IMG/VR virus record: IMGVR_UViG_3300018080_000139
Coordinates: 31,868 to 95,867 of that record
Length of the DNA stretch: 64,000 bases
Source of the DNA: a virus
Strand: one strand, 5' to 3'
Shown: positions 1 to 64,000 of the stretch, in pieces
Layout: every line of letters starts with the position of its first letter
Position numbering within the stretch: position 1 is the stretch's first letter
The notes under the pieces: model-generated
The model's database searches: none
Told to the model about the DNA's origin: nothing
The model's input: only the letters and a program-made list of their open reading frames with translations
Translations under genes and position numbers: made by a program

Positions 1-3000
1 ATTCGGGATAAAGAGAGTCGCGGCGGTTATCTGGCCATTTTCGCGTCCGGGGCAACCTCACAGATCACGCGGCACACACCCAAACAAAATTTCGTTTCCC
101 TGAAAGACGGAACCCCGTTCAACTGGGGTTTCCCGCCGGAGGAAAAGAAGGCTCCGGCGTCGAAGGTTGTCTTGACTCCGGAGGGCAAAAGCCTGTCAGG
201 GGAAGTCCAGGACTTTCTTCAGAAAATCGACGAAAAGCAGAAAGTAGCTCTCTTGGTCGCCGCAATCCCAGAAATTTGGAGTAAAGCGAACGCTCGGGAC
301 TACAAAGAGGCAGTTTATCTCGAGGCTACCGGGGGAGACGATGAGGACTACTGGAGGCAGATAAGCAGGCTCGAGGAGCTGGGGGGGACCGATTCGCATG
401 GCGTGGTGACGGAATTCGGGGCCGAGGTGGTCAAAGGCATCACCGGCGGGAGGAGCCCGATTGAATTTCTACATTACAACAAGGGGGTAACGTGGCGGGT
501 GTCTCACTATTTCTACGGCGAGACCTTGCCTCCCCGGCTGGGCCCTGCGATTTTGGCGATCCTGCTTTCTCGCAGCAGTCCGCGCGACGAGTTCCAAAAA
601 ATGAAGTGGAGCATCGAGTGGGTGGAGTACGGGAACAAGTACTTGCGTGAGCAAAACCTCCTGGACTCCTCCAACAAATTGACTAAAGAGGGGATGTTTA
701 CGGCCTACGAGATTTTCGCCTCCGCGGGGACCAGCAAACTTTCGGAAATTCTTGCGAGGCTCGACCGGCAACTGCGTTTGGACTCAAAGCCAGGGCACGA
801 TTACGCCGTCGAAGTGGCGGCCCCTCCGGGGTCTTTCGAGATGGGCATGGGAAAAATGAAGCTTCGTAAGGGTTTCTCTTCCCCCGTTTCCGTAATGCGA
901 AAAAAAGAAGGGGAACTCCCCTTGCCGAAGGAACTGGAAGGGTTCAAGTTGTCCGGCAAGCTTGCAAGCGTGCCAAAGCTTGTGGCTCAGATGTTCCGAA
1001 TAAAGAGACCACTCAAGAAACGGAAAGAGATCTATGAGAAGCTGCATGTAATCTTGCGTGAGGAACTGGAAGACCGGCTCAACGACGCCGGTGTGCATTC
1101 GGCCTATTACGCCGGCGGGAAGATGTCCGATTACCGGGGTGGGGTTTACAGTGGGCTCCTCCGCGTCCTGACTCGTAAGGATGCGCTGGGAAAGCCGGAG
1201 ACCGAAAAAGATATATTGATGAATGCGCGTTCCGTGCTGTGGAGTGCGGAAAAGGCCCAAGCCATGGTGGACGATCTTATCGCAAAGTACGGCAAGAAAC
1301 AAAAGGAAGGCCTGGAGAGCATTTTGCCGCACGAGGAGCCGAAGTCCGTACCTCTCGCCGATGTCTTGAAGGCCTCGTACCTCAAGATAGTTGCCGGCCA
1401 ACCGTACTCGGCCGCGGTCTACCTGTCCGAACTGTTCCGGGAGGCCCGCAAGCTTAACGCTACCTTGTCCGTGGAAGAGTTCAAAAAAACAATCGAGGAC
1501 CTGGAAAAGCAGGTCGTAATCGACGCCGTTCCGGTGAACGATCGGACGATGGTGAAAAGTGGCGAGTACGCGATCACGCAGGCCGACGGAGGCATCATAG
1601 ACTTTATCATGTGGCGGGAGACAGCGCAAAAGCGGGCGCAAAAGTCTTCGGTTCCCCCGCAGACATCGAAAGAGCCGGAGCTTTCCAGGGAAGAACAGGT
1701 TGCCTTGCTCGTGCTGACGCTGAAGGCCTTAAATCCCATCCAAAAGAAGGAGAAGGCCTACCTGTACGGGCTTCCTCACGGCAAGTTCGAAGACACCCTT
1801 CTCTCTCTCAGGGAAAAGGGGTATGTCGCCCAGGGGACGAGCGCGAATACGGCCGGAAAAGACCGCGCCACAGCGATCGCGAAGGAACTCAAGGCGAAGG
1901 ACGCTATAGGCGCCCTCGAAAAGATCTCGGAGGCGCGACCGGACCTCTCTCCGACGGCCGCGGCCGTTTCTGCAATCGGCGCGCCTTCGCCAAAACTGGC
2001 GTCCGTGGGCAGCCTCTCGTGGGAGGAGAAAGTTGCGCTCCTGCTTATCTACTCGACGAAGGGGAGCGCGCGGCCCGGCGCTGGGGAGCGCATGGCCGGA
2101 CTCAAACGAGATGCCTTCTTTGCCGCTGAGAAGACTCTCATCGACAAAGGCTTTGCCCAGGCGGCTCCCGGGGAAAAATCGGCCCTCATGACCGAAGAAG
2201 GCGTCAAGGCCGTAGAGCGTATGATCGCCGATTCCGGGCTGCAATACGCCGAACAGCTCATCAAGCAGATGTCCCGAAAGGATGAGGGCCTGGAGTTCTC
2301 CCGGCGGAGCTATTCGGATCCGGAAGCCTTTCCCACATTGCACCGGCTTTACATCGAGGAAGCCGAAAAGCAACCCATGATGGCGGGAAATCTTACTATC
2401 TCAGAACTTTACGATGGCATGGTTGCCAAGGGCTTTTCGAATGACGTCGAAAAGTTTAAATCGGCTTTGCTCGGATGGATGAAGGAGCGAAAACTCACAC
2501 TCTGGGTGGTCGACTCTCCCCGCCTCGAGCCGAGATCGAAGACGGATGGCATACCCAGTGATCGGGGCCTTTTGTATTTTGTTCGGATGCCGCGCGAAGG
2601 CACCCCTGGCGCGCCGGCGCCGGCGCCATCGGCACCCACAAGTCAACCGACGGACCCCGACGCAAGCAAGCCTTCAGTTTCCGCAGCAAAGAAGAAGTAC
2701 ACTTTGGATTTCGATAAGGCCGGCGATAAACGGAAGAGTTTTCCATATGTTGCACGTCTGTTCCTCGACGACCGCGGGGCGGTGAAGCGGGACTTCAAGG
2801 ACCTCAATCGAGAGTATTTGGGAAAATATGATGTCCGCGTGTACGGTAGGTACACCGTGGAAGAGGGGGAGGTGCTGGAAATCCAAGAAGGGGAGGGATC
2901 GTGGAGAGATAAGGACCGGCATATTTACATCGTATTGGCCGGCGAAGAGCGTTACGTGGGGAAGGCGACAGACGTTAAAGTACATCGTCAGATCACAGAA

Positions 3001-3090
3001 TATTTGGGCGGCAAGATAGAAGTGGAAGATATTGCGTTTAAGAGGCCTCTTATACAACCACCACAGGAGGACCCCAGATTGGAAGATTAG
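1..3090 (+). CDS. Very large winged-helix-repeat protein, 5' end outside window
   Basis: The frame is open from base 1 (first codons read IRDKESRGG), so the start lies upstream; at least 1029 residues are visible. I do not recognise a named family. Three segments share a helix-turn-helix-like opening, EKQKVALLVAAI (about base 231), REEQVALLVLTLKAL (about 1690) and WEEKVALLLIYSTKG (about 2020). Each is followed by a helix and a beta-wing-like stretch ending in a T-E-E/F-G segment, which suggests repeated winged-helix domains of about 70 residues. A Pro/Ala linker near 2605-2680 precedes a basic C-terminal domain. Just after its stop the shared C-terminal domain of the next genes continues in the -1 frame (see findings). 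It heads a run of late-strand accessory genes. It could be a DNA-binding internal virion protein or a host-takeover factor; this is inference only. Confidence 0.8.
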   Translation: MRDKESRGGYLAIFASGATSQITRHTPKQNFVSLKDGTPFNWGFPPEEKKAPASKVVLTPEGKSLSGEVQDFLQKIDEKQKVALLVAAIPEIWSKANARDYKEAVYLEATGGDDEDYWRQISRLEELGGTDSHGVVTEFGAEVVKGITGGRSPIEFLHYNKGVTWRVSHYFYGETLPPRLGPAILAILLSRSSPRDEFQKMKWSIEWVEYGNKYLREQNLLDSSNKLTKEGMFTAYEIFASAGTSKLSEILARLDRQLRLDSKPGHDYAVEVAAPPGSFEMGMGKMKLRKGFSSPVSVMRKKEGELPLPKELEGFKLSGKLASVPKLVAQMFRIKRPLKKRKEIYEKLHVILREELEDRLNDAGVHSAYYAGGKMSDYRGGVYSGLLRVLTRKDALGKPETEKDILMNARSVLWSAEKAQAMVDDLIAKYGKKQKEGLESILPHEEPKSVPLADVLKASYLKIVAGQPYSAAVYLSELFREARKLNATLSVEEFKKTIEDLEKQVVIDAVPVNDRTMVKSGEYAITQADGGIIDFIMWRETAQKRAQKSSVPPQTSKEPELSREEQVALLVLTLKALNPIQKKEKAYLYGLPHGKFEDTLLSLREKGYVAQGTSANTAGKDRATAIAKELKAKDAIGALEKISEARPDLSPTAAAVSAIGAPSPKLASVGSLSWEEKVALLLIYSTKGSARPGAGERMAGLKRDAFFAAEKTLIDKGFAQAAPGEKSALMTEEGVKAVERMIADSGLQYAEQLIKQMSRKDEGLEFSRRSYSDPEAFPTLHRLYIEEAEKQPMMAGNLTISELYDGMVAKGFSNDVEKFKSALLGWMKERKLTLWVVDSPRLEPRSKTDGIPSDRGLLYFVRMPREGTPGAPAPAPSAPTSQPTDPDASKPSVSAAKKKYTLDFDKAGDKRKSFPYVARLFLDDRGAVKRDFKDLNREYLGKYDVRVYGRYTVEEGEVLEIQEGEGSWRDKDRHIYIVLAGEERYVGKATDVKVHRQITEYLGGKIEVEDIAFKRPLIQPPQEDPRLED

Positions 3091-3095
3091 AAGCG

Positions 3096-3350
3096 GACAT
3101 CCGTGACTATTACACCAAAACTTATTGGGGACACAACGGCCAGCTGCGATTGAGTGAGTTGTGGCCTCATCTGGAAAGTTTGGGATACACACGAGAGTGG
3201 GCTAAACCGAAGGTGCTGGAGCTGAAGAACTCGGGGAAGCTTAGACTACGGGCTGCTATCAATATGTCAGGGCTGCAAGAAGCGGACATCATTCGGGAGC
3301 GTAACGAGATCTATTTTGCTCTGCAAATCCCGGATCTTATGGATTTCTAA
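3096..3350 (+). CDS. Shared C-terminal domain, -1 frame relative to the upstream gene; start unresolved
   Basis: This frame encodes DIRDYYTKTYWGHNG onward and ends SGLQEADIIRERNEIYFALQ-IPDLMDF. It matches the last 85 residues of the protein at 3367-4164 (DIRDFYSRTYRDHRG ... TGLQEKDVIREGGKIYFALQ-IPDLR) along its whole length. The homology begins at 3096, well before the only candidate start, a TTG at 3150 without a Shine-Dalgarno. The frame is open from 3042 after a TAA at 3039. The domain is therefore either fused to the upstream giant protein by a -1 frameshift around the CCCC at 3072-3075, read from a rare ATT at 3078 (AGGAGG at 3065-3070), or the relic of a lost base. The 3350 end is secure; the start is not. 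Confidence 0.6.
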   Translation, partial: DIRDYYTKTYWGHNGQLRLSELWPHLESLGYTREWAKPKVLELKNSGKLRLRAAINMSGLQEADIIRERNEIYFALQIPDLMDF

Positions 3351-3366
3351 GCAGAGGGAAGTTAGC

Positions 3367-4164
3367 ATGGAAGATTTGAAGAAGTTTTTCGAGGCCGAAC
3401 TGAGTTTAGACTTGCCTGGCTTTGCTCGACGCCGAAAAGAGTTTTGGGCCCGGATACGCAATGCTTGGGAGTCCTTCCCCTCCTTGGGCAGGGAAACCAT
3501 CAAAAAGATCGAGGATGAAACTAGAAAATTTGCGGACAAGGAAAAACATCCCGCGGCTAAAATAGCGGCGAAGATAGCTGGAATACGGGCTATACAAGGG
3601 CTGTGGGACATCGACGGCGGAGACGCTTGGCGGAAGCATCGAATCGAAAAATACAACCCCGTCGGGAGAGCGGAGATTTTGATTAGAAAAGAAGCGGGGA
3701 GCATACTGAGGGACGTTTTCGAGCTTGTCTACAACACACCACATCCAACTGGGAGCCGGGAGGCTATAGCATATAAAATCCCGCGTGACGCTCAGAAGGT
3801 AAAGCCTCTTTATCCAAAGTTCAGGACGGATTTCGTGGAACCAAAACCGCCAGGGCGCTCTCCCTCCTCGCCAACCCCTCGACCGAATAAACCTGCCTTG
3901 GATTTTGTTGGGGACATCCGGGACTTTTACTCACGGACTTACCGGGATCACCGAGGGCTAATGCTGCTATCCCAGGCTTTGGATTACGCCGAGAGGCGTT
4001 TAAAGCTTAATCGCGGCGACGCTAAAAAGTTGCTTCTGCAGTACACCAACCAAGGCAAGTTTCGCCTGGTAAAGGCGTTTGAGATTACCGGACTACAAGA
4101 AAAAGATGTGATCCGCGAGGGAGGCAAGATTTACTTCGCGCTCCAGATTCCGGACTTGCGGTAG
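3367..4164 (+). CDS. Hypothetical protein with shared C-terminal domain
   Basis: 265 residues; ATG 3367 preceded by GAGGGAAG. The N-terminal 170 residues are charged and helical. A Pro/Ser linker (about residues 155-180) then leads to an 85-residue C-terminal domain that is clearly homologous to the domain encoded at 3096-3350, with conserved DIRDFY near its start and IYFALQIPDL near its end. This modular layout (variable head, proline linker, constant tail) resembles phage proteins that use a common docking or cargo domain, for example packaging into the virion. That reading is inference. It lies 8 bp upstream of the next gene in the same operon. No catalytic motif was recognised. Confidence 0.8.
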   Translation: MEDLKKFFEAELSLDLPGFARRRKEFWARIRNAWESFPSLGRETIKKIEDETRKFADKEKHPAAKIAAKIAGIRAIQGLWDIDGGDAWRKHRIEKYNPVGRAEILIRKEAGSILRDVFELVYNTPHPTGSREAIAYKIPRDAQKVKPLYPKFRTDFVEPKPPGRSPSSPTPRPNKPALDFVGDIRDFYSRTYRDHRGLMLLSQALDYAERRLKLNRGDAKKLLLQYTNQGKFRLVKAFEITGLQEKDVIREGGKIYFALQIPDLR

Positions 4165-4172
4165 GAGGACTT

Positions 4173-4556
4173 ATGGAACCTGACATAAAGACGCTGAAAA
4201 AACTGGTGGAGGACTTCGACACCCTGTTTTCGTTTTTCACGCCACTTGCTCCGCAAAAGGCCGGGTCCTACATGCTTCAACTCAAGACGGCCGTCGGAGA
4301 GCCGGAGATGAAGCGGGCCTTGGACTATTACGCGCAGAAGTTCTCCTCCCCTTCTTCAGAAGAAATTCGTGACGCAGCCGAGAACGTCCGGACGTCGCTT
4401 GCTGTTCTCAACAAGCGCCTGGACCGGGCTTTCGACATCGTTTCTTCCAGGGCCTACGAGCGGGAGTACGAGGCCCGATATGGGGAGCCGCCGGCGGACG
4501 CTCGCTTCTCGAAAAAAATAAGAGAGGCTATTGACAGACTGACTTGTAGGGGATAG
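4173..4556 (+). CDS. Hypothetical helical protein
   Basis: 127 residues, ATG 4173 behind a strong AGGAGG. Predicted almost entirely helical from composition, with no cysteine pairs, signal peptide or membrane segment apart from one Cys at the extreme C-terminus. It sits 8 bp after the preceding gene and 4 bp before the next, so it is co-translated with its neighbours in the accessory cassette. I do not recognise a family. It may be structural or a partner of the neighbouring helical protein. Confidence 0.75.
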   Translation: MEPDIKTLKKLVEDFDTLFSFFTPLAPQKAGSYMLQLKTAVGEPEMKRALDYYAQKFSSPSSEEIRDAAENVRTSLAVLNKRLDRAFDIVSSRAYEREYEARYGEPPADARFSKKIREAIDRLTCRG

Positions 4557-4560
4557 ACTT

Positions 4561-5070
4561 ATGATGGAAGACTTTAAACCGATCTTTTTCGAAAGCGCGC
4601 GCCGAAGTCTGACGGAAGACTACAAAGCCGAGAATACCAAGAATTTCGGGCGTGTGATGAACCTCGGCGCGAGCTTGGCGGCCGATTTTCGGGGGATCGC
4701 AAACTTACCAGAGGTGGCCGCCGAAGACAAAGGAGACTATCTGCAGGCCGCGGAAAAGCTGAAGCGTGTGGCGGCCGCGGAAAGCGAGTTTATCTTGGCA
4801 TTGGAGAGGCTGATGGAGGTTCACGGGATTCTTGTGGAAGAAGAAGACGACTTGTTTCGCTTTTCGAACCCGATAAAGAAGGCTTTCGGTTATGGTGGAA
4901 AAGACGAGCGCCCGGTTTTTTTCCCCAAACGTAAGAAAATTCTCGAGCGCATACGTAAAGGCCGCGACAGGATGATGGCGGCTTTTGTGCAGGGTGTGAG
5001 GTCGTGGGCAAAAGAAAAATACGACAGGTATGAGGACCTCCGCCCGGCCCCCCCTGGAGGATGGAGATGA
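4561..5070 (+). CDS. Hypothetical helical protein
   Basis: 169 residues. Two adjacent ATGs (4561 and 4564) follow a GGGGATAG ribosome-binding site; either could be used. The sequence is alpha-helical and charged, with a Lys/Arg-rich stretch near residues 115-130 (FFPKRKKILERIRKGRD) that could bind nucleic acid or membrane. Its stop lies only 25 bp before the likely start of the patatin-like gene, and it belongs to the same + strand cassette. No family is recognised. Confidence 0.75.
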   Translation: MMEDFKPIFFESARRSLTEDYKAENTKNFGRVMNLGASLAADFRGIANLPEVAAEDKGDYLQAAEKLKRVAAAESEFILALERLMEVHGILVEEEDDLFRFSNPIKKAFGYGGKDERPVFFPKRKKILERIRKGRDRMMAAFVQGVRSWAKEKYDRYEDLRPAPPGGWR

Positions 5071-5095
5071 CACGGGAAGCTTTTCCGCGGCGGTG

Positions 5096-5962
5096 ATGGA
5101 GCCAGCCCCTCTCGTTTTCAGTGGTGGTGGCTCGAAAGTGCCAATCCATGTCGGAGCGCTGCAGGCGGTCGAAGACGTTGGAGTTGAAGTCTCCTCCTAC
5201 TTGGGGACATCGGCCGGCGCGATCGTGGCCGCCCTGGCGGCCGACGGGATGAAAGCGCGGGAAATGTGGTCTCTTGTTCGTACTCTCGACTTTTCGAAGT
5301 TTGTGAAGAGGACCTGGCCGGAAGTGGTCGCTAATTTTTTCTTCGGCCGCGGTCTCGTGTCCGGAGCGTATCGCCATGATTTTTTTCGGGAGTTGTTCGG
5401 CATCAAGACTATGGCGGACTTGCGAAATCTTAAGGTTTTCGGGCATTCGCTGGCGCGGCGGCGATGGGTGGAAATCTCGGCGACCTCGTACCCGGGGATG
5501 CCGGTTGCCTTGGCTTTGCAGATTTCCACGGCAATTCCGATCCTGTTCAGCCCCGTTGGCATTGGCAAGGTCTCTCGGAAGACAAAGCGGGAATTCGACC
5601 GGGATTGGCTGGTTGATGGAGGGGTCTCCAAGAATTTTCCGGTCGATCGCGCTGGCCGTCGCTTTGTCGGTCATCTGATAGACTCACCGGAAGGCCCGGA
5701 TTGGCAGGACATCTCTGTGCGCTCACTATTTCGCGAGACGTTTTCTCAGCTTGTGGGCGCCAACGCCGAGGAGTCTATCCGTAACGCCAGCCCGAATGGG
5801 CTCGTTGTCCGCTCGACTTATCGAAAATCCGTAACCGATTTTTCGGTGAGCGCGCAGGAAAAAGAAAATATGTTTGATCTCGGTTACGCCGGGATGTCTG
5901 AAAGCTTGAAAATATGGCTCAAGGAGGAGTGTTATGATAAAAGGCCCGCAGAAGCCCGGTGA
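5096..5962 (+). CDS. Patatin-like phospholipase
   Basis: 288 residues from ATG 5096. An upstream in-frame ATG at 5030 overlaps the previous gene and cannot be excluded; neither has a strong Shine-Dalgarno. The patatin signature is complete. A glycine-rich oxyanion-hole loop FSGGGSK lies at about residues 8-14, the nucleophile elbow G-T-S-A-G at 37-41 (Ser39), and the partner Asp in D-G-G at about 174-176. Patatin-family enzymes are Ser/Asp-dyad lipid acyl hydrolases that cleave membrane phospholipids. No signal peptide is seen, so it probably acts inside the cell or is carried by the virion. Its gene overlaps the next start by 29 bp. Possible roles are membrane attack at lysis or infection, or exclusion of other phages; the catalytic call is firm, the role is inference. 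Confidence 0.9.
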   Translation: MEPAPLVFSGGGSKVPIHVGALQAVEDVGVEVSSYLGTSAGAIVAALAADGMKAREMWSLVRTLDFSKFVKRTWPEVVANFFFGRGLVSGAYRHDFFRELFGIKTMADLRNLKVFGHSLARRRWVEISATSYPGMPVALALQISTAIPILFSPVGIGKVSRKTKREFDRDWLVDGGVSKNFPVDRAGRRFVGHLIDSPEGPDWQDISVRSLFRETFSQLVGANAEESIRNASPNGLVVRSTYRKSVTDFSVSAQEKENMFDLGYAGMSESLKIWLKEECYDKRPAEAR

Positions 5963-6311
5963 CGCCCCGGTCAAAGCGCCGGCGGAAGACAGCGACGTCA
6001 AGCGAGACGGGAACCGCTTCATCGACGCGATTTTGGCCGCCATGCAAAAGCAGGTGGATGAAGACCTCGCTTCGATACGCGAGGAGATGAACGAGATGCG
6101 GAAGCAATTCGAGGATTTGAAGTCAGAGAACGCGACGAAGCGGACGGAGCTGCTCAAGCAAGTGGACGAGAAGAACGCGGCTGCGCGAAAAGACGTCGAC
6201 GACTCGATGGCACAGTATCAAACCTCGATAGACAACAGCGTTCAGGCCGTCGCGAATCTCGAGCGACGGCTGACAGGGCTGAAAGTGAGTCTCGAAGTCC
6301 CCTCGGCGTAA
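5934..6311 (+). CDS. Coiled-coil protein
   Basis: 125 residues; ATG 5934 has an excellent AAGGAGGAG ribosome-binding site located inside the end of the patatin gene. After a Pro-rich N-terminus, residues from about 30 to 115 form a long heptad-like coiled coil rich in Glu, Lys, Gln and Met, with no cysteines and no membrane segment. It is probably an oligomeric rod or adaptor. Its position between a lipase and a membrane protein suggests it could link the two, but that is only contextual. No family is recognised. Confidence 0.8.
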   Translation: MIKGPQKPGDAPVKAPAEDSDVKRDGNRFIDAILAAMQKQVDEDLASIREEMNEMRKQFEDLKSENATKRTELLKQVDEKNAAARKDVDDSMAQYQTSIDNSVQAVANLERRLTGLKVSLEVPSA

Positions 6312-6332
6312 AAGCAGTGAAGGAGGTTTGCC

Positions 6333-6776
6333 ATGGAGAACGGCGGAAACAAAGAGCCGGACAGCCAAATAAAAAGCCTGGAAGACTTGAAATCTGGAGT
6401 GGATGACGACCTTCCTAAGGGGGATCCAGACACTTACGTTCGTGAGTATCAAACGAAGACGCGAGAGGGACGCTGGACAACGCTTATCGAGACCGCGCGA
6501 GAGGGTGTGAAGATCACGAAGCGGATAAGCCGAACGCTCGACGAAATAAGCTCACGGCTTGAGTTCATGTCGGACCTGGGGGTTCTTCTGTGCGCCGTAA
6601 TGCTGGGGGCAAAGATCGTCACTCTCGGGATGGAGACAGTCACCGGCTGGACCGACGTCCTGTTCGCGCTGACTTGTACAATTATGTGGATGAACAACGG
6701 CGCGCGCCTTCCAAAATCCAAGACGGCCGTGGTCGCGAAGAAGATCAAGGACACCTTCACGAACTTGCAGGATTAG
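6333..6776 (+). CDS. Two-helix membrane protein (holin-like topology)
   Basis: 147 residues; GGAGG precedes ATG 6333. A soluble charged N-terminus of about 80 residues is followed by two closely spaced hydrophobic segments, about residues 85-102 (LGVLLCAVMLGAKIV) and 108-124 (VLFALTCTIMW), then a basic tail. Two short helices in a small phage protein fit a holin or a membrane anchor. The long soluble head and the company of a lipase, an FHA protein and a kinase make a regulated membrane effector equally possible. No holin family signature is visible. Confidence 0.75.
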   Translation: MENGGNKEPDSQIKSLEDLKSGVDDDLPKGDPDTYVREYQTKTREGRWTTLIETAREGVKITKRISRTLDEISSRLEFMSDLGVLLCAVMLGAKIVTLGMETVTGWTDVLFALTCTIMWMNNGARLPKSKTAVVAKKIKDTFTNLQD

Positions 6777-6789
6777 GATTGAGGTGGAA

Positions 6790-8304
6790 ATGCCCGAATT
6801 ATTATATCTCGACAAGTACGGGGAGAAGAAGACTCTCGAAGTCAAGGAGCGTGCGACAATCGGCACTTTCGACGACTGCGATGTGTGCTTGTCTTCCTCA
6901 GCGCTCGACGAAAGGCATGTTCTGATTTTCAGCGCGGAGTGTGGCTGGGAGGACGAATTTTCCGAGGCGGACGCCGGCAAGTACTTCGTGAAAAACGTGG
7001 GGTCCCGCCCTGTTTTCGTCCACCATGTAATCCGGAGAGCTAGCGAAGTGCTGGAGCCTGGAGCGAGATCAGGCCTGTCCGCAAAAGTTTCCATTTCGGT
7101 TGGGACTGCACGCGAGGGAGACCAGGTTACGGTCGTGTGGATGAATGCCGAAGCGGAATACGCCGACGAAGATTACCGGATTGTCCGGCTGAAAGCCAGC
7201 AGTGGAAAAGACGAGCTTCTCGATCTCGAGGTGCGAAGGCATCTCGAAAATTACTATCTGCGCTTGCGAGGGGTGGCCGCGAAGCCTGGGGATGTCGCGC
7301 GGGCGACGGCTCTTTTTCTGCGAGAGTCTTTCGACGTGTCCATGGCCGCCATCTATCGCCGGACCGGGCCGAAATGGAAGTCCGCGGCCGTGTCCCGGAG
7401 GCTGAAGAGCGATGAGTACGTACCGTCGACGACGATTTTCCGTCGGGCCATCGAGGAAAAGACGCCACTCCTCGTTCGTTTCGAAGACGGCGTGGTAAAA
7501 ATCGACGAAGAGGCCTCGACACCTTCGCTTTCCGTTGTGGCGTCGCCGGCAAAGCGCGCCGTACTAATCCCTCTCTTTCAGGGGGATAGCGTTTTCGGAA
7601 TGCTGTACTTGGACACGCGCGACGAGACCATCTTGACACAAAAGGACTATGACGTTCTGGTCCGGATGGTTCACCGCGGGGGGGTGGGAGCCGTTCTCGC
7701 CGGCTATCTCGCCGAGGACGCGGAGGCGAAGCAGTTTTTGCTTTTTCGGGATTCTCCACCGCGTGGTGAATACTGGCGTTACGTTTTCGCGGCGGAGAGG
7801 GCGCCTTACCCCCTTACGGGAGTTAAGGTTGACAAGGACCGCGGGATTATGCGCTTTCTTTTCGGACACGTTTCCGATAAGCTCTCTACGGTCTGCCGGG
7901 TCAAGAGCTTTTGCGCGGGGGCGATGGCCGCCGGCGTCGAGGATTTGCTCACCATCGCCACCAGGTACTCGGTTTCGATCGACGACTCCGTCGATCTGCT
8001 TAAAGCTGGGCTGTCGCACATAACAGTGGCTTTCCCGGATGAGGGGGATATACTCGACGACACGGACGCCGAGACGCGGACCGTTCGCGTCGGCCTTTTC
8101 GGGGACGTGTATGCCTACATGCGGAAAGACGGTAAGGTGTATGAGTTTCGAGACGACGAGGAAGGCTACAGGGATTTCGAATTCGCCGTCGGGGACTACT
8201 TGGTGATTTCTCTTCGCCGCATTCCCGATAGATTTCTCACCGATCGAGTCCGAGAGCTGAAAAAGCACAGTCGCGACTTCTTTTTGCTCGCAAGGGAGAG
8301 ATGA
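6790..8304 (+). CDS. FHA-GAF protein with PP2C/SpoIIE-like C-terminal domain
   Basis: 504 residues from ATG 6790 (an in-frame GTG at 6784 is possible). The N-terminal 90 residues look like an FHA phosphothreonine-binding domain: RATIGTFDDCDVCLSSSALD then RHVLIF matches the usual GR..D..L...SRRH pattern, with I-G-T in place of G-R. Residues about 130-310 look like a GAF sensor (FDVSMAAIYRR, then VLIPLFQGDSVFGMLYLDTR). The C-terminal 180 residues have the order of a SpoIIE/RsbU-type phosphatase (GHVSDK, TVRVGLFGDVYAYMRKDGK, VGDYLVISLRRIPD), but the metal-binding Asp residues are not all obvious, so it may be degenerate. The stop overlaps the kinase start (ATGA), making a two-gene signalling unit. 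Confidence 0.8.
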   Translation: MPELLYLDKYGEKKTLEVKERATIGTFDDCDVCLSSSALDERHVLIFSAECGWEDEFSEADAGKYFVKNVGSRPVFVHHVIRRASEVLEPGARSGLSAKVSISVGTAREGDQVTVVWMNAEAEYADEDYRIVRLKASSGKDELLDLEVRRHLENYYLRLRGVAAKPGDVARATALFLRESFDVSMAAIYRRTGPKWKSAAVSRRLKSDEYVPSTTIFRRAIEEKTPLLVRFEDGVVKIDEEASTPSLSVVASPAKRAVLIPLFQGDSVFGMLYLDTRDETILTQKDYDVLVRMVHRGGVGAVLAGYLAEDAEAKQFLLFRDSPPRGEYWRYVFAAERAPYPLTGVKVDKDRGIMRFLFGHVSDKLSTVCRVKSFCAGAMAAGVEDLLTIATRYSVSIDDSVDLLKAGLSHITVAFPDEGDILDDTDAETRTVRVGLFGDVYAYMRKDGKVYEFRDDEEGYRDFEFAVGDYLVISLRRIPDRFLTDRVRELKKHSRDFFLLARER

Positions 8305-9356
8305 TGCAGCCTACGCAGCAACCGGCTTTAGACGAGTTTCTGTCGACGGTAGACGCGATTGCTGGAGGAGACCACTCCCCGGACACGCTGCAAAAGATGT
8401 GCGTTCTGTGTTCGCCTGACTATGAGCCCACGCGCGAAGACAAGGTTCGATTGGGTGGCGAAGCGATTGTCCTAAAAGTATCAAATACTGTGCTTGATCG
8501 CGCAGAAGTATTAAAAATACCCCGACGCGCACTGGTCGAGAATAAGAGGCTTCTGGCACGGTATTTTCGGGGAATGCAACTGCAAAGCCGTGTCCACCGC
8601 TACGTTCGCGCCGGAGTCCCAGAAGTGTACGCAGCACGATATAATGCCCCGTTTGTCAGCATGGAGTGGATTCGCGGGCTGGCACTACTCCGCTTCCTCG
8701 AGCAAGCGGGCCAGCGAGAGTCCGCCCGGTTTTTTGTTAGCATCTTGGACTTGGTAGCCAGCCTGCATGATCGAATGGTGATTCATCGGGATCTTACACC
8801 CTCTAATATACTCGTGGGGGTGGATCCTGTAACGGAAGCTCTTTGCCCTTACCTTTTGGATTTCGGCCTCGCAAAGCGCGTGCAAGGCGAATCAACGCTT
8901 ACGGGAATTGGAGCAAAGCTGGGGACGAACGGCTGGGCGAGTCCGGACCAGCTCGATGATGCCGCGCGTGCTGATTTCCTGGACGACGTGTACACGGCGG
9001 GGCGTTTGCTCTACGTGATGGCTACTTATGCCACGACAAAAGCCTGTCCGCGGAAAGATCGCGATTATGACGAGCGGCTTTTACCTGGGGAGTGGCTTCC
9101 AATTTTTCAGGCGGCGACCGCTCCACGAGAGGCTCGCTACCAATCTATCAGGGAGCTTCGGGCTGCCGTCGCTCGTGTCGTGGGGATCGAGGACGTAAGT
9201 ATTGTTAGGGTGCCCGACCCCATTTCGGTTTTCTCAGAAGATCTACGGTCGACCAGAAAGATTCGGAAAGTTTCGCCCCCTCCCGAGAGTACGGAAGGGG
9301 ATGACCTCGTAGACCTTTTCGTAAAAGCGGTAAGGTCTGCAATTTATAACTCGTAG
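8301..9356 (+). CDS. Hanks-type Ser/Thr protein kinase
   Basis: 351 residues; ATG 8301 overlaps the previous stop. The kinase core is intact from the ATP lysine onward: VLKIP (Lys72), catalytic loop HRDLTPSNIL (Asp164, Asn169), DFGLAK (187-192), an activation segment ending GTNGWASPDQL in place of APE, and a DVYTAGRLLYVM helix F. The glycine loop is reduced to RLGGEAIVLK. The last 70 residues form a short soluble tail; there is no transmembrane segment or PASTA repeat, so it is a cytosolic kinase. Paired with an FHA/phosphatase-like gene, it probably phosphorylates host or virion proteins on Ser/Thr. T7 gp0.7 is a precedent for a phage kinase but is unrelated in context. Confidence 0.92.
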   Translation: MMQPTQQPALDEFLSTVDAIAGGDHSPDTLQKMCVLCSPDYEPTREDKVRLGGEAIVLKVSNTVLDRAEVLKIPRRALVENKRLLARYFRGMQLQSRVHRYVRAGVPEVYAARYNAPFVSMEWIRGLALLRFLEQAGQRESARFFVSILDLVASLHDRMVIHRDLTPSNILVGVDPVTEALCPYLLDFGLAKRVQGESTLTGIGAKLGTNGWASPDQLDDAARADFLDDVYTAGRLLYVMATYATTKACPRKDRDYDERLLPGEWLPIFQAATAPREARYQSIRELRAAVARVVGIEDVSIVRVPDPISVFSEDLRSTRKIRKVSPPPESTEGDDLVDLFVKAVRSAIYNS

Positions 9357-9368
9357 GAGGGACGGCAA

Positions 9369-9977
9369 GTGACGATAGGAAATTACGGTTTGGAATTTAC
9401 TTTCACCAATGAAACGGACGGGATCGTGTCCGCCAATCAGCTCGGGATCCCCGGCCTGGCCCCGGGAGAGACGGTAACGATTTATGAAAACAAGTTGCGC
9501 CCGGGGCATTTCGGCATGGTCGATGGGGGGAAACTCTCGGTGTCTCCGGAGCTTCCCCCCGACCTCGTGACGCGCGCGGCGTCGCTGAACTGGCAGGACT
9601 CGGAGTGGAGGAAACTCCTCGAGATGCTGGCCGCCAGCAAAGACAGCCTGGCTTTCGCTTCGGACGCACCGGCCACCGCCGACGTCGACGCCGAAGTCGA
9701 GGTGGAGCTTTTCCTGCTCGACGCGGCGGGAGTACCGATCCTGCTCGACTCCGAAGAGGAAGTGGACATCAGCGTGGACACCGGGCTGATCGTGGACGTG
9801 TCCGGTTACGTGTCCGGAGACTTGAACGACGTCGGGCCGATTCGCGCGAAGTGCGCGTCCGGGCTTATCACGATCACCGTGACCGACGACGCGGCCGAAG
9901 CGCAAACGATTTCGCTCGCAAACCCGTCGACCGCCGGACTGACCGTCACCGACACGCACGTCGTAACTTACAGTTAA
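9369..9977 (+). CDS. Putative virion (capsid decoration-like) protein
   Basis: 202 residues from GTG 9369 with TAGGAGGG upstream. It is acidic and beta-rich. The C-terminal 95 residues have an Ig-like/bacterial adhesin feel (VELFLLDAAGVP, VDISVDTGLIVDVSG, LITITVTDD, HVVTYS). Such domains are common in phage head decoration or fibre proteins. It begins the run of small virion-type genes upstream of the prohead protease. The function is inferred from position and fold flavour, not from a named family. Confidence 0.75.
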   Translation: MTIGNYGLEFTFTNETDGIVSANQLGIPGLAPGETVTIYENKLRPGHFGMVDGGKLSVSPELPPDLVTRAASLNWQDSEWRKLLEMLAASKDSLAFASDAPATADVDAEVEVELFLLDAAGVPILLDSEEEVDISVDTGLIVDVSGYVSGDLNDVGPIRAKCASGLITITVTDDAAEAQTISLANPSTAGLTVTDTHVVTYS

Positions 9978-9990
9978 TAGGGAGCGCGGG

Positions 9991-10341
9991 ATGATGACGA
10001 TTTCCGTCAAGGGGGCCGTGCAGGTAAAAAACGAGCAGGGGCGCGTCGAATACTCGGAGCTGCTGGCGAAGGATTTTTCTGTTGCTGAACACTATATTCG
10101 GCATTTGAAAATAGCCGCCGGCTCCATAGACGCCAACCTGGACTTGGGCGGGGTGAGCGACATCACTTTCGCCCTGATCCTCTCTGATCTGCCCGTGGCC
10201 CCGAAAATAAACGGAGCCCTGTCGGCTCTCCCGGCCGGAAACATGTTTGTTTTCAGCGGATCGACGGGAAGCTACATCACAGACATTAAGCTGTCGAACG
10301 CGGCCGGCACGGACGCTAACTTGCGCGTTATTTTGGGGTAA
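9991..10341 (+). CDS. Small beta-rich putative virion protein
   Basis: 116 residues, start at ATG 9991 (a second ATG at 9994) after a GGGAGCGCGGG ribosome-binding site. The pattern of alternating hydrophobic residues and glycines suggests a compact beta-sandwich (AVQVKNEQGRVEYSELLAKD at the N-terminus, MFVFSGSTGSYITDIKLS near the C-terminus). No signal peptide or Cys. It lies in the head gene block 14 bp after the preceding gene, and may decorate or complete the capsid. No family recognised. Confidence 0.72.
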   Translation: MMTISVKGAVQVKNEQGRVEYSELLAKDFSVAEHYIRHLKIAAGSIDANLDLGGVSDITFALILSDLPVAPKINGALSALPAGNMFVFSGSTGSYITDIKLSNAAGTDANLRVILG

Positions 10342-10345
10342 TGCC

Positions 10346-10627
10346 ATGAGTAGCAGCTTGACATATTACTACTACCTACAGGCCTTCCCGTACCCCCGCG
10401 CGGGATCGTATCCTCGGAGACCGCGAGACGAGGCGTTCGAGGAGAAAGTGGATCGTCCAATGTCCCCCAGCGCCAGAATGATAAATGAGAATTTGGCGAC
10501 GACCAAGGGGGCTATGCTGTGGTGGTATTGGGGGCTCGGTGCTTATCCGTACCCGACCGCCGGGCAATACAACAAGAAGAAAAAAAAGAAGCGAAAGGGG
10601 ATAAGCCCATGGGACTCGCTAACGTAA
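10346..10627 (+). CDS. Small Tyr/Pro-rich basic protein
   Basis: 93 residues from ATG 10346, four bases after the previous stop. The composition is odd: YYYY near the N-terminus, two AxPYP motifs (AFPYPRAGSYPRRP and AYPYPTAGQYNKK), and a run of lysines at residues 77-83. The two PYP segments look like an internal duplication. Its end overlaps the next start by 19 bp. A basic, aromatic peptide of this kind could line the head or bind DNA; no homologue is recognised. Confidence 0.6.
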   Translation: MSSSLTYYYYLQAFPYPRAGSYPRRPRDEAFEEKVDRPMSPSARMINENLATTKGAMLWWYWGLGAYPYPTAGQYNKKKKKKRKGISPWDSLT

Positions 10628-11019
10628 AAGTGGGGGGCTTCGCGTTCAAGGCGGACGTGGAGTTCAACGCGGACCCGCGCCAGAATATCGCATACATCTT
10701 GAAGATTTTGGGCGAGCCGGCGAGCAAGCTGTATCCGTCAGTGCCTTCGAACTCAGCCCCCCCTCCCGGACGCGGTTTGCAGTTCGACGTCCGCCCGGAG
10801 AGTGGGGACCCGATTCCCGGCGGCGTGGGCTTGCGCGCTGTCGGAATTCGCGAAGTCGTTACGGCTCCGCCGGGGGCGCTGGGGATTAACGATCCTTTCC
10901 CGGAGGATTACGGGACCCTCGAGGTTTTCGATCCGAACGACTCGGGCTACGAAGCCCCGTATCCTAATGACAGGTTTCCTTCAACCCCTCCGGAGCTTCC
11001 GGAAAAGACGTTTCCGTAA
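10609..11019 (+). CDS. Hypothetical Pro-rich protein
   Basis: 136 residues; ATG 10609 has AAAGGGGAT upstream and sits inside the end of the previous gene. The first 50 residues are ordered (VGGFAFKADVEFNADPRQN); the remainder is rich in Pro, Gly and Asp with a repetitive P-Y/F-P flavour (FPEDYG, YEAPYPNDRFP) that echoes the preceding gene. Probably a minor virion component. No known domain was recognised. Confidence 0.68.
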   Translation: MGLANVKVGGFAFKADVEFNADPRQNIAYILKILGEPASKLYPSVPSNSAPPPGRGLQFDVRPESGDPIPGGVGLRAVGIREVVTAPPGALGINDPFPEDYGTLEVFDPNDSGYEAPYPNDRFPSTPPELPEKTFP

Positions 11020-11028
11020 GGGGGGAAT

Positions 11029-11280
11029 TTGCTCGAGACAAAGATTTTTCCACCGAAAGATGCGGAGGCCTATGACTTCCATCGCGAGGCGTACTCGCCT
11101 TTTGTCAAGGTCTCTCTGCCTGGGGGCGGCGATGAGTACTCGTTGCTGTGGGAAGAGTTCGTCTCGTGGTTTCGTCGCGTGTGCCCGGCCTATTGGCCGC
11201 GCGATCGCGCGCAAACATATCTTTTCAACTTTCGAAAGTTGCGGTTTTTCCTTGAGACTCAGGATTTTATACCGCTGTAA
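11029..11280 (+). CDS. Small hypothetical protein
   Basis: 83 residues, TTG start at 11029 directly after GGGGGG-AATT. It is aromatic-rich (Phe, Tyr, Trp) and compact, with no membrane segment. The genes on either side are 9 and 12 bp away and all have good ribosome-binding sites, so it is part of the head operon. No recognisable family. The TTG is accepted because it is the only start with a Shine-Dalgarno. Confidence 0.65.
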   Translation: MLETKIFPPKDAEAYDFHREAYSPFVKVSLPGGGDEYSLLWEEFVSWFRRVCPAYWPRDRAQTYLFNFRKLRFFLETQDFIPL

Positions 11281-11292
11281 AGGAGAAAAATC

Positions 11293-11553
11293 ATGCCTAC
11301 CGGAATGGTTCGCGACTTGAAAATCATCCCGTCGCGTAAAGAGAACGGGAATGTCGACATCACCACGCCGCACGGAGACGAGATGGACGCCGTCTTCTCG
11401 GGCACTCCGGCCGCCGCCGCCGAATATCTCGTGGACAACCACGGGTTGACATTGCAGGCGGCTCAGGAGTGGATAGCCCGGGCGCGTGAGGTTCGAGGCA
11501 TCACGAAAGGCGTGGGATACACGCAGGTACACCCCGCCGTAGGCCTCGGCTAA
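11293..11553 (+). CDS. Small hypothetical protein of the head operon
   Basis: 86 residues from ATG 11293 with AAAGGAG. A short beta-type N-terminus (MVRDLKIIPSRKENGNVDI) precedes two helices (AAAAEYLVDNHGLTLQAAQE). It lies 10 bp upstream of the prohead protease gene and is very likely co-translated with it. It could be a small assembly factor. No family recognised. Confidence 0.7.
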   Translation: MPTGMVRDLKIIPSRKENGNVDITTPHGDEMDAVFSGTPAAAAEYLVDNHGLTLQAAQEWIARAREVRGITKGVGYTQVHPAVGLG

Positions 11554-11563
11554 CGGCGGCGGC

Positions 11564-13381
11564 GTGATGACTACGACAACGCCGAAATGGTTTCTCTACG
11601 ACTCGGTTCTACTGGATTACTCCATTACCGAGAGCGCTGAAGGGCTCTTGATTTTGCGCGGGAAGGTGCAGCACGCCGACATAAAAAACGACAACAACCG
11701 GGTGTATCGTTACTCCGTGCTGGACAAGGTTTTGAAAGCGCAAAAGGTAAGAGACCGGCTGCGTCGGCGTCTCATGGTCGGGGAGCTGGAGCATCCTGAA
11801 GACGGCATCACGAAATTCTATCGAGTTTCGCATCTGGTGACGGATCTCCGTTGGGGAGAGGGAAAGGTCGTCTTGGGCTCCTTCGAGATTTTCGATGACG
11901 TTCCGCATGGAATAATCGTGGCGCGCCTGATCCGTCGGGGGGTTCCTGTGGGAGCCTCCACGCGCGGGAAGGGGACGTCTCACGAGCAGGATGACGTCGA
12001 ATTCGTGGACGACAACTATGATCTGGAGACGGTCGACATTGTCTACAACCCTTCGACTCCGGGAGCGTACCCCAAGCCCGTGAAAGTTGCCATGTCCGGG
12101 GAACTTCCGACCTGGGAGCGAGATGAGGAGAAGACATCCAGAAAACTCGTGAGCCTGGCCGATGATGCGGGTCGGGTTCGCGTGGCCGCTTCACGCGGAA
12201 AAGCTAGCGATGAGGAGATACGGCGTTGTGAGAGGGACCTCTCGGGGGTGTCCGGACATGGCGACGCGCTCCTCGAGAAGTTTTGTGAGTTAATCAACAG
12301 GGACTTGAAGGAGGCCAGAAAAATGGCGAAAAGCAAGTTGACCGTCCCCGTCCAAGCGGTGAGCCAGATGATAGAGGCGATCCGGTCAGACGAGGAGGAA
12401 TACAAACCCCCCACCGAGGAGCGAAAGAAGCGGCGTAAGACCGAGCAGGAGGGGGACGAGTACGAAGAGCGGAAAAAGCGCCGGCGCAAATCGGAGCAGG
12501 CCGAATACGAAGACGAGTACGAAGAGCAAGATGACGAAGAAGGCTTGGACGACGAGGAGTACGAAGAGCGCAAGCGGCGTCGGAAAATGGAGGCGAAGAA
12601 GAAACGCCAGCGCAAATCGGAGCAGGCCGAATACGAAGACGAGTATGAGGAGCAAGATGACGAAGAAGGCTTGGACGACGAGGACGAGTACGAGGAGCAG
12701 GACGAGCCCGAAGAGGAGTACGAAGAGCAGGACGACGAAGAAGAAAAGCCCGCTCCTCCTCCCCCCGTCGAAAAGAAAAGCTTTCTCTCTCGCAAGGAGA
12801 GGAAATGCGAATCCGCCGGCGTGCTGAGAAAGGCTCTCGTCCGCGAGCGCAAGCTCAAAAACGCGCTCGTCGAGCGCGCGCGTCAGCTTCGCGCGGCAAA
12901 CTCCGTGTTGGCGTCGAAGCTCGACAGCTCTGTGGACTTGATCGCAAAAGTGGTCGAGCGGGTGGAGGCGGAGAAAAAGCGCCGTATCCTCTCGCGGGCG
13001 ACGGCCGAAAACCCGGAGATGGGAAATCTGCTCCCGGTGCTGGAGCGGTGCAGCGCACGCGAACTCGAAGAGGCTGTCCGTTTGGTGCAGGAAAGCAGGG
13101 AAACCAAAATGCGGGAAGAGGAAAGCCGTCGTCAGGAGGAAGCAGCTCGACGTACCCCGCCTTCGCGCAGAAGGTACACACCGCCGCCGGCCAGAACGCG
13201 AGAACTGATGGTCGAATCTCAGGATCTCCCCGCCGAGGACCTTCCGAAAAAGCAAGTGAAGGAAAACAAACTGTCTTTGGGAAGGATTCTCGAGGAGAGC
13301 CGCCACGGGGCGGATAGCGACTATTCGCGAATGGCCGATAACCTGATCGACGGCGGGCACCTTCCGCCCGGATGGATGTAG
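11564..13381 (+). CDS. Prohead maturation protease fused to scaffold (T4 gp21-like)
   Basis: 605 residues, start at ATG 11564 or 11567. The first 180 residues resemble the T4 gp21 / peptidase S77 prohead protease: GELEHPED carries the catalytic His, and GVPVGASTRGKG carries the nucleophile Ser, followed by YDLETVDIVYNPSTPGA. This protease cleaves scaffold and capsid proteins during head maturation. Residues 254-605 are an extreme charged region: Lys/Arg/Glu repeats at 12410-12760, then a coiled-coil and a C-terminal tail. This is what a scaffold domain looks like. An internal in-frame start at 12323 with a strong ribosome-binding site would produce the scaffold alone. The gene is directly upstream of the major capsid gene, as expected. 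Confidence 0.87.
   Translation: MMTTTTPKWFLYDSVLLDYSITESAEGLLILRGKVQHADIKNDNNRVYRYSVLDKVLKAQKVRDRLRRRLMVGELEHPEDGITKFYRVSHLVTDLRWGEGKVVLGSFEIFDDVPHGIIVARLIRRGVPVGASTRGKGTSHEQDDVEFVDDNYDLETVDIVYNPSTPGAYPKPVKVAMSGELPTWERDEEKTSRKLVSLADDAGRVRVAASRGKASDEEIRRCERDLSGVSGHGDALLEKFCELINRDLKEARKMAKSKLTVPVQAVSQMIEAIRSDEEEYKPPTEERKKRRKTEQEGDEYEERKKRRRKSEQAEYEDEYEEQDDEEGLDDEEYEERKRRRKMEAKKKRQRKSEQAEYEDEYEEQDDEEGLDDEDEYEEQDEPEEEYEEQDDEEEKPAPPPPVEKKSFLSRKERKCESAGVLRKALVRERKLKNALVERARQLRAANSVLASKLDSSVDLIAKVVERVEAEKKRRILSRATAENPEMGNLLPVLERCSARELEEAVRLVQESRETKMREEESRRQEEAARRTPPSRRRYTPPPARTRELMVESQDLPAEDLPKKQVKENKLSLGRILEESRHGADSDYSRMADNLIDGGHLPPGWM
12323..13381 (+). CDS. Nested scaffold protein (internal in-frame start)
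   Basis: ATG 12323 (MAKSKLTVPVQAV...) is in frame with the protease-scaffold gene and is preceded at 12308-12314 by AAGGAGG with an 8-base spacing, the best ribosome-binding site in that gene. The product would be 352 residues: a helical head, the acidic/basic repeat, and a coiled-coil tail, without the protease domain. A nested scaffold made from the 3' part of a protease gene is known in lambda (C/Nu3). Here the call rests on the start signal and the domain border. Most scaffold is needed in excess over protease, which this arrangement would supply. Confidence 0.65.
   Translation: MAKSKLTVPVQAVSQMIEAIRSDEEEYKPPTEERKKRRKTEQEGDEYEERKKRRRKSEQAEYEDEYEEQDDEEGLDDEEYEERKRRRKMEAKKKRQRKSEQAEYEDEYEEQDDEEGLDDEDEYEEQDEPEEEYEEQDDEEEKPAPPPPVEKKSFLSRKERKCESAGVLRKALVRERKLKNALVERARQLRAANSVLASKLDSSVDLIAKVVERVEAEKKRRILSRATAENPEMGNLLPVLERCSARELEEAVRLVQESRETKMREEESRRQEEAARRTPPSRRRYTPPPARTRELMVESQDLPAEDLPKKQVKENKLSLGRILEESRHGADSDYSRMADNLIDGGHLPPGWM
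12485..12684 (+). repeat. 126-bp-period direct repeat inside the scaffold coding region
   Basis: A segment of about 74 bases beginning CGCAAATCGGAGCAGGCCGA occurs at 12485-12558 and again at 12611-12684, nearly identical, encoding RKSEQAEYEDEYEEQDDEE twice. Around it are shorter E-Y-E-E and K-R-R-R units. The repeat keeps frame (period 126 = 42 codons), so it looks like an in-frame duplication that lengthened the scaffold. Confidence 0.85.
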
Positions 13382-13419
13382 ACGACGCGCTACAAAGCGC
13401 AAAACGAAAGGAGAAAAGC

Positions 13420-14856
13420 ATGTTGATGCCACAGATAGAGGGGGTCCCCCCCATTGCCAACCTGGCGGAAAATCTCCAGATGGGCGGCCAGACAATCCTG
13501 GAACGCACCCAGGAGAAGGGAGCCAAGCTCGCCGCCGAGGATTGGAGTCACCTTTGCCGCCGCCTCCCGAAAAACATGCGGTGGCGAACCGCCATCCTGC
13601 TGGAAAACACGAAGTCTTACTTCAAGAACTTCAACGAGACCGTGCGCCAGCAAGCAATCGGGAACTTCGACAAGTTCGCCTTCCCGCTGATCCGGGCCAT
13701 ATACCCGAACCTGGTGGCCCAGGAACTCGTTTCCGTACAGCCCATGACCGGGCCCATCTCCCTGATTTTCTATCTCGACGCTTTGTACGGCTCGAACAAG
13801 GGGAGCGTCCAGGCGGGACAGGCCGCGTTCGATGCGGTCTCCGGCCCCAACGAAAACCCGTCTTACAGCTCCGAAGACGTCGAGCTGGAGCCGCTCGGCG
13901 CCGGCGACGACGCGGAGACGAACTTCACGGGAAACGTAGGATACACCCCCATATACCAGGGGACTGTGCAGGTGGCCGCCGGCGATGTCGTTGGTTGGGA
14001 CGATGGGGACGGCAACATAACCGGAACCGGGATTGCGGCGGGAAGCATCGACTACGACACCGGAGCCTACGACATCACTTTCTCTGTGGCCCCGGTGGGC
14101 GGGACGATCATCACGGCCTCGTACCGTTTCGACATGGAAGGCTCGGAACTGGTGCCGCAAATGGACATCGGGATGGTCTCCACCCCTGTCGTTGCCCAGC
14201 ACCACAAGCTGAGAATCCGCTGGTCGATCGAGGCTCAGGCTTCGGCCAGATCCCTCCACGGCCTGGACGCGCAAAGTGAACTCATGGCATTCACGGCGGA
14301 GGAACTCAAATTCGAAATCGACCGCCGTGTCATAAGGGACTTGTACAACATCGCCCTCGCCGGACACGTTTTCTGGCAGATCACCCAGCCGGCCGGCGTG
14401 AGCTTTACCGAACACAAGCTGTCTTACATCGACGCTTTGATCGAGCTGGGCAACTTGATTTTCCGTGCAACTCGGCGTGGGAACATGAATTTCATCGTGA
14501 CGTCCGTGGAGGTGGCAAATATCATCGAAAGCCTCCCCACTTTCGTCGCCGAGCCGAACGCTTTTTCGGTCCAGAGGACGGCGGGCGTGGTCAAGGTCGG
14601 CGTGCTCAACAACAGGTGGACCGTCTACAAAGACCCCTTCCTCGGTAACGGACAGCCGAACCCGAGAGTGTTTTTCGGCGGCTACAAAGGCGGGAGCTGG
14701 ATGGACGCCGGCTATGTCTTCGCTCCGTATCTCCCCCTGTACACGACTCCTACGATCTTTTTGGATGACTTCTTGGGGAGGAAAGGTTTGGGCATCGCCT
14801 ACGGAAAAAAGACGATCAACCCCAGATTTTACGGCACCGGCGAAGTCACCGCGTGA
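13420..14856 (+). CDS. Major capsid protein (T4 gp23-like, HK97 fold)
   Basis: 478 residues from ATG 13420 (AAAGGAG upstream; an in-frame ATG at 13372 overlaps the protease gene and lacks a good site). The stretch FPLIRAIYPNLVAQELVSVQ and PMTGPISLIFYLDALYG is characteristic of gp23-type capsid proteins, and WSIEAQASARSLHGLDAQSE fits the later part of the fold. Residues about 170-240 form an extra beta domain (GTVQVAAGD...SIDYDTGAYDITFSVAP) that looks inserted and probably projects from the capsid. The N-terminal 60 residues would be removed by the neighbouring protease. The gene is followed by a GC hairpin. Confidence 0.93.
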   Translation: MLMPQIEGVPPIANLAENLQMGGQTILERTQEKGAKLAAEDWSHLCRRLPKNMRWRTAILLENTKSYFKNFNETVRQQAIGNFDKFAFPLIRAIYPNLVAQELVSVQPMTGPISLIFYLDALYGSNKGSVQAGQAAFDAVSGPNENPSYSSEDVELEPLGAGDDAETNFTGNVGYTPIYQGTVQVAAGDVVGWDDGDGNITGTGIAAGSIDYDTGAYDITFSVAPVGGTIITASYRFDMEGSELVPQMDIGMVSTPVVAQHHKLRIRWSIEAQASARSLHGLDAQSELMAFTAEELKFEIDRRVIRDLYNIALAGHVFWQITQPAGVSFTEHKLSYIDALIELGNLIFRATRRGNMNFIVTSVEVANIIESLPTFVAEPNAFSVQRTAGVVKVGVLNNRWTVYKDPFLGNGQPNPRVFFGGYKGGSWMDAGYVFAPYLPLYTTPTIFLDDFLGRKGLGIAYGKKTINPRFYGTGEVTA

Positions 14857-14867
14857 TTCGGGCAATC

Positions 14868-14891
14868 GCGGGGAGGGCTTTTCCTCCCCGC
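14868..14891 (+). terminator. GC-rich hairpin after the capsid gene
   Basis: GCGGGGAGG (14868-14876) pairs perfectly with CCTCCCCGC (14883-14891) around a six-base loop. No U-run follows, so it may act as a weak or factor-aided terminator, or as a 3' stabiliser that raises capsid mRNA relative to downstream genes. Confidence 0.5.
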
Positions 14892-14940
14892 ACGCCCATA
14901 CACTAATTAGCCTGGAAAGCAGAAGAAAAGGAGAAGAGAA

Positions 14941-15423
14941 ATGACGCAGCAAACCCAACAGAAATTCATCAATAACCGACCGTACAGGGTGGTAGGCCTC
15001 AACGGAGCCGGCGGGCGGAAAGAAGTGGCCCCCGGGGCCGTGGTAGGCCCAGAGTTCGCAAGCCTCGTCAACCAGCGAAAAGGCCTCGTACCTTACGACG
15101 GGCCGCGCCCTCTCGGCCAGATGCAAAAAAGCGGAAAGGGAGCGCCCAAGCGCCCCAAATTCGCTCAGATGCTCGGGGCGAACGACGACGCGAAAGAGGC
15201 GCGCGACCGCGCCCAGAAAGCCAAGGCCATAGCCGGAGGTGAAGCCTATATGGATCAGAGTTATGAAGAGTGGTGCGACGTCGCCGCGCAAGGAAAACTC
15301 GAATCGTTTTCGCGTTCCCAACTTTTAGGACTCGGGCGTTTTGTGGGGATCGACTTTGCGGAGGCGACCGCGAAAAAAGACATCATAGGCACGCTCAGAA
15401 CCAAGCTCGCTCCCGGAAAGTAG
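14941..15423 (+). CDS. Head-tail region protein, hypothetical
   Basis: 160 residues, ATG 14941 with AAAGGAGAAG. N-terminal residues 1-60 are beta-type (FINNRPYRVVGLNGAGG); a basic Gly/Lys/Pro linker follows; the C-terminus has a SAP/HeH-like helix-extended loop-helix (LESFSRSQLLGLGRFVGID...KKDIIGTLRTKL). That C-terminal motif is often found on phage head-completion proteins that touch DNA. It lies between the capsid gene and connector genes. The family assignment is tentative. Confidence 0.72.
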   Translation: MTQQTQQKFINNRPYRVVGLNGAGGRKEVAPGAVVGPEFASLVNQRKGLVPYDGPRPLGQMQKSGKGAPKRPKFAQMLGANDDAKEARDRAQKAKAIAGGEAYMDQSYEEWCDVAAQGKLESFSRSQLLGLGRFVGIDFAEATAKKDIIGTLRTKLAPGK

Positions 15424-15430
15424 GTAGACG

Positions 15431-16486
15431 ATGGCAGAAGTAGTGCAGCGCTCCTCCTCTTTCAGCCCGCAAGGAAACTCGGCGCCAGACCTGCTGGTAA
15501 TTGAAACCAGTTTTCAGCGGGGCGGCCGGGCTGTCGCCGTGAGCGACCTGGTTTTGCGTGTGTTTTCGGATGGAGTGCAAATACTCCCAGACATTACGGC
15601 AAGCACGGAACCAGCAATCGAGCGTAAAGTGTCCGGGTGTGGAACGTACTACTTCGTCCGCCTCAATCCCGATGGTTTGGGGGAATCACCGCTGGAAGCC
15701 CGATGGTATGCCACCTACGACGGAAAGCCCTGGTGCCCCTCCCCCCAGATCACCATGGTCGCCACACAGTCGACCATGGATGGCGTCTTGCTATCGTCAG
15801 AGCTTCGCGACTGGATTTTGCGTAAGTTGGGCTGGCCGAAGCAGGGGGTGGAGCTGGACGAATCACAGATTTGCGATTCTATCGCAGACGCGCTTGCCGA
15901 ATACAATCAATACGTGCCGAGGTGGAAATATGGCGAGATCCGTCTCGTCACCGGGCGGAAAGCATACACTATAACCGAATTCGGCCGCGGGGTTTATGAT
16001 GTCCAATTTCGTCGGAAAGAAGGAACTCCGATCATCTCAGACCCTCTATTTGGTCGTCACTACCCCAGGTTTTCGCAGTTGGCTTTCGATGACTTCGTTT
16101 TGTCACAATCGCATTACGGGACGGTCCTTCGTGTCACTGGACAAGAGCCAATTTGGCGTTGGGATCCGGGGACCCCGACAAAAATTTTTATTGACACGGG
16201 TGAGTGGGATCGCTCCTTCTACGAGGTCACATATGCTTACGGGGTAGACCACCGCCTGGGAGACATCACGCCGGCGCACCAGCAAACTTTGAAACGTCTT
16301 GCCCTGGCGCGCGCCAAGATCGTTCTTGGAGAGATCCGCGAAAAATTCGGGGACTCTGTAATCACTCCAGGCGGGAACGTGCAGCTCAACGGCGGGAAGC
16401 TGAAGGATGAGGGGTTTCGGGAGGCGGAGGCCTTACAGGAGATACTGCAAGGCCTCGCCATCCCAATGTGGCCGATCTATGGCTAA
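15431..16486 (+). CDS. Putative neck/connector protein
   Basis: 351 residues; ATG 15431. The N-terminal 115 residues form a beta domain (LVLRVFSDGVQILPDITAST). The C-terminal half contains a helical connector-like part (LRDWILRKLGWPKQGVELDE, IADALAEYNQYVPRWKYGE) and a beta barrel (YEVTYAYGVDHRLGDI), an arrangement seen in neck and adaptor proteins between portal and tail. Position after the capsid gene supports this. I cannot assign it to gp13 or gp14 with confidence. Confidence 0.72.
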   Translation: MAEVVQRSSSFSPQGNSAPDLLVIETSFQRGGRAVAVSDLVLRVFSDGVQILPDITASTEPAIERKVSGCGTYYFVRLNPDGLGESPLEARWYATYDGKPWCPSPQITMVATQSTMDGVLLSSELRDWILRKLGWPKQGVELDESQICDSIADALAEYNQYVPRWKYGEIRLVTGRKAYTITEFGRGVYDVQFRRKEGTPIISDPLFGRHYPRFSQLAFDDFVLSQSHYGTVLRVTGQEPIWRWDPGTPTKIFIDTGEWDRSFYEVTYAYGVDHRLGDITPAHQQTLKRLALARAKIVLGEIREKFGDSVITPGGNVQLNGGKLKDEGFREAEALQEILQGLAIPMWPIYG

Positions 16487-17032
16487 ATGTGGATAAGTGG
16501 GGGAAAAGCCGTGTACGACGCGGAGCTACCTGTAGACTTTACAGGCAATTACGACATAGAAGTATATCGCGCGCTCCATCTGGAAAACTGGAAGCGTGAT
16601 GTATCTTTTATGTGGTGGCGCCGCTTGATCCGTGATCCCCGCCTTGTCTACGATGCTGGCTACAGGTACGACGCACAATACAAGTACGACGAATACGATT
16701 CGGTAGACCCCCTCTACAACGAGGCAATGGAAAAACGCTACCACCCACCTGTTCGCATCAGGATTTTCTTTCAGGAGCAGGGGAACCAGGCGGACCTGTT
16801 CAAGCTTGGGATTATCGAGAGCCGGCCGGCAATCTGCAAGTTTTCGGTTTTCGCGCTGGAAGAGGCGGGCTTCTCCTCGGACGCTGTAGCTCCAGGGGAT
16901 TTGATTCTGTACGAGCAGCACGAGTACGAGATTTCGACTGTAATTGGGGATGTCGAGGCTCAGTGGTTGTCAAGCTCTATCCCATTCATCCTGCTTTGCA
17001 AACTCAACGTGGTTGACAGGATTTCAGCGTAA
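16487..17032 (+). CDS. Putative neck protein
   Basis: 181 residues if ATG 16487 is used. That ATG follows the upstream stop with no gap; a GTG at 16511 with GTGGGGG upstream may be the real start. The N-terminal region is Tyr/Asp-rich (DAGYRYDAQYKYDEYD) and resembles a segment in the tail protein at 29894 (RYDAGFKYDESP). The C-terminal part is a beta domain (VRIRIFFQEQ, GDLILYEQHEYEIST). It is placed between two connector-type genes and probably forms part of the neck collar. Confidence 0.7.
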   Translation: MWISGGKAVYDAELPVDFTGNYDIEVYRALHLENWKRDVSFMWWRRLIRDPRLVYDAGYRYDAQYKYDEYDSVDPLYNEAMEKRYHPPVRIRIFFQEQGNQADLFKLGIIESRPAICKFSVFALEEAGFSSDAVAPGDLILYEQHEYEISTVIGDVEAQWLSSSIPFILLCKLNVVDRISA

Positions 17033-17667
17033 TGGCGAAAAAACTGAAAATGGGAGTCTCCTTTCGGGGGGACACGCACAAGATGAAGCGCTACGTCGCG
17101 AAAGTCGCTCGGGAAGCCGGAATGAAGGCCGCCCGGGAATTTCTCCTCGAGCTGGGAGGAAGCTTTCTCTTCCGGCTGCAAGAGGCGATTTTGCGTCAGG
17201 ACCTCGATCTTGCAGCTCTCAGCAAGCCTTACGTGGAGTTCAAAAAGCGGGCCGACCTCGATCCTAGAACACTGATAGCTACAGGGGAATACGTCGAGTC
17301 AATCGAGATACAGGAACGGATGCGCGGTGAAAACTACATGGTTGTGGTCACTGTGCCTGACCGAGAGCATGAGACGTCAGGAGTGAATCTGCAGCTACTC
17401 GCGCGCGTGCTGGAGTACGGGAGCGTCAAAAACAACATACCTCCAAGGCCTCACTGGCGCGCAATCAAGGAGATGTTTTTGCTGCAAGAGGATATGATCT
17501 CTCGACGCGCCGAGGAGAAGATCGCGCGCGAAGTTCGTGAGGCGATAAAACGCGGGCGCGTCGAGGCGGCTTATCGCAAAGCCAGCGAGCAGTGGAAGGA
17601 GTTGAATCCAGCGGAGGAAGCGCGTCTGCACGGTGTGGCGGAGTCTTTTCGGAGTGGTCGTATATGA
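17032..17667 (+). CDS. Tail-completion/neck protein (HK97 gp10-like)
   Basis: 211 residues, ATG 17032 overlapping the previous stop. The pattern of an N-terminal helix, a central ATGEYVESIEIQ strand pair, and LLARVLEYGSVKNNIPPRPH matches HK97 gp10-like and tail-completion proteins, where an EYG...IPPRPF/H motif is typical. The C-terminal 60 residues are a charged helix. These proteins join the head connector to the tail tube. Co-translated with the genes on both sides. Confidence 0.78.
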   Translation: MAKKLKMGVSFRGDTHKMKRYVAKVAREAGMKAAREFLLELGGSFLFRLQEAILRQDLDLAALSKPYVEFKKRADLDPRTLIATGEYVESIEIQERMRGENYMVVVTVPDREHETSGVNLQLLARVLEYGSVKNNIPPRPHWRAIKEMFLLQEDMISRRAEEKIAREVREAIKRGRVEAAYRKASEQWKELNPAEEARLHGVAESFRSGRI

Positions 17668-18533
17668 GCATAAACAACCCACCCCCAGGAATCGAGTTTC
17701 TGTCCTCGTTCACAGAGGCAAATCCGGTAGACCAGCTCCGGCTTTATGACGACCAGATTAAGCGCTGGGTGCTTACTTTCAGCCATCCAGACATCAAGAC
17801 GCGATCGACAAGCGAGTGCGCGCCCAACGGACAGCCCGGGCCGATGTTTACTCAGATCGCGACGCCTGACCGGCCTTTCGCCGAGATGCGAAACCTGTAC
17901 AACAAGCAGCTTCCGGAGAGGGAGCGCCGGCGCGACCCGATTATCCGCCCGGACTTTCCGGCTTGTTCGATAACTCGCATGGGGCCGCAAAAAGACATGG
18001 GGCGCCGGCGTCACCGCGGGGTTTTTCGGCGTGCCGGGTGGGTTAGCGACCAGCAAAAAGAGGTATATCAGATTCCTTACCCGGACCCCTGGAATATACC
18101 CTATCAGGTCGACGTCACTGCGATAAACCGGCGCACGCTTAACCTCGTGCAGACATGGATGATGTTACAATTTGACGACGATCGCTTTTACGTCACTGTG
18201 GATTTTCGTCAGGTCCACGCCGAGGCCTACAAGTATCCTTATGTATTTCCGGTTCGCTTTGACTCTCTTGACGACACGAGCGATCTCGAGGTGGGGGATG
18301 GCGAGAGATTTTTTAGGCTGACCTTGACCGTGACGGTTGAGGCCATGCTCATGCGCCCGGTACGCAAAGTGCCGGTCGTGCATACCTACAACTACGATTT
18401 TTACGAGTACGAGGAGGCGAGGATTTCGCAGGCCGCGGAGAGGATGCCTGAATTCACGTTGGCGCCCCCTGTAGTTGCGGCGGAGCCTCCCGACGCGGTT
18501 ATCCTGGAAATCCAAACTGGAGGGATTCCCTAA
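17664..18533 (+). CDS. Putative tail sheath stabiliser/terminator (T4 gp15-like position)
   Basis: 289 residues from ATG 17664, overlapping the previous stop as ATGA. The core reads as a tail-terminator fold: FPACSITRMGP, then NIPYQVDVTAINRRTLNLVQ and RFFRLTLTVTVEAML. The motif of strands around a W/N-P-Y-Q-V segment is typical of gp15-type tail-capping proteins in small myoviruses, and the gene directly precedes the sheath. The C-terminal Ala/Pro-rich tail is likely flexible. The call depends mainly on gene order. Confidence 0.65.
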   Translation: MSINNPPPGIEFLSSFTEANPVDQLRLYDDQIKRWVLTFSHPDIKTRSTSECAPNGQPGPMFTQIATPDRPFAEMRNLYNKQLPERERRRDPIIRPDFPACSITRMGPQKDMGRRRHRGVFRRAGWVSDQQKEVYQIPYPDPWNIPYQVDVTAINRRTLNLVQTWMMLQFDDDRFYVTVDFRQVHAEAYKYPYVFPVRFDSLDDTSDLEVGDGERFFRLTLTVTVEAMLMRPVRKVPVVHTYNYDFYEYEEARISQAAERMPEFTLAPPVVAAEPPDAVILEIQTGGIP

Positions 18534-18724
18534 TGCCACACACGATCAAAAACAAGCTCCGGCAAATGCAGCCGGTGCTGGTAAAAGACACCGCCACCGG
18601 GAGATCGAAGGTCTTAAACCTCCTCCCGCGCGCGACGGTGGAGGTGGACAGCGCCGCCGTGACAGCGGACGTTGAGAAGAGGCATACGGCCGGCCTGGTC
18701 GTATTGACAGAGATCGGAGGTTAA
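18533..18724 (+). CDS. Small hypothetical tail protein
   Basis: 63 residues; ATG 18533 overlaps the preceding stop (TAATG). Beta-rich and basic, with no Cys or membrane segment (VLVKDTATGRSKVLNLLPRA). Such 60-residue genes are often found just before the sheath gene in myoviruses, of unknown role. It is followed after 4 bp by the sheath start. Confidence 0.7.
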   Translation: MPHTIKNKLRQMQPVLVKDTATGRSKVLNLLPRATVEVDSAAVTADVEKRHTAGLVVLTEIGG

Positions 18725-18728
18725 GAAC

Positions 18729-20597
18729 ATGGCCGAATACATTTCCCCGGGGGTCTACTCGCGCGAGATAGATCTCTCTCAGTACGCGCCGGCGCTCGCC
18801 ACCGCAATTTTCGCTGTAGTCGGAACGGCCCAGAAAGGCCCAGTGAACGACCCTACTCCGGTTACAAGCGCTCTGGAATTGCAAAACAAGTTCGGCGTGG
18901 GGGCGCTCACGCATTACGCCGTGTACGCGATGGAGCAGTACTTGCGAAATGGCCGTCAAGGGCTCTTTGTGCGCGTGACCGACGGGACGGAGTCGGCAGC
19001 CTCGAAAGCCGTCGCTGGGGCGGCGCAAATCGCGTTCTTCAAGGGGTTCAAAAACCTGTCCGGCGGAATCGACTTGAGCGTGCGCTATCGGATTCGCGTC
19101 ACCATCGACGGGAGCAGTCACGACATCAACCTGCGCGACAGCTACACCGGGGACCTCACCGACGTCCCGATCGAGCAGATAATCACGGCGATAAACAATA
19201 CGGTTGCTGGCGCCGCGGCGAAAGACAATCTCAATGCCTACCCAATAATCCGAGGTACGGTGGCGGGGGAGGCGTCGGGAGAGGTGACAATAGAGGCCTA
19301 CGCCGACCCCCTGACCGACGCCGGCCAGCATGTTTTCGGCGTGCCGTCCATCCCCTACACCGTCACTGGGATTGACGCCGAAGCGGCGGCTCTCACCGTG
19401 TACGCGGAGAGTCCGGGGACTTTCGCCAACGGCTTGCAAATCCGGATAGAGAACGGGACTACGACGGGGACCTTCAAGCTTTCGGTCTGGGACGTCCAAA
19501 GCAATCTGCTCGAGACCTACGACAACCTGACCAAAGCGAACGTGGAAAAGACGATAAACGGTGTCAGTGCTTACATCGTGGTGGACGACGAAGGGAACGA
19601 CAGCCTTCCGGACCCGGCGACTTACTTGGCGACCCCCCCGACTCCCGTCTCCTACTCTCTCGCCGGAGGGGCCGACGGAATTTCTACCATTTCAGACGCC
19701 GACTACATCGGGACCGTCACGGGCGGCGTGAAGACCGGGCTGAAAACGCTGAACAATCCGGAAATCATCGACGTCAACATCGTTGCCACTCCTGGGGTTT
19801 CCAGCGGCCCGGTCGTCCTGGAGCTGCTCGAGCTTTGCCGCTCCCGCGGCGATTGTCTCGCGATCGTCGACCCCCCGATGGGGCTCGACTACGACGACGT
19901 GATAGATTGGCACAACGGGAACGGGGCCTACGACGGCTTGCATCCCACGTTCAACTCGTCCTACGGGGCCACCTATTGGCCGTGGGTCGAGCAGTACGAC
20001 CCGAACGCCGAAGAGCGGGTTTTCACGCCACCGTCCGGCTGGGTGGCCGCTCAGATGGCCTTCACCGACTACCTGAACGATCCCTGGTATGCTCCGGCCG
20101 GCCTCACGCGGGGGCGGCTTAACACTGCCCTTCGGCTCGAAAAGCCTTCTCCCGATCTGGGACAGAGAGACTTTTTGTATGGCAATGGAAACGCCGTCAA
20201 CCCCATCGTCGACTTCCCGCGTGATGGGATCTTGATTTACGGCCAGCGCACCCTGCAGCGGACGGCGAGCGCGCTCGATCGAGTAAACGTCCGAAGGATG
20301 TTGCTCTTCGCGCGAAAGCTCATCGCTACCGTATCGCAGATACTCGTTTTCGAGCCGAATGACTCCACTTTGTGGCGTCGCGCGACGAATCTTATCAATC
20401 CGATTTTGAACAGAATCAAAGCCGGCCGTGGAATAGAAGAGTTTCAGGTGAGGATCGACTCCAGCACCAATCCGCCCGATGTCCGGAACAGAAACGAGAT
20501 GCACGGGAAACTCTTTATCATCCCGACAAAGGCCGCGGAAAAAATCGTACTCGATTTTGTGATTTTGCCCTCGGGGGCCGAATTCTCCGAAGGTTAA
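18729..20597 (+). CDS. Tail sheath protein
   Basis: 622 residues. The N-terminus YISPGVYSREIDLSQYAPAL and the C-terminal block NVRRMLLFARKLIATVSQIL with FEPNDSTLWRRATNLINPIL are typical of contractile sheath subunits. The conserved C-terminal strands supply the interlocking arms (QVRIDSSTNPPDVRNRNEMH). The middle (residues about 100-320) holds variable surface domains. The sheath contracts to drive the tube through the host envelope. It is followed by the tube gene, the standard order. Confidence 0.95.
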   Translation: MAEYISPGVYSREIDLSQYAPALATAIFAVVGTAQKGPVNDPTPVTSALELQNKFGVGALTHYAVYAMEQYLRNGRQGLFVRVTDGTESAASKAVAGAAQIAFFKGFKNLSGGIDLSVRYRIRVTIDGSSHDINLRDSYTGDLTDVPIEQIITAINNTVAGAAAKDNLNAYPIIRGTVAGEASGEVTIEAYADPLTDAGQHVFGVPSIPYTVTGIDAEAAALTVYAESPGTFANGLQIRIENGTTTGTFKLSVWDVQSNLLETYDNLTKANVEKTINGVSAYIVVDDEGNDSLPDPATYLATPPTPVSYSLAGGADGISTISDADYIGTVTGGVKTGLKTLNNPEIIDVNIVATPGVSSGPVVLELLELCRSRGDCLAIVDPPMGLDYDDVIDWHNGNGAYDGLHPTFNSSYGATYWPWVEQYDPNAEERVFTPPSGWVAAQMAFTDYLNDPWYAPAGLTRGRLNTALRLEKPSPDLGQRDFLYGNGNAVNPIVDFPRDGILIYGQRTLQRTASALDRVNVRRMLLFARKLIATVSQILVFEPNDSTLWRRATNLINPILNRIKAGRGIEEFQVRIDSSTNPPDVRNRNEMHGKLFIIPTKAAEKIVLDFVILPSGAEFSEG

Positions 20598-20608
20598 GGA
20601 GGTAAATT

Positions 20609-21190
20609 ATGCCTATAACTCCAATGACGAGCAATCATCTCGCCTCTCAGCTCGGAACCTTCGAGCCTCAGCGGCGAAACCACTATCAAATCCGATTTTT
20701 CTTGGGCAACTTCCTGGATGAGGAAATGCTCACACTCGGAATCGTCGGAGGCTTCATGCCGTCCGAGGGCAATGAGGAAATTCAGATCCCGCACAAGAAC
20801 GAAGACGTTTGGGTGGCCGGACGGCGAACGCTCGAAAGCGGAACGATCCGCGTTCGCGATTACGTCGACCGCGAAACGCTGGCGGCCATCCTCCGTTGGC
20901 GCCAGCAAGTCTACAATCCTTTGACGGGCGGCGTGGGCTTCGCAAGCCTCTACAAAAAATCCGGGGAAATTCTGCTCACGGCTCCGGATGGAATCAGCAA
21001 CGAACGCATTTGGCAACTTATCGGGTGCTGGCCGACGCAGGCGAACCCCGGGGAGCTGGCCGACGACCAGAACGATGTCGTCGTTGCCGACGTCACGATC
21101 CGATTCGACAAAGCCATTCCGCTTTTTGCAATCTCGGCGGAATCGAGTTTGGCCGCTTCGATTCCTTCGGTAGCCGGCGGCCTGGTCTAA
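20609..21190 (+). CDS. Tail tube protein (gp19-like)
   Basis: 193 residues; AAGGAGG precedes ATG 20609. The sequence NHYQIRFFLGNFLDEE, EDVWVAGRRTLESGTIRVRD and the pairing of strands around VVVADVTIRFDKA correspond to the gp19-type tube fold. It assembles as hexameric rings inside the sheath through which DNA passes. Gene order (sheath, tube, chaperones, tape measure) is canonical. Confidence 0.92.
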   Translation: MPITPMTSNHLASQLGTFEPQRRNHYQIRFFLGNFLDEEMLTLGIVGGFMPSEGNEEIQIPHKNEDVWVAGRRTLESGTIRVRDYVDRETLAAILRWRQQVYNPLTGGVGFASLYKKSGEILLTAPDGISNERIWQLIGCWPTQANPGELADDQNDVVVADVTIRFDKAIPLFAISAESSLAASIPSVAGGLV

Positions 21191-21215
21191 AAAGTAAACA
21201 GAAAGGAAGTCTGCC

Positions 21216-22007
21216 TTGGAAAATATACCTGAAAGTACTATCTTTGAGGACGTTGTCCTACCGTCTCGTGGTTATCTCTACAAGACGGACGCCGGGGAGC
21301 TGATAATTCCCGATGGCAAGATACGGATACATGCCATGACCGGCAAGGCGGAGAAAATCCTGTACGGAAGCGCCGGCGAAGGGAAAATAGACGCCTTGAT
21401 TCGACTCTGCACGACCCTTCCCGGCGCTCTCTCCCCAGCCGAATTGACGATGGGGGATCGAAATTACATCCTGGTAAAACTCCGAATACTCTCCTTGGGG
21501 GAGGCCTACCCGGTGCGCTGTCGTTGCGAATCTTGCCGAGAGCAATTCGCCTATCAGGTGGACCTGTCAAGGCTTGACGTGAACAGTTTCGGGGACGAAG
21601 CGGAGGCCGAACCGTTCAAAGTTACGTTACCTCTGAAAGGCTGCGAGGTGGGGTTTCGGCTTCTCCGCGGTCGGGATGAAGAGGTTGTCCGAAAGTTTCG
21701 CCGGCGGTGCCAGCTCGAGGGAAAGCAAGAAGGCGGAGGGGACGCTTACATCTTCTCACTTTCCCGCCGGATTGTGTCAGTAAACGGACACGCTTCCGAG
21801 GGGGCAGCATCCTTCGACTTCGTGGAAAACCTAGTGTCACGAGACTTGACAGCTTTTCGTCACGCATACGACGAAAAGAATGTCGGGGTGAACATGGAGC
21901 TGAAAGTGGTGTGCCCTTCGTGCTTGTACGAGTCCGAAGAGACACTTCCTTTCAGCGATGAGTTTTTTCGCCCAAAGCGTCGACATGTACCGGAGCGTGC
22001 TTTTTGA
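21216..22007 (+). CDS. Tail assembly chaperone / gp26-like baseplate protein with two Cys pairs
   Basis: 263 residues, TTG start at 21216 after AAAGGAAG. The opening TIFEDVVLPSRGYLYKTD and the two Cys pairs (CRCESC near residue 107 and CPSC near 232) resemble the T4 gp26-type family found before tape measure genes in many myoviruses. The central helical part fits a chaperone that coats the tape measure. Its last 50 bp overlap the next gene in another frame, and TTTTTTC at 21963-21969 sits exactly in the overlap, a setting typical of frameshifted G/GT chaperone pairs. Confidence 0.78.
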   Translation: MENIPESTIFEDVVLPSRGYLYKTDAGELIIPDGKIRIHAMTGKAEKILYGSAGEGKIDALIRLCTTLPGALSPAELTMGDRNYILVKLRILSLGEAYPVRCRCESCREQFAYQVDLSRLDVNSFGDEAEAEPFKVTLPLKGCEVGFRLLRGRDEEVVRKFRRRCQLEGKQEGGGDAYIFSLSRRIVSVNGHASEGAASFDFVENLVSRDLTAFRHAYDEKNVGVNMELKVVCPSCLYESEETLPFSDEFFRPKRRHVPERAF

Positions 22008-22164
22008 GCAGTTCAACCTGATCCACCATTCAGGTTTTGATTATGGATCTCTGGAGAACATGCCGACGCCCGAGCGCCGGTTTTTCCACAAAACGCTGGT
22101 CGACCTGCTCGAAAAACAGAAAAACGAAATTGAGCGGGCGGCCGCAAAAAGGAGCAAAGGGTAA
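21958..22164 (+). CDS. Second tail chaperone ORF (possible frameshift product)
   Basis: 68 residues from ATG 21958, which has no Shine-Dalgarno. The gene overlaps the preceding one by 50 bp in the +1 frame and ends 4 bp before the tape measure gene. Helical, with a charged tail (FFHKTLVDLLEKQKNEIERA). In siphoviruses and myoviruses the ORF at this position is usually expressed by programmed frameshift as a C-terminal extension of the first chaperone. The start here is therefore uncertain, but the reading frame is very likely used. Confidence 0.72.
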   Translation: MSFFAQSVDMYRSVLFEQFNLIHHSGFDYGSLENMPTPERRFFHKTLVDLLEKQKNEIERAAAKRSKG

Positions 22165-22168
22165 ATAG

Positions 22169-24304
22169 ATGCCTCGCGAGCATGATCTTGGATTTATGCT
22201 TTCCCTCAAAGACAACATGTCAAAATCCATAAAGGGGATCGAGGGAGCTATTGACGACCTGACGGAGTCCATCGAAAAGGCTGAAAGGCAGACGGAGAAG
22301 GACTTCGATGGTGTCGGCGGGGCAATCGAGAAGATGGGACGCAAACTCGAGGAGGGACATAAAGAGGCAAAGACATTTCGTGAGCGCTTATCGGGAGCGC
22401 GTAACAGTGTGCTTTCTGGCTTGAAGGACACTCGCGGCGGCATGTCAGACCTTGCCAATATGACCGACGACCTTATAACCTCGATGCGTTCGATTTTTTC
22501 GATCGAGGGTGCCGTGGGGATGGCTAACCGTTTTGTCGCGGCCGCCTCGACAGTCGAGGAAAGCCTTGTCGCGATGCACCGCCGAATCGACCTGATTGGG
22601 GAAACCAGGTCCGATGTGAGTGGTCTTACGGCAACCTTCGCGGACATGCGAGAAGAAGTCCTGGACGTGCAGAGGGAGCTTCGAATCGGGTTTGAGCGCA
22701 CCGACGCGCTCGTGCGAACGCTCTCGATCGACCAGATGCGCCTGGCGCGCGGGCCCATGCGCGAGTACATCGCATCCGTTTCAGCTTTGTCCTTTGCGAC
22801 CGAGCTTTCGGAGGGGGAAGCGGCAAATGCCTTACAAACATATCAAGTCTGGTACGGGGCCGAGGATGGCTTCCGCCAACTGTCCAACCAAATTCGGTTT
22901 CTCGCCGCGACAACGCGCATGTCCGCAAGCGAGGCCGTCGACGCGGCCCGCTCGTTTCAGGACGTGGCTCTTGCAATGGAAATGCGTGGGCGTGGGGGAA
23001 CAGGGCTTGCAGCGCAAATAAACACGATAACGGCGATGGTCCGGGAGACACGAGGGGACGTGTCCGAATACGCCGGGCTCATGACAAGACTCACGAGTCC
23101 GGACATGGCGACCATGCGCCAGGCCCGGGCGCAACTGCGGGCCTTCTTCCAGCAAGCGGGGATGACCGTAAATCTTGACGACCTGATAGACCGTCAGGGG
23201 GATCTCGTTGAAGTCTTTCTGCAGATGCAGGAGGCCACGCGCGCGCTCAGCCAAGACAGGTTCATGCTGCTCAACAAGTCCATGGAAGACCTGACAGGGG
23301 TCTCGGGCCGAAACCTCTTGCTGATGCGCCAATACGAAGGATCCCTCCGGGGGATTTCGGAGGAGTCTGCTGAGGCTGCAACCAGGACGGACGATCTCGA
23401 CGCCGCGGCGGAGAGGTCGCGGCAAACTCTCCGCGAGCAGGCGGACCAGATGCGCGCGGCCTTCGCGCCAATGATGGCCGAGCTGGGAGAAAACATCCGG
23501 GAAGTCGTCGTCTACATGGGGGACCATCTAATCCCTGTAATTTCTGAGATAGCTGATAATTTCTCTTCTGTCGATCGCTTTGTCGAGTCCATCGGCGCCG
23601 GTATCGACGCTTGGGCTGAAAAATATCCCGCGTTCGGGACGCACCTTGAGGGTCTAAAAGAAGTGTTGTCTTGGGCATGGGAGACAATACAGCAAATAGG
23701 GAGCTACCTTTCGGGGATTGGAGAGGACTTTGGGCATTACATAGAAGGTATAGAATCCGACATCGAGAGGATTCAGCACATTTTAGATGCATTGGTTGAG
23801 ACCTGGCACAGGATAAAGGCCTTTCTCGGCGCGGAAGACACCCAGCTTCGCGCGGATCTGCCTGAAAGCTTTCGCGAAGAAATACGTGGGATGACAACGG
23901 GAGAACTCCCGATGGGGGTGGGCCCTCACGAGTTCGAGCCTATGGCCGGCGGCGGAATAATCCGGCGCCCCCTCCTTCTTGGGGAGGGAGGAGAAGAAGC
24001 TGTAATCCCTTTTGACGACCTGGGAGCGCTTTTCGCGGATACGCTTGACACCATGAGCCGAAGCCGGGTCACGCGCGCGGCGGCCGAACACGTTCGCGCC
24101 GTGACGGCTCCCGCGGTCGTGCAGATGGGTGGAAGGTCGGCCGTTCCGTCGACGGGAACTCCGGCCGTCCGCCTCGATGCGCGCAAAGTCGTAAACGTGC
24201 TTCGTGAGCTTCTGGCTGAGGTAAAGCGGGGGGGCGGCCAGATGCGCGCCGGCAAAATTGAGATGTCCGACGAGGAAAAGCTCCTCTATCAGTGGGGGAT
24301 ATAA
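22169..24304 (+). CDS. Tape measure protein
   Basis: 711 residues, long alpha-helical and Glu/Arg/Met-rich, with heptad stretches from residue 1 to 200 and again 400-560. It ends with the phage tape-measure hallmark GEGGEEAVIPFDDLG and a helical tail. Length times the usual rise per residue would give a tail of roughly 0.1 micrometre. It sits between chaperone and baseplate genes as expected. It sets tail length and is ejected with the DNA. Confidence 0.92.
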   Translation: MPREHDLGFMLSLKDNMSKSIKGIEGAIDDLTESIEKAERQTEKDFDGVGGAIEKMGRKLEEGHKEAKTFRERLSGARNSVLSGLKDTRGGMSDLANMTDDLITSMRSIFSIEGAVGMANRFVAAASTVEESLVAMHRRIDLIGETRSDVSGLTATFADMREEVLDVQRELRIGFERTDALVRTLSIDQMRLARGPMREYIASVSALSFATELSEGEAANALQTYQVWYGAEDGFRQLSNQIRFLAATTRMSASEAVDAARSFQDVALAMEMRGRGGTGLAAQINTITAMVRETRGDVSEYAGLMTRLTSPDMATMRQARAQLRAFFQQAGMTVNLDDLIDRQGDLVEVFLQMQEATRALSQDRFMLLNKSMEDLTGVSGRNLLLMRQYEGSLRGISEESAEAATRTDDLDAAAERSRQTLREQADQMRAAFAPMMAELGENIREVVVYMGDHLIPVISEIADNFSSVDRFVESIGAGIDAWAEKYPAFGTHLEGLKEVLSWAWETIQQIGSYLSGIGEDFGHYIEGIESDIERIQHILDALVETWHRIKAFLGAEDTQLRADLPESFREEIRGMTTGELPMGVGPHEFEPMAGGGIIRRPLLLGEGGEEAVIPFDDLGALFADTLDTMSRSRVTRAAAEHVRAVTAPAVVQMGGRSAVPSTGTPAVRLDARKVVNVLRELLAEVKRGGGQMRAGKIEMSDEEKLLYQWGI

Positions 24305-25020
24305 TGGCCGTACAAAACGCAGACGCCAGCCAACCAGAAATAGCGGACGCCTTTATCAAGATCGTTGTTCCCCCCAATCCACGCGATTTCGGAGTACAGC
24401 GAGACCAGCTTAATTTCACTTCGACCCCGATAATTTCTGGGGTGGCCTCGAACGCACAGTACATGAGCCAAGACGTATTCGGGGGGTCCGAGCCGATAAA
24501 GCTCTGGCAACATACGGGGATGAAAACTTTTGCGCTGGCGACTAAGTTTTTCGTGCAGAACAACCCACAAAGAGACGTGATAGATCGCGTGCGCTGGTGC
24601 GAGGCGCTGCAGTACCCTATTTCTGTCGAGGGGGGGTCGAACGCTTTTCACCCCCCGATCGTGCTTGTCCGGATAGGCTCGTGGTTTCGGGCCCGCTGCG
24701 TGGTTACTCAGGTTTCTTACGACCCGAATTTAATGGCTACTGTGGGGGATTTCCCTGGGAACACGCGATTTGATCGCCGGAACTTTTTCGATCTCCTCTC
24801 GGACGTCGTTTCCGGAGTCCAAAACCCGGAGGCGGCGCCGGCGCCCCTGGCGACATATCCGGTTTCGGTCGATGTGTCTTTGATGTTCGAGGTGACAACG
24901 CAGATCCTGAACCGCGCACAAGCGGACGCGAACGAGCAGGGGACTATGCAGCCGTCGCGTTACACTTTTCAAACGGTGGCCTCTGGCCTGCAGGGCTTCA
25001 ACCCGGAGGATATACGATGA
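24304..25020 (+). CDS. Baseplate/tail-tube initiator protein
   Basis: 238 residues; ATG 24304 overlaps the tape measure stop as TAATG. The motif of strands FIKIVVPPNPRDFGV, MSQDVFGGSEPIKLWQHTGM and ATYPVSVDVSLMFEV is tube-like. By position, directly after the tape measure and before the LysM-like and hub genes, it corresponds to the DNA-circularisation/tube-initiator genes of Mu/P2-like baseplates. The exact family is not certain. Confidence 0.72.
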   Translation: MAVQNADASQPEIADAFIKIVVPPNPRDFGVQRDQLNFTSTPIISGVASNAQYMSQDVFGGSEPIKLWQHTGMKTFALATKFFVQNNPQRDVIDRVRWCEALQYPISVEGGSNAFHPPIVLVRIGSWFRARCVVTQVSYDPNLMATVGDFPGNTRFDRRNFFDLLSDVVSGVQNPEAAPAPLATYPVSVDVSLMFEVTTQILNRAQADANEQGTMQPSRYTFQTVASGLQGFNPEDIR

Positions 25021-25367
25021 GCCGGCGCCTACTTCTAAGCGCAAACAGCAGGTATCAACTCACTCCGTATTTCTCGCGCCGAATCTCTGAGAAAACCCCA
25101 TCGACAGGAAGCGTCCAGTTTTTTGGAACCTTTGTAGCACCGGAAATATCTCCAGGAAACGACGACGCACTATACACCATGCGCGAAAGCGACAACGGCC
25201 GCCTCGATCTCGTAGCGTACAGGTATTATGGGACTTCGGAGCTGTGGTGGGTTATCGCGCTCGTGAACGGGATTGCTGATCCCCTGCAAGGGGTGGACGC
25301 CGGGACAGTCCTCACCATCCCCCGGCTTAAGAAAGTGTTTTCCGCGCTCACGGAAGGGGAGTTCTGA
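25017..25367 (+). CDS. LysM-like baseplate wedge protein (gp53 / tail protein X type)
   Basis: 116 residues, start overlapping the previous stop (ATGA). The C-terminal half reads RLDLVAYRYYGTSELWWVIA and NGIADPLQGVDAGTVLTIPR, the LysM-type fold of small baseplate proteins that clamp the hub to the tube. The N-terminal 45 residues are a basic arm. Stop overlaps the hub gene start. Confidence 0.85.
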   Translation: MSRRLLLSANSRYQLTPYFSRRISEKTPSTGSVQFFGTFVAPEISPGNDDALYTMRESDNGRLDLVAYRYYGTSELWWVIALVNGIADPLQGVDAGTVLTIPRLKKVFSALTEGEF

Positions 25368-26575
25368 TGCCAAGGAGCTTGACGTCGCCGCCGGTCCTCG
25401 AGTATCGAATAGGAGACCAGGACGTGATTTCCCCGGCCAGCGTCGTTGAGAGTTTCGAATTCTCCTCTGTGATCTCGCCACCAGGGGCCGACGTCCACCA
25501 GGTGACGATAGCAAACCCGCAATTCCAGGGGTTCAACGCACAGCGGATACAAGAGCGCCAGGAGATCTCCTTTCGTTTTGGCTGGGCCGGCGAAATCGAC
25601 CGGGCCCCTATTCGGCGCGCGCTATTGGTCGACTACGACGTGGTTTTCGAAGGCAGAAGCTCACGACTTACAATCACGGGGGCGGACAAAAGCGTTGAGA
25701 TCAATAGGGGGACAAGAAACCAGGCCTACGTGGAAAAGCCTATATCCTCGATAGTGCAAGAAATTGCTGGACGAAACGGGGTCTCGGCCGACATAGAAGA
25801 AACGAGGGGGGCTTACACCCTACGGCAGGTTTGGATTTCGGACATCCAGTTCATAACTCGTGTCCTTCTCCCTAAAGCAATTTCGGCAAAAACCGGCCGG
25901 GGGGACTATGATTTGTATTTCGATGGCAAGGGGGTTCTGCACTTCCACCCCCCAAAGCTTGGAAATCAGGTCTACAAAAAGTACACCCTGAGCGACGGCG
26001 GGGGTCCGATCTCGAAATTTCGCGTGTTTTTCCGCGGTGAATACTCGAATGCGGCTGGGGGACTGTCAACGACGGCTTTCGGCTACGACCCCTTCGAGAA
26101 GCGGACATTGCAGTTCACGGCGCGGGACACGACGACGCGGGAGAAGGACCCCCAAGGAACAAAGTCGTTCCTTTTCAGCCTCCCGCGCGCGGCGACAGAT
26201 GGGAGGTTTTTGCACAACGGCTATCCGATCACTCAAAGCGGCGTCGAGAACGAGGCGAAAGCCCAATTTTACGCGGCGCACCGGAAACGGTATGGGGCTG
26301 TGGCGGTCATGACTGGGGACCCCTTTATCGAGCCCGGGAAGCAAGTCTCTATCCAGATCCCCACGGACGCTGGAGGGAGGTTCCACCTGCTCTCCGGCCG
26401 CTATCTCGTCGAAGGTGTGCGCCATCTGATCGACGCCGACAAATTCGTCTCGGTCTTGTCGCTCACGAAATCGGCTGCAGCCGACGGGGAGGAGACGGTT
26501 TCGGGCGTGCGTCCGGGAGTGATCCAAGAAGAGGTGACGAGCGCAACCGTGAGAGAGGCGGTGGAGTTGCCATGA
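25367..26575 (+). CDS. Baseplate hub protein (phage late control gene D / gp27-like)
   Basis: 402 residues. The sequence has the gpD/gp27 pattern of two beta barrels: VSPASVVESFEFSSVI-type strands near the start, LLVDYDVVFEGRSSRLTITG, the helical insertion IVQEIAGRNGVSADIEE, and near the end PGKQVSIQIPTDAGGRFHLL. The hub is a trimer that holds the central spike. It is directly followed by the spike gene with a 4-bp overlap. Confidence 0.85.
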   Translation: MPRSLTSPPVLEYRIGDQDVISPASVVESFEFSSVISPPGADVHQVTIANPQFQGFNAQRIQERQEISFRFGWAGEIDRAPIRRALLVDYDVVFEGRSSRLTITGADKSVEINRGTRNQAYVEKPISSIVQEIAGRNGVSADIEETRGAYTLRQVWISDIQFITRVLLPKAISAKTGRGDYDLYFDGKGVLHFHPPKLGNQVYKKYTLSDGGGPISKFRVFFRGEYSNAAGGLSTTAFGYDPFEKRTLQFTARDTTTREKDPQGTKSFLFSLPRAATDGRFLHNGYPITQSGVENEAKAQFYAAHRKRYGAVAVMTGDPFIEPGKQVSIQIPTDAGGRFHLLSGRYLVEGVRHLIDADKFVSVLSLTKSAAADGEETVSGVRPGVIQEEVTSATVREAVELP

Positions 26576-27636
26576 TAGGTGGAAACACGAAGCCGGCCCG
26601 GTTCCAACGGGATCAGCAAGTATTCCCCGGGCTTTACCGGGCTTCGGTTGTCGACAACAACGACCCGGACCAACTTTGTCGGCTGAAAGTGAAAGTTTTC
26701 GACCTCTACCGGGACATCCCACCGGAAGGACTTCCGTGGGCATGGCCTTGCTACCCCGACGGCGGAGGAAACGACTACGGGCACGTTTTCATCCCGGAAA
26801 TCGGGTCCACAGTCTGGGTGATGTTCGAGCAGGGTAACGTCGACCGCCCGGTTTGGATGGGGACTTTTTACGGCTCCCCGGAGGGACAAAAAGAAACTCC
26901 GGCCGTTTTCCGGGGAGACCCCTCCGACCCGGCCGCTCAGGACTCGGAACCGCTGATCGACGAGCCATCATCCTGGGCGGCCGAATACCCGAAAAACCGA
27001 GGAATTCGCACGAAAAATGGAATCGTGATCGAGTACGACGACACGGACGGGGCCGAGAGGATTCACCTGTATCACCCCTCCGGATCGCACATGGAATTCC
27101 GGGCAAACGGTGATGTGGTTTTGCACGTCGTTGGAGACTATCACGTTGTAGTCGATGGCGATGTGGAGGAGTACTACAAACAGAATCACCACCAGGAAGT
27201 GGATGAGGACCAGTTAAAGGAAATCCACGGGAGTCGTGAGGAGACCATCGACGTCGACAAGACCCTCGAGGTTTTGGGGGAGAAGACCGAAGAGGTTGTG
27301 GGCCCCGTAACGCACCAGTATTTGAACACGTTGACAGAGACTGTCGTCTTACAGGTTCTGCAGAACTTCCTCAACACCTACACGCGCACGGTCACGCTCC
27401 CGGGAACCGAAAACTACCAGGCTACCTACACGCGCGCGGTCACGCTCGACGCGATCGAGACGTATTTGGCGAACTACACGAAAACCGTGAACCTGCAAAT
27501 ACTCGTGCAGTCTCTCCTGGATAACATTCGAATCACGAACGAGACCGCACCTGAGAAGAAAATTTTCATCACGGCGCACCCGGATTCGGGCCAGATTATC
27601 TTGTCGGCCGGCGGCGACACGTCGGTTATCGGATAA
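26572..27636 (+). CDS. Central spike protein (gp5/VgrG-like OB domain plus beta-helix)
   Basis: 354 residues. Residues 15-95 form the OB-fold (FPGLYRASVVDNNDPDQLCR, GSTVWVMFEQGNVDRPVWMG) shared by gp5, gpV and VgrG. From about residue 200 there are short repeated strands of the type TYTRTVTL, TYTRAVTL, NYTKTVNL, with a period of about 18-20 residues, which would build a trimeric beta-helix needle. No lysozyme domain is present, unlike T4 gp5. The spike pierces the outer membrane on contraction. Confidence 0.9.
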   Translation: MIGGNTKPARFQRDQQVFPGLYRASVVDNNDPDQLCRLKVKVFDLYRDIPPEGLPWAWPCYPDGGGNDYGHVFIPEIGSTVWVMFEQGNVDRPVWMGTFYGSPEGQKETPAVFRGDPSDPAAQDSEPLIDEPSSWAAEYPKNRGIRTKNGIVIEYDDTDGAERIHLYHPSGSHMEFRANGDVVLHVVGDYHVVVDGDVEEYYKQNHHQEVDEDQLKEIHGSREETIDVDKTLEVLGEKTEEVVGPVTHQYLNTLTETVVLQVLQNFLNTYTRTVTLPGTENYQATYTRAVTLDAIETYLANYTKTVNLQILVQSLLDNIRITNETAPEKKIFITAHPDSGQIILSAGGDTSVIG

Positions 27637-27645
27637 GGAGGCGAA

Positions 27646-28050
27646 ATGCCTACGATCCCCTCTATCCCTCAGCCGATAAAAAGGCGGACACGGGGGTATT
27701 TTTCCCCCCAGGACGGCCTGGCGACCATACGCGATTCCATCGTGACAATTCTCGTTACGAGGATCGGGGAGCGCGTCCACCTCCCGGAGTTCGGGTCTCG
27801 TCTCCACGAGCTGGTTTTCGAGCAGCAAGACGAGGCTTTTCAGGTCCTCGCCCAGGAGTATGTTTTCGAGGCGCTCAGGACGTGGGAGCCACGAATTGAT
27901 CTCATATCGGCCGTGGTGTCTTTTTCGAAACACAGGGAGCATACGGCCGAGCTGGCAATACAATTTCGTGTTCGCCAGCCAATCCCGGCTGAATCGAGCT
28001 TGACATTGGCAATCAACCGAGACACTGGATTTATTGAGTTAGGGAGGTAG
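27646..28050 (+). CDS. Baseplate wedge protein, gp25-like
   Basis: 134 residues; GGAGG precedes ATG 27646. Contains the gp25/gpW signature: TIRDSIVTILVTRIGERVHL then PEFGSRLHELVFEQQD, and the C-terminal strand pair. The domain is distantly lysozyme-named but structural, linking wedges to the sheath. Followed 5 bp later by the gp6/J-like gene. Confidence 0.93.
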   Translation: MPTIPSIPQPIKRRTRGYFSPQDGLATIRDSIVTILVTRIGERVHLPEFGSRLHELVFEQQDEAFQVLAQEYVFEALRTWEPRIDLISAVVSFSKHREHTAELAIQFRVRQPIPAESSLTLAINRDTGFIELGR

Positions 28051-28055
28051 GAAAT

Positions 28056-29846
28056 ATGCCAGCTCCGAGCATACCGAATCCAACAGCGGATCCTAATGAC
28101 CGCTATCCGGCAATAGACTATTCGTCTCGGGACTTCCCGACCGTCAAGCAAGCGCTCATCGAATTCATAAAGGCTCGTTTCCCCGCAACATTCACGGACT
28201 TTACGGAATCTAACTTGTCGGTGATGCTCCTCGAAGTGTGTGCGTGGGTGGCCGACATGTTGAGCTTTACAATCGACATGGCCGCGAACGAATGCTACCT
28301 CCCCACGCTGCGTCAGCGGGAAAATGCTGTAAATTTGGTGAAGCTTATAGGCTACGAGCCATCGCCACCGGCTGCGGCCTCGGCCGAGTTGCTTGTGGAC
28401 ACGAATATTGTCGGCGGCCTCGCTCAGGACGCCACTATTTCGGCGGGGGCGTCGATTTCCGTTCAAGGTCTGACCTTCGAGCTTCTCGAAGATTTTGTTC
28501 TACTCGCCGGCAACCGCGACGCTGGCCCGGGAAGCACTACCGGGCTGCCTGGGCCCACGTTCGCCGAAGGCGTGAGCTACGACGAATCATTTACGGTTCC
28601 GGCGTCGACACCGAATCAAATCTACACCTTGGGAAACTATCCCGTAATTCGGGGGAGCGTGGAAGTCAGGGTCAACGGCTCCTTGTGGAATGAAGTGGAG
28701 GCCTTGGTCTTTGCTGGGCAAGCGAATTCATACGCTCTCGATTTCGATGGTGACAACAGGCCGACCATTCGCTTCGGGGACGGCGTAAGCGGTAACATCC
28801 CGCTGGCCGGGTCGCTTATCGAGGTCTATTCGCGCGTTGGCGGGGGGGAGGCCGGGAACATCGGGGCCGGTCTCATTTCCACCCAGCTTTCGGCGACCAC
28901 GATTTCGGGGACCGTTCAGCTCGCCGCGACCAACCCGAACCCGGCAAGCGGAGGAGCTGAGGAGGAGTCCCTCGATTCGATCAAATTCAACGCTCCTCGG
29001 TATGTCCGGACACATGGCAATGCCATATCGAAACTCGACTATGACACCTTGATTCCGATTTTTGTAGACCCCACTTACGGAGCTATCGCAAAGGGTGTGG
29101 CCTTTCCGCGCGTTGGGAAAACGAACTCGAGCGCTAACGAGATTGACGTGTTCGTGTGGACCCGAACGGCCGGCGCTCTCGTTGGTGGAGCCAGCCAGGG
29201 GCTCAAAGAGGCCTTGCTCGACTACCTGAACATCAGGAAAGTGCTTAACCTCGACATTTTTATCAACGACGGTCTCTTGAAGGACATCGACATGGTAGTC
29301 ACGCTTTTCGTCGACCAGCGCGTCAAGCTCGCCGATGAAATCGTTGCCGATGTCGAGACGGCCTTGCAGGATTTCTTCGACCGGGACAGCCTGGAGCCGG
29401 CGCAAACTTTTTTTGTCTCGGAAGTCTACTACCTGTTGATGGGCCTTGCCGGAGTTCAGCAGGTGAATCTGGGGGTTCCAGGAACGGAAGACACGGCCAG
29501 CGACAGCGTGGACGGGTTTTTCATCGCAGGCCTCACCACGGAGGTTACGTTGACGGCCGGCGGATTGGTCCCGAACGCTTACGCGGGCGGGAGAATCGTC
29601 TACACGTCCGGAGCCTTGAACGGGAGGCAGTTCCCTATTTTGCGAAACACCGCTAGCGTGGTCACGGTCGACGGAATAAATTCGCTCCTCGCCCCCGGGG
29701 ACACTTTCGACTTGTTTTCGTTGTACGATCCGCTAAACGACATCGCGGTGGCGGACAACGAAATCTATCGGCTCGGGTCGTACACAGTGGCCGCCTACGA
29801 GCGCAGCCAGGACACGCGCGAGAGCTTCCTGATAACCTACGTGTAA
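28056..29846 (+). CDS. Baseplate J-like protein (gp6/gpJ)
   Basis: 596 residues. The N-terminal region YPAIDYSSRDFPTVKQALIE and FTDFTESNLSVMLLEVCAWV is diagnostic of baseplate J-like wedge proteins of non-enteric myoviruses; GGEAGNIGAGLIST and the C-terminal helical domain (EIVADVETALQDFFDRDSLE) complete the fold. It forms the wedge ring. The last 110 residues look like an added beta domain. Confidence 0.92.
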   Translation: MPAPSIPNPTADPNDRYPAIDYSSRDFPTVKQALIEFIKARFPATFTDFTESNLSVMLLEVCAWVADMLSFTIDMAANECYLPTLRQRENAVNLVKLIGYEPSPPAAASAELLVDTNIVGGLAQDATISAGASISVQGLTFELLEDFVLLAGNRDAGPGSTTGLPGPTFAEGVSYDESFTVPASTPNQIYTLGNYPVIRGSVEVRVNGSLWNEVEALVFAGQANSYALDFDGDNRPTIRFGDGVSGNIPLAGSLIEVYSRVGGGEAGNIGAGLISTQLSATTISGTVQLAATNPNPASGGAEEESLDSIKFNAPRYVRTHGNAISKLDYDTLIPIFVDPTYGAIAKGVAFPRVGKTNSSANEIDVFVWTRTAGALVGGASQGLKEALLDYLNIRKVLNLDIFINDGLLKDIDMVVTLFVDQRVKLADEIVADVETALQDFFDRDSLEPAQTFFVSEVYYLLMGLAGVQQVNLGVPGTEDTASDSVDGFFIAGLTTEVTLTAGGLVPNAYAGGRIVYTSGALNGRQFPILRNTASVVTVDGINSLLAPGDTFDLFSLYDPLNDIAVADNEIYRLGSYTVAAYERSQDTRESFLITYV

Positions 29847-29863
29847 GGATTTTTCGGATTTTA

Positions 29864-29880
29864 CTCTATCCTGGATAGAG
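29864..29880 (+). promoter_or_regulatory. Inverted repeat in front of the tail protein I ribosome-binding site
   Basis: CTCTATCC (29864-29871) and GGATAGAG (29873-29880) form a near-perfect dyad that abuts the GAGGAGGG Shine-Dalgarno of the next gene. In RNA it would fold with a short loop and could tune translation after the baseplate J gene. A DNA-binding site is the other possibility. Confidence 0.4.
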
Positions 29881-29893
29881 GAGGGATTTTTTC

Positions 29894-31348
29894 GTGGTAG
29901 ACCAGTTTGATTTTTACGCGCGGCTTATACCGTTTCGGCATCGCGCGGCGGACGTCGATGAGGCCCTGAAGGCCATCGTTGACGCTTTTCAGGGGGAAAT
30001 TCTATCCCTGAAGGCCTCCGCGATAGCTTTGCCAGAGCTACAATCTCTTGACGACGTGCCCTGCGACTATCTGGCCTACCTCGCGAATTTGATCGGGCTG
30101 CAAACCGAGGATTGCGACCCGTGCGCCCTCATCCGAGAGCAAATCCGCGCGGCTGTGCCGATTTACGGGATAAAAGGGACCACGCTGAGCTTTGAGGCTC
30201 TCATGCGAACGCTAGGGTTCCAAGCTACCGTGATCCCCCTCTTCGAAGACAGCCCGGACAGCGCAATAACGATCGACGAGAGCGCCGCGATAACCGGATT
30301 CAACACGCGCCTCCCCGGCTGGCATATGTCCTCGAGAATAAGGCTGGAACTCGAGAGACTTCCGGAAGCCGAGCTTCTCTCGATTTGCGGCTTTGAAGGG
30401 GGTTTGCTCACCCCATTCCTCCTCGCGCGCTTGTTGAAGAAGCTTCGAGAAATCACGCCCATTCACATCGAACTCGATATGAACACGGTCTACTCGTTTT
30501 CAGACGTCATTGGCGTTGATGATGCCGTTTTGATTGCGATAGACTACTTGACGCGCGTCAAAATGGGTTGCTGCTGTTACCACGGCAAGGGCGCGCGCGT
30601 CGAGAACTACCACACTGTCGTAAGGTATGACGCTGGGTTCAAGTATGACGAAAGCCCTCCGAGAATCTACGATGAGCCTGGGGAGCATTCGCGCGCGCCA
30701 GAGATGGATTACCCCCCGTTTTATTACGATACGGTCTACTCGCACGAATGCCAATATCCCGACCATATCTATGATCCTTTTCGCTATCGGCTTTCCGGGA
30801 TATATTGCCGGCGCGACGAAAGCAATGCCTTCGCGCTGCAGCGTTATGGCTACAACAAAGGCGGTGGCGCGGACATGTCAATCTCTACGCTTCTCGACAC
30901 GGTTTCAGCCCCGTCCGCAAAATTCGTCTCCAATATGCACGTAATCGTAGGGGATTTCGTGCGGATCAATCACGAGTACCGCAAGGTGGAAGAGGTCCTG
31001 GGAGAAACGAGCCTTCGCATAGTCGCTCCGTTCTCCTGGCCCGATGGAATTTACGACTACGAGATTATCTTTTCTGACGCCTACCACAGACGCGAAGCAA
31101 CGCACAAAGACCCTTTAAACTTCACGGTGCCGACATATTACCATCGCATCGAGCTTACTATATATAACCTGTTCGACACGGGATTACTTTTCGACGACGG
31201 GCTATTTTTCGATGACGGAGGGCTGAAGCACAATTGCTGTATATCCGAAAAGCTCGTGTCTGAGGAAGACGGAAGTGGGGTGGAGGAAGTACACTACCCC
31301 GATGAAACAATTATCCCCGGAAGTGAGGGAATACTTCTGAAGCCGTAA
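29894..31348 (+). CDS. Tail protein I-like baseplate/fibre-attachment protein
   Basis: 484 residues, GTG start at 29894 with GAGGAGGG. Residues 1-210 match the phage tail protein I domain: LQSLDDVPCDYLAYLANLIG, IYGIKGTTLSFEALMRTLGF, then ITPIHIELDMNTV. The rest is Tyr/Asp-rich with RYDAGFKYDESP and FRYRLSGIYCRRDE segments, and ends with a beta domain. It connects the baseplate wedges to tail fibres. Confidence 0.88.
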   Translation: MVDQFDFYARLIPFRHRAADVDEALKAIVDAFQGEILSLKASAIALPELQSLDDVPCDYLAYLANLIGLQTEDCDPCALIREQIRAAVPIYGIKGTTLSFEALMRTLGFQATVIPLFEDSPDSAITIDESAAITGFNTRLPGWHMSSRIRLELERLPEAELLSICGFEGGLLTPFLLARLLKKLREITPIHIELDMNTVYSFSDVIGVDDAVLIAIDYLTRVKMGCCCYHGKGARVENYHTVVRYDAGFKYDESPPRIYDEPGEHSRAPEMDYPPFYYDTVYSHECQYPDHIYDPFRYRLSGIYCRRDESNAFALQRYGYNKGGGADMSISTLLDTVSAPSAKFVSNMHVIVGDFVRINHEYRKVEEVLGETSLRIVAPFSWPDGIYDYEIIFSDAYHRREATHKDPLNFTVPTYYHRIELTIYNLFDTGLLFDDGLFFDDGGLKHNCCISEKLVSEEDGSGVEEVHYPDETIIPGSEGILLKP

Positions 31349-31373
31349 GATGGCTGGAAAGGGATTTGACGTT

Positions 31374-31865
31374 ATGCCACAAGAATTCAACAAGGCCTAT
31401 CCGGAGTATAACGCCGACGTCGTTTCCTCCAGGTTGCGCGCCCAGTTTAATGCCTTGGCGTCCCAGAGTGAGGGCGCAAGCGAGCCCCCCGACCTGCAGC
31501 GCGGAATGCTCTGGCTGGACATGGCCGAAACTTTGAACTGGAAGCTGAAAATGCGAATCGAGGGGGACGGCGCCAACCCGGATCGCTGGGTGGTCCTCTT
31601 CGAAAACGTGAACACCCTGCTCGGGTCCCCCACAGCTCCTGGCGGATCCAGCCAGTACGAACATGACCAAGCCGTGGCGGCGAATCCGTGGGCCGTAAAT
31701 CACGCGCTGGGCCGACAATTCGTAAGCGTCGAAATAATCGACACGTCGGCGTCCCCGCCGAAAAACGTGGACCCGAGCGCTTACACCGTGGAGTATGACG
31801 ACGAGGACAACTGCACTATCACTTTTGTCACGGGAGCCACCAGTGGAAAAGCCATTGTTTCTTGA
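31374..31865 (+). CDS. Tail fibre-type protein with FNKA N-terminal module
   Basis: 163 residues from ATG 31374; an in-frame ATG 31350 is possible, but homology to the gene at 33366 begins at 31374. The N-terminus QEFNKAYPEYNADVVSSRLR aligns with QLFNKAFPAFKQGITSEEFR of that gene, so both share an attachment module. The centre has a W-rich beta motif (MLWLDMAETLNWKLKMRIEG) seen in fibre connectors. The C-terminus is a beta strand repeat (YTVEYDDEDNCTITFVTGA). Confidence 0.78.
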   Translation: MPQEFNKAYPEYNADVVSSRLRAQFNALASQSEGASEPPDLQRGMLWLDMAETLNWKLKMRIEGDGANPDRWVVLFENVNTLLGSPTAPGGSSQYEHDQAVAANPWAVNHALGRQFVSVEIIDTSASPPKNVDPSAYTVEYDDEDNCTITFVTGATSGKAIVS

Positions 31866-32319
31866 CCGGCTACCGATCAAGCTCAACGTCGAAATAATCG
31901 AGTATCGGCAGGGTGGCGTGATCCCGCAAAAGGTATGGCGCAAGAAAAACGTCGTCGTCAATGTCGGGCGTGAGCAAATCGGTCTGATGCTCGCCACAGG
32001 AATTTCAAACCAGATCACGGAAATCGCCTGGGGGGACGGCGGACACGACGTCGGGGACCCCTCGCAGTACACGCCGGCGTCCTTGACCGATACGGCCTTG
32101 GTCAACGAGATTTTCCGGAAGGCCATAACAAGCGTTACGGCTCCGTCTCAGACGTCCGTAAGATTTACGGGACTCCTGGAATCCTCCGACATTGTAGGTC
32201 AAGGAATCTCAGAAATGGGCTTGTTTCACGATGCTGGGGAGATGTTCGCGCGGCTGGCTTTCCCACTGATATACAAGGGGCCTGTGCCGTTGGAATTTCG
32301 CTGGACGATAGAGATATAA
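31843..32319 (+). CDS. Putative baseplate/fibre protein
   Basis: 158 residues from GTG 31843 (GGGAG upstream), inside the end of the previous gene. Sequence segments such as RKKNVVVNVGREQIGLMLA, ITEIAWGDGGHDVGDP and ALVNEIFRKAITS resemble the small tail-fibre-associated proteins that follow tail protein I in many myoviruses. The C-terminus is beta-type (FARLAFPLIYKGPVPLEFRW). Probably a structural connector between baseplate and fibre. Confidence 0.75.
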   Translation: MEKPLFLDRLPIKLNVEIIEYRQGGVIPQKVWRKKNVVVNVGREQIGLMLATGISNQITEIAWGDGGHDVGDPSQYTPASLTDTALVNEIFRKAITSVTAPSQTSVRFTGLLESSDIVGQGISEMGLFHDAGEMFARLAFPLIYKGPVPLEFRWTIEI

Positions 32320-32331
32320 GGAGCTGAGACG

Positions 32332-33351
32332 ATGGGAGTACCTCCTCCGAATGGCGACCTGGACGTCAATGGCCTTACAGCCGTAAGATTTTACGACGTT
32401 CATGATCCTGTTTATGCTGACGTGGACAACCGTCCCCTCTCCGACCTTCGTCAGCGCGACGTCGAAGTGCAAACGATAGCGGAAGGGGCCGCCTCCGCGG
32501 CCGCAACCGTAGCCTCTGGACTGTCCACGCTGGCCGATAAAGTCGGTGAAGACACGACCACCCCCAAAGGGACCCCCCCTTCCGGGCCGCCGACGTACCG
32601 AGCAACTCCTTACACGGTGGCGAACGGAGACGATCACACAACCGCGATCGGGAAAGTAGACTTGAAGCAGGAGCTTCAGGACGTCGACATAGCCGCGCTT
32701 CAAGCGGCTGTGGTTGCCTCCTCCGTGCCGGCCGGCACGGTCCTGTTCATCGACGCCGACACGCCCCCGTCCGGTTATCTGGAGGCGAACGGGGCCTCGG
32801 TTTCGCCGACGACCTATTATGCTCTCGCCGCGGCTCTCGCCGGAAGACATGGATTTTTCGATACGAACGCGGTTGCCGTGGATTATACGACGGACACCTT
32901 CACGTTTGCCTCGCACGGGCTGGTAGACGACGACGTAATTTTTTTGTCGGCAACGGCCATGCCAACAGGGTTAAGCGCAGGAGTCCCTTACTTTATCGTT
33001 AACGCCTCCCTGACCACCTTTCAGGTTTCCCTCACAGAGGGGGGGAGCCCGGTCGATTTTTCCGACAATGGGACTGCAGTCAACTTTCACACACTGCTTT
33101 ACCTGCCAGATCTCCGGGCCGAATTTATTCGTGGATGGGACAATGGGCGTGGGGTGGATTCCGGGCGCGTTTTAGGGTCGTTCCAGGCTGACCTGCTTAA
33201 GTCACATGCCCACTCTGTGACCTATGCTTCTGGAGGCTTTTGGGTCGAAAGCGGAAATGACATCCCTTGGGGTGGCAGTTCGACCGGATCTACTGGTGGG
33301 GTCGAAACCAGACCGCGAAACGTGGCTTTGCTCCCCGTAATTAAGATTTAA
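32332..33351 (+). CDS. Tail fibre with collar domain and inserted HGL domain
   Basis: 339 residues; GGAG before ATG 32332. The C-terminal half is a phage tail-collar domain: PPSGYLEANGASVSPTTYYA, then LPDLRAEFIRGWDNGRGVDS and ETRPRNVALLPVIKI, with the SHAH metal-type motif. Between these, residues about 185-255 hold an inserted beta domain starting FTFASHGLVDDDVIFL, which reappears in the protein at 37652 (IIDAGHGLSDDDLVEF). Likely a receptor-binding fibre. Confidence 0.87.
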   Translation: MGVPPPNGDLDVNGLTAVRFYDVHDPVYADVDNRPLSDLRQRDVEVQTIAEGAASAAATVASGLSTLADKVGEDTTTPKGTPPSGPPTYRATPYTVANGDDHTTAIGKVDLKQELQDVDIAALQAAVVASSVPAGTVLFIDADTPPSGYLEANGASVSPTTYYALAAALAGRHGFFDTNAVAVDYTTDTFTFASHGLVDDDVIFLSATAMPTGLSAGVPYFIVNASLTTFQVSLTEGGSPVDFSDNGTAVNFHTLLYLPDLRAEFIRGWDNGRGVDSGRVLGSFQADLLKSHAHSVTYASGGFWVESGNDIPWGGSSTGSTGGVETRPRNVALLPVIKI

Positions 33352-33365
33352 AGGAGGGCCGAGGA

Positions 33366-34007
33366 GTGACACAGTTATTCAACAAGGCCTTTCCAGCTTT
33401 TAAGCAGGGGATCACGTCCGAAGAGTTTCGAAACATCTTCGCGTCTTTGGTATCACACCACGCGGGCCCCTCTCCGCCAGGAGGCACGATTGACACCGAT
33501 CCTGAAGGTGGGTGGTTGTGGTACAAGGACGACACCGACGAGTGGTTTTATTATCGGGCTCCCACCGCCTCGTGGGTGGCATGGACAATCGGCGGAGGGG
33601 GTGGGGAATCCGTCTTAGGGCCGATGCGCCTGGCGCATTTTGGCGCCTTCCCTCAGTCGACGGTGCGCGACTTGTACGACGCGGAGGGTGCCTACTCTGG
33701 AGTTGAGATGCCCAGCCTGGGGTCGGTAATCGCTGTTGTGCTTAAAACCACAAACCCACGGACGGCGGGGTCCCTGTCGGCACGGCTGACGAAAAACGGT
33801 AGCCCATTAGCTGCTGGTGGGCTCGACGTCGCTTTGAATGCGACGAACCCAACGAGAGCGGCCGCGATCGTCTTACCCAATACGGCACCGTATACGTTTG
33901 TCGCCTGGGATACAATTGGCGTGAGGCTCACGAGCGACGGGGTTTGGCTTCCAAACACGGGACTGGAGAAATTGATAACTTTCGATTTCTTTGCGAGCCT
34001 GACGTAA
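33366..34007 (+). CDS. Tail fibre protein with FNKA N-terminal module
   Basis: 213 residues from GTG 33366 with AAAGGAGGG. N-terminal 35 residues are paralogous to the gene at 31374. A W-rich patch (GGWLWYKDDTDEWFYYRAPT) and a Gly-rich hinge (IGGGGGESV) precede a jelly-roll-like C-terminal domain. Small fibre or adhesin that plugs into the baseplate through the shared N-terminal module. Confidence 0.75.
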   Translation: MTQLFNKAFPAFKQGITSEEFRNIFASLVSHHAGPSPPGGTIDTDPEGGWLWYKDDTDEWFYYRAPTASWVAWTIGGGGGESVLGPMRLAHFGAFPQSTVRDLYDAEGAYSGVEMPSLGSVIAVVLKTTNPRTAGSLSARLTKNGSPLAAGGLDVALNATNPTRAAAIVLPNTAPYTFVAWDTIGVRLTSDGVWLPNTGLEKLITFDFFASLT

Positions 34008-34023
34008 TCGAGGAGGGAATATT

Positions 34024-35319
34024 TTGGCAAGCAAAATAGCAAAAGTGTCGAGTGGTCGAAGAGCCTTTGCGGAGCTGTCCCCCTCGGATTTTACGGACCT
34101 TACGCGCTCGACGATGCTTGTTTCTGCTGCGAGTGAGTCGGCATTTGAGACCGCTATAGGGCGCTCGGCCCAGGAGAAAGACGAATATTGGAATTCAGCG
34201 GCGAAGGTCAGAGGCTGGCATGACGGCACCCAATGGAATTACGAAGAACGAAGCTATATCCGCAGAGATGGGGCGGCTGGGTTCACACGAACTTCGACTT
34301 CGACATTCACAGTAACGGATAATTCCGACAATCAGGGTATCTTCAAACCTGGCTTACCTCTCGCCTACAGGACATCCGCAGGGTCAGGGGCCTTTTCCTA
34401 CGGCATCATCAAGTCTTATTCTTCCGGGACCGTGACCATAATGGGTGTAGCCCTGCCGTCTACTGTCGGTGAGCTTCGAGTAGGGCCCTCGCATAAGGTC
34501 GTGCAAGTCTCGTTACAGGTGGCTGGAGAGCTTGCCGTTGGTGACGACCAACTTAAAACTGTCATGGCTACAGCCTTCCGTTGGTTATTGGCCTCTGGGT
34601 ATCTGGTAGGGGTCCGGGCCTGGGTAGAAACAGCGGCTGCTGGTGCCAACCTGCTTATCCAACTTGGTATAGGGGCTGCTGGACAAGACCTGCTATCTTC
34701 GCAACTTTCTCTAGGACAGGCCACAACCGAGGTAGACAGCGGAGTCACCATCTCTAACACTTATTACAACGTAGATTTCTTAGACAAGGTTTTTCTTAAT
34801 GTAGATCAGGTGGGGAGCACGACTGCTGGCGAAGATCTAACCGTTGAACTTATCAGCGTCTTGCCAGAGCTTGGGTCTATGCCTGGAACGCCGATGGAGG
34901 CAGACACCTACCCACACGTTGTTACTTGCTTCCAAGATGAGGCCGTGGCAGAAGTAGGGACGCTTGCCGTTGCATCTAACAATGACTCTTATTACGAGTA
35001 TTCCGTCTGGAATGATAGTGCCAACGACCTTGATGAGCGAAGTCACGAGATCCTCCTACGAGCAGGCTCATGGACAATCTATGTTATGGGAAAGACTTTT
35101 ACTTCGCGACCCTATGTGGATATAATGCTGGATTCTACTGTCAAGGGTACTCAGGACTGGTATGGTGGCGATGCTAACAACGTAGTAAAAACAACTTCGT
35201 TCACTGTGTCAAAGTCCAACAGGTACAAACTGCGTCTGAAAATCAACGGGAACAACCCCTCAAGCAGTGGTTACATATTTTTCGCCACCAAGGTCTGGCT
35301 TATAAGAACAGGAGACTAA
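34024..35319 (+). CDS. Tail fibre/receptor-binding protein
   Basis: 431 residues, TTG start at 34024 after GAGGAGGG. Ser/Thr/Gly-rich and beta throughout, with a C-terminal carbohydrate-binding-like sandwich (SWTIYVMGKTFTSRPYVDIM, KSNRYKLRLKINGNNPSSSG). Codons here are clearly less GC-rich than in the baseplate genes. No enzymatic motif seen. Position and composition indicate a host-recognition fibre. Confidence 0.75.
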   Translation: MASKIAKVSSGRRAFAELSPSDFTDLTRSTMLVSAASESAFETAIGRSAQEKDEYWNSAAKVRGWHDGTQWNYEERSYIRRDGAAGFTRTSTSTFTVTDNSDNQGIFKPGLPLAYRTSAGSGAFSYGIIKSYSSGTVTIMGVALPSTVGELRVGPSHKVVQVSLQVAGELAVGDDQLKTVMATAFRWLLASGYLVGVRAWVETAAAGANLLIQLGIGAAGQDLLSSQLSLGQATTEVDSGVTISNTYYNVDFLDKVFLNVDQVGSTTAGEDLTVELISVLPELGSMPGTPMEADTYPHVVTCFQDEAVAEVGTLAVASNNDSYYEYSVWNDSANDLDERSHEILLRAGSWTIYVMGKTFTSRPYVDIMLDSTVKGTQDWYGGDANNVVKTTSFTVSKSNRYKLRLKINGNNPSSSGYIFFATKVWLIRTGD

Positions 35320-35321
35320 TA

Positions 35322-35588
35322 ATGGCAGTAACAGATAAAAGAAATAGAAACAACTCCCCACATGAAACGCATGACGCGAATTGCACTCCTGGCTTTATTT
35401 ACGAGGAGCAGGAAGGCGAAATGGTGGACGTTACTTCGCAGGCCGCTCTCGAAAAGATAGACTACCTGGCCGACGTCAAGATCGACGGCGGAGACTGGAC
35501 TCCGAGCCGCTGCAACGCTTACACCTGGAGAAACGGCACCACCGAGCAAAAGGACACGGAATTAGAAAACAGAGTCGGGAGCGTCTAA
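35322..35588 (+). CDS. Small hypothetical protein of the fibre cluster
   Basis: 88 residues from ATG 35322, two bases after the previous stop. Polar, with two cysteines and no membrane segment (DANCTPGFIYEEQEGEMVDV). It overlaps the next start by one base (TAATG). It could be a fibre chaperone or minor fibre segment. No family is recognised. Confidence 0.68.
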   Translation: MAVTDKRNRNNSPHETHDANCTPGFIYEEQEGEMVDVTSQAALEKIDYLADVKIDGGDWTPSRCNAYTWRNGTTEQKDTELENRVGSV

Positions 35589-35926
35589 TGTTAAGGCTAA
35601 AATATAAGCTTTATAACGGGACTCAGCCGCAGGACGCTATCGTGGCTGCCGTCCCGTCGATAGACCAGGCTACAGACCTGTTCATGGGCCAATGGCCTTC
35701 TGGAGATTGGATGTATGGAGAGATAGATACAAGCTCCGAGAACCAAAGCACTCTAGAGTCGGCGCTCACTAATTGGGAAGGCACTTTTCTGACCGATCAG
35801 CAAGCGTTAGACTATGTTGACTCTGTATTACCCACTGACACGGTTGTTGTGAAGCGTGTAACGGCTTTGGCAGCAGAAATAGACGGTAATGGAAATGTGG
35901 TTAAGCAGGTGGTGGAAGAGGCATAA
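35588..35926 (+). CDS. Hypothetical protein, fibre cluster
   Basis: 112 residues; ATG 35588 overlaps the previous stop and its stop overlaps the next start. Mixed alpha/beta with two Trp-rich loops (LFMGQWPSGDWMYGEID). Tightly co-translated with the kelch-like fibre gene that follows, so perhaps its partner or chaperone. No known family. Confidence 0.68.
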   Translation: MLRLKYKLYNGTQPQDAIVAAVPSIDQATDLFMGQWPSGDWMYGEIDTSSENQSTLESALTNWEGTFLTDQQALDYVDSVLPTDTVVVKRVTALAAEIDGNGNVVKQVVEEA

Positions 35927-36876
35927 TGGTTCCAATTCTTTGTCGCGTTCCTTTTGCGCGCTTGTTGGGGTCTCTACCAGCAAGAGTTATCGGCCTTAGT
36001 TTAGGCGGTTACACAGGTTCAGCAGACACTAACTCCATTTCCTATCACGACACAACCGCTACAACTGGAAATGCAGCCAGCAAAGGGGCTCTTACTGTAG
36101 CACGCCGCGGGGCTTCCGGACAGGCCTGGTCGTCTATTTATGGGTTTCCTTGCGGTGGAAACGCAGGCGGAACGTTATACAGTATCATAGAGTACGTCGA
36201 TCACACTACCACCTCCGGTGGGGCTACCAACCGCGGGGCAATTAGTAGCGGCTCCCGTACCTACCTGGCTATGGGGCATGGTACTGTTTATGGGTTCATC
36301 TATGATGGGTCGGCAGACGCCACCATGGGAACTGTCCGCAATTACTTTGATTGGATCAATCTTACGACGGCTACAGCCAACTCGTCTTCGAAGGGAACGG
36401 ATATTTTAGGGCGCGCAGGATTGGCTGCGGTATCAAGGCCTGCGACATACAACTGGTTATGTGGGGGACAATACCCCTCCAATAACTATGTCAACACAAT
36501 TTCCTATGTGGACGCAACAACCACAAGCGGCGGTGCCACGGATGGCGGAGATTTGACAGGGGCAAGCACGGGGACCGGGGCTGTATGGAGTGACACATAT
36601 GGGTTTGTGTCTCGTTGGATTCCGTCTACATCCTCTACGAACTGGTTGGATTTGACCACAGCAAGCACCAACGGAACCAACAAAGGAGGCTTGAGCGTCA
36701 ATCGCGCATGGTGTGCGGGAAATAGCGGTAGTGTCTATGGTTACTTTTTAGGTGGTTTGTACAACGTTATTACTTTGTACAACGTGATTGATCGGATTGA
36801 CTTGACCACCACGGTCCAGACGGCGGCGGATAAAGGTGATCTGCTTTCCAACTTAGGGTTTCCGGGAGGTATGTAG
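35926..36876 (+). CDS. Kelch-like beta-propeller tail protein
   Basis: 316 residues built from about six repeats of roughly 50 residues. Each has the form YGF..GG...N.I.Y.D.TTT(S)GGATNRG.L...R, for example GTLYSIIEYVDHTTTSGGAT and YVNTISYVDATTTSGGATDG. This spacing and the Gly-Tyr/Asp pattern indicate blades of a kelch or galactose-oxidase-type propeller, a ring-shaped binding domain. In a fibre cluster it most likely binds host surface sugar. The N-terminal 20 residues are hydrophobic, perhaps a trimer anchor or weak signal. Lower GC than neighbours. Confidence 0.78.
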   Translation: MVPILCRVPFARLLGSLPARVIGLSLGGYTGSADTNSISYHDTTATTGNAASKGALTVARRGASGQAWSSIYGFPCGGNAGGTLYSIIEYVDHTTTSGGATNRGAISSGSRTYLAMGHGTVYGFIYDGSADATMGTVRNYFDWINLTTATANSSSKGTDILGRAGLAAVSRPATYNWLCGGQYPSNNYVNTISYVDATTTSGGATDGGDLTGASTGTGAVWSDTYGFVSRWIPSTSSTNWLDLTTASTNGTNKGGLSVNRAWCAGNSGSVYGYFLGGLYNVITLYNVIDRIDLTTTVQTAADKGDLLSNLGFPGGM

Positions 36877-37652
36877 TGAGTGGTAGAAAAGAGATTTGGG
36901 CCCAGATAAAAGAGATGGGCCAGATAAAATCTGACTTCGACACGGAGAAGTACACTGTCGCCCACGAAGGTAATTTTATTGCCAATCAGTTTCACTTCCT
37001 GATGCGTCAGTATAGATTTGCTCTGGAAGAAATCGAGCGATGGGAGATCGAGCTGGAGCGTATAGAAAGGGGACTGAAAGCGTATAGTGCCATTATTGAA
37101 AACCCTCTGGCTTCGGCAAGGTATTCTGGTGAACTTCGTGCGGCCCTGGAGAAAGAGTCTCATCCAGACCTGAAAATCAGAGAACTGGAACTACGGAAAC
37201 GTAGTCTGGAAATTGACCTCTGGGGAAAGAAGCAAACCGTAAAGCACTTTGAGAAGATGCGTCTTGCTCTAATCGAGATGAACGGCGGAAAGCCTTACAC
37301 TAACGAGCAGTACCAAGAAGAACAAGCAGCATACTGGCACTGGTTTCTGTCCTCCCGTGCGCGTTACCAAATGCTCTCCAGGGCAACAGGTATTTCGGAA
37401 GGGGTCCTGATGAATTTCGATCATGCCTCCAGAAGGCCTGTTCTTGAAGACTCTAAGCATGTTACTCCTCCAGTATTCACGCCGGATGGGCAAGCCATTT
37501 TTCTCGGAGAGATTTTCAAAAGCGGCGTGTTACCGGAAGACGGTACTATCGAGATAGAGAAAGCCCCGGACCCCCCGAAGATAACCGGACCGGGACCGGA
37601 GCTTTTCCGATCGCTAGGGGAGGCGGGACTTTTGCAGGAAAGGAAAATCTGA
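36876..37652 (+). CDS. Coiled-coil protein in fibre cluster
   Basis: 258 residues from GTG 36876 (GGGAGG upstream), starting on the last base of the previous stop. Residues 1-150 are a long charged coiled coil (RFALEEIERWEIELERIERG, ELRKRSLEIDLWGKKQTVK). The C-terminal 70 residues are Pro-rich. It could be a fibre shaft or assembly chaperone. No family recognised. Its stop overlaps the next start. Confidence 0.75.
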   Translation: MSGRKEIWAQIKEMGQIKSDFDTEKYTVAHEGNFIANQFHFLMRQYRFALEEIERWEIELERIERGLKAYSAIIENPLASARYSGELRAALEKESHPDLKIRELELRKRSLEIDLWGKKQTVKHFEKMRLALIEMNGGKPYTNEQYQEEQAAYWHWFLSSRARYQMLSRATGISEGVLMNFDHASRRPVLEDSKHVTPPVFTPDGQAIFLGEIFKSGVLPEDGTIEIEKAPDPPKITGPGPELFRSLGEAGLLQERKI

Positions 37653-38545
37653 TGGAATCAGTAGCCGTGTATCTTTACGCCGCCGATGGCTATTATCTCG
37701 GTGAGGGGGGGGCGGCACGCGATGAGAGACATTTCGAGCGGACTGGACAAACACGTTATCTCATCCCCAGGAATGCAACTACAAGCTATCCCGGGACGAT
37801 TCCCGAAGGACAGCGTGCAAGGTGGAACGGATCGAGCTGGAACCTCGAGGACCTCCCCCCAGACGATTACGTCGAAATTTCCGGAGTTACCAAGCAAATA
37901 GCGGCGAGTTTTGCGTCTGAGGTCGCGTCTGAATTCCCGGGGTCCGCCGTCACCGAGATGGGGGAGCTGGATTGGAATTCAACAGATTCGAAAACTTTTC
38001 GATTCGACGGGGTGGAGGGCACGTCCGCAAACAGCACGACTTTGCAGGGGCTTATAGACTCCCACGACTACAGCGCCGGGAAAATGCTGGAAGTCCGCGA
38101 GGAAAGAGACTTAAGGCTGTGGTCGACGGATTGGAAAATCAGACGGCATGAGGACCAGACAGAACTCGTTTCCGCTGGGGTTCTCACGGACACCGATTTC
38201 TCCGCCGGCGAGTATGTCGACTGGCTGAAATACCGGCAAGCTCTCCGAGACTTCCCGTCTGTCTGTGACCCCACAAGCCCAAGCTGGCCCCTCGAGCCTG
38301 ACGCCTGGCACGAATGCGCCGCCGACGCGGGGGGTGACACGATAATCGACGCCGGGCATGGCTTGTCCGACGATGACCTGGTAGAATTTCGCGCGGGGAC
38401 GCTCCCCGGCGGTCTCGCCGTCGACACCACGTACTACGTGGTAGCCGCCACGACGGACACGTACAAAGTATCCACATCTCTGGGAGGGGCCGCCGCGGAC
38501 CTGACAAGCGCGGGATCCGGCGTTACCTACCGCAAACGCTACTAA
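37652..38545 (+). CDS. Tail fibre assembly-type protein with C-terminal HGL domain
   Basis: 297 residues. Residues about 145-205 (REERDLRLWSTDWKIRRHED ... DWLKYRQALRDFP) match the caudoviral tail-fibre-assembly chaperone motif R-x-L-L-x-x-TDW...YRQ-x-LRD. The last 70 residues (IIDAGHGLSDDDLVEFRAGT ... TDTYKVSTSLGGAAADL) are paralogous to the domain inserted in the collar fibre at 32332. The N-terminal part is a beta domain. The mix of chaperone motif and adhesin domain in one chain is unusual. Confidence 0.78.
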   Translation: MESVAVYLYAADGYYLGEGGAARDERHFERTGQTRYLIPRNATTSYPGTIPEGQRARWNGSSWNLEDLPPDDYVEISGVTKQIAASFASEVASEFPGSAVTEMGELDWNSTDSKTFRFDGVEGTSANSTTLQGLIDSHDYSAGKMLEVREERDLRLWSTDWKIRRHEDQTELVSAGVLTDTDFSAGEYVDWLKYRQALRDFPSVCDPTSPSWPLEPDAWHECAADAGGDTIIDAGHGLSDDDLVEFRAGTLPGGLAVDTTYYVVAATTDTYKVSTSLGGAAADLTSAGSGVTYRKRY

Positions 38546-38565
38546 TCAATAAGGAGTAAGGTTAG

Positions 38566-39807
38566 ATGGCAAACATAACGATTATCAGAATCGCGAACGG
38601 CCGAAAGGTGATCGACACGCAGATCGACCCGAGCAACATCCCGACGACCGACCAAGCGGCGAGTTTCCCTACCGGCGCGTCCGGAGCGGACCAGCTCGTA
38701 AAGGCCTCCGCGGTGGGAGGGTACGTCACTTATGGAAACCTGGACACGAACGGAGACGTCGGCACGACGGCCTCCACCGTCGCCGCCGGAAACGACTCTC
38801 GCTTTCCGACGAGCGACGAAAAGGCGGGCCTCGGGGCGGCCCCGAACGCATTGTCGGCCGCCAATCCGGTCGCCGACAAGACGTATGTCGACAACCTGGT
38901 GGACGGTATCGAGTGGTATCCGTCCGTGGACGACGAGGTGAATTACGTCAAGACCACGGCCGGGGCCCCGACCGGGACGGCGACGAGCGGCGAGAAATGC
39001 CTCAATACGAATGAGGCCAAACTCTACACCTACACCACAAGTTGGGACGCCGGGGTAGCCGTAAGCAGTGGCGAACGGCTCGTCTTCAAGGAGGACGGAG
39101 ACGACACGTCCGGTGGCTCGGGGACTTACACGGCCGACATGAAAATCTACGACTACAACGGCTCGACCTTCGACGAGACGACCCCGACCTTGGGGGGTAC
39201 TTTCAACCTGGACACGGACGGCCTGGACTATCGCTACACCGGATCCGTCTGGGCCGCGAAATCCTCCACCGTCAGCCACAACAATACCTCCGGACTGCAA
39301 GGCGGGACGACCGGGGAGTACTACCACATCACCGCGAACCAGGAAGCCGGACTCGACGCGGCCACCGCGATCACCGCGAGCAATCCGCCCCAGACTCTGG
39401 CGGACAGGGACAAACTCCCTCAGCGTATTTCGTTCGCGTACTTCGGCGGCTTCGCCGTGAGCCAGACCGACGTCGAGTTCTACGACGTCGAGGGTGTGGT
39501 GCAAAGAGTCCAGCCCAAGGCGGCGGGGTCCATCGTCGGCCACACCGTACAGCTCGAAAGCGATCGGACAGCCGGCACGCTCACCCTGGAACCGACGATA
39601 GACGGGACGAAAGTCACTCCGAGTGACCTCGACGTCACCATCGACGGAACGACCCCGAACGACGCGCACCTGGAGGCGGCCCCGGACACGAGCGGTCTCA
39701 CGTTCACTGCATCGAACAAGCTCGGGATCAAGGCCACGAGCGATGCTTCCTGGGCGCCGACCACGGCCACCGTTCGTTCGGACCTGCACCTGGTCTACAA
39801 CACCTAA
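38566..39807 (+). CDS. Large fibre-like structural protein
   Basis: 413 residues; ATG 38566 after AAGGAG. Thr/Asp/Gly-rich with very few Cys, containing GVGTT-type and AADKTYVDNLVDGIEWYPSV-type segments seen in phage fibre stalks (ADKTYVDNLV is a common fibre motif). The C-terminal third is a beta sandwich (ISFAYFGGFAVSQTDVEFYD). GC-rich codon use returns here, unlike 34-37.6 kb. Probably a fibre shaft/adhesin. Confidence 0.8.
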   Translation: MANITIIRIANGRKVIDTQIDPSNIPTTDQAASFPTGASGADQLVKASAVGGYVTYGNLDTNGDVGTTASTVAAGNDSRFPTSDEKAGLGAAPNALSAANPVADKTYVDNLVDGIEWYPSVDDEVNYVKTTAGAPTGTATSGEKCLNTNEAKLYTYTTSWDAGVAVSSGERLVFKEDGDDTSGGSGTYTADMKIYDYNGSTFDETTPTLGGTFNLDTDGLDYRYTGSVWAAKSSTVSHNNTSGLQGGTTGEYYHITANQEAGLDAATAITASNPPQTLADRDKLPQRISFAYFGGFAVSQTDVEFYDVEGVVQRVQPKAAGSIVGHTVQLESDRTAGTLTLEPTIDGTKVTPSDLDVTIDGTTPNDAHLEAAPDTSGLTFTASNKLGIKATSDASWAPTTATVRSDLHLVYNT

Positions 39808-39833
39808 GATCAACTGCCTGAAAAGGAGCAGAA

Positions 39834-40340
39834 ATGAGACTCATCGTTTTTCTTTTGTTGCCTCTTCTCCTGGTAGCGTGCGCTCACCAGGGGGGGCAAC
39901 CGATTATGACTTTCTCCACGGCCGAGGCCCTCCTCGTTTCTTCAGTGAGGATAGGCCTTCCGTTCGCGCTCGACCAGATCGAGGACGAGAGCGGACGGGC
40001 CGAGGTCGTAAAGCACGCACAAGCCGGCGTCCTTCTCGCCGATCACGTCCTCGCCATATTAGCAAACGAAAGCGGGGTGACGAGATCCGAGATCGACGGG
40101 GCTATAGCCACGTTCGATTCGGGATTGACGCGGACGGAGCGGTCCGTGATCCAGGAGGGAATCAACGTCGTCCTGACTTTCGCGCGTGAACAGTTACAGC
40201 CCGTCGAGGGCACGGAGACAGTAAGACTGTTCCGCTCGTTGTTTTCCGCGGCGCGCGACGTGTTCGAGAGTTTCGCCGCGGAGGAGCCGGCCGCTCTCGG
40301 GATCCCCGCGCCGGAACCGGCCGGGGAGCAAATAGAGTGA
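39834..40340 (+). CDS. Phage lipoprotein
   Basis: 168 residues; AAAAGGAG before ATG 39834. N-terminal signal MRLIVFLLLPLLLVACAHQG has a lipobox L-V-A-C, so it should be lipid-modified on Cys16 and membrane-anchored. The mature part is helical and acidic (IDGAIATFDSGLTRTERSVI) with a Pro/Ala tail. Phage lipoproteins serve superinfection exclusion or spanin-type lysis. The size is larger than typical o-spanins, and no i-spanin partner is obvious, so the role is open. Confidence 0.78.
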   Translation: MRLIVFLLLPLLLVACAHQGGQPIMTFSTAEALLVSSVRIGLPFALDQIEDESGRAEVVKHAQAGVLLADHVLAILANESGVTRSEIDGAIATFDSGLTRTERSVIQEGINVVLTFAREQLQPVEGTETVRLFRSLFSAARDVFESFAAEEPAALGIPAPEPAGEQIE

Positions 40341-40852
40341 AGAACTCACGTTCACAAGCAGTACAACAAGGCCTGTCTCGGTCCTCCGGAGGACCGGGAA
40401 GGCTTATTTTCGAAGCGACCGCGCGCGAAATCCTGGCGAAGGCCGACCAAAAGCGCGCCGCGTCCTCTCGCGACGTGACTTCGCGTCTGGTAAAACTGAA
40501 GGCGTCTCGCCTCCCCGGGACGCATCTGTTCTATTCCAGCAAATCAAAAGGCAAGCCGCAAACGTGGCTTCAGGTCGTGCGTCTAAATGTGCGGGAAAAG
40601 CAGACTCTTTACGGAATCCGAAAGGCCATCTCGAGCCAGGACGTACATGTTTATTGCAATTGCCCGGACTTTAAATTCGGCGGTTTTGCTTATCTCATGA
40701 CACGAGAGAGATCAGCCCTATCTGGTTTTGAGGAGCCACGCTTCCCGAAAAAAAGTAACCCGAAGGCGCTCGGGAGTGTGTGCAAACACCTGGTCAATGT
40801 TTTGCGCCAGTTACCAGGAGAGGCGCGCGAAATCTATAATCGCTTGAACTAA
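40337..40852 (+). CDS. SWIM-type zinc-finger protein
   Basis: 171 residues from GTG 40337, overlapping the previous stop. It carries CNCPDFKFGGF ... SVCKHLVNVLRQL, the C-x-C-x(n)-C-x-H pattern of SWIM zinc domains that bind DNA or protein; the preceding helix SQDVHVYCN fits too. The N-terminal 90 residues are basic. A role in packaging, recombination or transcription late in infection is possible. Confidence 0.8.
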   Translation: MKNSRSQAVQQGLSRSSGGPGRLIFEATAREILAKADQKRAASSRDVTSRLVKLKASRLPGTHLFYSSKSKGKPQTWLQVVRLNVREKQTLYGIRKAISSQDVHVYCNCPDFKFGGFAYLMTRERSALSGFEEPRFPKKSNPKALGSVCKHLVNVLRQLPGEAREIYNRLN

Positions 40853-40863
40853 GGAGAAAACTC

Positions 40864-41007
40864 ATGGAGTGTCCGAATTGCAAAAAGCTCCTGCAGGAGT
40901 CAAAAATACTGAAAGAGGATGGGTCCCCCTCCATCCTCACGGGGGATTACATGTGCCCGTCTTGCGGTTTTACGCAGAAAGCCGAAAGGAAGGTGCTGAA
41001 TGGATGA
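40864..41007 (+). CDS. Mini zinc-ribbon protein
   Basis: 47 residues from ATG 40864, which has an ideal AAGGAG eight bases upstream. Two cysteine pairs C-P-N-C (residues 3-6) and C-P-S-C (31-34) form a zinc ribbon. The stop overlaps the start of the next gene (ATGGATGA). It is one of many tiny Cys-pair proteins in this genome. Possibly a regulator or adaptor of late transcription; no family assigned. Confidence 0.78.
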   Translation: MECPNCKKLLQESKILKEDGSPSILTGDYMCPSCGFTQKAERKVLNG

Positions 41008-41503
41008 GCAGATTTTTGCTCAGAGCATTCAAAACTCGTCCCTGCTGAAAAACGAGGTGGACACGGCCTTGTACTTGTGGGGCAAGATAACCGGCTTCGA
41101 CGCCGAGCCGACGTCTATGGCTCTTCGCGCCTCTCCGCGCCTGGTGGCTGTGGCCCGGCATCTCGCCGACACGGTCGAACTGCGTGTGGAGGAGAAAGAG
41201 GAGAGCCTTGCCAGCTACCGGGAAAAAATCGAGCGCGACGCGCGCCGGCAACTCGCTGTTGCCCTCAAGGGGGAGAAAGTCACCCCCGATATGGTTGAGC
41301 GGGCCGTGAAAGCCAATACTGACTTGGTCTTCGAGGTGACAGCCTTGAGAAAAGTGAAGGCCGATAGCGCTATTTGCCGCGCGCTCGCAGCCGGAGCCGA
41401 GGCCTACGTTCAGGCCGCGGTCGAGCTGGCAAAGCGAGGAGAAGAGAAAACTCCGCGCGAGGAGGAGGAGCTGCAAACGTGTTCGACATCCGAAAGCGTT
41501 TAG
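41000..41503 (+). CDS. Hypothetical helical protein upstream of the peptidase
   Basis: 167 residues; ATG 41000 (or ATG 41004 out of frame, not used). Helical and charged, with a coiled-coil-like middle (LRVEEKEESLASYREKIERD). It overlaps the peptidase start by 25 bp. It might be a small structural or DNA-associated protein. No domain recognised. Confidence 0.72.
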   Translation: MDEQIFAQSIQNSSLLKNEVDTALYLWGKITGFDAEPTSMALRASPRLVAVARHLADTVELRVEEKEESLASYREKIERDARRQLAVALKGEKVTPDMVERAVKANTDLVFEVTALRKVKADSAICRALAAGAEAYVQAAVELAKRGEEKTPREEEELQTCSTSESV

Positions 41504-42243
41504 GTTGGAAGCCGGAACCCCCTGACCGGAGGGACTTTCGTCTGGGCGCCCACCCCTTTTTCAGAAAAGTGGGGAAGCTCCCACGCAAGGTCTCATTGCG
41601 GGAGTGTATGCCCGATGTGCGCGACCAGGGGGAGACCAATTCTTGCACAGGCTTTGCGATCGCCGCCCTGCGGGGGGCCCTCGAGCTGCAGGACTCCCCG
41701 GAGAAAAAAGACGTCCTGGCCCCCCCGCTATCCCCGCTTTTCGTGTACTACCATGAGCGCGTGAAGGAGGGGACCTGGCCGGCCGATTGTGGGGCGTATA
41801 TTCGGACAGGAATGAAAGTTCTGCACAAGCTGGGGTGCTCACAGGAAAGCCGGTTTCCTTTTTCACCGGACTCAATTTCGGCTGGGGTCCCAAAAGTCGA
41901 CATCGAGGCCGACCGGGGCGCCATCACTGCTTACCTCCGGGTCTCGACTATAGACGAAATGCGCGTAGCTATCGCCAGGCGCCTCCCTGTCGTGGGGGGT
42001 TTGACGATTTATCGGAACTGGGAGCGCCCCCACGTTTGGAGGACCGGACAGATTCCGGACCCTTCCGGGAGGGCGATCGGCGGTCATGCCGTCGTCGCCA
42101 TGGGCTACGACGACGAGAAGGAAGTTTTCGAGTGGCAAAACTCGTGGGGGAAAGAGTGGGGGGACAGCGGGTTTTTTTGGACTTCCTACGACTATCCGAA
42201 TCATAGTGGGTGCGATTTCTGGGTAGTGCTGAAATGGAGGTGA
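41479..42243 (+). CDS. Papain-like (C1 family) cysteine peptidase
   Basis: 254 residues from GTG 41479, with GGAGGAGGAG just upstream; earlier in-frame starts would only add a low-complexity basic stretch. Catalytic residues of the papain fold are all present: oxyanion Gln and nucleophile Cys in DQGETNSCTGFAIA, His in GGHAVVAMGYDD, and Asn in EWQNSWGKEWGDSGFF. There is no signal peptide or propeptide, so it acts in the cytosol or from the virion. C1A peptidases are rare in tailed phages. It could process virion proteins, degrade host proteins, or act in lysis; no other endolysin is visible in the window. Confidence 0.92.
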   Translation: MFDIRKRLGWKPEPPDRRDFRLGAHPFFRKVGKLPRKVSLRECMPDVRDQGETNSCTGFAIAALRGALELQDSPEKKDVLAPPLSPLFVYYHERVKEGTWPADCGAYIRTGMKVLHKLGCSQESRFPFSPDSISAGVPKVDIEADRGAITAYLRVSTIDEMRVAIARRLPVVGGLTIYRNWERPHVWRTGQIPDPSGRAIGGHAVVAMGYDDEKEVFEWQNSWGKEWGDSGFFWTSYDYPNHSGCDFWVVLKWR

Positions 42244-42246
42244 TTT

Positions 42247-42642
42247 TTGTTCGTTGCACGTAAGTACCCCTGGAAGGATGCAGAGAGGAACGCGGCCGCC
42301 AAACGGCTCCGTGAATCCCTCGAAGAGATGCCAAGTTATGTCGAAAAAGAGATCGAGGCTTACCTTGCCAGTCGGGGCTTGAAAGTGACCGAGCGAAGGC
42401 ATGTCCTTCGTGTGTGTGAGGCTCTCCTCAAAAACGAGCCGTTTACCCGATCTTCGACGCGGCGGGGTCGATTCCTGGACGGTCTGGCAAAAGTACTCGT
42501 GCGCGACGGGGCCCGGCGCTTTTTGAATACCTTCGCGGGGAGTGGGTGGCGATATTCGGCCATCTCTGATGACCCTCTGGGTTACATCTTGTCGAATCGA
42601 AAAACCGGCTTTGTCTACCATGGGAGGAAGGTGAAGCGATGA
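42247..42642 (+). CDS. Hypothetical basic protein
   Basis: 131 residues, TTG start at 42247 following GGAGGTGA. Helical and basic with a Arg-rich centre (RSSTRRGRFLDGLAKVLVRD). It overlaps the next gene by 4 bp. The fold suggests a DNA- or RNA-binding helper near the packaging genes. No family recognised. Confidence 0.7.
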   Translation: MFVARKYPWKDAERNAAAKRLRESLEEMPSYVEKEIEAYLASRGLKVTERRHVLRVCEALLKNEPFTRSSTRRGRFLDGLAKVLVRDGARRFLNTFAGSGWRYSAISDDPLGYILSNRKTGFVYHGRKVKR

Positions 42643-43019
42643 CGACCACAGCGCAAGACTTGTCGAGCAACAAATTTTCAACGGCTTACGAGGTGGAGTT
42701 GTTCACGCTGTTGCTCGTACATTATGGCGAGTACACGCTCATACCCGAGCTAGTGCGTATCTTCGGGCCTCAGGGGGCCCTCGATTTCTGTGAGTGTTTC
42801 GCCGGCGTTACGATCGAAGTGCCGAAAGAAAACACGGTATTCCGGGCGGCCCGCGATGCCGTTGTTTTTTCTTGTATGGAGCAGGCGCATAACAAGGACT
42901 CCGAGGCGGAAAGGCTGGCGAGCTGGCTCGAGTACAGTGTTTCAGAAGTGCATGAAGTCTACGAGAAAGTCAAGAACCTGGAGAGAATCCAATGGGAAAA
43001 GGACGAAGACAAAGGGTAG
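42639..43019 (+). CDS. Hypothetical acidic helical protein
   Basis: 126 residues; GGGAGGAAGG before ATG 42639. Resembles a small helical regulator: STAYEVELFTLLLVHYGEYT, and a Cys-containing FCECFAG. It sits two genes ahead of the terminase and overlaps its neighbours by 4 and 28 bp, so translation is coupled through this stretch. No family recognised. Confidence 0.7.
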   Translation: MTTTAQDLSSNKFSTAYEVELFTLLLVHYGEYTLIPELVRIFGPQGALDFCECFAGVTIEVPKENTVFRAARDAVVFSCMEQAHNKDSEAERLASWLEYSVSEVHEVYEKVKNLERIQWEKDEDKG

Positions 43020-43447
43020 TCGGGCACACCCTGCTCGAAACGTCCTCGCGCTGGCTCGCTGGGGAGAGCAACGCACTCGAAACGTCCGCACCCCTGGTTG
43101 AGGACGTTTTGAAAGAGCGGGAGGTGCGAACGAACGTGGTTAGGGCCTTATTTTCCATTCACCAAACGCAGAGGCTCGCCAGGCTCCTAAAATTTACCAG
43201 CATCGTAGAAAATCGCCTCTTTTCCGAAGAAAGTCTAAACTCGTTGGAACCTAAAGACCTTCTCCGCGCGCTGCAGCTCCTTCACTCGTCGGTGGCCGAA
43301 GCAAAAGAATTCGTCTACGACGATCCCCCGGCCGTGGCGGATCCGTCCGAGGCGATGAGAAGAAAAGAGGCTACCGGGAAAGTGTCCCTCTCCCCGGCCG
43401 AGAGGGAACGGATTTACAAGGTTTTTCAGCCTTTCTTGAGGGGGTAG
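42992..43447 (+). CDS. Putative terminase small subunit
   Basis: 151 residues; ATG 42992 within the previous gene. The product is basic at the N-terminus (MGKGRRQRVVGHTLLE), helical in the middle, and ends 2 bp before the large terminase start. Small terminases occupy exactly this position. The call rests on gene order, size and helicity, with no diagnostic motif. Confidence 0.55.
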   Translation: MGKGRRQRVVGHTLLETSSRWLAGESNALETSAPLVEDVLKEREVRTNVVRALFSIHQTQRLARLLKFTSIVENRLFSEESLNSLEPKDLLRALQLLHSSVAEAKEFVYDDPPAVADPSEAMRRKEATGKVSLSPAERERIYKVFQPFLRG

Positions 43448-43449
43448 GG

Positions 43450-45429
43450 TTGATCGACACAAGCATTCTCGCCGGGCTGAACGCGAACGAGCGCGCGGCC
43501 GCCTCTCTTATACTACAAGAAATGAGAGGCTCCGGGACATCACGAACGCTGCAAGAAATTGCAAATGTCGATTACGCACGAATCCCGGTAGGCCCGCGGG
43601 AGTTTTTCACGTCGGACTATTTCATGGGGACGGAAGCCCGAAAGAGATTGTACCCGACCTGGCTTGAGGAGTTGTCCTACGTTTGCGACCCCAAAAACGG
43701 CATAACGGAGTGGATTATAACGGGGCCCATCGGTGGCGGCAAAACGGCCGCCGCGTCAATGGCCGTATACTATAAGGCCTACGTTTTGTCCTGCCTCCAA
43801 AATCCTCAGGACTACTATGGCTTAATGCCCGGGCACCGGATTGTATTCGGATTGTTCACGATTTTTAAATATAAAGTTCGGACGACGTCATTCCACTACC
43901 TTAACGCCTTAATCGAAGGGTCTCCCTACTTCCGGGAGCATTTCCCGAAGAACCCCAAGCTCACGGCGGCGATCGAATTTCCATCAAATGTGGGCGTGGT
44001 CGCCGGGTCGAAAGAAGCCCATCAACTCTCGGAAAATATCTATGTCTTCGTGATCGACGAAGCGAATTTCATGCTGACAAAGGATTCCGCTGAGGAGGAG
44101 GGGCAAGCTTATGAACTGTACTCGTCCGGACTTCTCCGCATGAAAAGCCGATTCCTGGGGCCCCGTGGAATAATGCCCTGGCTTATGGTTGTGGTCTCCT
44201 CAAAAAAACGTGAATCAGACTTTACAGCGCGACGAATCAAACAGGCAAAGGGGAACCCCAGGACGCACGTCAGCAACTTTCCAATCTGGAAGCTCAAGCC
44301 GGCCGGCACGTTCCCTAGCGGTAAATTTTTCTCGGTGCAGGTGGGGGATTGCTTCAAAAAGTCGAAAGTTCTTGGCGACGGGGAGAAAGCCGAGGAGGGG
44401 ACGCGCGAAATCTCCGTCCCTGTAGAATACCGGGAAGAGTTCGAGATGAACCTTGAAAAGTCGCTTGCAGACATTGCTGGCGAGGTCTTGACAGGCGAAA
44501 ACCCGCTAATCACGAGGCCAGAACGAATAATGGACTGTCTTGACAACTCACGCGCGCACCCCTGCAAAGTCGACGTCGTGGAAAGCGACTTTCGCGATGT
44601 AGTCGATCCAGGAGACATAATTTTACCTCAGTTTATCGTCCGCGTCCGCCAATCCCGTCGCGAGCCGCGCGTAAATCCAGGGATTGCGCGCTATATGCAT
44701 GTAGACATCGGGCTTACAGGTGATTCGGCCGGCGTCGCGATCGGGCACCCGGCCGGCATCGTCCAGGTGCCGACACTTTTGCAGTCTGGGGAGAAGGGGT
44801 TTCGCGAGGAGGCCTTAGTTTACATCGACTTCATGCTTCGCGTCGTGCCCAGCGAAGAAATCGACATCTCGTTTTTGCGCGATTTGGCCGTTTATTTTCG
44901 CGACCGCTTAGGATATGTCTTCGCCGCTGTAACCTATGATGGCTTCCAGTCTCGAGGGTCCCTGCAGGAACTTCGGCGGCTGAACTTCGACGTCGACCTG
45001 CTCTCTGTCGACACAAACCAGGATATTTACGCTAGGCTGCAGAGAGCCGTGCTCGAACGCCGCGTCTCGTACTATTTTTACGAGCCGTTTTTCGAGGAGC
45101 TTCGCGCCCTCGAAGTGGTTCGACGGAAGATGACGTCCGGAGCCGTCCGCGTCCGGGTCGACCATCCCCGAAAAAACAAGGACGGGACTCCGGGACGGAA
45201 GGACGTTTGCGACGCCGTAGCAGCCGTGGTGTACCAATGCTCTTGCGGAATTGTTTCGGCGCACGAGCCTCCGGGGGGAGTCGAAATCCGGACGGCCGAA
45301 AGCTGGTCGGGGTATGGGAAGGTGAAAGAGGACCTCGAGGATTTCTCGTGGGTTATCCCCGACAGCAGCCCAGAATCAAAAGCCTATATAAAAAACGTGA
45401 TCGAGGCCGAAAGGAGTAAACTACGATGA
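43450..45429 (+). CDS. Terminase large subunit
   Basis: 659 residues from TTG 43450 (GAGGGGGTAGGG upstream). ATPase: Walker A GPIGGGKT near residue 92, Walker B VFVIDEANF near 199. Nuclease: the acidic residues appear in HVDIGLTGDSAG (near 417), TYDGFQSRGS (near 496) and GRKDVCDAVAAV (near 582), the RNase H-like arrangement of TerL. It powers DNA packaging through the portal and cuts the concatemer. It overlaps the portal gene by 4 bp. Confidence 0.95.
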   Translation: MIDTSILAGLNANERAAASLILQEMRGSGTSRTLQEIANVDYARIPVGPREFFTSDYFMGTEARKRLYPTWLEELSYVCDPKNGITEWIITGPIGGGKTAAASMAVYYKAYVLSCLQNPQDYYGLMPGHRIVFGLFTIFKYKVRTTSFHYLNALIEGSPYFREHFPKNPKLTAAIEFPSNVGVVAGSKEAHQLSENIYVFVIDEANFMLTKDSAEEEGQAYELYSSGLLRMKSRFLGPRGIMPWLMVVVSSKKRESDFTARRIKQAKGNPRTHVSNFPIWKLKPAGTFPSGKFFSVQVGDCFKKSKVLGDGEKAEEGTREISVPVEYREEFEMNLEKSLADIAGEVLTGENPLITRPERIMDCLDNSRAHPCKVDVVESDFRDVVDPGDIILPQFIVRVRQSRREPRVNPGIARYMHVDIGLTGDSAGVAIGHPAGIVQVPTLLQSGEKGFREEALVYIDFMLRVVPSEEIDISFLRDLAVYFRDRLGYVFAAVTYDGFQSRGSLQELRRLNFDVDLLSVDTNQDIYARLQRAVLERRVSYYFYEPFFEELRALEVVRRKMTSGAVRVRVDHPRKNKDGTPGRKDVCDAVAAVVYQCSCGIVSAHEPPGGVEIRTAESWSGYGKVKEDLEDFSWVIPDSSPESKAYIKNVIEAERSKLR

Positions 45430-47114
45430 GCTTTTCGAAACGGCTTGCGGCAAGCCTCCGCTCTTTGGTGGGCGCCGGAAGAAGTCACCCCATCCAAAAC
45501 CAGCCCGAGCAATTTATGCAGCAACAGTGGATGGACGGAGTTCTGGGCTGGTACGGCCGGCACACGACACTACAACGGGACCGCCGGAGCGCTTACTACG
45601 ATTTCGAGCAGATCGGGGATTTCGTGTTGGGCGCGAGCGCCCTGGACATGTACACTGAGGACGCTTTTCCCTACGACCATCAAAAAAATGCCACTATCTG
45701 GGTGTCGTCCCAGAATCCAAAAGTGTCGGCGGAACTCAACAAGCTTATGAACCGAATCGACGTCAACACTCTCGTCCCCTCCATGGCCTACACTACGGCC
45801 CTGTACGGGGACGAATTCTCGTACCTACTTTTTTCAGACAGGGGGATAGAGGCCGTCCGCCAAATATTTCCGTACCTGCTGACGCGGATCGAGGACCAGT
45901 ACGGCCGGCTCCGGGGATTTACCCCCGGCATCCACGATTTCGTGGACGGTCGAGACCCGGAGCCAAATCCCATATCGCAGCCTTACGAAGTGATACACAC
46001 CAGGCTCCCCTCAGCCTTCATGCGCCACACCGGACACGGACTGTCGATGCTGAATCCAGTGAGGTACATCTGGAGACAGCTAAAAATCATGCTCGACGGG
46101 CTTGTCCTTTACAGGTGGACAAAGGGGGTGGACAGAACCGTGTACTATGTCGACACCGGCACGAACCCCCCCGAAAAACAGATGGAAATTGTTCATCGGT
46201 GGCGTCAGCAGATAAAAAAGCGAAGCCTTTTCGATCCAGCGCAAGACACCTACAAGCAGGAGTGGTATCCCGAGCAACTCGTGGACGACATCTTTTGGCC
46301 GCTTCCGAAAGGGTCGAATTCTCGGGTGGAAAAGCTTGGGGGGTCAGCGAACGTGACGGAGGTGGCCGACGTACAGTACTACACAAATCTTTTCTTTGCT
46401 GGCCTTCGAATCCCGAAAGCCCACATGGGGTTTGAGGGGGAGATCATGGCGCGCGAAGTCCTCCCGTACCAGAGTATTCGGTATGCGAATGTGGCTTACC
46501 GGCTGCAAAGAGCCGTCCTGTCCTCTCTCGCGCGAATGTTCCAAATCCACCTGCTCGTTATCGGGATAGACTCCAGGAAAAAAGAAAACGCCTTCATCGT
46601 CCATGCGCCCACGATTTCCCACCTCTACGACGTGGCACAAAACGAACTACTCACGGCAAAAATGGAGCTTCTTCAGAAACTCATCGAATTCGGCGACACC
46701 CTGACGCTCGACCGAAGCGTATGGCTTCGCTACCTCTTGCAAAACTACCTGGACATCGACGAAAACATGGTACAAGCCCTCTTGCCGGCGTCGTCCCTCG
46801 ATCAAGGAGAATTCACCGACAGCGAGGATCTGGACCGGATGCGCCCGCAGGACCGAGACGCTGTCCACAAGGCGTTCATGGACTCGCCGACCGCGCAAGG
46901 CAAGCTTCGCACGCTCCGCGAGATGCAAAAATTCTTCTCCCCGTCCTACGGTTCGGCCGACCTCCCCCACGCCGAGGAGTACGACAAGATAACGCGCGCG
47001 GTCAAGGGCTCGAGCGATTTCCGGACGTCGCTGATGGAAGTGATCGACGACAACCGGGAGCGAGTGAACGAATCCGAAGAGCGAGCGGCGAAAAGGGGAG
47101 AGAAACCAGCATGA
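45426..47114 (+). CDS. Portal protein (T4 gp20-like)
   Basis: 562 residues, start overlapping the TerL stop. Features of gp20-type portals: the N-terminal domain around RRSAYYDFEQIGDFVLGASA, the middle PYEVIHTRLPSAFMRHTGHG, and a stem/crown region VLPYQSIRYANVAYRLQRAV. The portal forms the dodecameric DNA channel. A 12-bp inverted repeat and a tiny ORF follow immediately. Confidence 0.92.
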   Translation: MSFSKRLAASLRSLVGAGRSHPIQNQPEQFMQQQWMDGVLGWYGRHTTLQRDRRSAYYDFEQIGDFVLGASALDMYTEDAFPYDHQKNATIWVSSQNPKVSAELNKLMNRIDVNTLVPSMAYTTALYGDEFSYLLFSDRGIEAVRQIFPYLLTRIEDQYGRLRGFTPGIHDFVDGRDPEPNPISQPYEVIHTRLPSAFMRHTGHGLSMLNPVRYIWRQLKIMLDGLVLYRWTKGVDRTVYYVDTGTNPPEKQMEIVHRWRQQIKKRSLFDPAQDTYKQEWYPEQLVDDIFWPLPKGSNSRVEKLGGSANVTEVADVQYYTNLFFAGLRIPKAHMGFEGEIMAREVLPYQSIRYANVAYRLQRAVLSSLARMFQIHLLVIGIDSRKKENAFIVHAPTISHLYDVAQNELLTAKMELLQKLIEFGDTLTLDRSVWLRYLLQNYLDIDENMVQALLPASSLDQGEFTDSEDLDRMRPQDRDAVHKAFMDSPTAQGKLRTLREMQKFFSPSYGSADLPHAEEYDKITRAVKGSSDFRTSLMEVIDDNRERVNESEERAAKRGEKPA

Positions 47115-47167
47115 ACGATTTGAGTATGCTTACCCCGCAGAAGCCGGGTGGGCCGTCTGCGGGGTAA
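47111..47167 (+). CDS. 18-residue micro-ORF inside a hairpin after the portal gene
   Basis: ATG 47111 overlaps the portal stop (ATGA) and has GGGGAGAG eight bases upstream; it encodes MNDLSMLTPQKPGGPSAG then TAA. The DNA from TTACCCCGCAGA (47130-47141) to TCTGCGGGGTAA (47156-47167) is a perfect 12-bp inverted repeat with a 14-base loop, and the stop codon is its last three bases. It may be a regulatory uORF or a transcript end structure rather than a protein gene. Confidence 0.4.
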   Translation: MNDLSMLTPQKPGGPSAG

Positions 47168-47186
47168 GCCTGGAGGAACTTTTCGG

Positions 47187-47639
47187 ATGAACCCAGTAAA
47201 CATAGAAATTCGCATTCTGTCCCGCCAGCCGATCGTGGACACGACGAGCGGACAAACTCTCGTCCCGGCGGGGACGTGTGGAATCGTCACAGCCTACGAG
47301 ATCGACGCCGGGGACCCGGCATACATCCCGGTCCGTGGGGTGCCCGACAAGAGACTGACAAGGCGTATCAAGCTTTGGGTTACTTTTTCCGGTTTCGGGA
47401 GCTTTTGCGTGATGTACCCCGAGCATGTGGATTTTCAGGGGAAAGAGGACCTACTGAAACTCCTCCTGGTAGGACAAGAAATTGTCCAGGTTTCTGGACT
47501 CACGCCAGCCCCCCGTTTTCAGCAGGTTGTAGCCTACGAGCCGTTCGCCGTGACCCTGCACACGGCGGAAGTCAAAATCACATTCGGGGTAGACAATACA
47601 AGTGGGCTCCTGGACATCGAAATAGAGGCCTGCGAGTGA
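47187..47639 (+). CDS. Hypothetical protein ending the late operon
   Basis: 150 residues; ATG 47187 behind TGGAGGAAC. Compact alpha/beta with a single central Cys (FCVMYPEHVDFQGKEDLLKL) and beta strands around VTLHTAEVKITFGVDNTSGL. Last gene before the strong terminator at 47694. Possibly a head-completion or packaging accessory. No family recognised. Confidence 0.72.
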   Translation: MNPVNIEIRILSRQPIVDTTSGQTLVPAGTCGIVTAYEIDAGDPAYIPVRGVPDKRLTRRIKLWVTFSGFGSFCVMYPEHVDFQGKEDLLKLLLVGQEIVQVSGLTPAPRFQQVVAYEPFAVTLHTAEVKITFGVDNTSGLLDIEIEACE

Positions 47640-47693
47640 CTTTGTTTGTTGCCTGTACTGCCTAAGCAGTGTGTTTGTTCGACAAGATGGTCG

Positions 47694-47723
47694 ACGGCCC
47701 CGCTTGTGGGGCCGTCTTTTTTT
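47694..47723 (+). terminator. Rho-independent terminator of the late operon
   Basis: ACGGCCCC (47694-47701) pairs with GGGGCCGT (47708-47715) around a GCTTGT loop, followed by CTTTTTTT. This ends the long + transcript. The GroES-like gene begins only 13 bp later, so its expression must rely on readthrough or a promoter not visible here. Confidence 0.9.
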
Positions 47724-47736
47724 CGAGGGAAGTCTG

Positions 47737-48156
47737 ATGGAAAATGCTGGATTTACCAGGTCTGACGAGGAGAGTTTGCGGCTTACCGCAATTTCAAAAC
47801 TACCTCGCCACGATCCCGATTTCGACATGGCGAAGGTCCTTGCCGACAACCGAGAGGTATTGAGCACGGTTCGCCCTCTTGGGTCACGCCTGCTCGTTGT
47901 TGAAGACTTACGCCCCCGGAACCCGGGGAAGGTGATCCCGATAAAGCGTAAATATTTCCAGCTCAAGGGGGAGATCGTCGCCGTCGGCCCGGACGTCGAG
48001 AGCGCGCGGCTTCGCCCTGGCGCGCATATTCTCTTTGGGCTTTACAATGGGCAAAAAGTTTCCCTCGGACAGGGAGGAAGGGGCCTCCACACATGGTTTG
48101 TGAGCGAAAAACGTGTGCTGGGGGTGGTGGATCCCTCGGCGCGCTTGAGCGAATGA
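47737..48156 (+). CDS. GroES-like co-chaperonin (gp31-type)
   Basis: 139 residues from ATG 47737 with GAGGGAAG. After a 45-residue N-terminal arm, the core follows GroES: VRPLGSRLLVVEDLRP (beginning strand), a mobile-loop segment around NPGKVIPIKRKY, then GEIVAVGPDVESARLRPGAH, ILFGLYNGQKVSL and a terminal VLGVVDPSARL. Phage gp31 works with host GroEL to fold the capsid protein, a likely role here given the gp23-like capsid. Identity with host GroES is limited, so it looks like a phage lineage, not a recent host capture. Overlaps the next start. Confidence 0.85.
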   Translation: MENAGFTRSDEESLRLTAISKLPRHDPDFDMAKVLADNREVLSTVRPLGSRLLVVEDLRPRNPGKVIPIKRKYFQLKGEIVAVGPDVESARLRPGAHILFGLYNGQKVSLGQGGRGLHTWFVSEKRVLGVVDPSARLSE

Positions 48157-48473
48157 CTCTCGGTCGGTGGCTCGAAAACGGGCTCACGCCGACCTATCGG
48201 CTCAACCGCTTGGTATACGTGCGCGTATTGGTAGAGTTTTCCAATTTGCCCGGGCTTCCGGTAAAAATCGCCGTTCGCGTTCGCGATCGACAGGCGATCG
48301 TATACCGGCCTTTCGGGCTTTTCGACTGCATGATTATGCGCGTGGCAGTGGAAAGACGCCTGCTCGACGCGATCGAAAAGGCCCTCCCTCCAAGAGGGAT
48401 TTCGGCGAAAGCGCCGTACCACATAAAGGCCTTCTCATTGCCCTTTTTCGTCGTCCCCATCTCTGTCAATTAG
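48153..48473 (+). CDS. Hypothetical protein, end of + block
   Basis: 106 residues; ATG 48153 overlaps the GroES-like stop (ATGA). Alpha/beta, with a basic strand-rich centre (LPVKIAVRVRDRQAIVYRPF) and one Cys. Its last 8 bp overlap the 3' end of the convergent gene on the opposite strand. No family recognised. Confidence 0.65.
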   Translation: MTLGRWLENGLTPTYRLNRLVYVRVLVEFSNLPGLPVKIAVRVRDRQAIVYRPFGLFDCMIMRVAVERRLLDAIEKALPPRGISAKAPYHIKAFSLPFFVVPISVN

Positions 48474-48873
48474 CGGATAGGTGATCTATCACCTGGCGAT
48501 AGCCCTTCTTGAGCTTCGCCAGGTCCTTCTCGTGCTGCGCGAGCTGCTCACGCAGCCTATCCCTATCCTCCATTTCTCGATCGCTGGTTTCTTCCCCAGT
48601 GCCAGTGCTTAATGCATAGATGTCGGCAAGTATATTGACGACACGCTCTAGACTCTCGATACGTTCTAGCACTAAGCTAAGCGCTTTCACGGCCGTCGCC
48701 CAGTTTTTTTCTTGCTCGAGCATAGCTTCGGCGAAACGGTCCACATCTACGAGGGCGACGCGCGGAGTCCCCGATACTTTTCCGCATCGCGAGCAAATTT
48801 GCACTCCCGCCGATTCGTACAAGTGTGAATGCCCCCGAAAGAGGCAGAAGACTTTTTTCAGTATCTTCTTCAT
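48466..48873 (-). CDS. Zinc-ribbon coiled-coil protein
   Basis: 135 residues; GGGAG precedes ATG 48873. The N-terminal 35 residues hold a Cys/His cluster (CLFRGHSHLYESAGVQICSR then C-G) that could bind one zinc. The rest is an acidic-basic coiled coil (LREQLAQHEKDLAKLKKGYR). Last gene of the - strand block, convergent with the gene at 48153. A short dyad AGGTGAT-CT-ATCACCT lies in its 3' coding end. Confidence 0.72.
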   Translation of the reverse strand: MKKILKKVFCLFRGHSHLYESAGVQICSRCGKVSGTPRVALVDVDRFAEAMLEQEKNWATAVKALSLVLERIESLERVVNILADIYALSTGTGEETSDREMEDRDRLREQLAQHEKDLAKLKKGYRQVIDHLSAN

Positions 48874-48962
48874 GAGAGATCTCCCAATTTGGACTTAAGG
48901 GTCGAAAGAAAGTCGGCGTGCCTCCTCTCTCTGGCAACTTTGTCTGCGAGGGGCGTCGCCAT
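48870..48962 (-). CDS. 30-residue helical peptide gene
   Basis: ATG 48962 to TGA 48870 encodes MATPLADKVARERRHADFLS plus ten more residues. Its stop overlaps the next start (ATGA), a sign of coupled translation. The ribosome-binding site is weak. The helical, charged sequence reads as protein. Listed because the overlap is exact, but small size keeps confidence moderate. Confidence 0.45.
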   Translation of the reverse strand: MATPLADKVARERRHADFLSTLKSKLGDLS

Positions 48963-49028
48963 TATTTCCGTGCTGGCCTTACATGCCGGGATATAGCCCC
49001 GGTGCCGGGCCGAAACCCGGCGCGGTTG

Positions 49029-49403
49029 TTAGTCTTCGTTTCCCCAATATTCCTCAATCCACAGGCACCCCCTCTCTCGTGCCGCAGGAGTGAGGAGCGG
49101 CAGTTTTTCGAATAGCCCTTTCGCGTCACAGTCCAGGATATAATCACGAATCTCCTCCGCTGCGTTTCCCCAGTTCGCGTTATTACAGAACAAGTGCCGC
49201 AAACTCCAGCAATCCACGCAAATTTTCATTGCGAAGAAATCGCCCTCGAACTTTCCAGCGAGCCTGGAGTACGACTCTCCTATACCAATCACTCTATAGC
49301 ACTCATCGCATTTGTGCTGCCGGACGGCCCGGTTTACCTGCTTTTCGCTGTAAAAATCGCAGGTTCCGTCGTAATCGACATACACACATGAACAACTACT
49401 CAT
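49029..49403 (-). CDS. Cys-rich zinc-binding protein
   Basis: 124 residues from ATG 49403 with GAGGGGGGTGG upstream. Cysteines appear as CDEC (about residue 38) and CVDC (about 69), flanked by additional Cys at the N-terminus (MSSCSCVYVDYDGTCDFYSE), consistent with one or two zinc sites. Ends near a GC hairpin pair (GCCGGG...CCCGGC) at 48985-49020. Unknown function, part of a series of small Cys proteins. Confidence 0.75.
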   Translation of the reverse strand: MSSCSCVYVDYDGTCDFYSEKQVNRAVRQHKCDECYRVIGIGESYSRLAGKFEGDFFAMKICVDCWSLRHLFCNNANWGNAAEEIRDYILDCDAKGLFEKLPLLTPAARERGCLWIEEYWGNED

Positions 49404-49416
49404 GATCCACCCCCCT

Positions 49417-49731
49417 CTATGCCCGGAGCACCGTTTCCGAGTAGAAACACATTCTAGCAATCCTGAGAATTTGCACCGACGCAAACAGGCTGCACGGAAA
49501 ATTCTCGCGAAATTCCCTGGACGCAGAGGCCAGGTAGACGTGTTTCTCCAGGCACTCGCCCGCATACTGTACTTTGTTCTCGCCTATTTGCTTGGCGAGA
49601 ATAAACCCGACCTCCGTAAGCATGCCGGGACCTACCCGCTCGACCCGGCACCGTGCGACGAAGTCAGGCCATTCCATGCCCCAGAACGAGGCCGCGAGCG
49701 TTTCCGCCCGCTCGTGTGTCGTCGTAATCAT
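49417..49731 (-). CDS. Small hypothetical protein
   Basis: 104 residues from ATG 49731. The upstream sequence CGGGAGGTGTGACATG is nearly identical to that of the adjacent gene (CGGGAGGTGTAACATG), suggesting duplicated translation-start leaders. The product is helical with scattered Cys. No family recognised. Confidence 0.68.
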   Translation of the reverse strand: MITTTHERAETLAASFWGMEWPDFVARCRVERVGPGMLTEVGFILAKQIGENKVQYAGECLEKHVYLASASREFRENFPCSLFASVQILRIARMCFYSETVLRA

Positions 49732-49732
49732 G

Positions 49733-49909
49733 TCACACCTCCCGAGGCTCGTAGATAAAACATGGCTTCCCTTTTTCCACCGAAAACACCTCAGACAGCA
49801 CACACGCGCAATCCAAATGCGGAAAGCGAAAATTCTTACACCCGGAATCGCAAACCTGGGGTTTCTTGCCTTCTAGGGCGTCCATAATTTCGCATCGAAA
49901 ATCTGCCAT
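49733..49909 (-). CDS. Cys-rich mini protein
   Basis: 58 residues from ATG 49909 (GGGAGGTGTAAC upstream). Six cysteines, including CDSGC and CAC (FRCEIMD ... VCDSGCKNFRFPHLDCACVL), a density typical of a metal-binding or disulfide mini-protein. It lies one base ahead of the next gene. No known family. Confidence 0.68.
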   Translation of the reverse strand: MADFRCEIMDALEGKKPQVCDSGCKNFRFPHLDCACVLSEVFSVEKGKPCFIYEPREV

Positions 49910-49968
49910 GTTACACCTCCCGGGGCCTTTCAGCTTTTGTTTGCCTGTCCATCGTCTAACCCTCCTCA

Positions 49969-50184
49969 CTACAAATACTCTGGCGCTCGGTCGCTTTTGA
50001 ACCACTGTGGCCTTCTTGCATCATCGGTCCTTGCTTCCCGCGTGGTTTTTTCTGTCGTTTCGCAGCATTTTTCACAATGGAATTGGTCTACCTGCCTCCA
50101 ATAGTAAAGGTATCGCCCCTCTTGTTGTCCATCGTAAAAAGTGTTGTAGTGTACCCATTTGTGATTGCACTTTTTTTCTACCAT
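49969..50184 (-). CDS. Cys-rich mini protein
   Basis: 71 residues from ATG 50184 with GAGGAGG six bases upstream (an in-frame ATG at 50190 falls on the ribosome-binding site). Contains CNHKWVHY and CEKCC, a plausible zinc site; Tyr/Trp-rich middle. Part of the small Cys protein run. Confidence 0.62.
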   Translation of the reverse strand: MVEKKCNHKWVHYNTFYDGQQEGRYLYYWRQVDQFHCEKCCETTEKTTREARTDDARRPQWFKSDRAPEYL

Positions 50185-50317
50185 CTTCATCCTCCTCGCA
50201 AAATTCCCACTGCGTTTCCGGCCCGCCACAGCATTTCGAGTGGCCTTCTCGTGGTCTAAAAAGTCGTTTTGCCACTCGAACGCGCTGGTGGGTTCTCTTT
50301 TTTGTCCAAACTGCTGC

Positions 50318-50461
50318 CTAGAAAGGAGGAATGTTGTCGTATTTTTTCTCGAGATCCACCAGGCGGGCCTCGAGGAACGTGATTTTAGCAAGGGCCTCAT
50401 CGAGACGGCAAGAGAATTCCTCGAGGAGGGATACTATTTCTGTCAACAGTTCTTCACTCAT
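50318..50461 (-). CDS. 47-residue coiled-coil protein
   Basis: ATG 50461 overlaps the helicase stop (ATGA), with TGGAGG eight bases before. It encodes a leucine-zipper-like helix (LLEEFSCRLDEALAKITFLE, ARLVDLEKKYD) and ends at TAG 50318. The overlap and good ribosome-binding site support a real gene missed by length filters. It may dimerise or associate with the helicase. Confidence 0.72.
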   Translation of the reverse strand: MSEELLTEIVSLLEEFSCRLDEALAKITFLEARLVDLEKKYDNIPPF

Positions 50462-51825
50462 ATAACCTCCATCTTGGGTGGGAACCCTTCAGACTCCCAC
50501 GCCTTTCGGCGCTCTCGCGAGTGTTTTTCCAGGTGGCGATCGCCGGCGTCAAAGAAGTCATAGACAATGACTTCGGCTTTTCCGCGATGCCGGCGCTGGC
50601 CCCGCCCGAGGCGCTGGACAAGGCGAACGGGTTCGTGGTCGCTCCCCTTCCCCCTCCCGCCGCCGGCCAGAATCAAAACGTCCACGTCGAGGTCAAGCCC
50701 AAAGTCGGCCACGGATGTCGCAATTGCAACACGCGAAGCAAAAGCTTCATCCCGTTTTTTCACAGCCACGCCCCCATGGACAAAGACGGAGCCAGGAACC
50801 AGCTCCTGAAGTGTTTCTCCGTGAGCCGTCCGCGCGACCAAGATTAAAATTCGAGCCTCCGGATGCCGGGCCGCGAGGGAGGCGATAGCCCCATTTCTCC
50901 AAGAGTTTTCCACGATCCCCCCGCGCACAGCATCCTCGTACTCTCCATAACTCCGATGCCCGGCGCGGACCATGCGGACGTCAGGGCGCGCCGTGTATCC
51001 CATCTCGACAAGACGCGCGGCCGAGATCTGGGCGATCGGCTGCGATGTTTGTCCTATGAGAAGCAGGTCTCGCACGGGGTCCCCGGTGAAGGGAGTAGCT
51101 GACAAGCCAAAGCGATTCTCGGCGGCTGTGCAAAGCAACCCGAGGAGGTGCCAAGTGTCCGACGTCGAAAGCTGGCACTCATCCAGGATGAGGGCCTGCA
51201 CCCCCTCGAGAAAGGGGAGGAACTTTCGCCGGTGCTTGTACAGCGTCGTGACGGAGGCGATCACTACACCATCCGTCAACTCCAAACGGTCTCGAAGGAC
51301 TATCCCAACGTCCGGCATAGAGCGCGAAAAGCGCGCGTAGCATTGCTTCACCAAAGAGACCCCGTAACAAAGATAAAGCACCGGGCCCGGGGCCCGGGCG
51401 AGGAAGTCTGAAGTGAAGGCAATTGCTATTTCGGTTTTGCCCGCTCCCGCCGCAAGCTCGATAATCCCGCGGCGCTTTCGTCGCATCTCCTCTACGGCAT
51501 TGACTTGGTAGTCCCGAAGCTCGGGGAGTTTTTCCGGGAGCTGCAGCGGGGGGAGGGAGCCCCCGTTTCCCTCCCCTTCCAAGTACTCAACTCTTTTTGC
51601 TGTGTGCGCGACGAACGGAACGAGCCCAGTCAGGATCTCGCCGGCCGTCCGGTCCTTTCCGCGCAAGTGCAAAAAGCACCGCTTACCGTTCCAGCGTTTC
51701 GCCCGGAACGCAAATGAGAATTGAAAGCCTGGGACGTACACCGTGACAGCCCTTCGGGCCTCCATGAGTTCCCCCGGTGTGTCTGTTTCGACCCGGCTCA
51801 TCACCGGGCCGAGAGTTACTCGCAT
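50458..51825 (-). CDS. SF2 DNA helicase, UvsW-like
   Basis: 455 residues from ATG 51825, which overlaps the previous stop; longer in-frame starts lie inside the upstream gene. Motif order: Q-motif-like LRDYQVNAVEEM, Walker A ELAAGAGKTEIA (GAGKT 127-131), Walker B LDECQ, motif III SATP, and motif VI QRLGRGQRRHRG. This is a DExH helicase of the UvsW/RadD-like type used in recombination-dependent replication and fork remodelling. It is tightly coupled with small membrane and lipoprotein genes upstream. Confidence 0.88.
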   Translation of the reverse strand: MRVTLGPVMSRVETDTPGELMEARRAVTVYVPGFQFSFAFRAKRWNGKRCFLHLRGKDRTAGEILTGLVPFVAHTAKRVEYLEGEGNGGSLPPLQLPEKLPELRDYQVNAVEEMRRKRRGIIELAAGAGKTEIAIAFTSDFLARAPGPVLYLCYGVSLVKQCYARFSRSMPDVGIVLRDRLELTDGVVIASVTTLYKHRRKFLPFLEGVQALILDECQLSTSDTWHLLGLLCTAAENRFGLSATPFTGDPVRDLLLIGQTSQPIAQISAARLVEMGYTARPDVRMVRAGHRSYGEYEDAVRGGIVENSWRNGAIASLAARHPEARILILVARTAHGETLQELVPGSVFVHGGVAVKKRDEAFASRVAIATSVADFGLDLDVDVLILAGGGRGKGSDHEPVRLVQRLGRGQRRHRGKAEVIVYDFFDAGDRHLEKHSRERRKAWESEGFPPKMEVI

Positions 51826-52016
51826 CACCGAAGGACGCCCGAAGTGAGAATGAGGGCCGCCCCGCCGAGGGCGAGGAGGAAAACGGCCGCGTCCAGCACG
51901 ATGTCGAGTATAGGCCTTTTTTTCTCGGGCTCCTTGCATAGGGAGGCGTCTGTAAAAACTTCCACAGGGGGGTTATTCTCCCCGCCAGCGAGGTGATCGT
52001 GATTCGTAGACAACAT
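51825..52016 (-). CDS. Single-pass membrane peptide
   Basis: 63 residues; ATG 52016 overlaps the previous stop (TAATG) and its stop overlaps the helicase start. A polar N-terminus is followed by one transmembrane segment near the C-terminus (IVLDAAVFLLALGGAALILT). Small membrane proteins next to a lipoprotein may form an exclusion or lysis pair; no spanin signature is clear. Confidence 0.72.
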   Translation of the reverse strand: MLSTNHDHLAGGENNPPVEVFTDASLCKEPEKKRPILDIVLDAAVFLLALGGAALILTSGVLR

Positions 52017-52555
52017 TATTTTCCTCCCTGCTGCAAGTAGAGTTTTTGAGACACTTCCGGCAAACGGTTGAGGCTTTCCAGCTTTCTTGCGTCGGCCTCC
52101 GCGCGGTCGGCCATGGCGATTTCTCGCGCGGCCGAGATAACATCGAGAAAAAGCTCTTTCACGGTTGCCGAATCGAGGTCGGAATTGACGGAGAGTTCGC
52201 ACAGGCGAAAAAGACTCTCCCGCAAAAATTGTACGGTTTCCGTTCGCTTCCCCAGCTCAACGATTTGAGAGGACAGGTCGTATTTCGCTTCCCCTCCTTG
52301 CTCTTTTACCTTCGCCGAAGCCAAGAATTGACTGAGAAAGGACACGGCGGCGTCCGGGGACGGCTCCGAGCAAACTCGGATTTTCCCCTCGCCGGCGATC
52401 ACGACGGAGCCCCGCCGGGTCGCGTCGTAGTGAAACCAGTAGGATTGACCGTTTTCGAGTTTTTCCAGGCTCGCGCTGTAGCATCCGGCTGCGGCCAGGA
52501 CGGCCGAGAAGGCCAGGACGAGCGCAAAGCCCGGCTCCAATGTTTTCCAGTTCAT
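52016..52555 (-). CDS. Lipoprotein
   Basis: 179 residues; GGAAG precedes ATG 52555. Signal peptide LVLAFSAVLAAAGC with lipobox A-A-G-C, so lipidated on Cys25. The mature domain (SYWFHYDATRRGSVVIAGEG, then IVELGKRTETVQFLRESLFR and LCELSVNSD) resembles uncharacterised bacterial lipoproteins with the GKRT-x-T-x-QFLR-x-x-LFRLCE segment. It should sit on the membrane of the infected cell. Superinfection exclusion is a reasonable guess. Confidence 0.77.
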   Translation of the reverse strand: MNWKTLEPGFALVLAFSAVLAAAGCYSASLEKLENGQSYWFHYDATRRGSVVIAGEGKIRVCSEPSPDAAVSFLSQFLASAKVKEQGGEAKYDLSSQIVELGKRTETVQFLRESLFRLCELSVNSDLDSATVKELFLDVISAAREIAMADRAEADARKLESLNRLPEVSQKLYLQQGGK

Positions 52556-52571
52556 GACTTCCTTTCTTTTC

Positions 52572-52949
52572 CTACTCCCCGATAGGCCGGGCTTCGAGGA
52601 TATTTCTGTACCAACTCAAAATCGGCACGCGCCAGCCGACGACGCGAAGCCGATACGTTTTTCCGGGCTCGATTTGCCCATAGACATCTGACGAATTCCA
52701 GCGCCAGAACAGCACGGAATCCGCAATCTCGAAGACTTCGTTTTGCTCCGTCCAGACGAGATAGACGCCCGGGCGATTCACCCGGGGAATTCGCTCCGCT
52801 TTCGTGACAGTGATGGTGAGGCTATCGACGGAGCCCACGTAGGCTATGCAAAACGAAAAAACCAAAAGGACAATTCCGACGACGACGGAGAGGATGACGA
52901 TATTTCGTCTTCTCTCCCCTCGCCGCGCCGCGTCAAAATATCCGTACAC
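52572..52949 (-). CDS. Small membrane-anchored protein
   Basis: 125 residues from GTG 52949 with TTGGAGG. One N-terminal transmembrane helix (IVILSVVVGIVLLVFSFCIA) and a soluble beta domain containing YLVWTEQNEVFEIADSVLFW and GKTYRLRVVGWRVPILSWYR. The conserved-looking W-R/Y-R-N-I-L end is reminiscent of a small phage/host membrane family I cannot name. A perfect hairpin CCCCTCG-ATTT-CGAGGGG (about 52968-52986) lies just upstream. Confidence 0.7.
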   Translation of the reverse strand: MYGYFDAARRGERRRNIVILSVVVGIVLLVFSFCIAYVGSVDSLTITVTKAERIPRVNRPGVYLVWTEQNEVFEIADSVLFWRWNSSDVYGQIEPGKTYRLRVVGWRVPILSWYRNILEARPIGE

Positions 52950-52997
52950 GGAAAAACCTCCAAGGGACCCCTCGATTTCGAGGGGTGGTGTGCTGTT

Positions 52998-53264
52998 TTA
53001 CAGACTTTGTCCGTCCCACAAACCTTCTTGCCGCTCGTACTCTTGGCGTTCGCCTTCAAGCCCAGCTAAAAAATCCGGAGGGAGGATGCTGCGAAGAGAT
53101 TTCAACATGTCCTCCGCTCTTTCTTTCAGTTCACGAATGAAAACACACTCCTCCTCGCAACGCTCGTTCTCCTCTTCGACTTCCCGAAGAAAGACTTCAA
53201 AGGCTGATACGGTCTCCTCCCAAGCGTCTTCAATATCCAAGTAATGCCAACCAGTCAGCCCCAT
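52998..53264 (-). CDS. Acidic coiled-coil protein
   Basis: 88 residues from ATG 53264 overlapping the exonuclease stop (TGATG); a GTG at 53267 is also possible. Nearly all helix with Glu-rich heptads (FEVFLREVEEENERCEEECV). Possibly an anti-restriction or DNA-mimic type protein because of its strong acidity, but no homologue is recognised. Confidence 0.7.
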   Translation of the reverse strand: MGLTGWHYLDIEDAWEETVSAFEVFLREVEEENERCEEECVFIRELKERAEDMLKSLRSILPPDFLAGLEGERQEYERQEGLWDGQSL

Positions 53265-53842
53265 CACATCAACCCCAAAAAATTAAGCACTTGCTCGTCC
53301 CGACGCCGATACATCTCTATGAAAATTTGCATAAGTACCTCTGTGTCATAAATGCTCGTATGCCTCTTGCTCTCGAGAATCGGCACCCCGTAAAAGGCCG
53401 CCGTCTCGTCGAGCGTCGGCCACTTCCATTTTTTTCGCGAGCCCAGCCATCGGGCTTTTACGATGTCTGTATTCCGGCGCATCGTGCAAAAGTATCGCCC
53501 TATTTTGCAAGGCATATGGCACCTCTCGAAATAGGCATTATGCGCTACGAACTTCCGGCACCCGGCGCAAAAGTCCACGAACCCTTTGTCCTCACGAAAA
53601 TACAGGGAGTATTTCGCGCCGGCGCGAAGTCGCATGATCTCCGGGGGGGTCATGGCGTTTATCTCGCCTTTATTTTGCCGGCAGGTCTCCCCGGGGATTG
53701 GAAAGTAATAGCGTGTCATGGTAGCTATGCGCTGAAAAGACGACCTCAAGAATTCAGCCTGGATCGCGGAGGCTGAAAGCACCGACCGGCCGCCGAAGCG
53801 GCCGTTTGTCTCAAAGTCAAGGAAGATGACTATGCTTTTCAT
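53264..53842 (-). CDS. DnaQ-like 3'-5' exonuclease (DEDDh)
   Basis: 192 residues; ATG 53842 overlaps the previous stop. Catalytic motifs: FLDFETNG (Asp9, Glu11), HNAYFE (about 97-102), and HTSIYDTEVL (His about 164, Asp about 169). Family members proofread or degrade DNA ends. Two Cys pairs in the middle (DFCAGCRKF, MPCKI) may add a zinc. Located among replication genes. Confidence 0.87.
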   Translation of the reverse strand: MKSIVIFLDFETNGRFGGRSVLSASAIQAEFLRSSFQRIATMTRYYFPIPGETCRQNKGEINAMTPPEIMRLRAGAKYSLYFREDKGFVDFCAGCRKFVAHNAYFERCHMPCKIGRYFCTMRRNTDIVKARWLGSRKKWKWPTLDETAAFYGVPILESKRHTSIYDTEVLMQIFIEMYRRRDEQVLNFLGLM

Positions 53843-54027
53843 GCCTTGAAAAATCGCTTGTAAAGCTTGAAAGCTTTGAAGGTTAAAACGTCAAGCACAA
53901 CGACGACCGCCAGGAAGGCAACCCCCCGCCATCCGAATTTCGCACCAAAGCACAAAACGGCCGCGCCGGCGAGCGCCAACGTAGCCCAAAGCAAAATAAA
54001 ACCTATTACGTGGAAATACCAGGGCAT
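53839..54027 (-). CDS. Two-helix small membrane protein
   Basis: 62 residues from ATG 54027 behind TTGGAGAGA; in-frame longer starts lack a site. Two hydrophobic helices (FHVIGFILLWATLALAGAAV, and GVAFLAVVVVLDVLTF) separated by a short loop, then a basic tail. Overlaps its neighbours by 4 and 22 bp. Could be a holin-like or anchoring protein. No family recognised. Confidence 0.65.
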   Translation of the reverse strand: MPWYFHVIGFILLWATLALAGAAVLCFGAKFGWRGVAFLAVVVVLDVLTFKAFKLYKRFFKA

Positions 54028-54248
54028 GATCTCTCTCCAAAATACTGTTGCCATTTGCCGACCCCGTCCGCGCAAGTCACACACACGTTAGAGGCAGACG
54101 CCAGGAAATCTTTTGCACGCGAAAACTCTCCGATTTTGAGGGGGTTTTTTAGGTTTCTCCCGCACCAAGTACACCCCCTGCCACCATTTTTTCCGATCAC
54201 GGCGTGCGTTTTGCCCTTCAGGCTTCGATATGCGTGAAGTCTCATCAT
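54006..54248 (-). CDS. Small Cys-pair protein
   Basis: 80 residues from ATG 54248, directly overlapping the primase stop (ATGA). Contains CTWCGRN and CVTCADG, a classical pair of C-x-x-C knuckles for one zinc ion. Possibly an HNH-like or ribbon adaptor for the primase; no catalytic His-Asn-His is seen. Confidence 0.68.
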   Translation of the reverse strand: MMRLHAYRSLKGKTHAVIGKNGGRGCTWCGRNLKNPLKIGEFSRAKDFLASASNVCVTCADGVGKWQQYFGERSCPGIST

Positions 54249-55204
54249 GTCCCGGCCCTCACGCGCCACACGTCGTATTTGGAGACCTTCATAGCGTTTT
54301 CGACGGCGAGCCTCGCCCCTTCGAGGTTAGAGTTTGCATCGCCCTCCTCGAGGACGGCAACACGGACGTCTCGACACCCCCGGCGAATAAGCTCACCGCA
54401 AAGACGAATCGACTCTCTCAGCGCGTCGAAGTCAAGGAGGACTGTGTATCTATCAAAGCCCTCGTTTGCGAGTATCTCGGCCTGCTTCTCTGTTACCCCC
54501 TTCCCAAATGTGGCGACACCTCCGATAGACACGGCGTCGAACCATCCTTCGACGATCACGCAGGACCCGGAGGCCCGGGCACCGTCCAAGTTGAAGATCA
54601 AGTCTCCCTTCCCTCGCTTGACGTCCACCTTGCGAGGGTTCATATACTTTGGCTCGGCGCGCTTGGACAAAGCCCGGGCCTGAAAGTACAACAGCGCACC
54701 GTCGGGGGCCCACACAGGAAGTATTATTCTATTCCAATATGCCCCGGAGGGCGCGAACAGCACCCCGTATTCGCGCGCGGTCTCTTGCGAAATTCTCGAA
54801 AAAACGTATCTTCGCGCCCCGAATGGAGCTTTCTCGATCTCAACGAATTCGGGGATTTCGTTCCTTCGCTCCGTCTTCACCGCTGAATACGAAGGCTTTT
54901 TCCAAATCGTTTGCTTTTCGTCGCGCGCAAATTTTTTTGCGCTCGCAAGCCCTCCGGATTCTCCGCAATTGTGGCAAACCCAAAGCCCAGAAAATTCGTT
55001 GAAATACAGGCGATAGCGGGATTCCCCGCAAAGGGGACAGCACACACGCCATTCCCCACTTCCGTCACTCGCCGGCTTCGCTCCCCGGCTCCTCATCCAC
55101 GTTACGATTTTCGAAGCGCTCTCGCTCTTGCCTGAGTATTCGCTCCTGCTCTTGCGGAGATAACTGGCGTACAGGTCTCTCCTCGCGTCGTCGTGTTTCC
55201 CCAT
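54245..55204 (-). CDS. DNA primase (DnaG-like, zinc finger plus TOPRIM)
   Basis: 319 residues from ATG 55204 (AGGAGGG upstream; GTG 55207 also in frame). Zinc ribbon CCPLCGESRYRLYF ... CHNCGE near residues 52-80, RNA-polymerase domain around APFGARRYVF, and the TOPRIM residues in VIVEGWFDAVS and VLLDFDALRE. Makes RNA primers with the neighbouring replicative helicase. Its 5' end overlaps the helicase 3' end by 140 bp in another frame. Confidence 0.88.
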   Translation of the reverse strand: MGKHDDARRDLYASYLRKSRSEYSGKSESASKIVTWMRSRGAKPASDGSGEWRVCCPLCGESRYRLYFNEFSGLWVCHNCGESGGLASAKKFARDEKQTIWKKPSYSAVKTERRNEIPEFVEIEKAPFGARRYVFSRISQETAREYGVLFAPSGAYWNRIILPVWAPDGALLYFQARALSKRAEPKYMNPRKVDVKRGKGDLIFNLDGARASGSCVIVEGWFDAVSIGGVATFGKGVTEKQAEILANEGFDRYTVLLDFDALRESIRLCGELIRRGCRDVRVAVLEEGDANSNLEGARLAVENAMKVSKYDVWRVRAGT

Positions 55205-56507
55205 CACTCTCGCCCTCCTGCTCCTCTTTCTTGACTTCCGGCCTCTCCCGGTCCTCTCTCAAAATCATACGAGAGAAATCCGCGTGATAACGCAAAGTCC
55301 AACCCTTCTGACCCTCCCGAACTTTGTCGCCGGTAAGGTGGATTTCGTCCCCGGGCCCGTCGGAGGCGACCAAAACAAGGTCGGCGATCCAGTTTTTCCC
55401 CCAGCCCTCCGCGATGTGGGTCATGTTTTGAGACTTTCGTTTCGCCCCTTCTCGATTCACCTGGGACGGGGACCAGACGGCCACATTCTCGGAGAGCGAA
55501 AGCTCACGAAGCTCGACGTACACGGCTTCTACGTGGTGACGTCTTTCCGCATACTGGAAAGATAGTGGGGTCATGAGGTCTCCGTAATCCACCACCACCA
55601 TGTCGAATTTGCAGCCCTGCAGCTCGCACGTCCGCATATGCTCACGGACGACGGCCACCGTCGGGGCCGACATATATTTCACTTTCAGCACGCCTCCACG
55701 GGAGTATCTCCTTGTCGCCTCCTGTAGCTTCGCCACGGACGCCGCGGGGTGGTAACGCAACTCTTCCCACGTTAGCCCTCCTATTCGCCTGTCGGCCCGC
55801 TCGAGCAATTGGTCTCGAGACATTTCGATTGTGACATACAGGACTTTGTAGCCTGCGGCGACGGCTCCCACGGCGAAATTGAGCATCCATACGCTTTTGC
55901 CGTGCCCGGTAGCACCGAGCAGAAGATTTAATGTCCCTCGCGCGGCCCCGCCGCGCGTTCTCCGGTCAAGCTCAGGGTAAAGAGTAGGTATGCTTTCAGG
56001 TTGGTCAAGGCACCGATCGTACACGCGCCCCTCTATGTTTTCTAACACCCCCGGCTCGTCGGCCGTGTCAACTGCCTCCATGCGATAGATTTGGTCCGCA
56101 CGGTGTAGGATCTCGAATGCGTCGGATCGGTCGAATAACCCAGTTTTGTTAGACTCTAGGGCATCAGTGAGGTCGGACGTCAGTCGTTGTATCTCAGAAA
56201 ACCTGAGGAAGGAAAGGAGTGCGTCGAGTGGGAAGGGATGTGGAGGTAGGGAAAACACGTCGTCTACGATCTTTGCCGCGCGGGGGAGCGTGTCCCCGTT
56301 CATACTTGCCGACAAGAGATGTTTCAAATGTGTCGCGGTCGGAGACATCCGGTAGTCTCGCAGGTATCTCTGCGATAGTTGGCAAATCCGCGTGAGGAGG
56401 GGATCCGTAAACGCTTCGGCTGGTGTCTGGGACAGGTGTGCGGGGCTGTCAAGGACGGCGCGGAAAACTTCGAGCTGCAGGCCTTCGTCGAACGGGAATT
56501 CGTTCAT
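55065..56507 (-). CDS. Replicative DNA helicase (DnaB/gp41-like)
   Basis: 480 residues, ATG 56507. Walker A GATGHGKS near residue 200, Walker B VVVDYGDLMT near 303, the arginine-finger region ending in DLVLVASDGPGDE. The N-terminal 150 residues are the DnaB-type helical domain. The C-terminal 60 residues are a highly charged tail (RRREERPVRQLSPQEQERIL) that is unusual and overlaps the primase gene. Functions as the ring helicase at the fork. Confidence 0.92.
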   Translation of the reverse strand: MNEFPFDEGLQLEVFRAVLDSPAHLSQTPAEAFTDPLLTRICQLSQRYLRDYRMSPTATHLKHLLSASMNGDTLPRAAKIVDDVFSLPPHPFPLDALLSFLRFSEIQRLTSDLTDALESNKTGLFDRSDAFEILHRADQIYRMEAVDTADEPGVLENIEGRVYDRCLDQPESIPTLYPELDRRTRGGAARGTLNLLLGATGHGKSVWMLNFAVGAVAAGYKVLYVTIEMSRDQLLERADRRIGGLTWEELRYHPAASVAKLQEATRRYSRGGVLKVKYMSAPTVAVVREHMRTCELQGCKFDMVVVDYGDLMTPLSFQYAERRHHVEAVYVELRELSLSENVAVWSPSQVNREGAKRKSQNMTHIAEGWGKNWIADLVLVASDGPGDEIHLTGDKVREGQKGWTLRYHADFSRMILREDRERPEVKKEEQEGESDGETRRREERPVRQLSPQEQERILRQERERFENRNVDEEPGSEAGE

Positions 56508-56526
56508 ATCTCTCGCCCCCCGTCAA

Positions 56527-57087
56527 TTACGTTTTTGCCGTTGCCTTGTCGAAGTTTTCCATGAAAAATTCGAGTCCGGTGATGAAAACGAGGTCGTTGT
56601 CAAAGCCGAACCTGGTGTGTATTACAACGTCGTCGCCATCCGGGATGGCGTCGAGACGCCCGATCCCGACGACTATGTAAGGCCATAGCCGTCTCTTTAG
56701 CACCAAAAGGGGCTTCTTTTTCGCCTTTTCGGCCTGTGCTTTCGCCTGGTCCCACAGCCGTTCCGCGGACGACCTTCGGTTTTTGAGGAAAATTCCATCC
56801 ATCGAGAGTTCGACGGCTTTCACCTCCACCGTGTACGGGAAATCCGGAGGAGTCCGCAGATCCCCGATCTGTTCGGGAGCGTCTTCGGCCATCGTCCCGT
56901 AAGCGCCGCTGTAAGCCGATCGTTTGAACTGCTTCCCCCACCACGCGGAAAAGATCTTTGCCGCCTCACGCTCGATGCGCGCGCCCTTGGCGCGCGCCGA
57001 CCTGGCGCGCCTGGAGCGCTCCTCGCGTTCCAGGATCCTCTCTGGCGTCCAATACGCCAGCGATGCTTCTTTTTCTTCGTCTTCCAT
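56527..57087 (-). CDS. PD-(D/E)xK nuclease (Holliday-junction resolvase-like)
   Basis: 186 residues; ATG 57087 with GAGGTG. The nuclease core reads GARIEREAAKIFSAWWG, GDLRTPPDF (Asp) and YTVEVKAVE (E-x-K), then helix LWDQAKAQAEKAKKKP. That is the PD-(D/E)xK fold used by archaeal-type Hjc and phage resolvases. The acidic N-terminal 35 residues are charged and helical. Probably resolves branched intermediates before packaging. Confidence 0.82.
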   Translation of the reverse strand: MEDEEKEASLAYWTPERILEREERSRRARSARAKGARIEREAAKIFSAWWGKQFKRSAYSGAYGTMAEDAPEQIGDLRTPPDFPYTVEVKAVELSMDGIFLKNRRSSAERLWDQAKAQAEKAKKKPLLVLKRRLWPYIVVGIGRLDAIPDGDDVVIHTRFGFDNDLVFITGLEFFMENFDKATAKT

Positions 57088-57108
57088 GCCTGCACCTCAT
57101 CGAGTTGG

Positions 57109-57159
57109 AAAAAAAGGCCCCGAGATCGTCGTTTCATGCCGTTCGTTCTCCTCGGGGCC
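57109..57159 (-). terminator. Intrinsic terminator on the - strand
   Basis: Reading the - strand, GGCCCCGAG (57159-57151) pairs with CTCGGGGCC (57124-57116), a 9-bp GC stem with a 26-base loop, followed by TTTTTTT (57115-57109). It should stop transcription coming from the ssDNA-binding gene and the AT-rich island before the resolvase gene. Confidence 0.72.
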
Positions 57160-57179
57160 TTGGGTTTAAGGGGCGAGAA

Positions 57180-57581
57180 TTAAGAGTGCATGTCTGTCCA
57201 ATCGAAATACAACGTGTTGAATTGGCCATCCTGGCACAAAGAGGAGCCATGCTCTTGGAGTATTCGCCTTTGAAGGCGAAAAATATTCCAGGTTGGGATG
57301 CCTATGGTTATAGCGCTCAAAATAGGCTTCAACTGTCTTGGTGAAAATATCGTAGTTAGGGCCTGCATCATATCCTTACAACTTGAAAAAGCGGATTCGT
57401 AGTGCGCCATATACTCAAAACCACAAACGTGGATCACCATAAACGTCATAAGAAGTTGCATCGAACTCGTGGATCCCAAAACCTGAAAACATCGAGAGGT
57501 ATACTTGTCGGTCCATTTTGATTGGGACAAAAGTTGGTAAACATATAGAAGAATTGGGAAGTAAATGGTAATATGGTACAA
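57180..57581 (-). CDS. Unassigned ORF in an AT-rich island
   Basis: 133 residues if TTG 57581 is the start; AAGGAG lies six bases upstream. The frame is open for about 157 codons in sequence that is much less GC-rich than the rest of the window, which is more than chance would favour, but composition and start codon are unlike the neighbours. Hydrophobic patches near the N-terminus (ITIYFPILLYVYQLL) and MQLLMTFMVIHVCGF suggest a membrane association. No homologue recognised. It may be a recent insertion, or the whole island may be a structured RNA instead of a gene. Confidence 0.33.
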   Translation of the reverse strand: MYHITIYFPILLYVYQLLSQSKWTDKYTSRCFQVLGSTSSMQLLMTFMVIHVCGFEYMAHYESAFSSCKDMMQALTTIFSPRQLKPILSAITIGIPTWNIFRLQRRILQEHGSSLCQDGQFNTLYFDWTDMHS

Positions 57582-57600
57582 AGATGGCTCCTTTTTTTGT

Positions 57601-57631
57601 AGGTAGCCCTCGCTACCTTTTGTTTTTTTTT
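57601..57631 (+). terminator. Strong + strand intrinsic terminator in the island
   Basis: AGGTAGC-CCTC-GCTACCT (57601-57618) is a 7-bp stem with a tetraloop followed by TTTGTTTTTTTTT. On the + strand this is an excellent terminator, yet no + gene precedes it. On the - strand the same element lies just upstream of the island ORF and the flanking ATGGCTCC/GGAGCCAT repeat could hide its ribosome-binding site. Confidence 0.75.
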
Positions 57632-57725
57632 GGTTTTGGAGCCATTTTACCAAATTTTCGTCTCAGATCATATCACCATCTTTCCTTTATGTTTCCTACA
57701 ATAGAAATTTTATGCCAATTTACTG

Positions 57726-58472
57726 TTAAGTTTGCTGAGCCTTACGCTTTTTCAGCGCTTCGATGCGCTCTTTGGCACTCATGCTCTCCGGCTTCTTCTC
57801 CTCCTGTTCAGTGGGGGAGAAGGGGGGAGCATCGAGGATTCCCAGGAGGCCGGCCTTGTCCAGGAGGGTCTGAATCCTCTCGTCGGAGGGGGCGTTTTGC
57901 GTGTCGAAGCTCGGGGCGGCCTCCAGCCACTCCTCCACCCTGTCGGGGTCTTTGTGGAGGGGGCTGGGGTTTGCGGCCATCCGGACGTCGTAGCGAGTGC
58001 CCTGACGCCCGGTCCCGGTCCGCTCGATTTTCACGTCGCGACCCTTTTCGATGTCGAGGATGTCCCCGTATTCGGGGTCGCAGATGTACCCCAGAATGCC
58101 ATGCATCACGGTCCTTTTCACCTCGGCCCACTGGGGGCCCTCGTCTTCGGCTTTGCGGTCGACCGCGCGGAACAGAAAAACGGTCGAGCCGGCGATTTCG
58201 TAGGCCTCGCTCGACTCCCCCTCCTCCCGCAACTTGCTGACCACATCGCAGACGGCGCAAGGCTTGCCGAAGCTTTTGTTACAGAAGACCGGCTCGCCGG
58301 CCACGAAGTGCTTGCGCCTCTCCACGAAAAATTCCTGGTCCTCTTCGGCCGGGATGATGCGCCAGGTGGAGAGGCCGTTTCCGGGGCGGAGGGCCCCGCT
58401 TTTCTTGATTTCTTTGCCGATTCGATCTCTGGTGGCGGCGTATTTCGCCACCAGTTTGTCACTGTACGCCAT
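57726..58472 (-). CDS. Single-stranded DNA-binding protein (gp32-like)
   Basis: 248 residues from ATG 58472, preceded by AAAGGAGATG. The core has the gp32 features: a basic N-terminal arm (DKLVAKYAATRDRIGKEIKK), the Cys-containing NKSFGKPCAVCDVVS zinc-type segment (CNKSFGKPCAVC), and a C-terminal acidic tail (DAPPFSPTEQEEKKPES). It protects ssDNA and organises the replisome. Its 150-base leader contains two stable hairpins, reminiscent of gp32 autoregulation. Confidence 0.83.
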   Translation of the reverse strand: MAYSDKLVAKYAATRDRIGKEIKKSGALRPGNGLSTWRIIPAEEDQEFFVERRKHFVAGEPVFCNKSFGKPCAVCDVVSKLREEGESSEAYEIAGSTVFLFRAVDRKAEDEGPQWAEVKRTVMHGILGYICDPEYGDILDIEKGRDVKIERTGTGRQGTRYDVRMAANPSPLHKDPDRVEEWLEAAPSFDTQNAPSDERIQTLLDKAGLLGILDAPPFSPTEQEEKKPESMSAKERIEALKKRKAQQT

Positions 58473-58501
58473 GGTACATCTCCTTTCTTTGGTTTTGCCG
58501 A

Positions 58502-58553
58502 GCCACCGCCTGCGACGGGCCACAACTTTATGGCGCCTGGCTGTCTCGGTGGC
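58502..58553 (-). promoter_or_regulatory. Structured leader of the ssDNA-binding gene
   Basis: GCCACCG (58502-58508) pairs with CGGTGGC (58547-58553), enclosing more GC-rich sequence, about 30 bases upstream of the start codon at 58472. A second hairpin CCCGGC-AAGC-GCCGGG lies at 58583-58598. Gp32 of T4 represses its own translation through an upstream structure; this leader could serve the same purpose. Confidence 0.45.
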
Positions 58554-58626
58554 CTTAAACGACGGAAAGAGAAAATCCCACGCCCGGCAAGCGCCGGGGC
58601 GAGAAAGGAAAAAAGGATTCTTCTGC

Positions 58627-58655
58627 ATTATAACAAAATTTCCACAGCAAGTCAA
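58627..58655 (-). promoter_or_regulatory. Near-consensus sigma70 promoter for the ssDNA-binding gene
   Basis: Reading the - strand: TTGACT (58655-58650), 17-base spacer, TATAAT (58632-58627). Five of six -35 positions and all -10 positions match. Transcription should start near 58620 and run into the gene at 58472 through a structured leader. This is the clearest host-type promoter in the window and marks the start of an early operon. Confidence 0.88.
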
Positions 58656-58730
58656 CTGCTTTGTGAGAATCCGTAAGCAATTGACTTCACTTGATTTCCA
58701 AAATTCTTCTCGCCGGAGCTACCCAAAATC

Positions 58731-58823
58731 TTACTCCGGAGGAAGGATTTCTTCCATGAGCGCGAGGGCCTCCTCCTCCTCATGACTCCCCGTCTTTGCC
58801 AGCGCATCGACGGGGGCGCCCAT
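58731..58823 (-). CDS. 30-residue acidic peptide ORF (doubtful)
   Basis: ATG 58823 to TAA 58731 encodes MGAPVDALAKTGSHEEEEAL plus ten residues (ending EEILPPE). The frame stays open upstream to 58949 without another usable start, giving a protein-like sequence (RPHFHFFRRDLDFGTAEIPS). There is no Shine-Dalgarno. It may be the 3' end of a decayed gene. It lies antisense to the transposase-like fragment at 58881. Confidence 0.3.
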   Translation of the reverse strand: MGAPVDALAKTGSHEEEEALALMEEILPPE

Positions 58824-58880
58824 GCCTACGTTGTGGCTGGGGATTTCTGCCGTCCCGAAATCGAGATCCCGTCGAAAGAA

Positions 58881-58970
58881 ATGGAAGTGGGGTCGGTCGG
58901 CCAGAGACGAGTTATCGCCGCATTTGATGGAGGAGATGTAACTTCGGACTCAGGAGTCCTGTTGGTCTGA
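58881..58970 (+). pseudogene. Fragment resembling the N-terminus of an IS1380-family transposase
   Basis: ATG 58881 to TGA 58970 encodes MEVGSVGQRRVIA then AFDGGDVTSDSGVLLV. The motif R-x-V-x-A-x-F-D-G-G-x-x-T-S-D-x-G-x-L-L-L is the recognisable N-terminal signature of IS1380-type DDE transposases. Here it stops after LLV, where a full transposase would continue for more than 400 residues. It is the only IS-like trace seen and lacks terminal repeats I can identify. It could be coincidental. Confidence 0.4.
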
Positions 58971-58999
58971 TATCCTATTCCCGAAGTTTTTTGACCAAC

Positions 59000-59027
59000 A
59001 AAAAAAGCGCCGGCAATAAACCGACGC
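59000..59027 (-). terminator. Intrinsic terminator, - strand
   Basis: On the - strand GCGTCGG (59027-59021) pairs with CCGGCGC (59013-59007, one G-U pair) around TTTATTG, followed by seven T (59006-59000). It ends the small early operon that begins at the 60.6 kb promoter. Confidence 0.75.
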
Positions 59028-59087
59028 TCCAACTCCAAACAGTTCCCCCGAGCCCGGTTTGTTTCCAGGTCCAGGGGAACAAATTCA

Positions 59088-59477
59088 CTATACTTTTTCG
59101 AAGAGGACCATGCCTCCGAGAACGGAGGCAACGCGGTATTTTTCCCCGGTCCTTTTCCCCTCTTCCGTTAAAAATCCCTCTCGGCAGAAGGATCCGAGGG
59201 GCGAATGAGAAAATTCTGGGGAGGGCATAAGATAAAATGTCTCCCCCTCCACTACGGGAAGGCGTGATTTTTTCACGCCTTTCCCGTAGACGTACACCTC
59301 CATGAGCTCTTCGAGCTCTACGAGGCCGCGCCGCCCTCCCTTTCTCCACCAGGGATATTCTAGGGAATACCCCTCTGCTTCGCAGGCCGCCTTGGCGGCC
59401 TCGTAGAAGTCCGGACGGAAGCGAGAAAACTTGTTTTCTCGCTTCTTTTTTTCGCAATAATCTTTGTACGTCTTCAT
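59088..59477 (-). CDS. Hypothetical basic protein
   Basis: 129 residues; GGAGTC precedes ATG 59477. Basic N-terminal helix (KDYCEKKKRENKFSRFRPDF), a middle segment with WWRKGGRRGL, and a C-terminal beta part (GEKYRVASVLGGMVLFEKV). Last gene before the terminator at 59000. Probably a host-takeover or regulatory early protein; no family recognised. Confidence 0.7.
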   Translation of the reverse strand: MKTYKDYCEKKKRENKFSRFRPDFYEAAKAACEAEGYSLEYPWWRKGGRRGLVELEELMEVYVYGKGVKKSRLPVVEGETFYLMPSPEFSHSPLGSFCREGFLTEEGKRTGEKYRVASVLGGMVLFEKV

Positions 59478-59602
59478 GGTTGACTCCTTCAGGTTTTGCC
59501 CTTGCGGGCGTTTCACGGTTCGCGGCCTACTCCAGGCCGCACGAATGAACAATCCTTGCCCGGGGGATCCGCCCGGGCTCCATCCCGTACTGCACTCCAT
59601 CA

Positions 59603-59631
59603 CACGCGAGGCTCTTCAAGAGCCTCGCGTG
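59603..59631 (-). terminator. 14-bp perfect inverted repeat at a gene end
   Basis: CACGCGAGGCTCTT (59603-59616) is the exact inverse of AAGAGCCTCGCGTG (59618-59631) with a single-base centre. The stop codon of the gene at 59616-59888 lies inside it. There is no T-run, so it may protect the mRNA 3' end, be a processing site, or be a DNA-binding site. Confidence 0.5.
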
Positions 59632-59888
59632 AGTCGCTGACGGTCCTTTTCGCACTCCGGGCACTCGTGCCGGTTGTCCAGTGCGGCACTCGGCCATTCT
59701 CGGTCACAGGACACGCACAGGCGGCCCGGACCCCATCCCGGCGCGAGGTCCGCTTCCAGCCGGGACACTTCCGTGCGGGCGTCCATCCACCCGCACCTGT
59801 AGGCAATCGCGTCGAGCATCTCCGCGGCCTGGACCAGGTCGCGGGAAATTTGTTGCAATTCACTGGTTTTCGTGGTATTATACTGCAT
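59616..59888 (-). CDS. Zinc-finger protein (two Cys pairs)
   Basis: 90 residues from ATG 59888 with AGGAG upstream. N-terminal helix (SELQQISRDLVQAAEMLDAI) and C-terminal C-V-S-C ... C-P-E-C pair (CVSCDREWPS, HECPECEKD) for one zinc. Typical of small early phage regulators. A GC-rich hairpin (CGGGC...GCCCG flanked by CCCC/GGGG, 59913-59953) precedes it. Confidence 0.75.
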   Translation of the reverse strand: MQYNTTKTSELQQISRDLVQAAEMLDAIAYRCGWMDARTEVSRLEADLAPGWGPGRLCVSCDREWPSAALDNRHECPECEKDRQRLTRGS

Positions 59889-59955
59889 GGTAACACTCCT
59901 ATGTGTTGCAAACCCCTCGGGCGTCCGCCAAGACCTGCCCGCGGGGTTTTGTTGT

Positions 59956-60096
59956 TTATGGTAACGTAACCCGTATCGACAGGTGAAGACTGCGAACCGG
60001 GACGGACTCCGTGCCCGCACACCGGCGCGGCGATTCCATGTCTTCCGGCATTTCGCTTTCTGCGCCGGTGTGAATTTCGGGAATCATATCACTCAT
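59956..60096 (-). CDS. Small hypothetical early protein
   Basis: 46 residues from ATG 60096, overlapping the end of the HTH gene by 8 bp; AGAGGAAG lies seven bases upstream. Acidic N-terminus and basic C-terminus (MSDMIPEIHTGAESEMPED). Longer starts are inside the HTH gene. Included because the start signal is good. Confidence 0.5.
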   Translation of the reverse strand: MSDMIPEIHTGAESEMPEDMESPRRCAGTESVPVRSLHLSIRVTLP

Positions 60097-60511
60097 CCCA
60101 ATCTTCCTCTGTGACAATAAGTGCCTGGCCCCGTGAGTCATGGCACAAAAAGATTGCCCTGCACACCTGTTGAGTCTCCTCCTGTAGGCGTGGCAAGATT
60201 TTTATAGCAGATCTTGCGTCTGCCTCGCGCCATACCCACAGGTAATCCCCTGCGGGAAACTGGTGCGAAAATTTTCGTTCCCAGGAGCACTTGTCGAAAA
60301 CTTGCTCCAACAGCGTGGCCTCAGTGCCATCACCTTCTGGAGCTATAATCCCGTGCTCCTCCGCGTAGTTGTCGACGGATTTTTGGGTCACGGTCTTTTT
60401 TCTCCCCATGGACTTTCCGTTTACCAGCCGGCCCTCCTGGGCCAACTGGCTCACGCGGCGAACGGATAGAGAGAGAGTGTCCGCCGCTTCTTGGTAAGTG
60501 AGTAATTTCAT
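60089..60511 (-). CDS. HTH regulator (excisionase/MerR-like)
   Basis: 140 residues; AAAGGA precedes ATG 60511. The N-terminal 55 residues (LLTYQEAADTLSLSVRRVSQ, LAQEGRLVNGKSMGRKK) form an excisionase-like helix-turn-helix. The C-terminal part (WVWREADARSAIKILPRLQE) is a separate alpha/beta domain. It is the first gene behind the 60.6 kb promoter with tandem operators and may control that promoter itself. Confidence 0.78.
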   Translation of the reverse strand: MKLLTYQEAADTLSLSVRRVSQLAQEGRLVNGKSMGRKKTVTQKSVDNYAEEHGIIAPEGDGTEATLLEQVFDKCSWERKFSHQFPAGDYLWVWREADARSAIKILPRLQEETQQVCRAIFLCHDSRGQALIVTEEDWDE

Positions 60512-60558
60512 TAATAGAGTCCTTTCTGCCCGGGCGACCGGGCGGTTTTGGTTACTTG

Positions 60559-60594
60559 GACAGGTGTCGCAGGGTCGCCGCGGCGACACCTGTC
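60559..60594 (-). promoter_or_regulatory. 12-bp inverted repeat at the 5' end of the early transcript
   Basis: GACAGGTGTCGC (60559-60570) and GCGACACCTGTC (60583-60594) are perfect inverse repeats with a 12-base loop. They lie immediately downstream of the predicted transcription start of the 60.6 kb promoter, so the mRNA would begin with a stable hairpin, a known way to block decay. Confidence 0.65.
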
Positions 60595-60602
60595 TTTACT
60601 AT

Positions 60603-60650
60603 AGTATAGCACGATTTCCAGAAATTTCAAGAAAAATTTCCAGAAATTTC
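60603..60650 (-). promoter_or_regulatory. Sigma70-type promoter with two tandem operator copies
   Basis: On the - strand: TTGAAA (60630-60625), 16-base spacer, TATACT (60608-60603). The 15-mer ATTTCCAGAAATTTC occurs at 60614-60628 and 60636-60650 on the + strand, exactly 22 bp apart, about two helical turns. Each contains the palindrome AAATTTC-CA-GAAATTT. The copy at 60614 covers the -35 box. This is a textbook repressor operator pair. Confidence 0.8.
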
Positions 60651-60655
60651 TAGAA

Positions 60656-60778
60656 TTATTTTTTGCGACCGGGCGGTAACCGTGACGCGACATCGACTCT
60701 CCCCATCGCCGAGCGAAACAAAAGCAATCCCCCGCAGAGCCTCTCCACTGCATCCAGGTCCCCAAATGACCAAGACAT
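60656..60778 (-). CDS. 40-residue peptide gene (tentative)
   Basis: ATG 60778 to TAA 60656 encodes MSWSFGDLDAVERLCGGLLL plus 20 residues, ending in a basic tail. A GGGAGAG lies immediately upstream, but spacing is short. Its last codons run up to the operator region of the 60.6 kb promoter. It would extend the repressor operon. Confidence 0.4.
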   Translation of the reverse strand: MSWSFGDLDAVERLCGGLLLFRSAMGRVDVASRLPPGRKK

Positions 60779-60790
60779 CTCTCCCAAAAA

Positions 60791-61003
60791 TCATCTACAG
60801 TAACGCGGGAGGCTGCTCCCGGTGTTGTCCTCCTGCCAAAGCACCGCCCCCGGATGTTGTTTTTGCAGGTGGCCGCACCAGGTGCATTCGAGCACCACTC
60901 CGCTTCCGCCTGTTTCTTTCGTGCGGTGGTACTCGTGGAATGTCGGCGGCCACCTGCGACACATACCGCACAGCATCACGGTCACGGTGTACGTTTCCCC
61001 CAT
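60791..61003 (-). CDS. Small zinc-knuckle protein
   Basis: 70 residues; ATG 61003 overlaps the XRE stop (TGATG). Two Cys pairs C-G-M-C and C-T-W-C (MLCGMCRRWPPTF, VVLECTWCGHLQKQ) form a zinc ribbon. Co-translated with the XRE repressor and likely a partner or antirepressor. No family assigned. Confidence 0.7.
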   Translation of the reverse strand: MGETYTVTVMLCGMCRRWPPTFHEYHRTKETGGSGVVLECTWCGHLQKQHPGAVLWQEDNTGSSLPRYCR

Positions 61004-61206
61004 CACTCCTCCCAAAAATCCGCGAATTCCAGGTCAAGGACATGCGCCAGGCATAGCAGGTTCGACGCTGACGGTTCGCGCTCTCCTCGTTCCCAGCGCA
61101 AAACCGCGGCCCGGTCAACTTCTACCATCGCCGCCAATGTCGCCGGCCGCATTCCGAGTTTTTCCCTTGCCCGGCGTATCGTCCCGGGTATGTCCAATTC
61201 AACCAT
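61003..61206 (-). CDS. XRE-family repressor
   Basis: 67 residues from ATG 61206 (AAAGGAG upstream); longer in-frame starts are poorly supported. A single helix-turn-helix domain: IRRAREKLGMRPATLAAMVE then VDRAAVLRWERGEREPSASN, the typical Cro/C1 pattern with RWERGER. Single-domain repressors of this size usually bind as dimers to palindromes. It is divergent from the excisionase-like gene at 61497. Confidence 0.83.
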   Translation of the reverse strand: MVELDIPGTIRRAREKLGMRPATLAAMVEVDRAAVLRWERGEREPSASNLLCLAHVLDLEFADFWEE

Positions 61207-61244
61207 GGCTGGCCTACTCCTTTCAAAATCGCAATTGTTGCCAC

Positions 61245-61281
61245 CTGTCAACAGCCTACGACATGTCCCCCGGTTTGTCAA
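61245..61281 (-). promoter_or_regulatory. Promoter and operator of the XRE gene
   Basis: On the - strand: TTGACA (61281-61276), 17-base spacer, TAGGCT (61258-61253), followed 47 bases later by the start codon at 61206. The palindrome CTGTCAACAG (61245-61254) overlaps the -10 box and is a good candidate for autoregulation by the XRE protein. Confidence 0.6.
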
Positions 61282-61370
61282 GTTCCCCCTCCTAAAAAAA
61301 AGAAAAAGAAAAACACAACAACAACACAATCCATCCGAATAGACCGGGCTAGTGCTGTTTGCATTCATGC

Positions 61371-61398
61371 GCCCTCCCATCTCCCGGAGGGCTTTTTT
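61371..61398 (+). terminator. Intrinsic terminator, + strand, upstream of the divergent promoter
   Basis: GCCCTCC (61371-61377) pairs with GGAGGGC (61386-61392), followed by TTTTTT (61393-61398). It insulates the + strand promoter at 61400-61428 from any transcription arriving from the left. No + gene precedes it for more than 10 kb. Confidence 0.8.
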
Positions 61399-61399
61399 C

Positions 61400-61428
61400 T
61401 TGTGTTGGCACGCCTTTTGTGGTATAAT
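61400..61428 (+). promoter_or_regulatory. Extended -10 promoter for the excisionase-like gene
   Basis: TTGTGT (61400-61405), 17-base spacer, TGG-TATAAT with consensus -10 TATAAT at 61423-61428. The -35 is poor but the -10 is perfect and extended (T-G-N). The transcript would start near 61435 and enter a 60-base leader. Confidence 0.75.
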
Positions 61429-61457
61429 ACAAGCTCTTGCAAAGTTAAGACGCCATG

Positions 61458-61482
61458 GCCCCCCTTCCCTCGGGGGGCTTTT
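61458..61482 (+). promoter_or_regulatory. Terminator-like leader hairpin (attenuator candidate)
   Basis: GCCCCCC (61458-61464), loop TTCCCTC, GGGGGGC (61472-61478), then TTTT. It sits between the promoter and the ribosome-binding site of the excisionase-like gene. A nine-codon ORF from ATG 61455 (MAPLPSGGF) runs through the hairpin, so translation could decide whether transcription continues. Confidence 0.5.
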
Positions 61483-61496
61483 AGGAGGGGAGAGCC

Positions 61497-61706
61497 GTGA
61501 GGAAATACAACCTGTCAGAGGCCGCCAAGTACCTCGGCGTGACCGATCGGACCGTCCACCGGCGCATTCGCGCGGGGGATTTCCCGGCCGGCCGGGTGAT
61601 CGGGACGATCCGCACAAAGGCGGGGACACTACAACAGCGTGAGTGGACCGAGGACGAGCTAAAAACCGTCGAGAGGCGCACGCCAGGACGCCCCAAGAAG
61701 GATTGA
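61497..61706 (+). CDS. Excisionase-like HTH protein
   Basis: 69 residues from GTG 61497 with TAGGAGGGG. Winged HTH of the Xis/AlpA type: YNLSEAAKYLGVTDRTVHRR, IRAGDFPAGRVIGTIR. A basic C-terminal tail (ERRTPGRPKKD) should grip the DNA backbone. Divergent from the XRE repressor. It may act as Cro-like switch, activator of the promoter region to its right, or directionality factor; no integrase is visible in the window. Confidence 0.78.
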   Translation: MRKYNLSEAAKYLGVTDRTVHRRIRAGDFPAGRVIGTIRTKAGTLQQREWTEDELKTVERRTPGRPKKD

Positions 61707-61945
61707 CAAAGTTTGTCATACGTATGACGTATTTTGTCACACTGGCGTAAAGCTTATTATGTAGGCTTTGCGTGTCGCCACAAGAGCAAAAATCAAAAAA
61801 TCGTATGACAAACTTTGTCACCTGTGATTTTTTTTCTTGCAGGCTTACATGCCAAAAACCCACCCCCAGAAAAAACTAAGCACCCTTTAGAGTCCAAATA
61901 ACATGGCGTACAGCGCTTAGGCAAAAAAAATGTCATACGTATGAC
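61704..61945 (+). repeat. Array of palindromic operators
   Basis: Two palindromes recur. TGACAAA-N-TTTGTCA is at 61704-61718 and again at 61806-61820, the second copy being the inverse of the first. GTCATACGTATGAC is at 61715-61728 (overlapping the first) and at 61932-61945. The half-site TTTGTCATACG is shared. The last copy sits a few bases ahead of the sigma54-type promoter. Spacing suits an activator binding far upstream and a factor near the promoter. Confidence 0.75.
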
Positions 61946-61949
61946 GTTT

Positions 61950-61965
61950 TTGGCACGCAGATTGC
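61950..61965 (+). promoter_or_regulatory. Sigma54-type (-24/-12) promoter
   Basis: TTGGCACG (61950-61957), four bases, TTGC (61962-61965). The invariant GG and GC are separated by exactly 10 bases, as required by RpoN. Transcription would start near 61977 and reach the membrane-protein gene at 62227. Palindromes upstream could bind an enhancer-binding protein. A match of this quality is unlikely by chance in one window, but no experimental support exists. Confidence 0.65.
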
Positions 61966-62226
61966 GCATAGAATACAGCGCTCTTTGATAATTATATACG
62001 CGCGACGCCGGGGGCCATGAGCCAGATCCCGGCGGGCTGTCCTGAGCCCCGGTCCGGGGCGCGCACGCTTACGGGTTTGCAAGGAGAGTCAGAGTCAAAG
62101 ACCGAGCGCGGGCGAGAATCCCGCGCGCTACCGGGCAGCCGCTTTTGCGGGGCGTCGATGCCGCGAATCGAATTCGCCGCCCGGTTTTCATGCTTGTTCG
62201 TTCCTACTATCTGAAAGGGGTTATCC
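61966..62226 (+). other. Long GC-rich leader without a convincing gene
   Basis: About 260 bases between the sigma54-type promoter and ATG 62227. It is rich in G/C and contains several possible stems (for example GCCCCGGTCCGGGGC near 62045-62060 and GAGCGCGGG/CCCGCGCGC near 62100-62130). A 65-codon frame at 62017-62214 has no ribosome-binding site. It may be a regulatory leader. I see no tRNA. Confidence 0.4.
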
Positions 62227-62451
62227 ATGGAAACTATATTCTTCGTTCTCGGTTATGTCCTTCGCACCGTAGCACAAGACACTTTGCTCGCCGCGGCTTA
62301 CACTGGAATCCTCGTCTTCAGCTCTTGGATTCTGATTCTGGCCTTGCGTTCTCCGGAAAACGCACAGCCCGAAGAGATGGCCGGTTGTGTGTGCCGTCTC
62401 TTCCCGATGCTGGGTTTTGTTTTATCCTGGGTCCTGTGGATTTTGGTTTAG
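62227..62451 (+). CDS. Two-helix small membrane protein
   Basis: 74 residues; AAAGGGG precedes ATG 62227. Hydrophobic segments at residues about 20-40 (LLAAAYTGILVFSSWILILA) and 58-74 (MLGFVLSWVLWILV) with Cys residues between. First gene behind the sigma54-type promoter. A superinfection or takeover membrane protein is plausible. No family recognised. Confidence 0.7.
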   Translation: METIFFVLGYVLRTVAQDTLLAAAYTGILVFSSWILILALRSPENAQPEEMAGCVCRLFPMLGFVLSWVLWILV

Positions 62452-62461
62452 GAGTTATGCC

Positions 62462-62776
62462 GTGAGATGCAGCTTCATCGCGGAAGCCATGCTGGAGAGC
62501 ATGGAAGCTGAAATCAGGGAACATAAGGATTTTAAAGCTATGATGCGGCTCGAGGGGGCTCTCCTCGAGCTGCAGGAGGACGGCGACGGGTGCGGGATCG
62601 TCCTCGACGTCGCGATAAGGTACGCCGGGAAAGACGGGGTGGTTTTCGAGGCTTGGAGGTACGACGGGGCCTACTACCTGGACTTGCACTTGTTCGACGA
62701 GTTGTTAGAGGCCTGGAGATACGAGCGCATTCCCGCGGAGGAGCGGAGGCGTCTGGAGTATCGCCATGACGCCTGA
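62462..62776 (+). CDS. Hypothetical protein
   Basis: 104 residues from GTG 62462, with TAGGAG upstream; an in-frame ATG at 62489 is less well placed. The alpha-helical N-terminus (AEAMLESMEAEIREHKDFKA) is followed by beta strands (GIVLDVAIRYAGKDGVVFEA) and a C-terminal helix. Overlaps the next gene by 11 bp. Confidence 0.68.
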   Translation: MRCSFIAEAMLESMEAEIREHKDFKAMMRLEGALLELQEDGDGCGIVLDVAIRYAGKDGVVFEAWRYDGAYYLDLHLFDELLEAWRYERIPAEERRRLEYRHDA

Positions 62777-63005
62777 CGAGCGGCGGGCTCGCCGCGAGTA
62801 CTGGGAAAGGGTTGAACGGGAGGACCGGAGGCATCGTCGGAAGATGAGAGCCCGTCTCAAGGCCCACGGCTGGCACTGCTACGGCCGGTCGTGGTTCGCC
62901 CCGAAGGGTTTCTGGTTGCCGGGCCGCCACCCGGGACCCCTCTCTCTCGAGGCCGCTTACAATTTTTCCCACCACCAGGACGTCCCCCGCACGGGGGGAA
63001 GGTAG
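62766..63005 (+). CDS. Small basic protein
   Basis: 79 residues from ATG 62766 (GGAG upstream), starting inside the previous gene. Very basic N-terminal helix (RRARREYWERVEREDRRHRR) then aromatic/Gly-rich part. Possibly nucleic acid binding. Followed by a GC hairpin (GGCCCCC-TCC-GGGGGGCC). Confidence 0.68.
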   Translation: MTPDERRARREYWERVEREDRRHRRKMRARLKAHGWHCYGRSWFAPKGFWLPGRHPGPLSLEAAYNFSHHQDVPRTGGR

Positions 63006-63097
63006 AAGCTGGCCCCCTCCGGGGGGCCGACGGCTTGTAGTGCCGTTAATACACCATAAAACCAAAACCAACCAACCATCACAAAAGGGGTAAAACC

Positions 63098-63157
63098 ATG
63101 AAAAACCAAACCTGCAACTGCTCCAGGCAATTTTGGAGCAACGAGGATGTGGCATGA
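63098..63157 (+). CDS. 19-residue leader peptide coupled to the next gene
   Basis: ATG 63098 has AAAAGGGG upstream; it encodes MKNQTCNCSRQFWSNEDVA. Its TGA (63155-63157) overlaps the ATG of the following gene as ATGA, the usual sign of translational coupling. It contains C-N-C. It may regulate the next gene or be a tiny peptide. The A/C-rich 63055-63100 upstream is unstructured. Confidence 0.62.
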   Translation: MKNQTCNCSRQFWSNEDVA

Positions 63158-64000
63158 AGGATTACTGGCAAAACGAGGCCGTCCGCGCGACGGCCGAAAC
63201 GATCATTTTCGCGCATCGCGCGGCGGCCCCAGTTGAATCGCTCGACCAGCGGGCCCTCGGCGTCCTCGCCGAGAAAGGGTTTATTTCCCTGCGTCAGTAT
63301 CGGGAGTCCGATACGGGTGCCGAGTACCAGATCGCGCGGGCCGAAGACCTCTCCGGACTTCGCGACGTCATCGTATACCCTCGCATCGAAATCTTGGAAG
63401 TCTCCGACAATGGAGATTCCACTTGGCTGGAGGAGCAGGAGGACGGCCGCTTCGACCTCCGGGACTCCAGGATAGCCGGAGCCTTTCGCATTCGGCTGCG
63501 AAAGGACGGCCAAATTCCTGGAAACCGGAAACTTCCGAGTGAATACGAGGGGGAGCTGAGAAACCTCCTCGCCCGGCACTGGAAAACGAAGGACCCTGAA
63601 AGAGTAAGGGGACACTACTGCGACGGGAGCGACGCCATGCGCGTCGAGTGCCCCAGGTGCGGGGGGACCGGCCGCCATTCGTACTGCTCCCTCTTTCGTG
63701 ACGTTTGTTTCCAGTGCGAAGGCCGGCGGACCGTCCTCGTTCGTTGGAAGTCTTACGCCGAGACGAACGCGCGCCGGCGTAAATCTCTTCTCAACCGGAT
63801 TGAGAAAGCCATCGCCCTCGCCTCCGAGGAGCGCAAGGGCTTTCTGGGCGAAGTCGACCGAATTATAACTTTCGAAGCCGAAGTGATCGAGATCAAGGAA
63901 ATTGAGCCGATCGAGGGACGGCCCCCGGTGAAGCTCGTGCGGGTCTCCTCGATCCCTACAGGGCACCGGGCTGGCTTCTTCGCCCGCGCCGATGCCGCGA
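63154..64000 (+). CDS. DnaJ-type zinc-finger protein, 3' end outside window
   Basis: Open from ATG 63154 to the end of the window with no stop: at least 282 residues. Residues about 160-190 carry VECPRCGGTGRHSYCS and VCFQCEGRRTVLV, a CxxCxGxG-like zinc module of the DnaJ type. The preceding half is a mixed domain (IVYPRIEILEVSDNGDSTWL), and after the zinc part come charged helices and IKEIEPIEGRPP. A host-chaperone-linked or regulatory role is possible; no J-domain is visible in the part present. Confidence 0.7.
   Translation, partial: MKDYWQNEAVRATAETIIFAHRAAAPVESLDQRALGVLAEKGFISLRQYRESDTGAEYQIARAEDLSGLRDVIVYPRIEILEVSDNGDSTWLEEQEDGRFDLRDSRIAGAFRIRLRKDGQIPGNRKLPSEYEGELRNLLARHWKTKDPERVRGHYCDGSDAMRVECPRCGGTGRHSYCSLFRDVCFQCEGRRTVLVRWKSYAETNARRRKSLLNRIEKAIALASEERKGFLGEVDRIITFEAEVIEIKEIEPIEGRPPVKLVRVSSIPTGHRAGFFARADAA

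Follow-up and report, generated by a model that had tools for sequence, protein, structure and literature searches.

A palindrome array and a possible sigma54-type promoter in a control region of a T4-like phage

Related control systems and the setting of the locus

The described systems closest to the locus reported here are the sigma54 (RpoN) promoters that work with enhancer-binding proteins, the Pm promoter of phage Mu and the stoperators of Cluster A mycobacteriophages, which are repeated short sites to which a phage regulator binds. In Mu Pm, the Mor site is 16 bp long, with two 5-bp repeats and a 6-bp spacer, and is centred at -43.5, while the promoter has a -10 element, lacks a -35 element and carries an A/T-rich stretch upstream (PMC4390567). 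The promoter-like element P2 studied here shares with sigma54 promoters a GG-N10-GC motif that is nearly identical to pspA (TGGCACGCAAATTGT) at -24, together with distal palindromes at -164 to -266. Unlike those promoters, it is weaker at -11, has a palindrome at -38, lies in a phage context and comes without a detected activator gene. The likeness to Mu Pm is one of layout (a 16-bp 5-6-5 dyad near -43, a -10 without a -35 and A/T-rich DNA upstream); P2 differs from it in its additional distal operators and in a weakly supported Mor-like protein. A phage regulator may likewise bind the repeated short sites, but in contrast to Cluster A stoperators these are symmetrical and confined to one control region, and dispersed copies were met only in an unrelated phage (G001/G002).

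The window, the whole stretch of 64,000 nucleotides analysed, covers bases 31868-95867 of a 95,867-bp (95.9-kb) virus contig; since its end (64000) is also the contig end, the phage genome may be incomplete. The contig is a T4-like phage whose genes include those for a major capsid protein of T4 type, a portal, a prohead protease and a sheath. Among the closest relatives of the capsid are Listeria, Bacillus and Streptococcus phages, with 32-36% identity. In viral contigs, the capsid protein matched an identical contig of 27 kb as well as more distant contigs, and the stretches of these that were retrieved lie outside the control-region gap. A family A DNA polymerase with a fused uracil-DNA glycosylase (UDG) domain is encoded at contig 6898-9564, and its nearest relatives are in SPO1-type phages. 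A patatin-like phospholipase (5030-5962) and a papain-family protease (41479-42243) lie among the structural genes. Contig ~436-507 looks like a tRNA 3' half, with the GGTTCGATTCC arm and an acceptor stem, but ARAGORN makes no call there, and no tRNA was called in the search.

The control region is a 520-bp non-coding gap, A+T-rich at its left end, with a small excisionase-like HTH gene on one side and a rightward operon on the other (Table 1). The HTH_17 protein, the 63133-63999 protein, the SSB and the DnaB helicase had no match among viral contigs, nor had the control-region DNA in the phage collection. Structure prediction for the HTH_17 protein was of low confidence and taught nothing reliable, and a MotA search of the contig gave no match, as did its control. 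The 5' leader of the operon folds no more stably than shuffles and belongs to no Rfam family, and a structured RNA leader was rejected on these grounds. The earlier note had proposed a phosphorylation-linked circuit built on a phage kinase and an FHA/GAF protein. The Ser/Thr protein kinase of PknB type at 8301-9356 is real; the circuit is unsupported, as the GAF match is weak, no FHA domain is reported and nothing was found to tie either protein to P2.

Table 1. Features of the control region and of related sites and genes (window positions unless marked contig).
Feature	Position	Strand	Remark
Cro/CI-type HTH_3 protein, 67 aa	61003-61206	-	Divergent; candidate regulator
P1, TTGGCACG-CCTT-TTGT (element TTGGCACGCCTTTTGT, 61405-61420) with TATAAT (61423-61428)	61405-61428	+	
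P1 as matrix match	61406	+	Score 11.8; non-coding
HTH_17/excisionase-type winged-helix protein, 69 aa	61497-61706	+	Candidate regulator; the operators follow directly
Operator O1, TGACAAAGTTTGTCA	61704-61718		Exact palindrome; first three bases are the HTH gene stop codon
Dyad 1, TGTCATACGTATGACG (core 14-mer GTCATACGTATGAC, 61715-61728)	61714-61729		Identical to dyad 2
Operator O2, TGACGTATTTTGTCA	61725-61739		Imperfect copy; 21 bp from O1
Operator O3, TGACAAACTTTGTCA	61806-61820		Exact palindrome; ~-164 from predicted sigma54 start
A-tract, CAAAAAAAA	61922-61930	+	UP-element-like; adjoins dyad 2 on its upstream side
Dyad 2, TGTCATACGTATGACG, TGTCA-TACGTA-TGACG	61931-61946		Centre 61938.5
P2, -24/-12-like element TTGGCACG-CAGA-TTGC (full site TTGGCACGCAGATTGC)	61950-61965	+	Matrix score 13.7
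P2 as matrix match	61951	+	Score 13.7; non-coding
TAGAAT, possible sigma70 -10 hexamer of P2	61969-61974	+	5/6 consensus
5' leader of rightward operon, ~250 nt	61977-62226	+	G+C-rich
Rightward operon, four genes of unknown function	62227-64000	+	Continues past contig end
-24/-12 match	57717	-	Score 15.6; non-coding
-24/-12 match	contig 13487	-	Score 17.4; non-coding; best on contig; within published-site range
Weakly Mor/late-activator-like protein, 126 aa	42639-43019	+	Candidate class II activator

The palindrome array

Both the control region in the gap and its operator array are real. The palindromes at 61704-61728 and 61806-61820, to which attention had been drawn before, are exact and lie far beyond chance: the contig has two copies each of the 15-mer and the 14-mer, and 40 shuffles have none. 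The stretches 61704-61722 and 61802-61820 form a perfect 19-nt inverted repeat, O3 with its flank inverting the O1 block. Every site of the array can be read as TGTCA half-sites, whose spacing is irregular. Dyad 2, the imperfect O2 and the P1 element at 61405-61420 are additions to the earlier note. Dyad 2, whose outer base pair is a non-complementary T/G, lies only 3 bp upstream of the -24 element of P2, with its centre at ~-38.5 from the predicted sigma54 start and ~-42.5 from the predicted sigma70 start. No match to the composite of palindrome and -24 element was found in 84,980 genomes, and the literature searched held nothing direct on the palindrome.

The palindrome was also followed into other viruses. 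Viral contigs searched for TGTCATACGTATGACG gave nine stretches, spread over a handful of contigs. Four other loci carry the palindrome within unrelated sequence that looks conserved and is probably coding. G001 (IMGVR_UViG_3300048835_000016) and G002, which are 99% alike, are one phage, unrelated to the T4-like contig, with 9-10 dispersed TGTCATACGTATGACA palindromes that mostly stand right before ribosome-binding sites; they recall stoperators and may act in that way or as RNA hairpins. One of them sits inside a terminator-like hairpin. A divergent non-coding region of ~600 bp in G001 (10398-10979) carries eight -24/-12 matches on both strands, six of which score 20-23, as good as real sites, and one abuts the same palindrome. 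The region also holds two TTATCCACA DnaA-box-like sequences. The palindrome was the only criterion by which this second phage was chosen, so the co-occurrence of palindrome and -24/-12 sites favours a link between them. In viral contigs the scan gave G001, G002 and G003 once more. No sigma54 activator (PF00158), Mor-like or HTH_3 protein was detectable on the G001 and G002 contigs. That the TGTCATACGTATGACR dyads and their binding protein form a module common to unrelated phages, which at -24/-12 promoters would control the sigma54 holoenzyme of the host with no AAA+ activator encoded by the phage, is a doubtful idea that we rate as quite improbable.

P2 and the -24/-12-like sites of the contig

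P2 (61950-61974) is most likely the regulated promoter of the 62227 operon. The TTGGCACG-N4-TTGC motif with exact GG/GC spacing that had been described at this place was found again: GG and GC (or G-Y) are 10 bp apart, the element agrees with TGGCAYR-N4-TTGY, and it is the sole exact TTGGCACG-N4-TTGC in the contig. Taking C at 61965 as -12, the predicted sigma54 start falls at 61977, in agreement with the start that the earlier note had placed there. No -35 element lies 16-18 bp from TAGAAT.

For scoring, a matrix was built from 29 published Salmonella intergenic sigma54 sites (PMC3844500, Table 3); on their own matrix these sites score 16.5-24.4. Four of the five best matches on the contig are non-coding, where ~1 would be expected (non-coding DNA is 12.8% of the contig; P~0.01), and column-permuted matrices gave P = 0.005-0.018. 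All four are directed at downstream genes. In shuffled non-coding DNA, 0.39 sites were expected at score 12 against 3 found, a number reached by 1 of 200 shuffles. The consensus YTGGCACGN4TTGCW, with GG/GC fixed and at most one mismatch, occurs twice in the contig against 0.25 times in shuffles; looser thresholds gave no excess over shuffles. In ~31 kb of non-coding DNA from other viral loci, mostly T4-like and some unrelated, no site reached score 10, with the proviso that these loci were given a coarser gene calling, under which P1 and the 13487 site count as coding. The enrichment of -24/-12-like sites in the contig's non-coding DNA is modest but measurable.

P1 ends in TTGT at -12, a variant found in published sites including pspA and pspG (PMC3844500), and its TATAAT is preceded by a TG and, 17 bp upstream, by TTGTGT. 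P1 and P2 share TTGGCACGC-N3-TTG and are alike over ~45 nt, so that a single promoter may have been duplicated and the two may not be independent. The two whole gaps that hold them are no more similar than shuffles. P1 and P2 have the same -24 to -12 spacing but place the -10-like hexamer at different distances. Terminator-like hairpins occur before P1 (61371-61397) and in the leader that separates P1 from the HTH gene (61458-61483), and attenuation there is possible. The best site of the contig, at 13487 on the minus strand, lies in a 1.1-kb non-coding divergent gap (contig 12911-14002) and leads into a perfect hairpin with 14-bp arms (contig 13438-13468); with several further hairpins in the same gap, a non-coding RNA is possible.

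Weighing the explanations

A sigma54-type promoter is the best explanation of P2 and is slightly favoured, as a tentative choice. From the observed motifs, positions, enrichment and gene context we infer that sigma54 might be used, which roles the sites might have and what the regulator might be. TTGGCACG-N4-TTGC would be a genuine -24/-12 element, the control regions of the contig would hold about four of these, and P2 would drive the rightward operon starting at 62227. A phage or host regulator would bind the TGTCA half-site array, with the distal sites at 61704-61739 and 61806-61820 (~-164 to -266) acting as enhancer-like sites. Dyad 2 overlaps the polymerase footprint at its edge and would have a modulating or repressing role. 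The activator ATPase would be supplied by the host or by a part of the phage genome that the contig lacks.

The sigma54 promoter proposed in the earlier note is partly supported: it gains from the site enrichment and from the dense sites in the palindrome-bearing phage, and loses on other counts. P2 scores lower than any of the published sites used, it carries a G instead of A/T at -11, and neither a sigma54 gene nor a PF00158 activator gene is present on the possibly incomplete contig. The search for an AAA+ activator that had been suggested came out empty on this contig, while that for further -24/-12 sites added three non-coding ones (contig 13487, window 57717 and P1). The claim that the palindromes stand at suitable activator distances fits the distal sites; the nearest, dyad 2, is at a class II or repressor position, misplaced for an enhancer at -38.5, where it would overlap polymerase. 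Against sigma54 also count the possible duplication of P1 and P2 and the -24 half TTTTTGGCAC, which is in register with the operator half TTTTGTCAC and may be a decayed copy of it.

The main rival, possible but on balance unlikely, is a sigma70 promoter at P2 that depends on an activator, as Mu Pm does; it accounts for the sequence nearly as well as sigma54. Here a phage activator dimer on dyad 2 would replace the -35 contact and recruit polymerase to TAGAAT, the A-tract would be a UP-like element, and TTGGCACG...TTGC would lie in the spacer, either incidental or as an extra contact. All four Pm features are present, dyad 2 with its 5-6-5 inverted repeats over 16 bp being centred at ~-42.5 if the start is at ~61981, as predicted from TAGAAT, with no -35 and with the A-tract upstream. 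The chance of a -10 as good as TAGAAT within 3 positions is ~0.025, and a TATTAT likewise lies 33.5 bp downstream of the centre of dyad 1. The candidate activator encoded at 42639-43019 resembles Mor and late activators weakly (PHROG 836, E=4e-4; Pfam Mor, E=0.006) and below the curated cut-off; no PDB or phage relative was found for it, and its low-confidence structure model is uninformative. A Pm-type promoter also leaves unexplained the TTGGCACGC-N3-TTG common to P1 and P2 and the other non-coding -24/-12 sites.

It is improbable that the Cro/CI-type or the excisionase-type protein shuts P2 off from the TGTCA half-sites in the manner of an early-gene switch, the -24-like sequence then being the decayed operator half with which it aligns. 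Two small HTH regulators flank the region, O1 overlaps the stop codon of one of them, and the other, of Cro/CI type, is encoded adjacent to it, as would suit an immunity operator; the palindromes before ribosome-binding sites in the unrelated phage point the same way. T4-like phages, however, are normally lytic, no tyrosine integrase (PF00589) is encoded on the possibly incomplete contig, and no repressor homologue is common to it and the palindrome-rich phage. Repression would go with either sigma factor, so that taken alone it gives no account of the promoter. A replication origin is highly improbable: the region is A+T-rich (~60%, peak at 61700-61900), with repeated palindromes, divergence of two gene blocks and a local GC-skew minimum (61471), but skew here tracks gene direction, the global minimum (contig 13726) is in the other divergent gap, the P2 gap has no DnaA box, and the irregular half-site spacing is unlike that of iterons.

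Returning to the sigma54-type promoter, the literature searched gave nothing direct and no well-characterised phage that runs its own genes from such promoters. Should P2 and the sites like it prove real, gene expression in the T4-like phage would hinge on activators of the host that are driven by ATP and sense nutrients or stress. If P2 is instead of the Pm type, Mu-type activator promoters would be extended to a T4-like phage.
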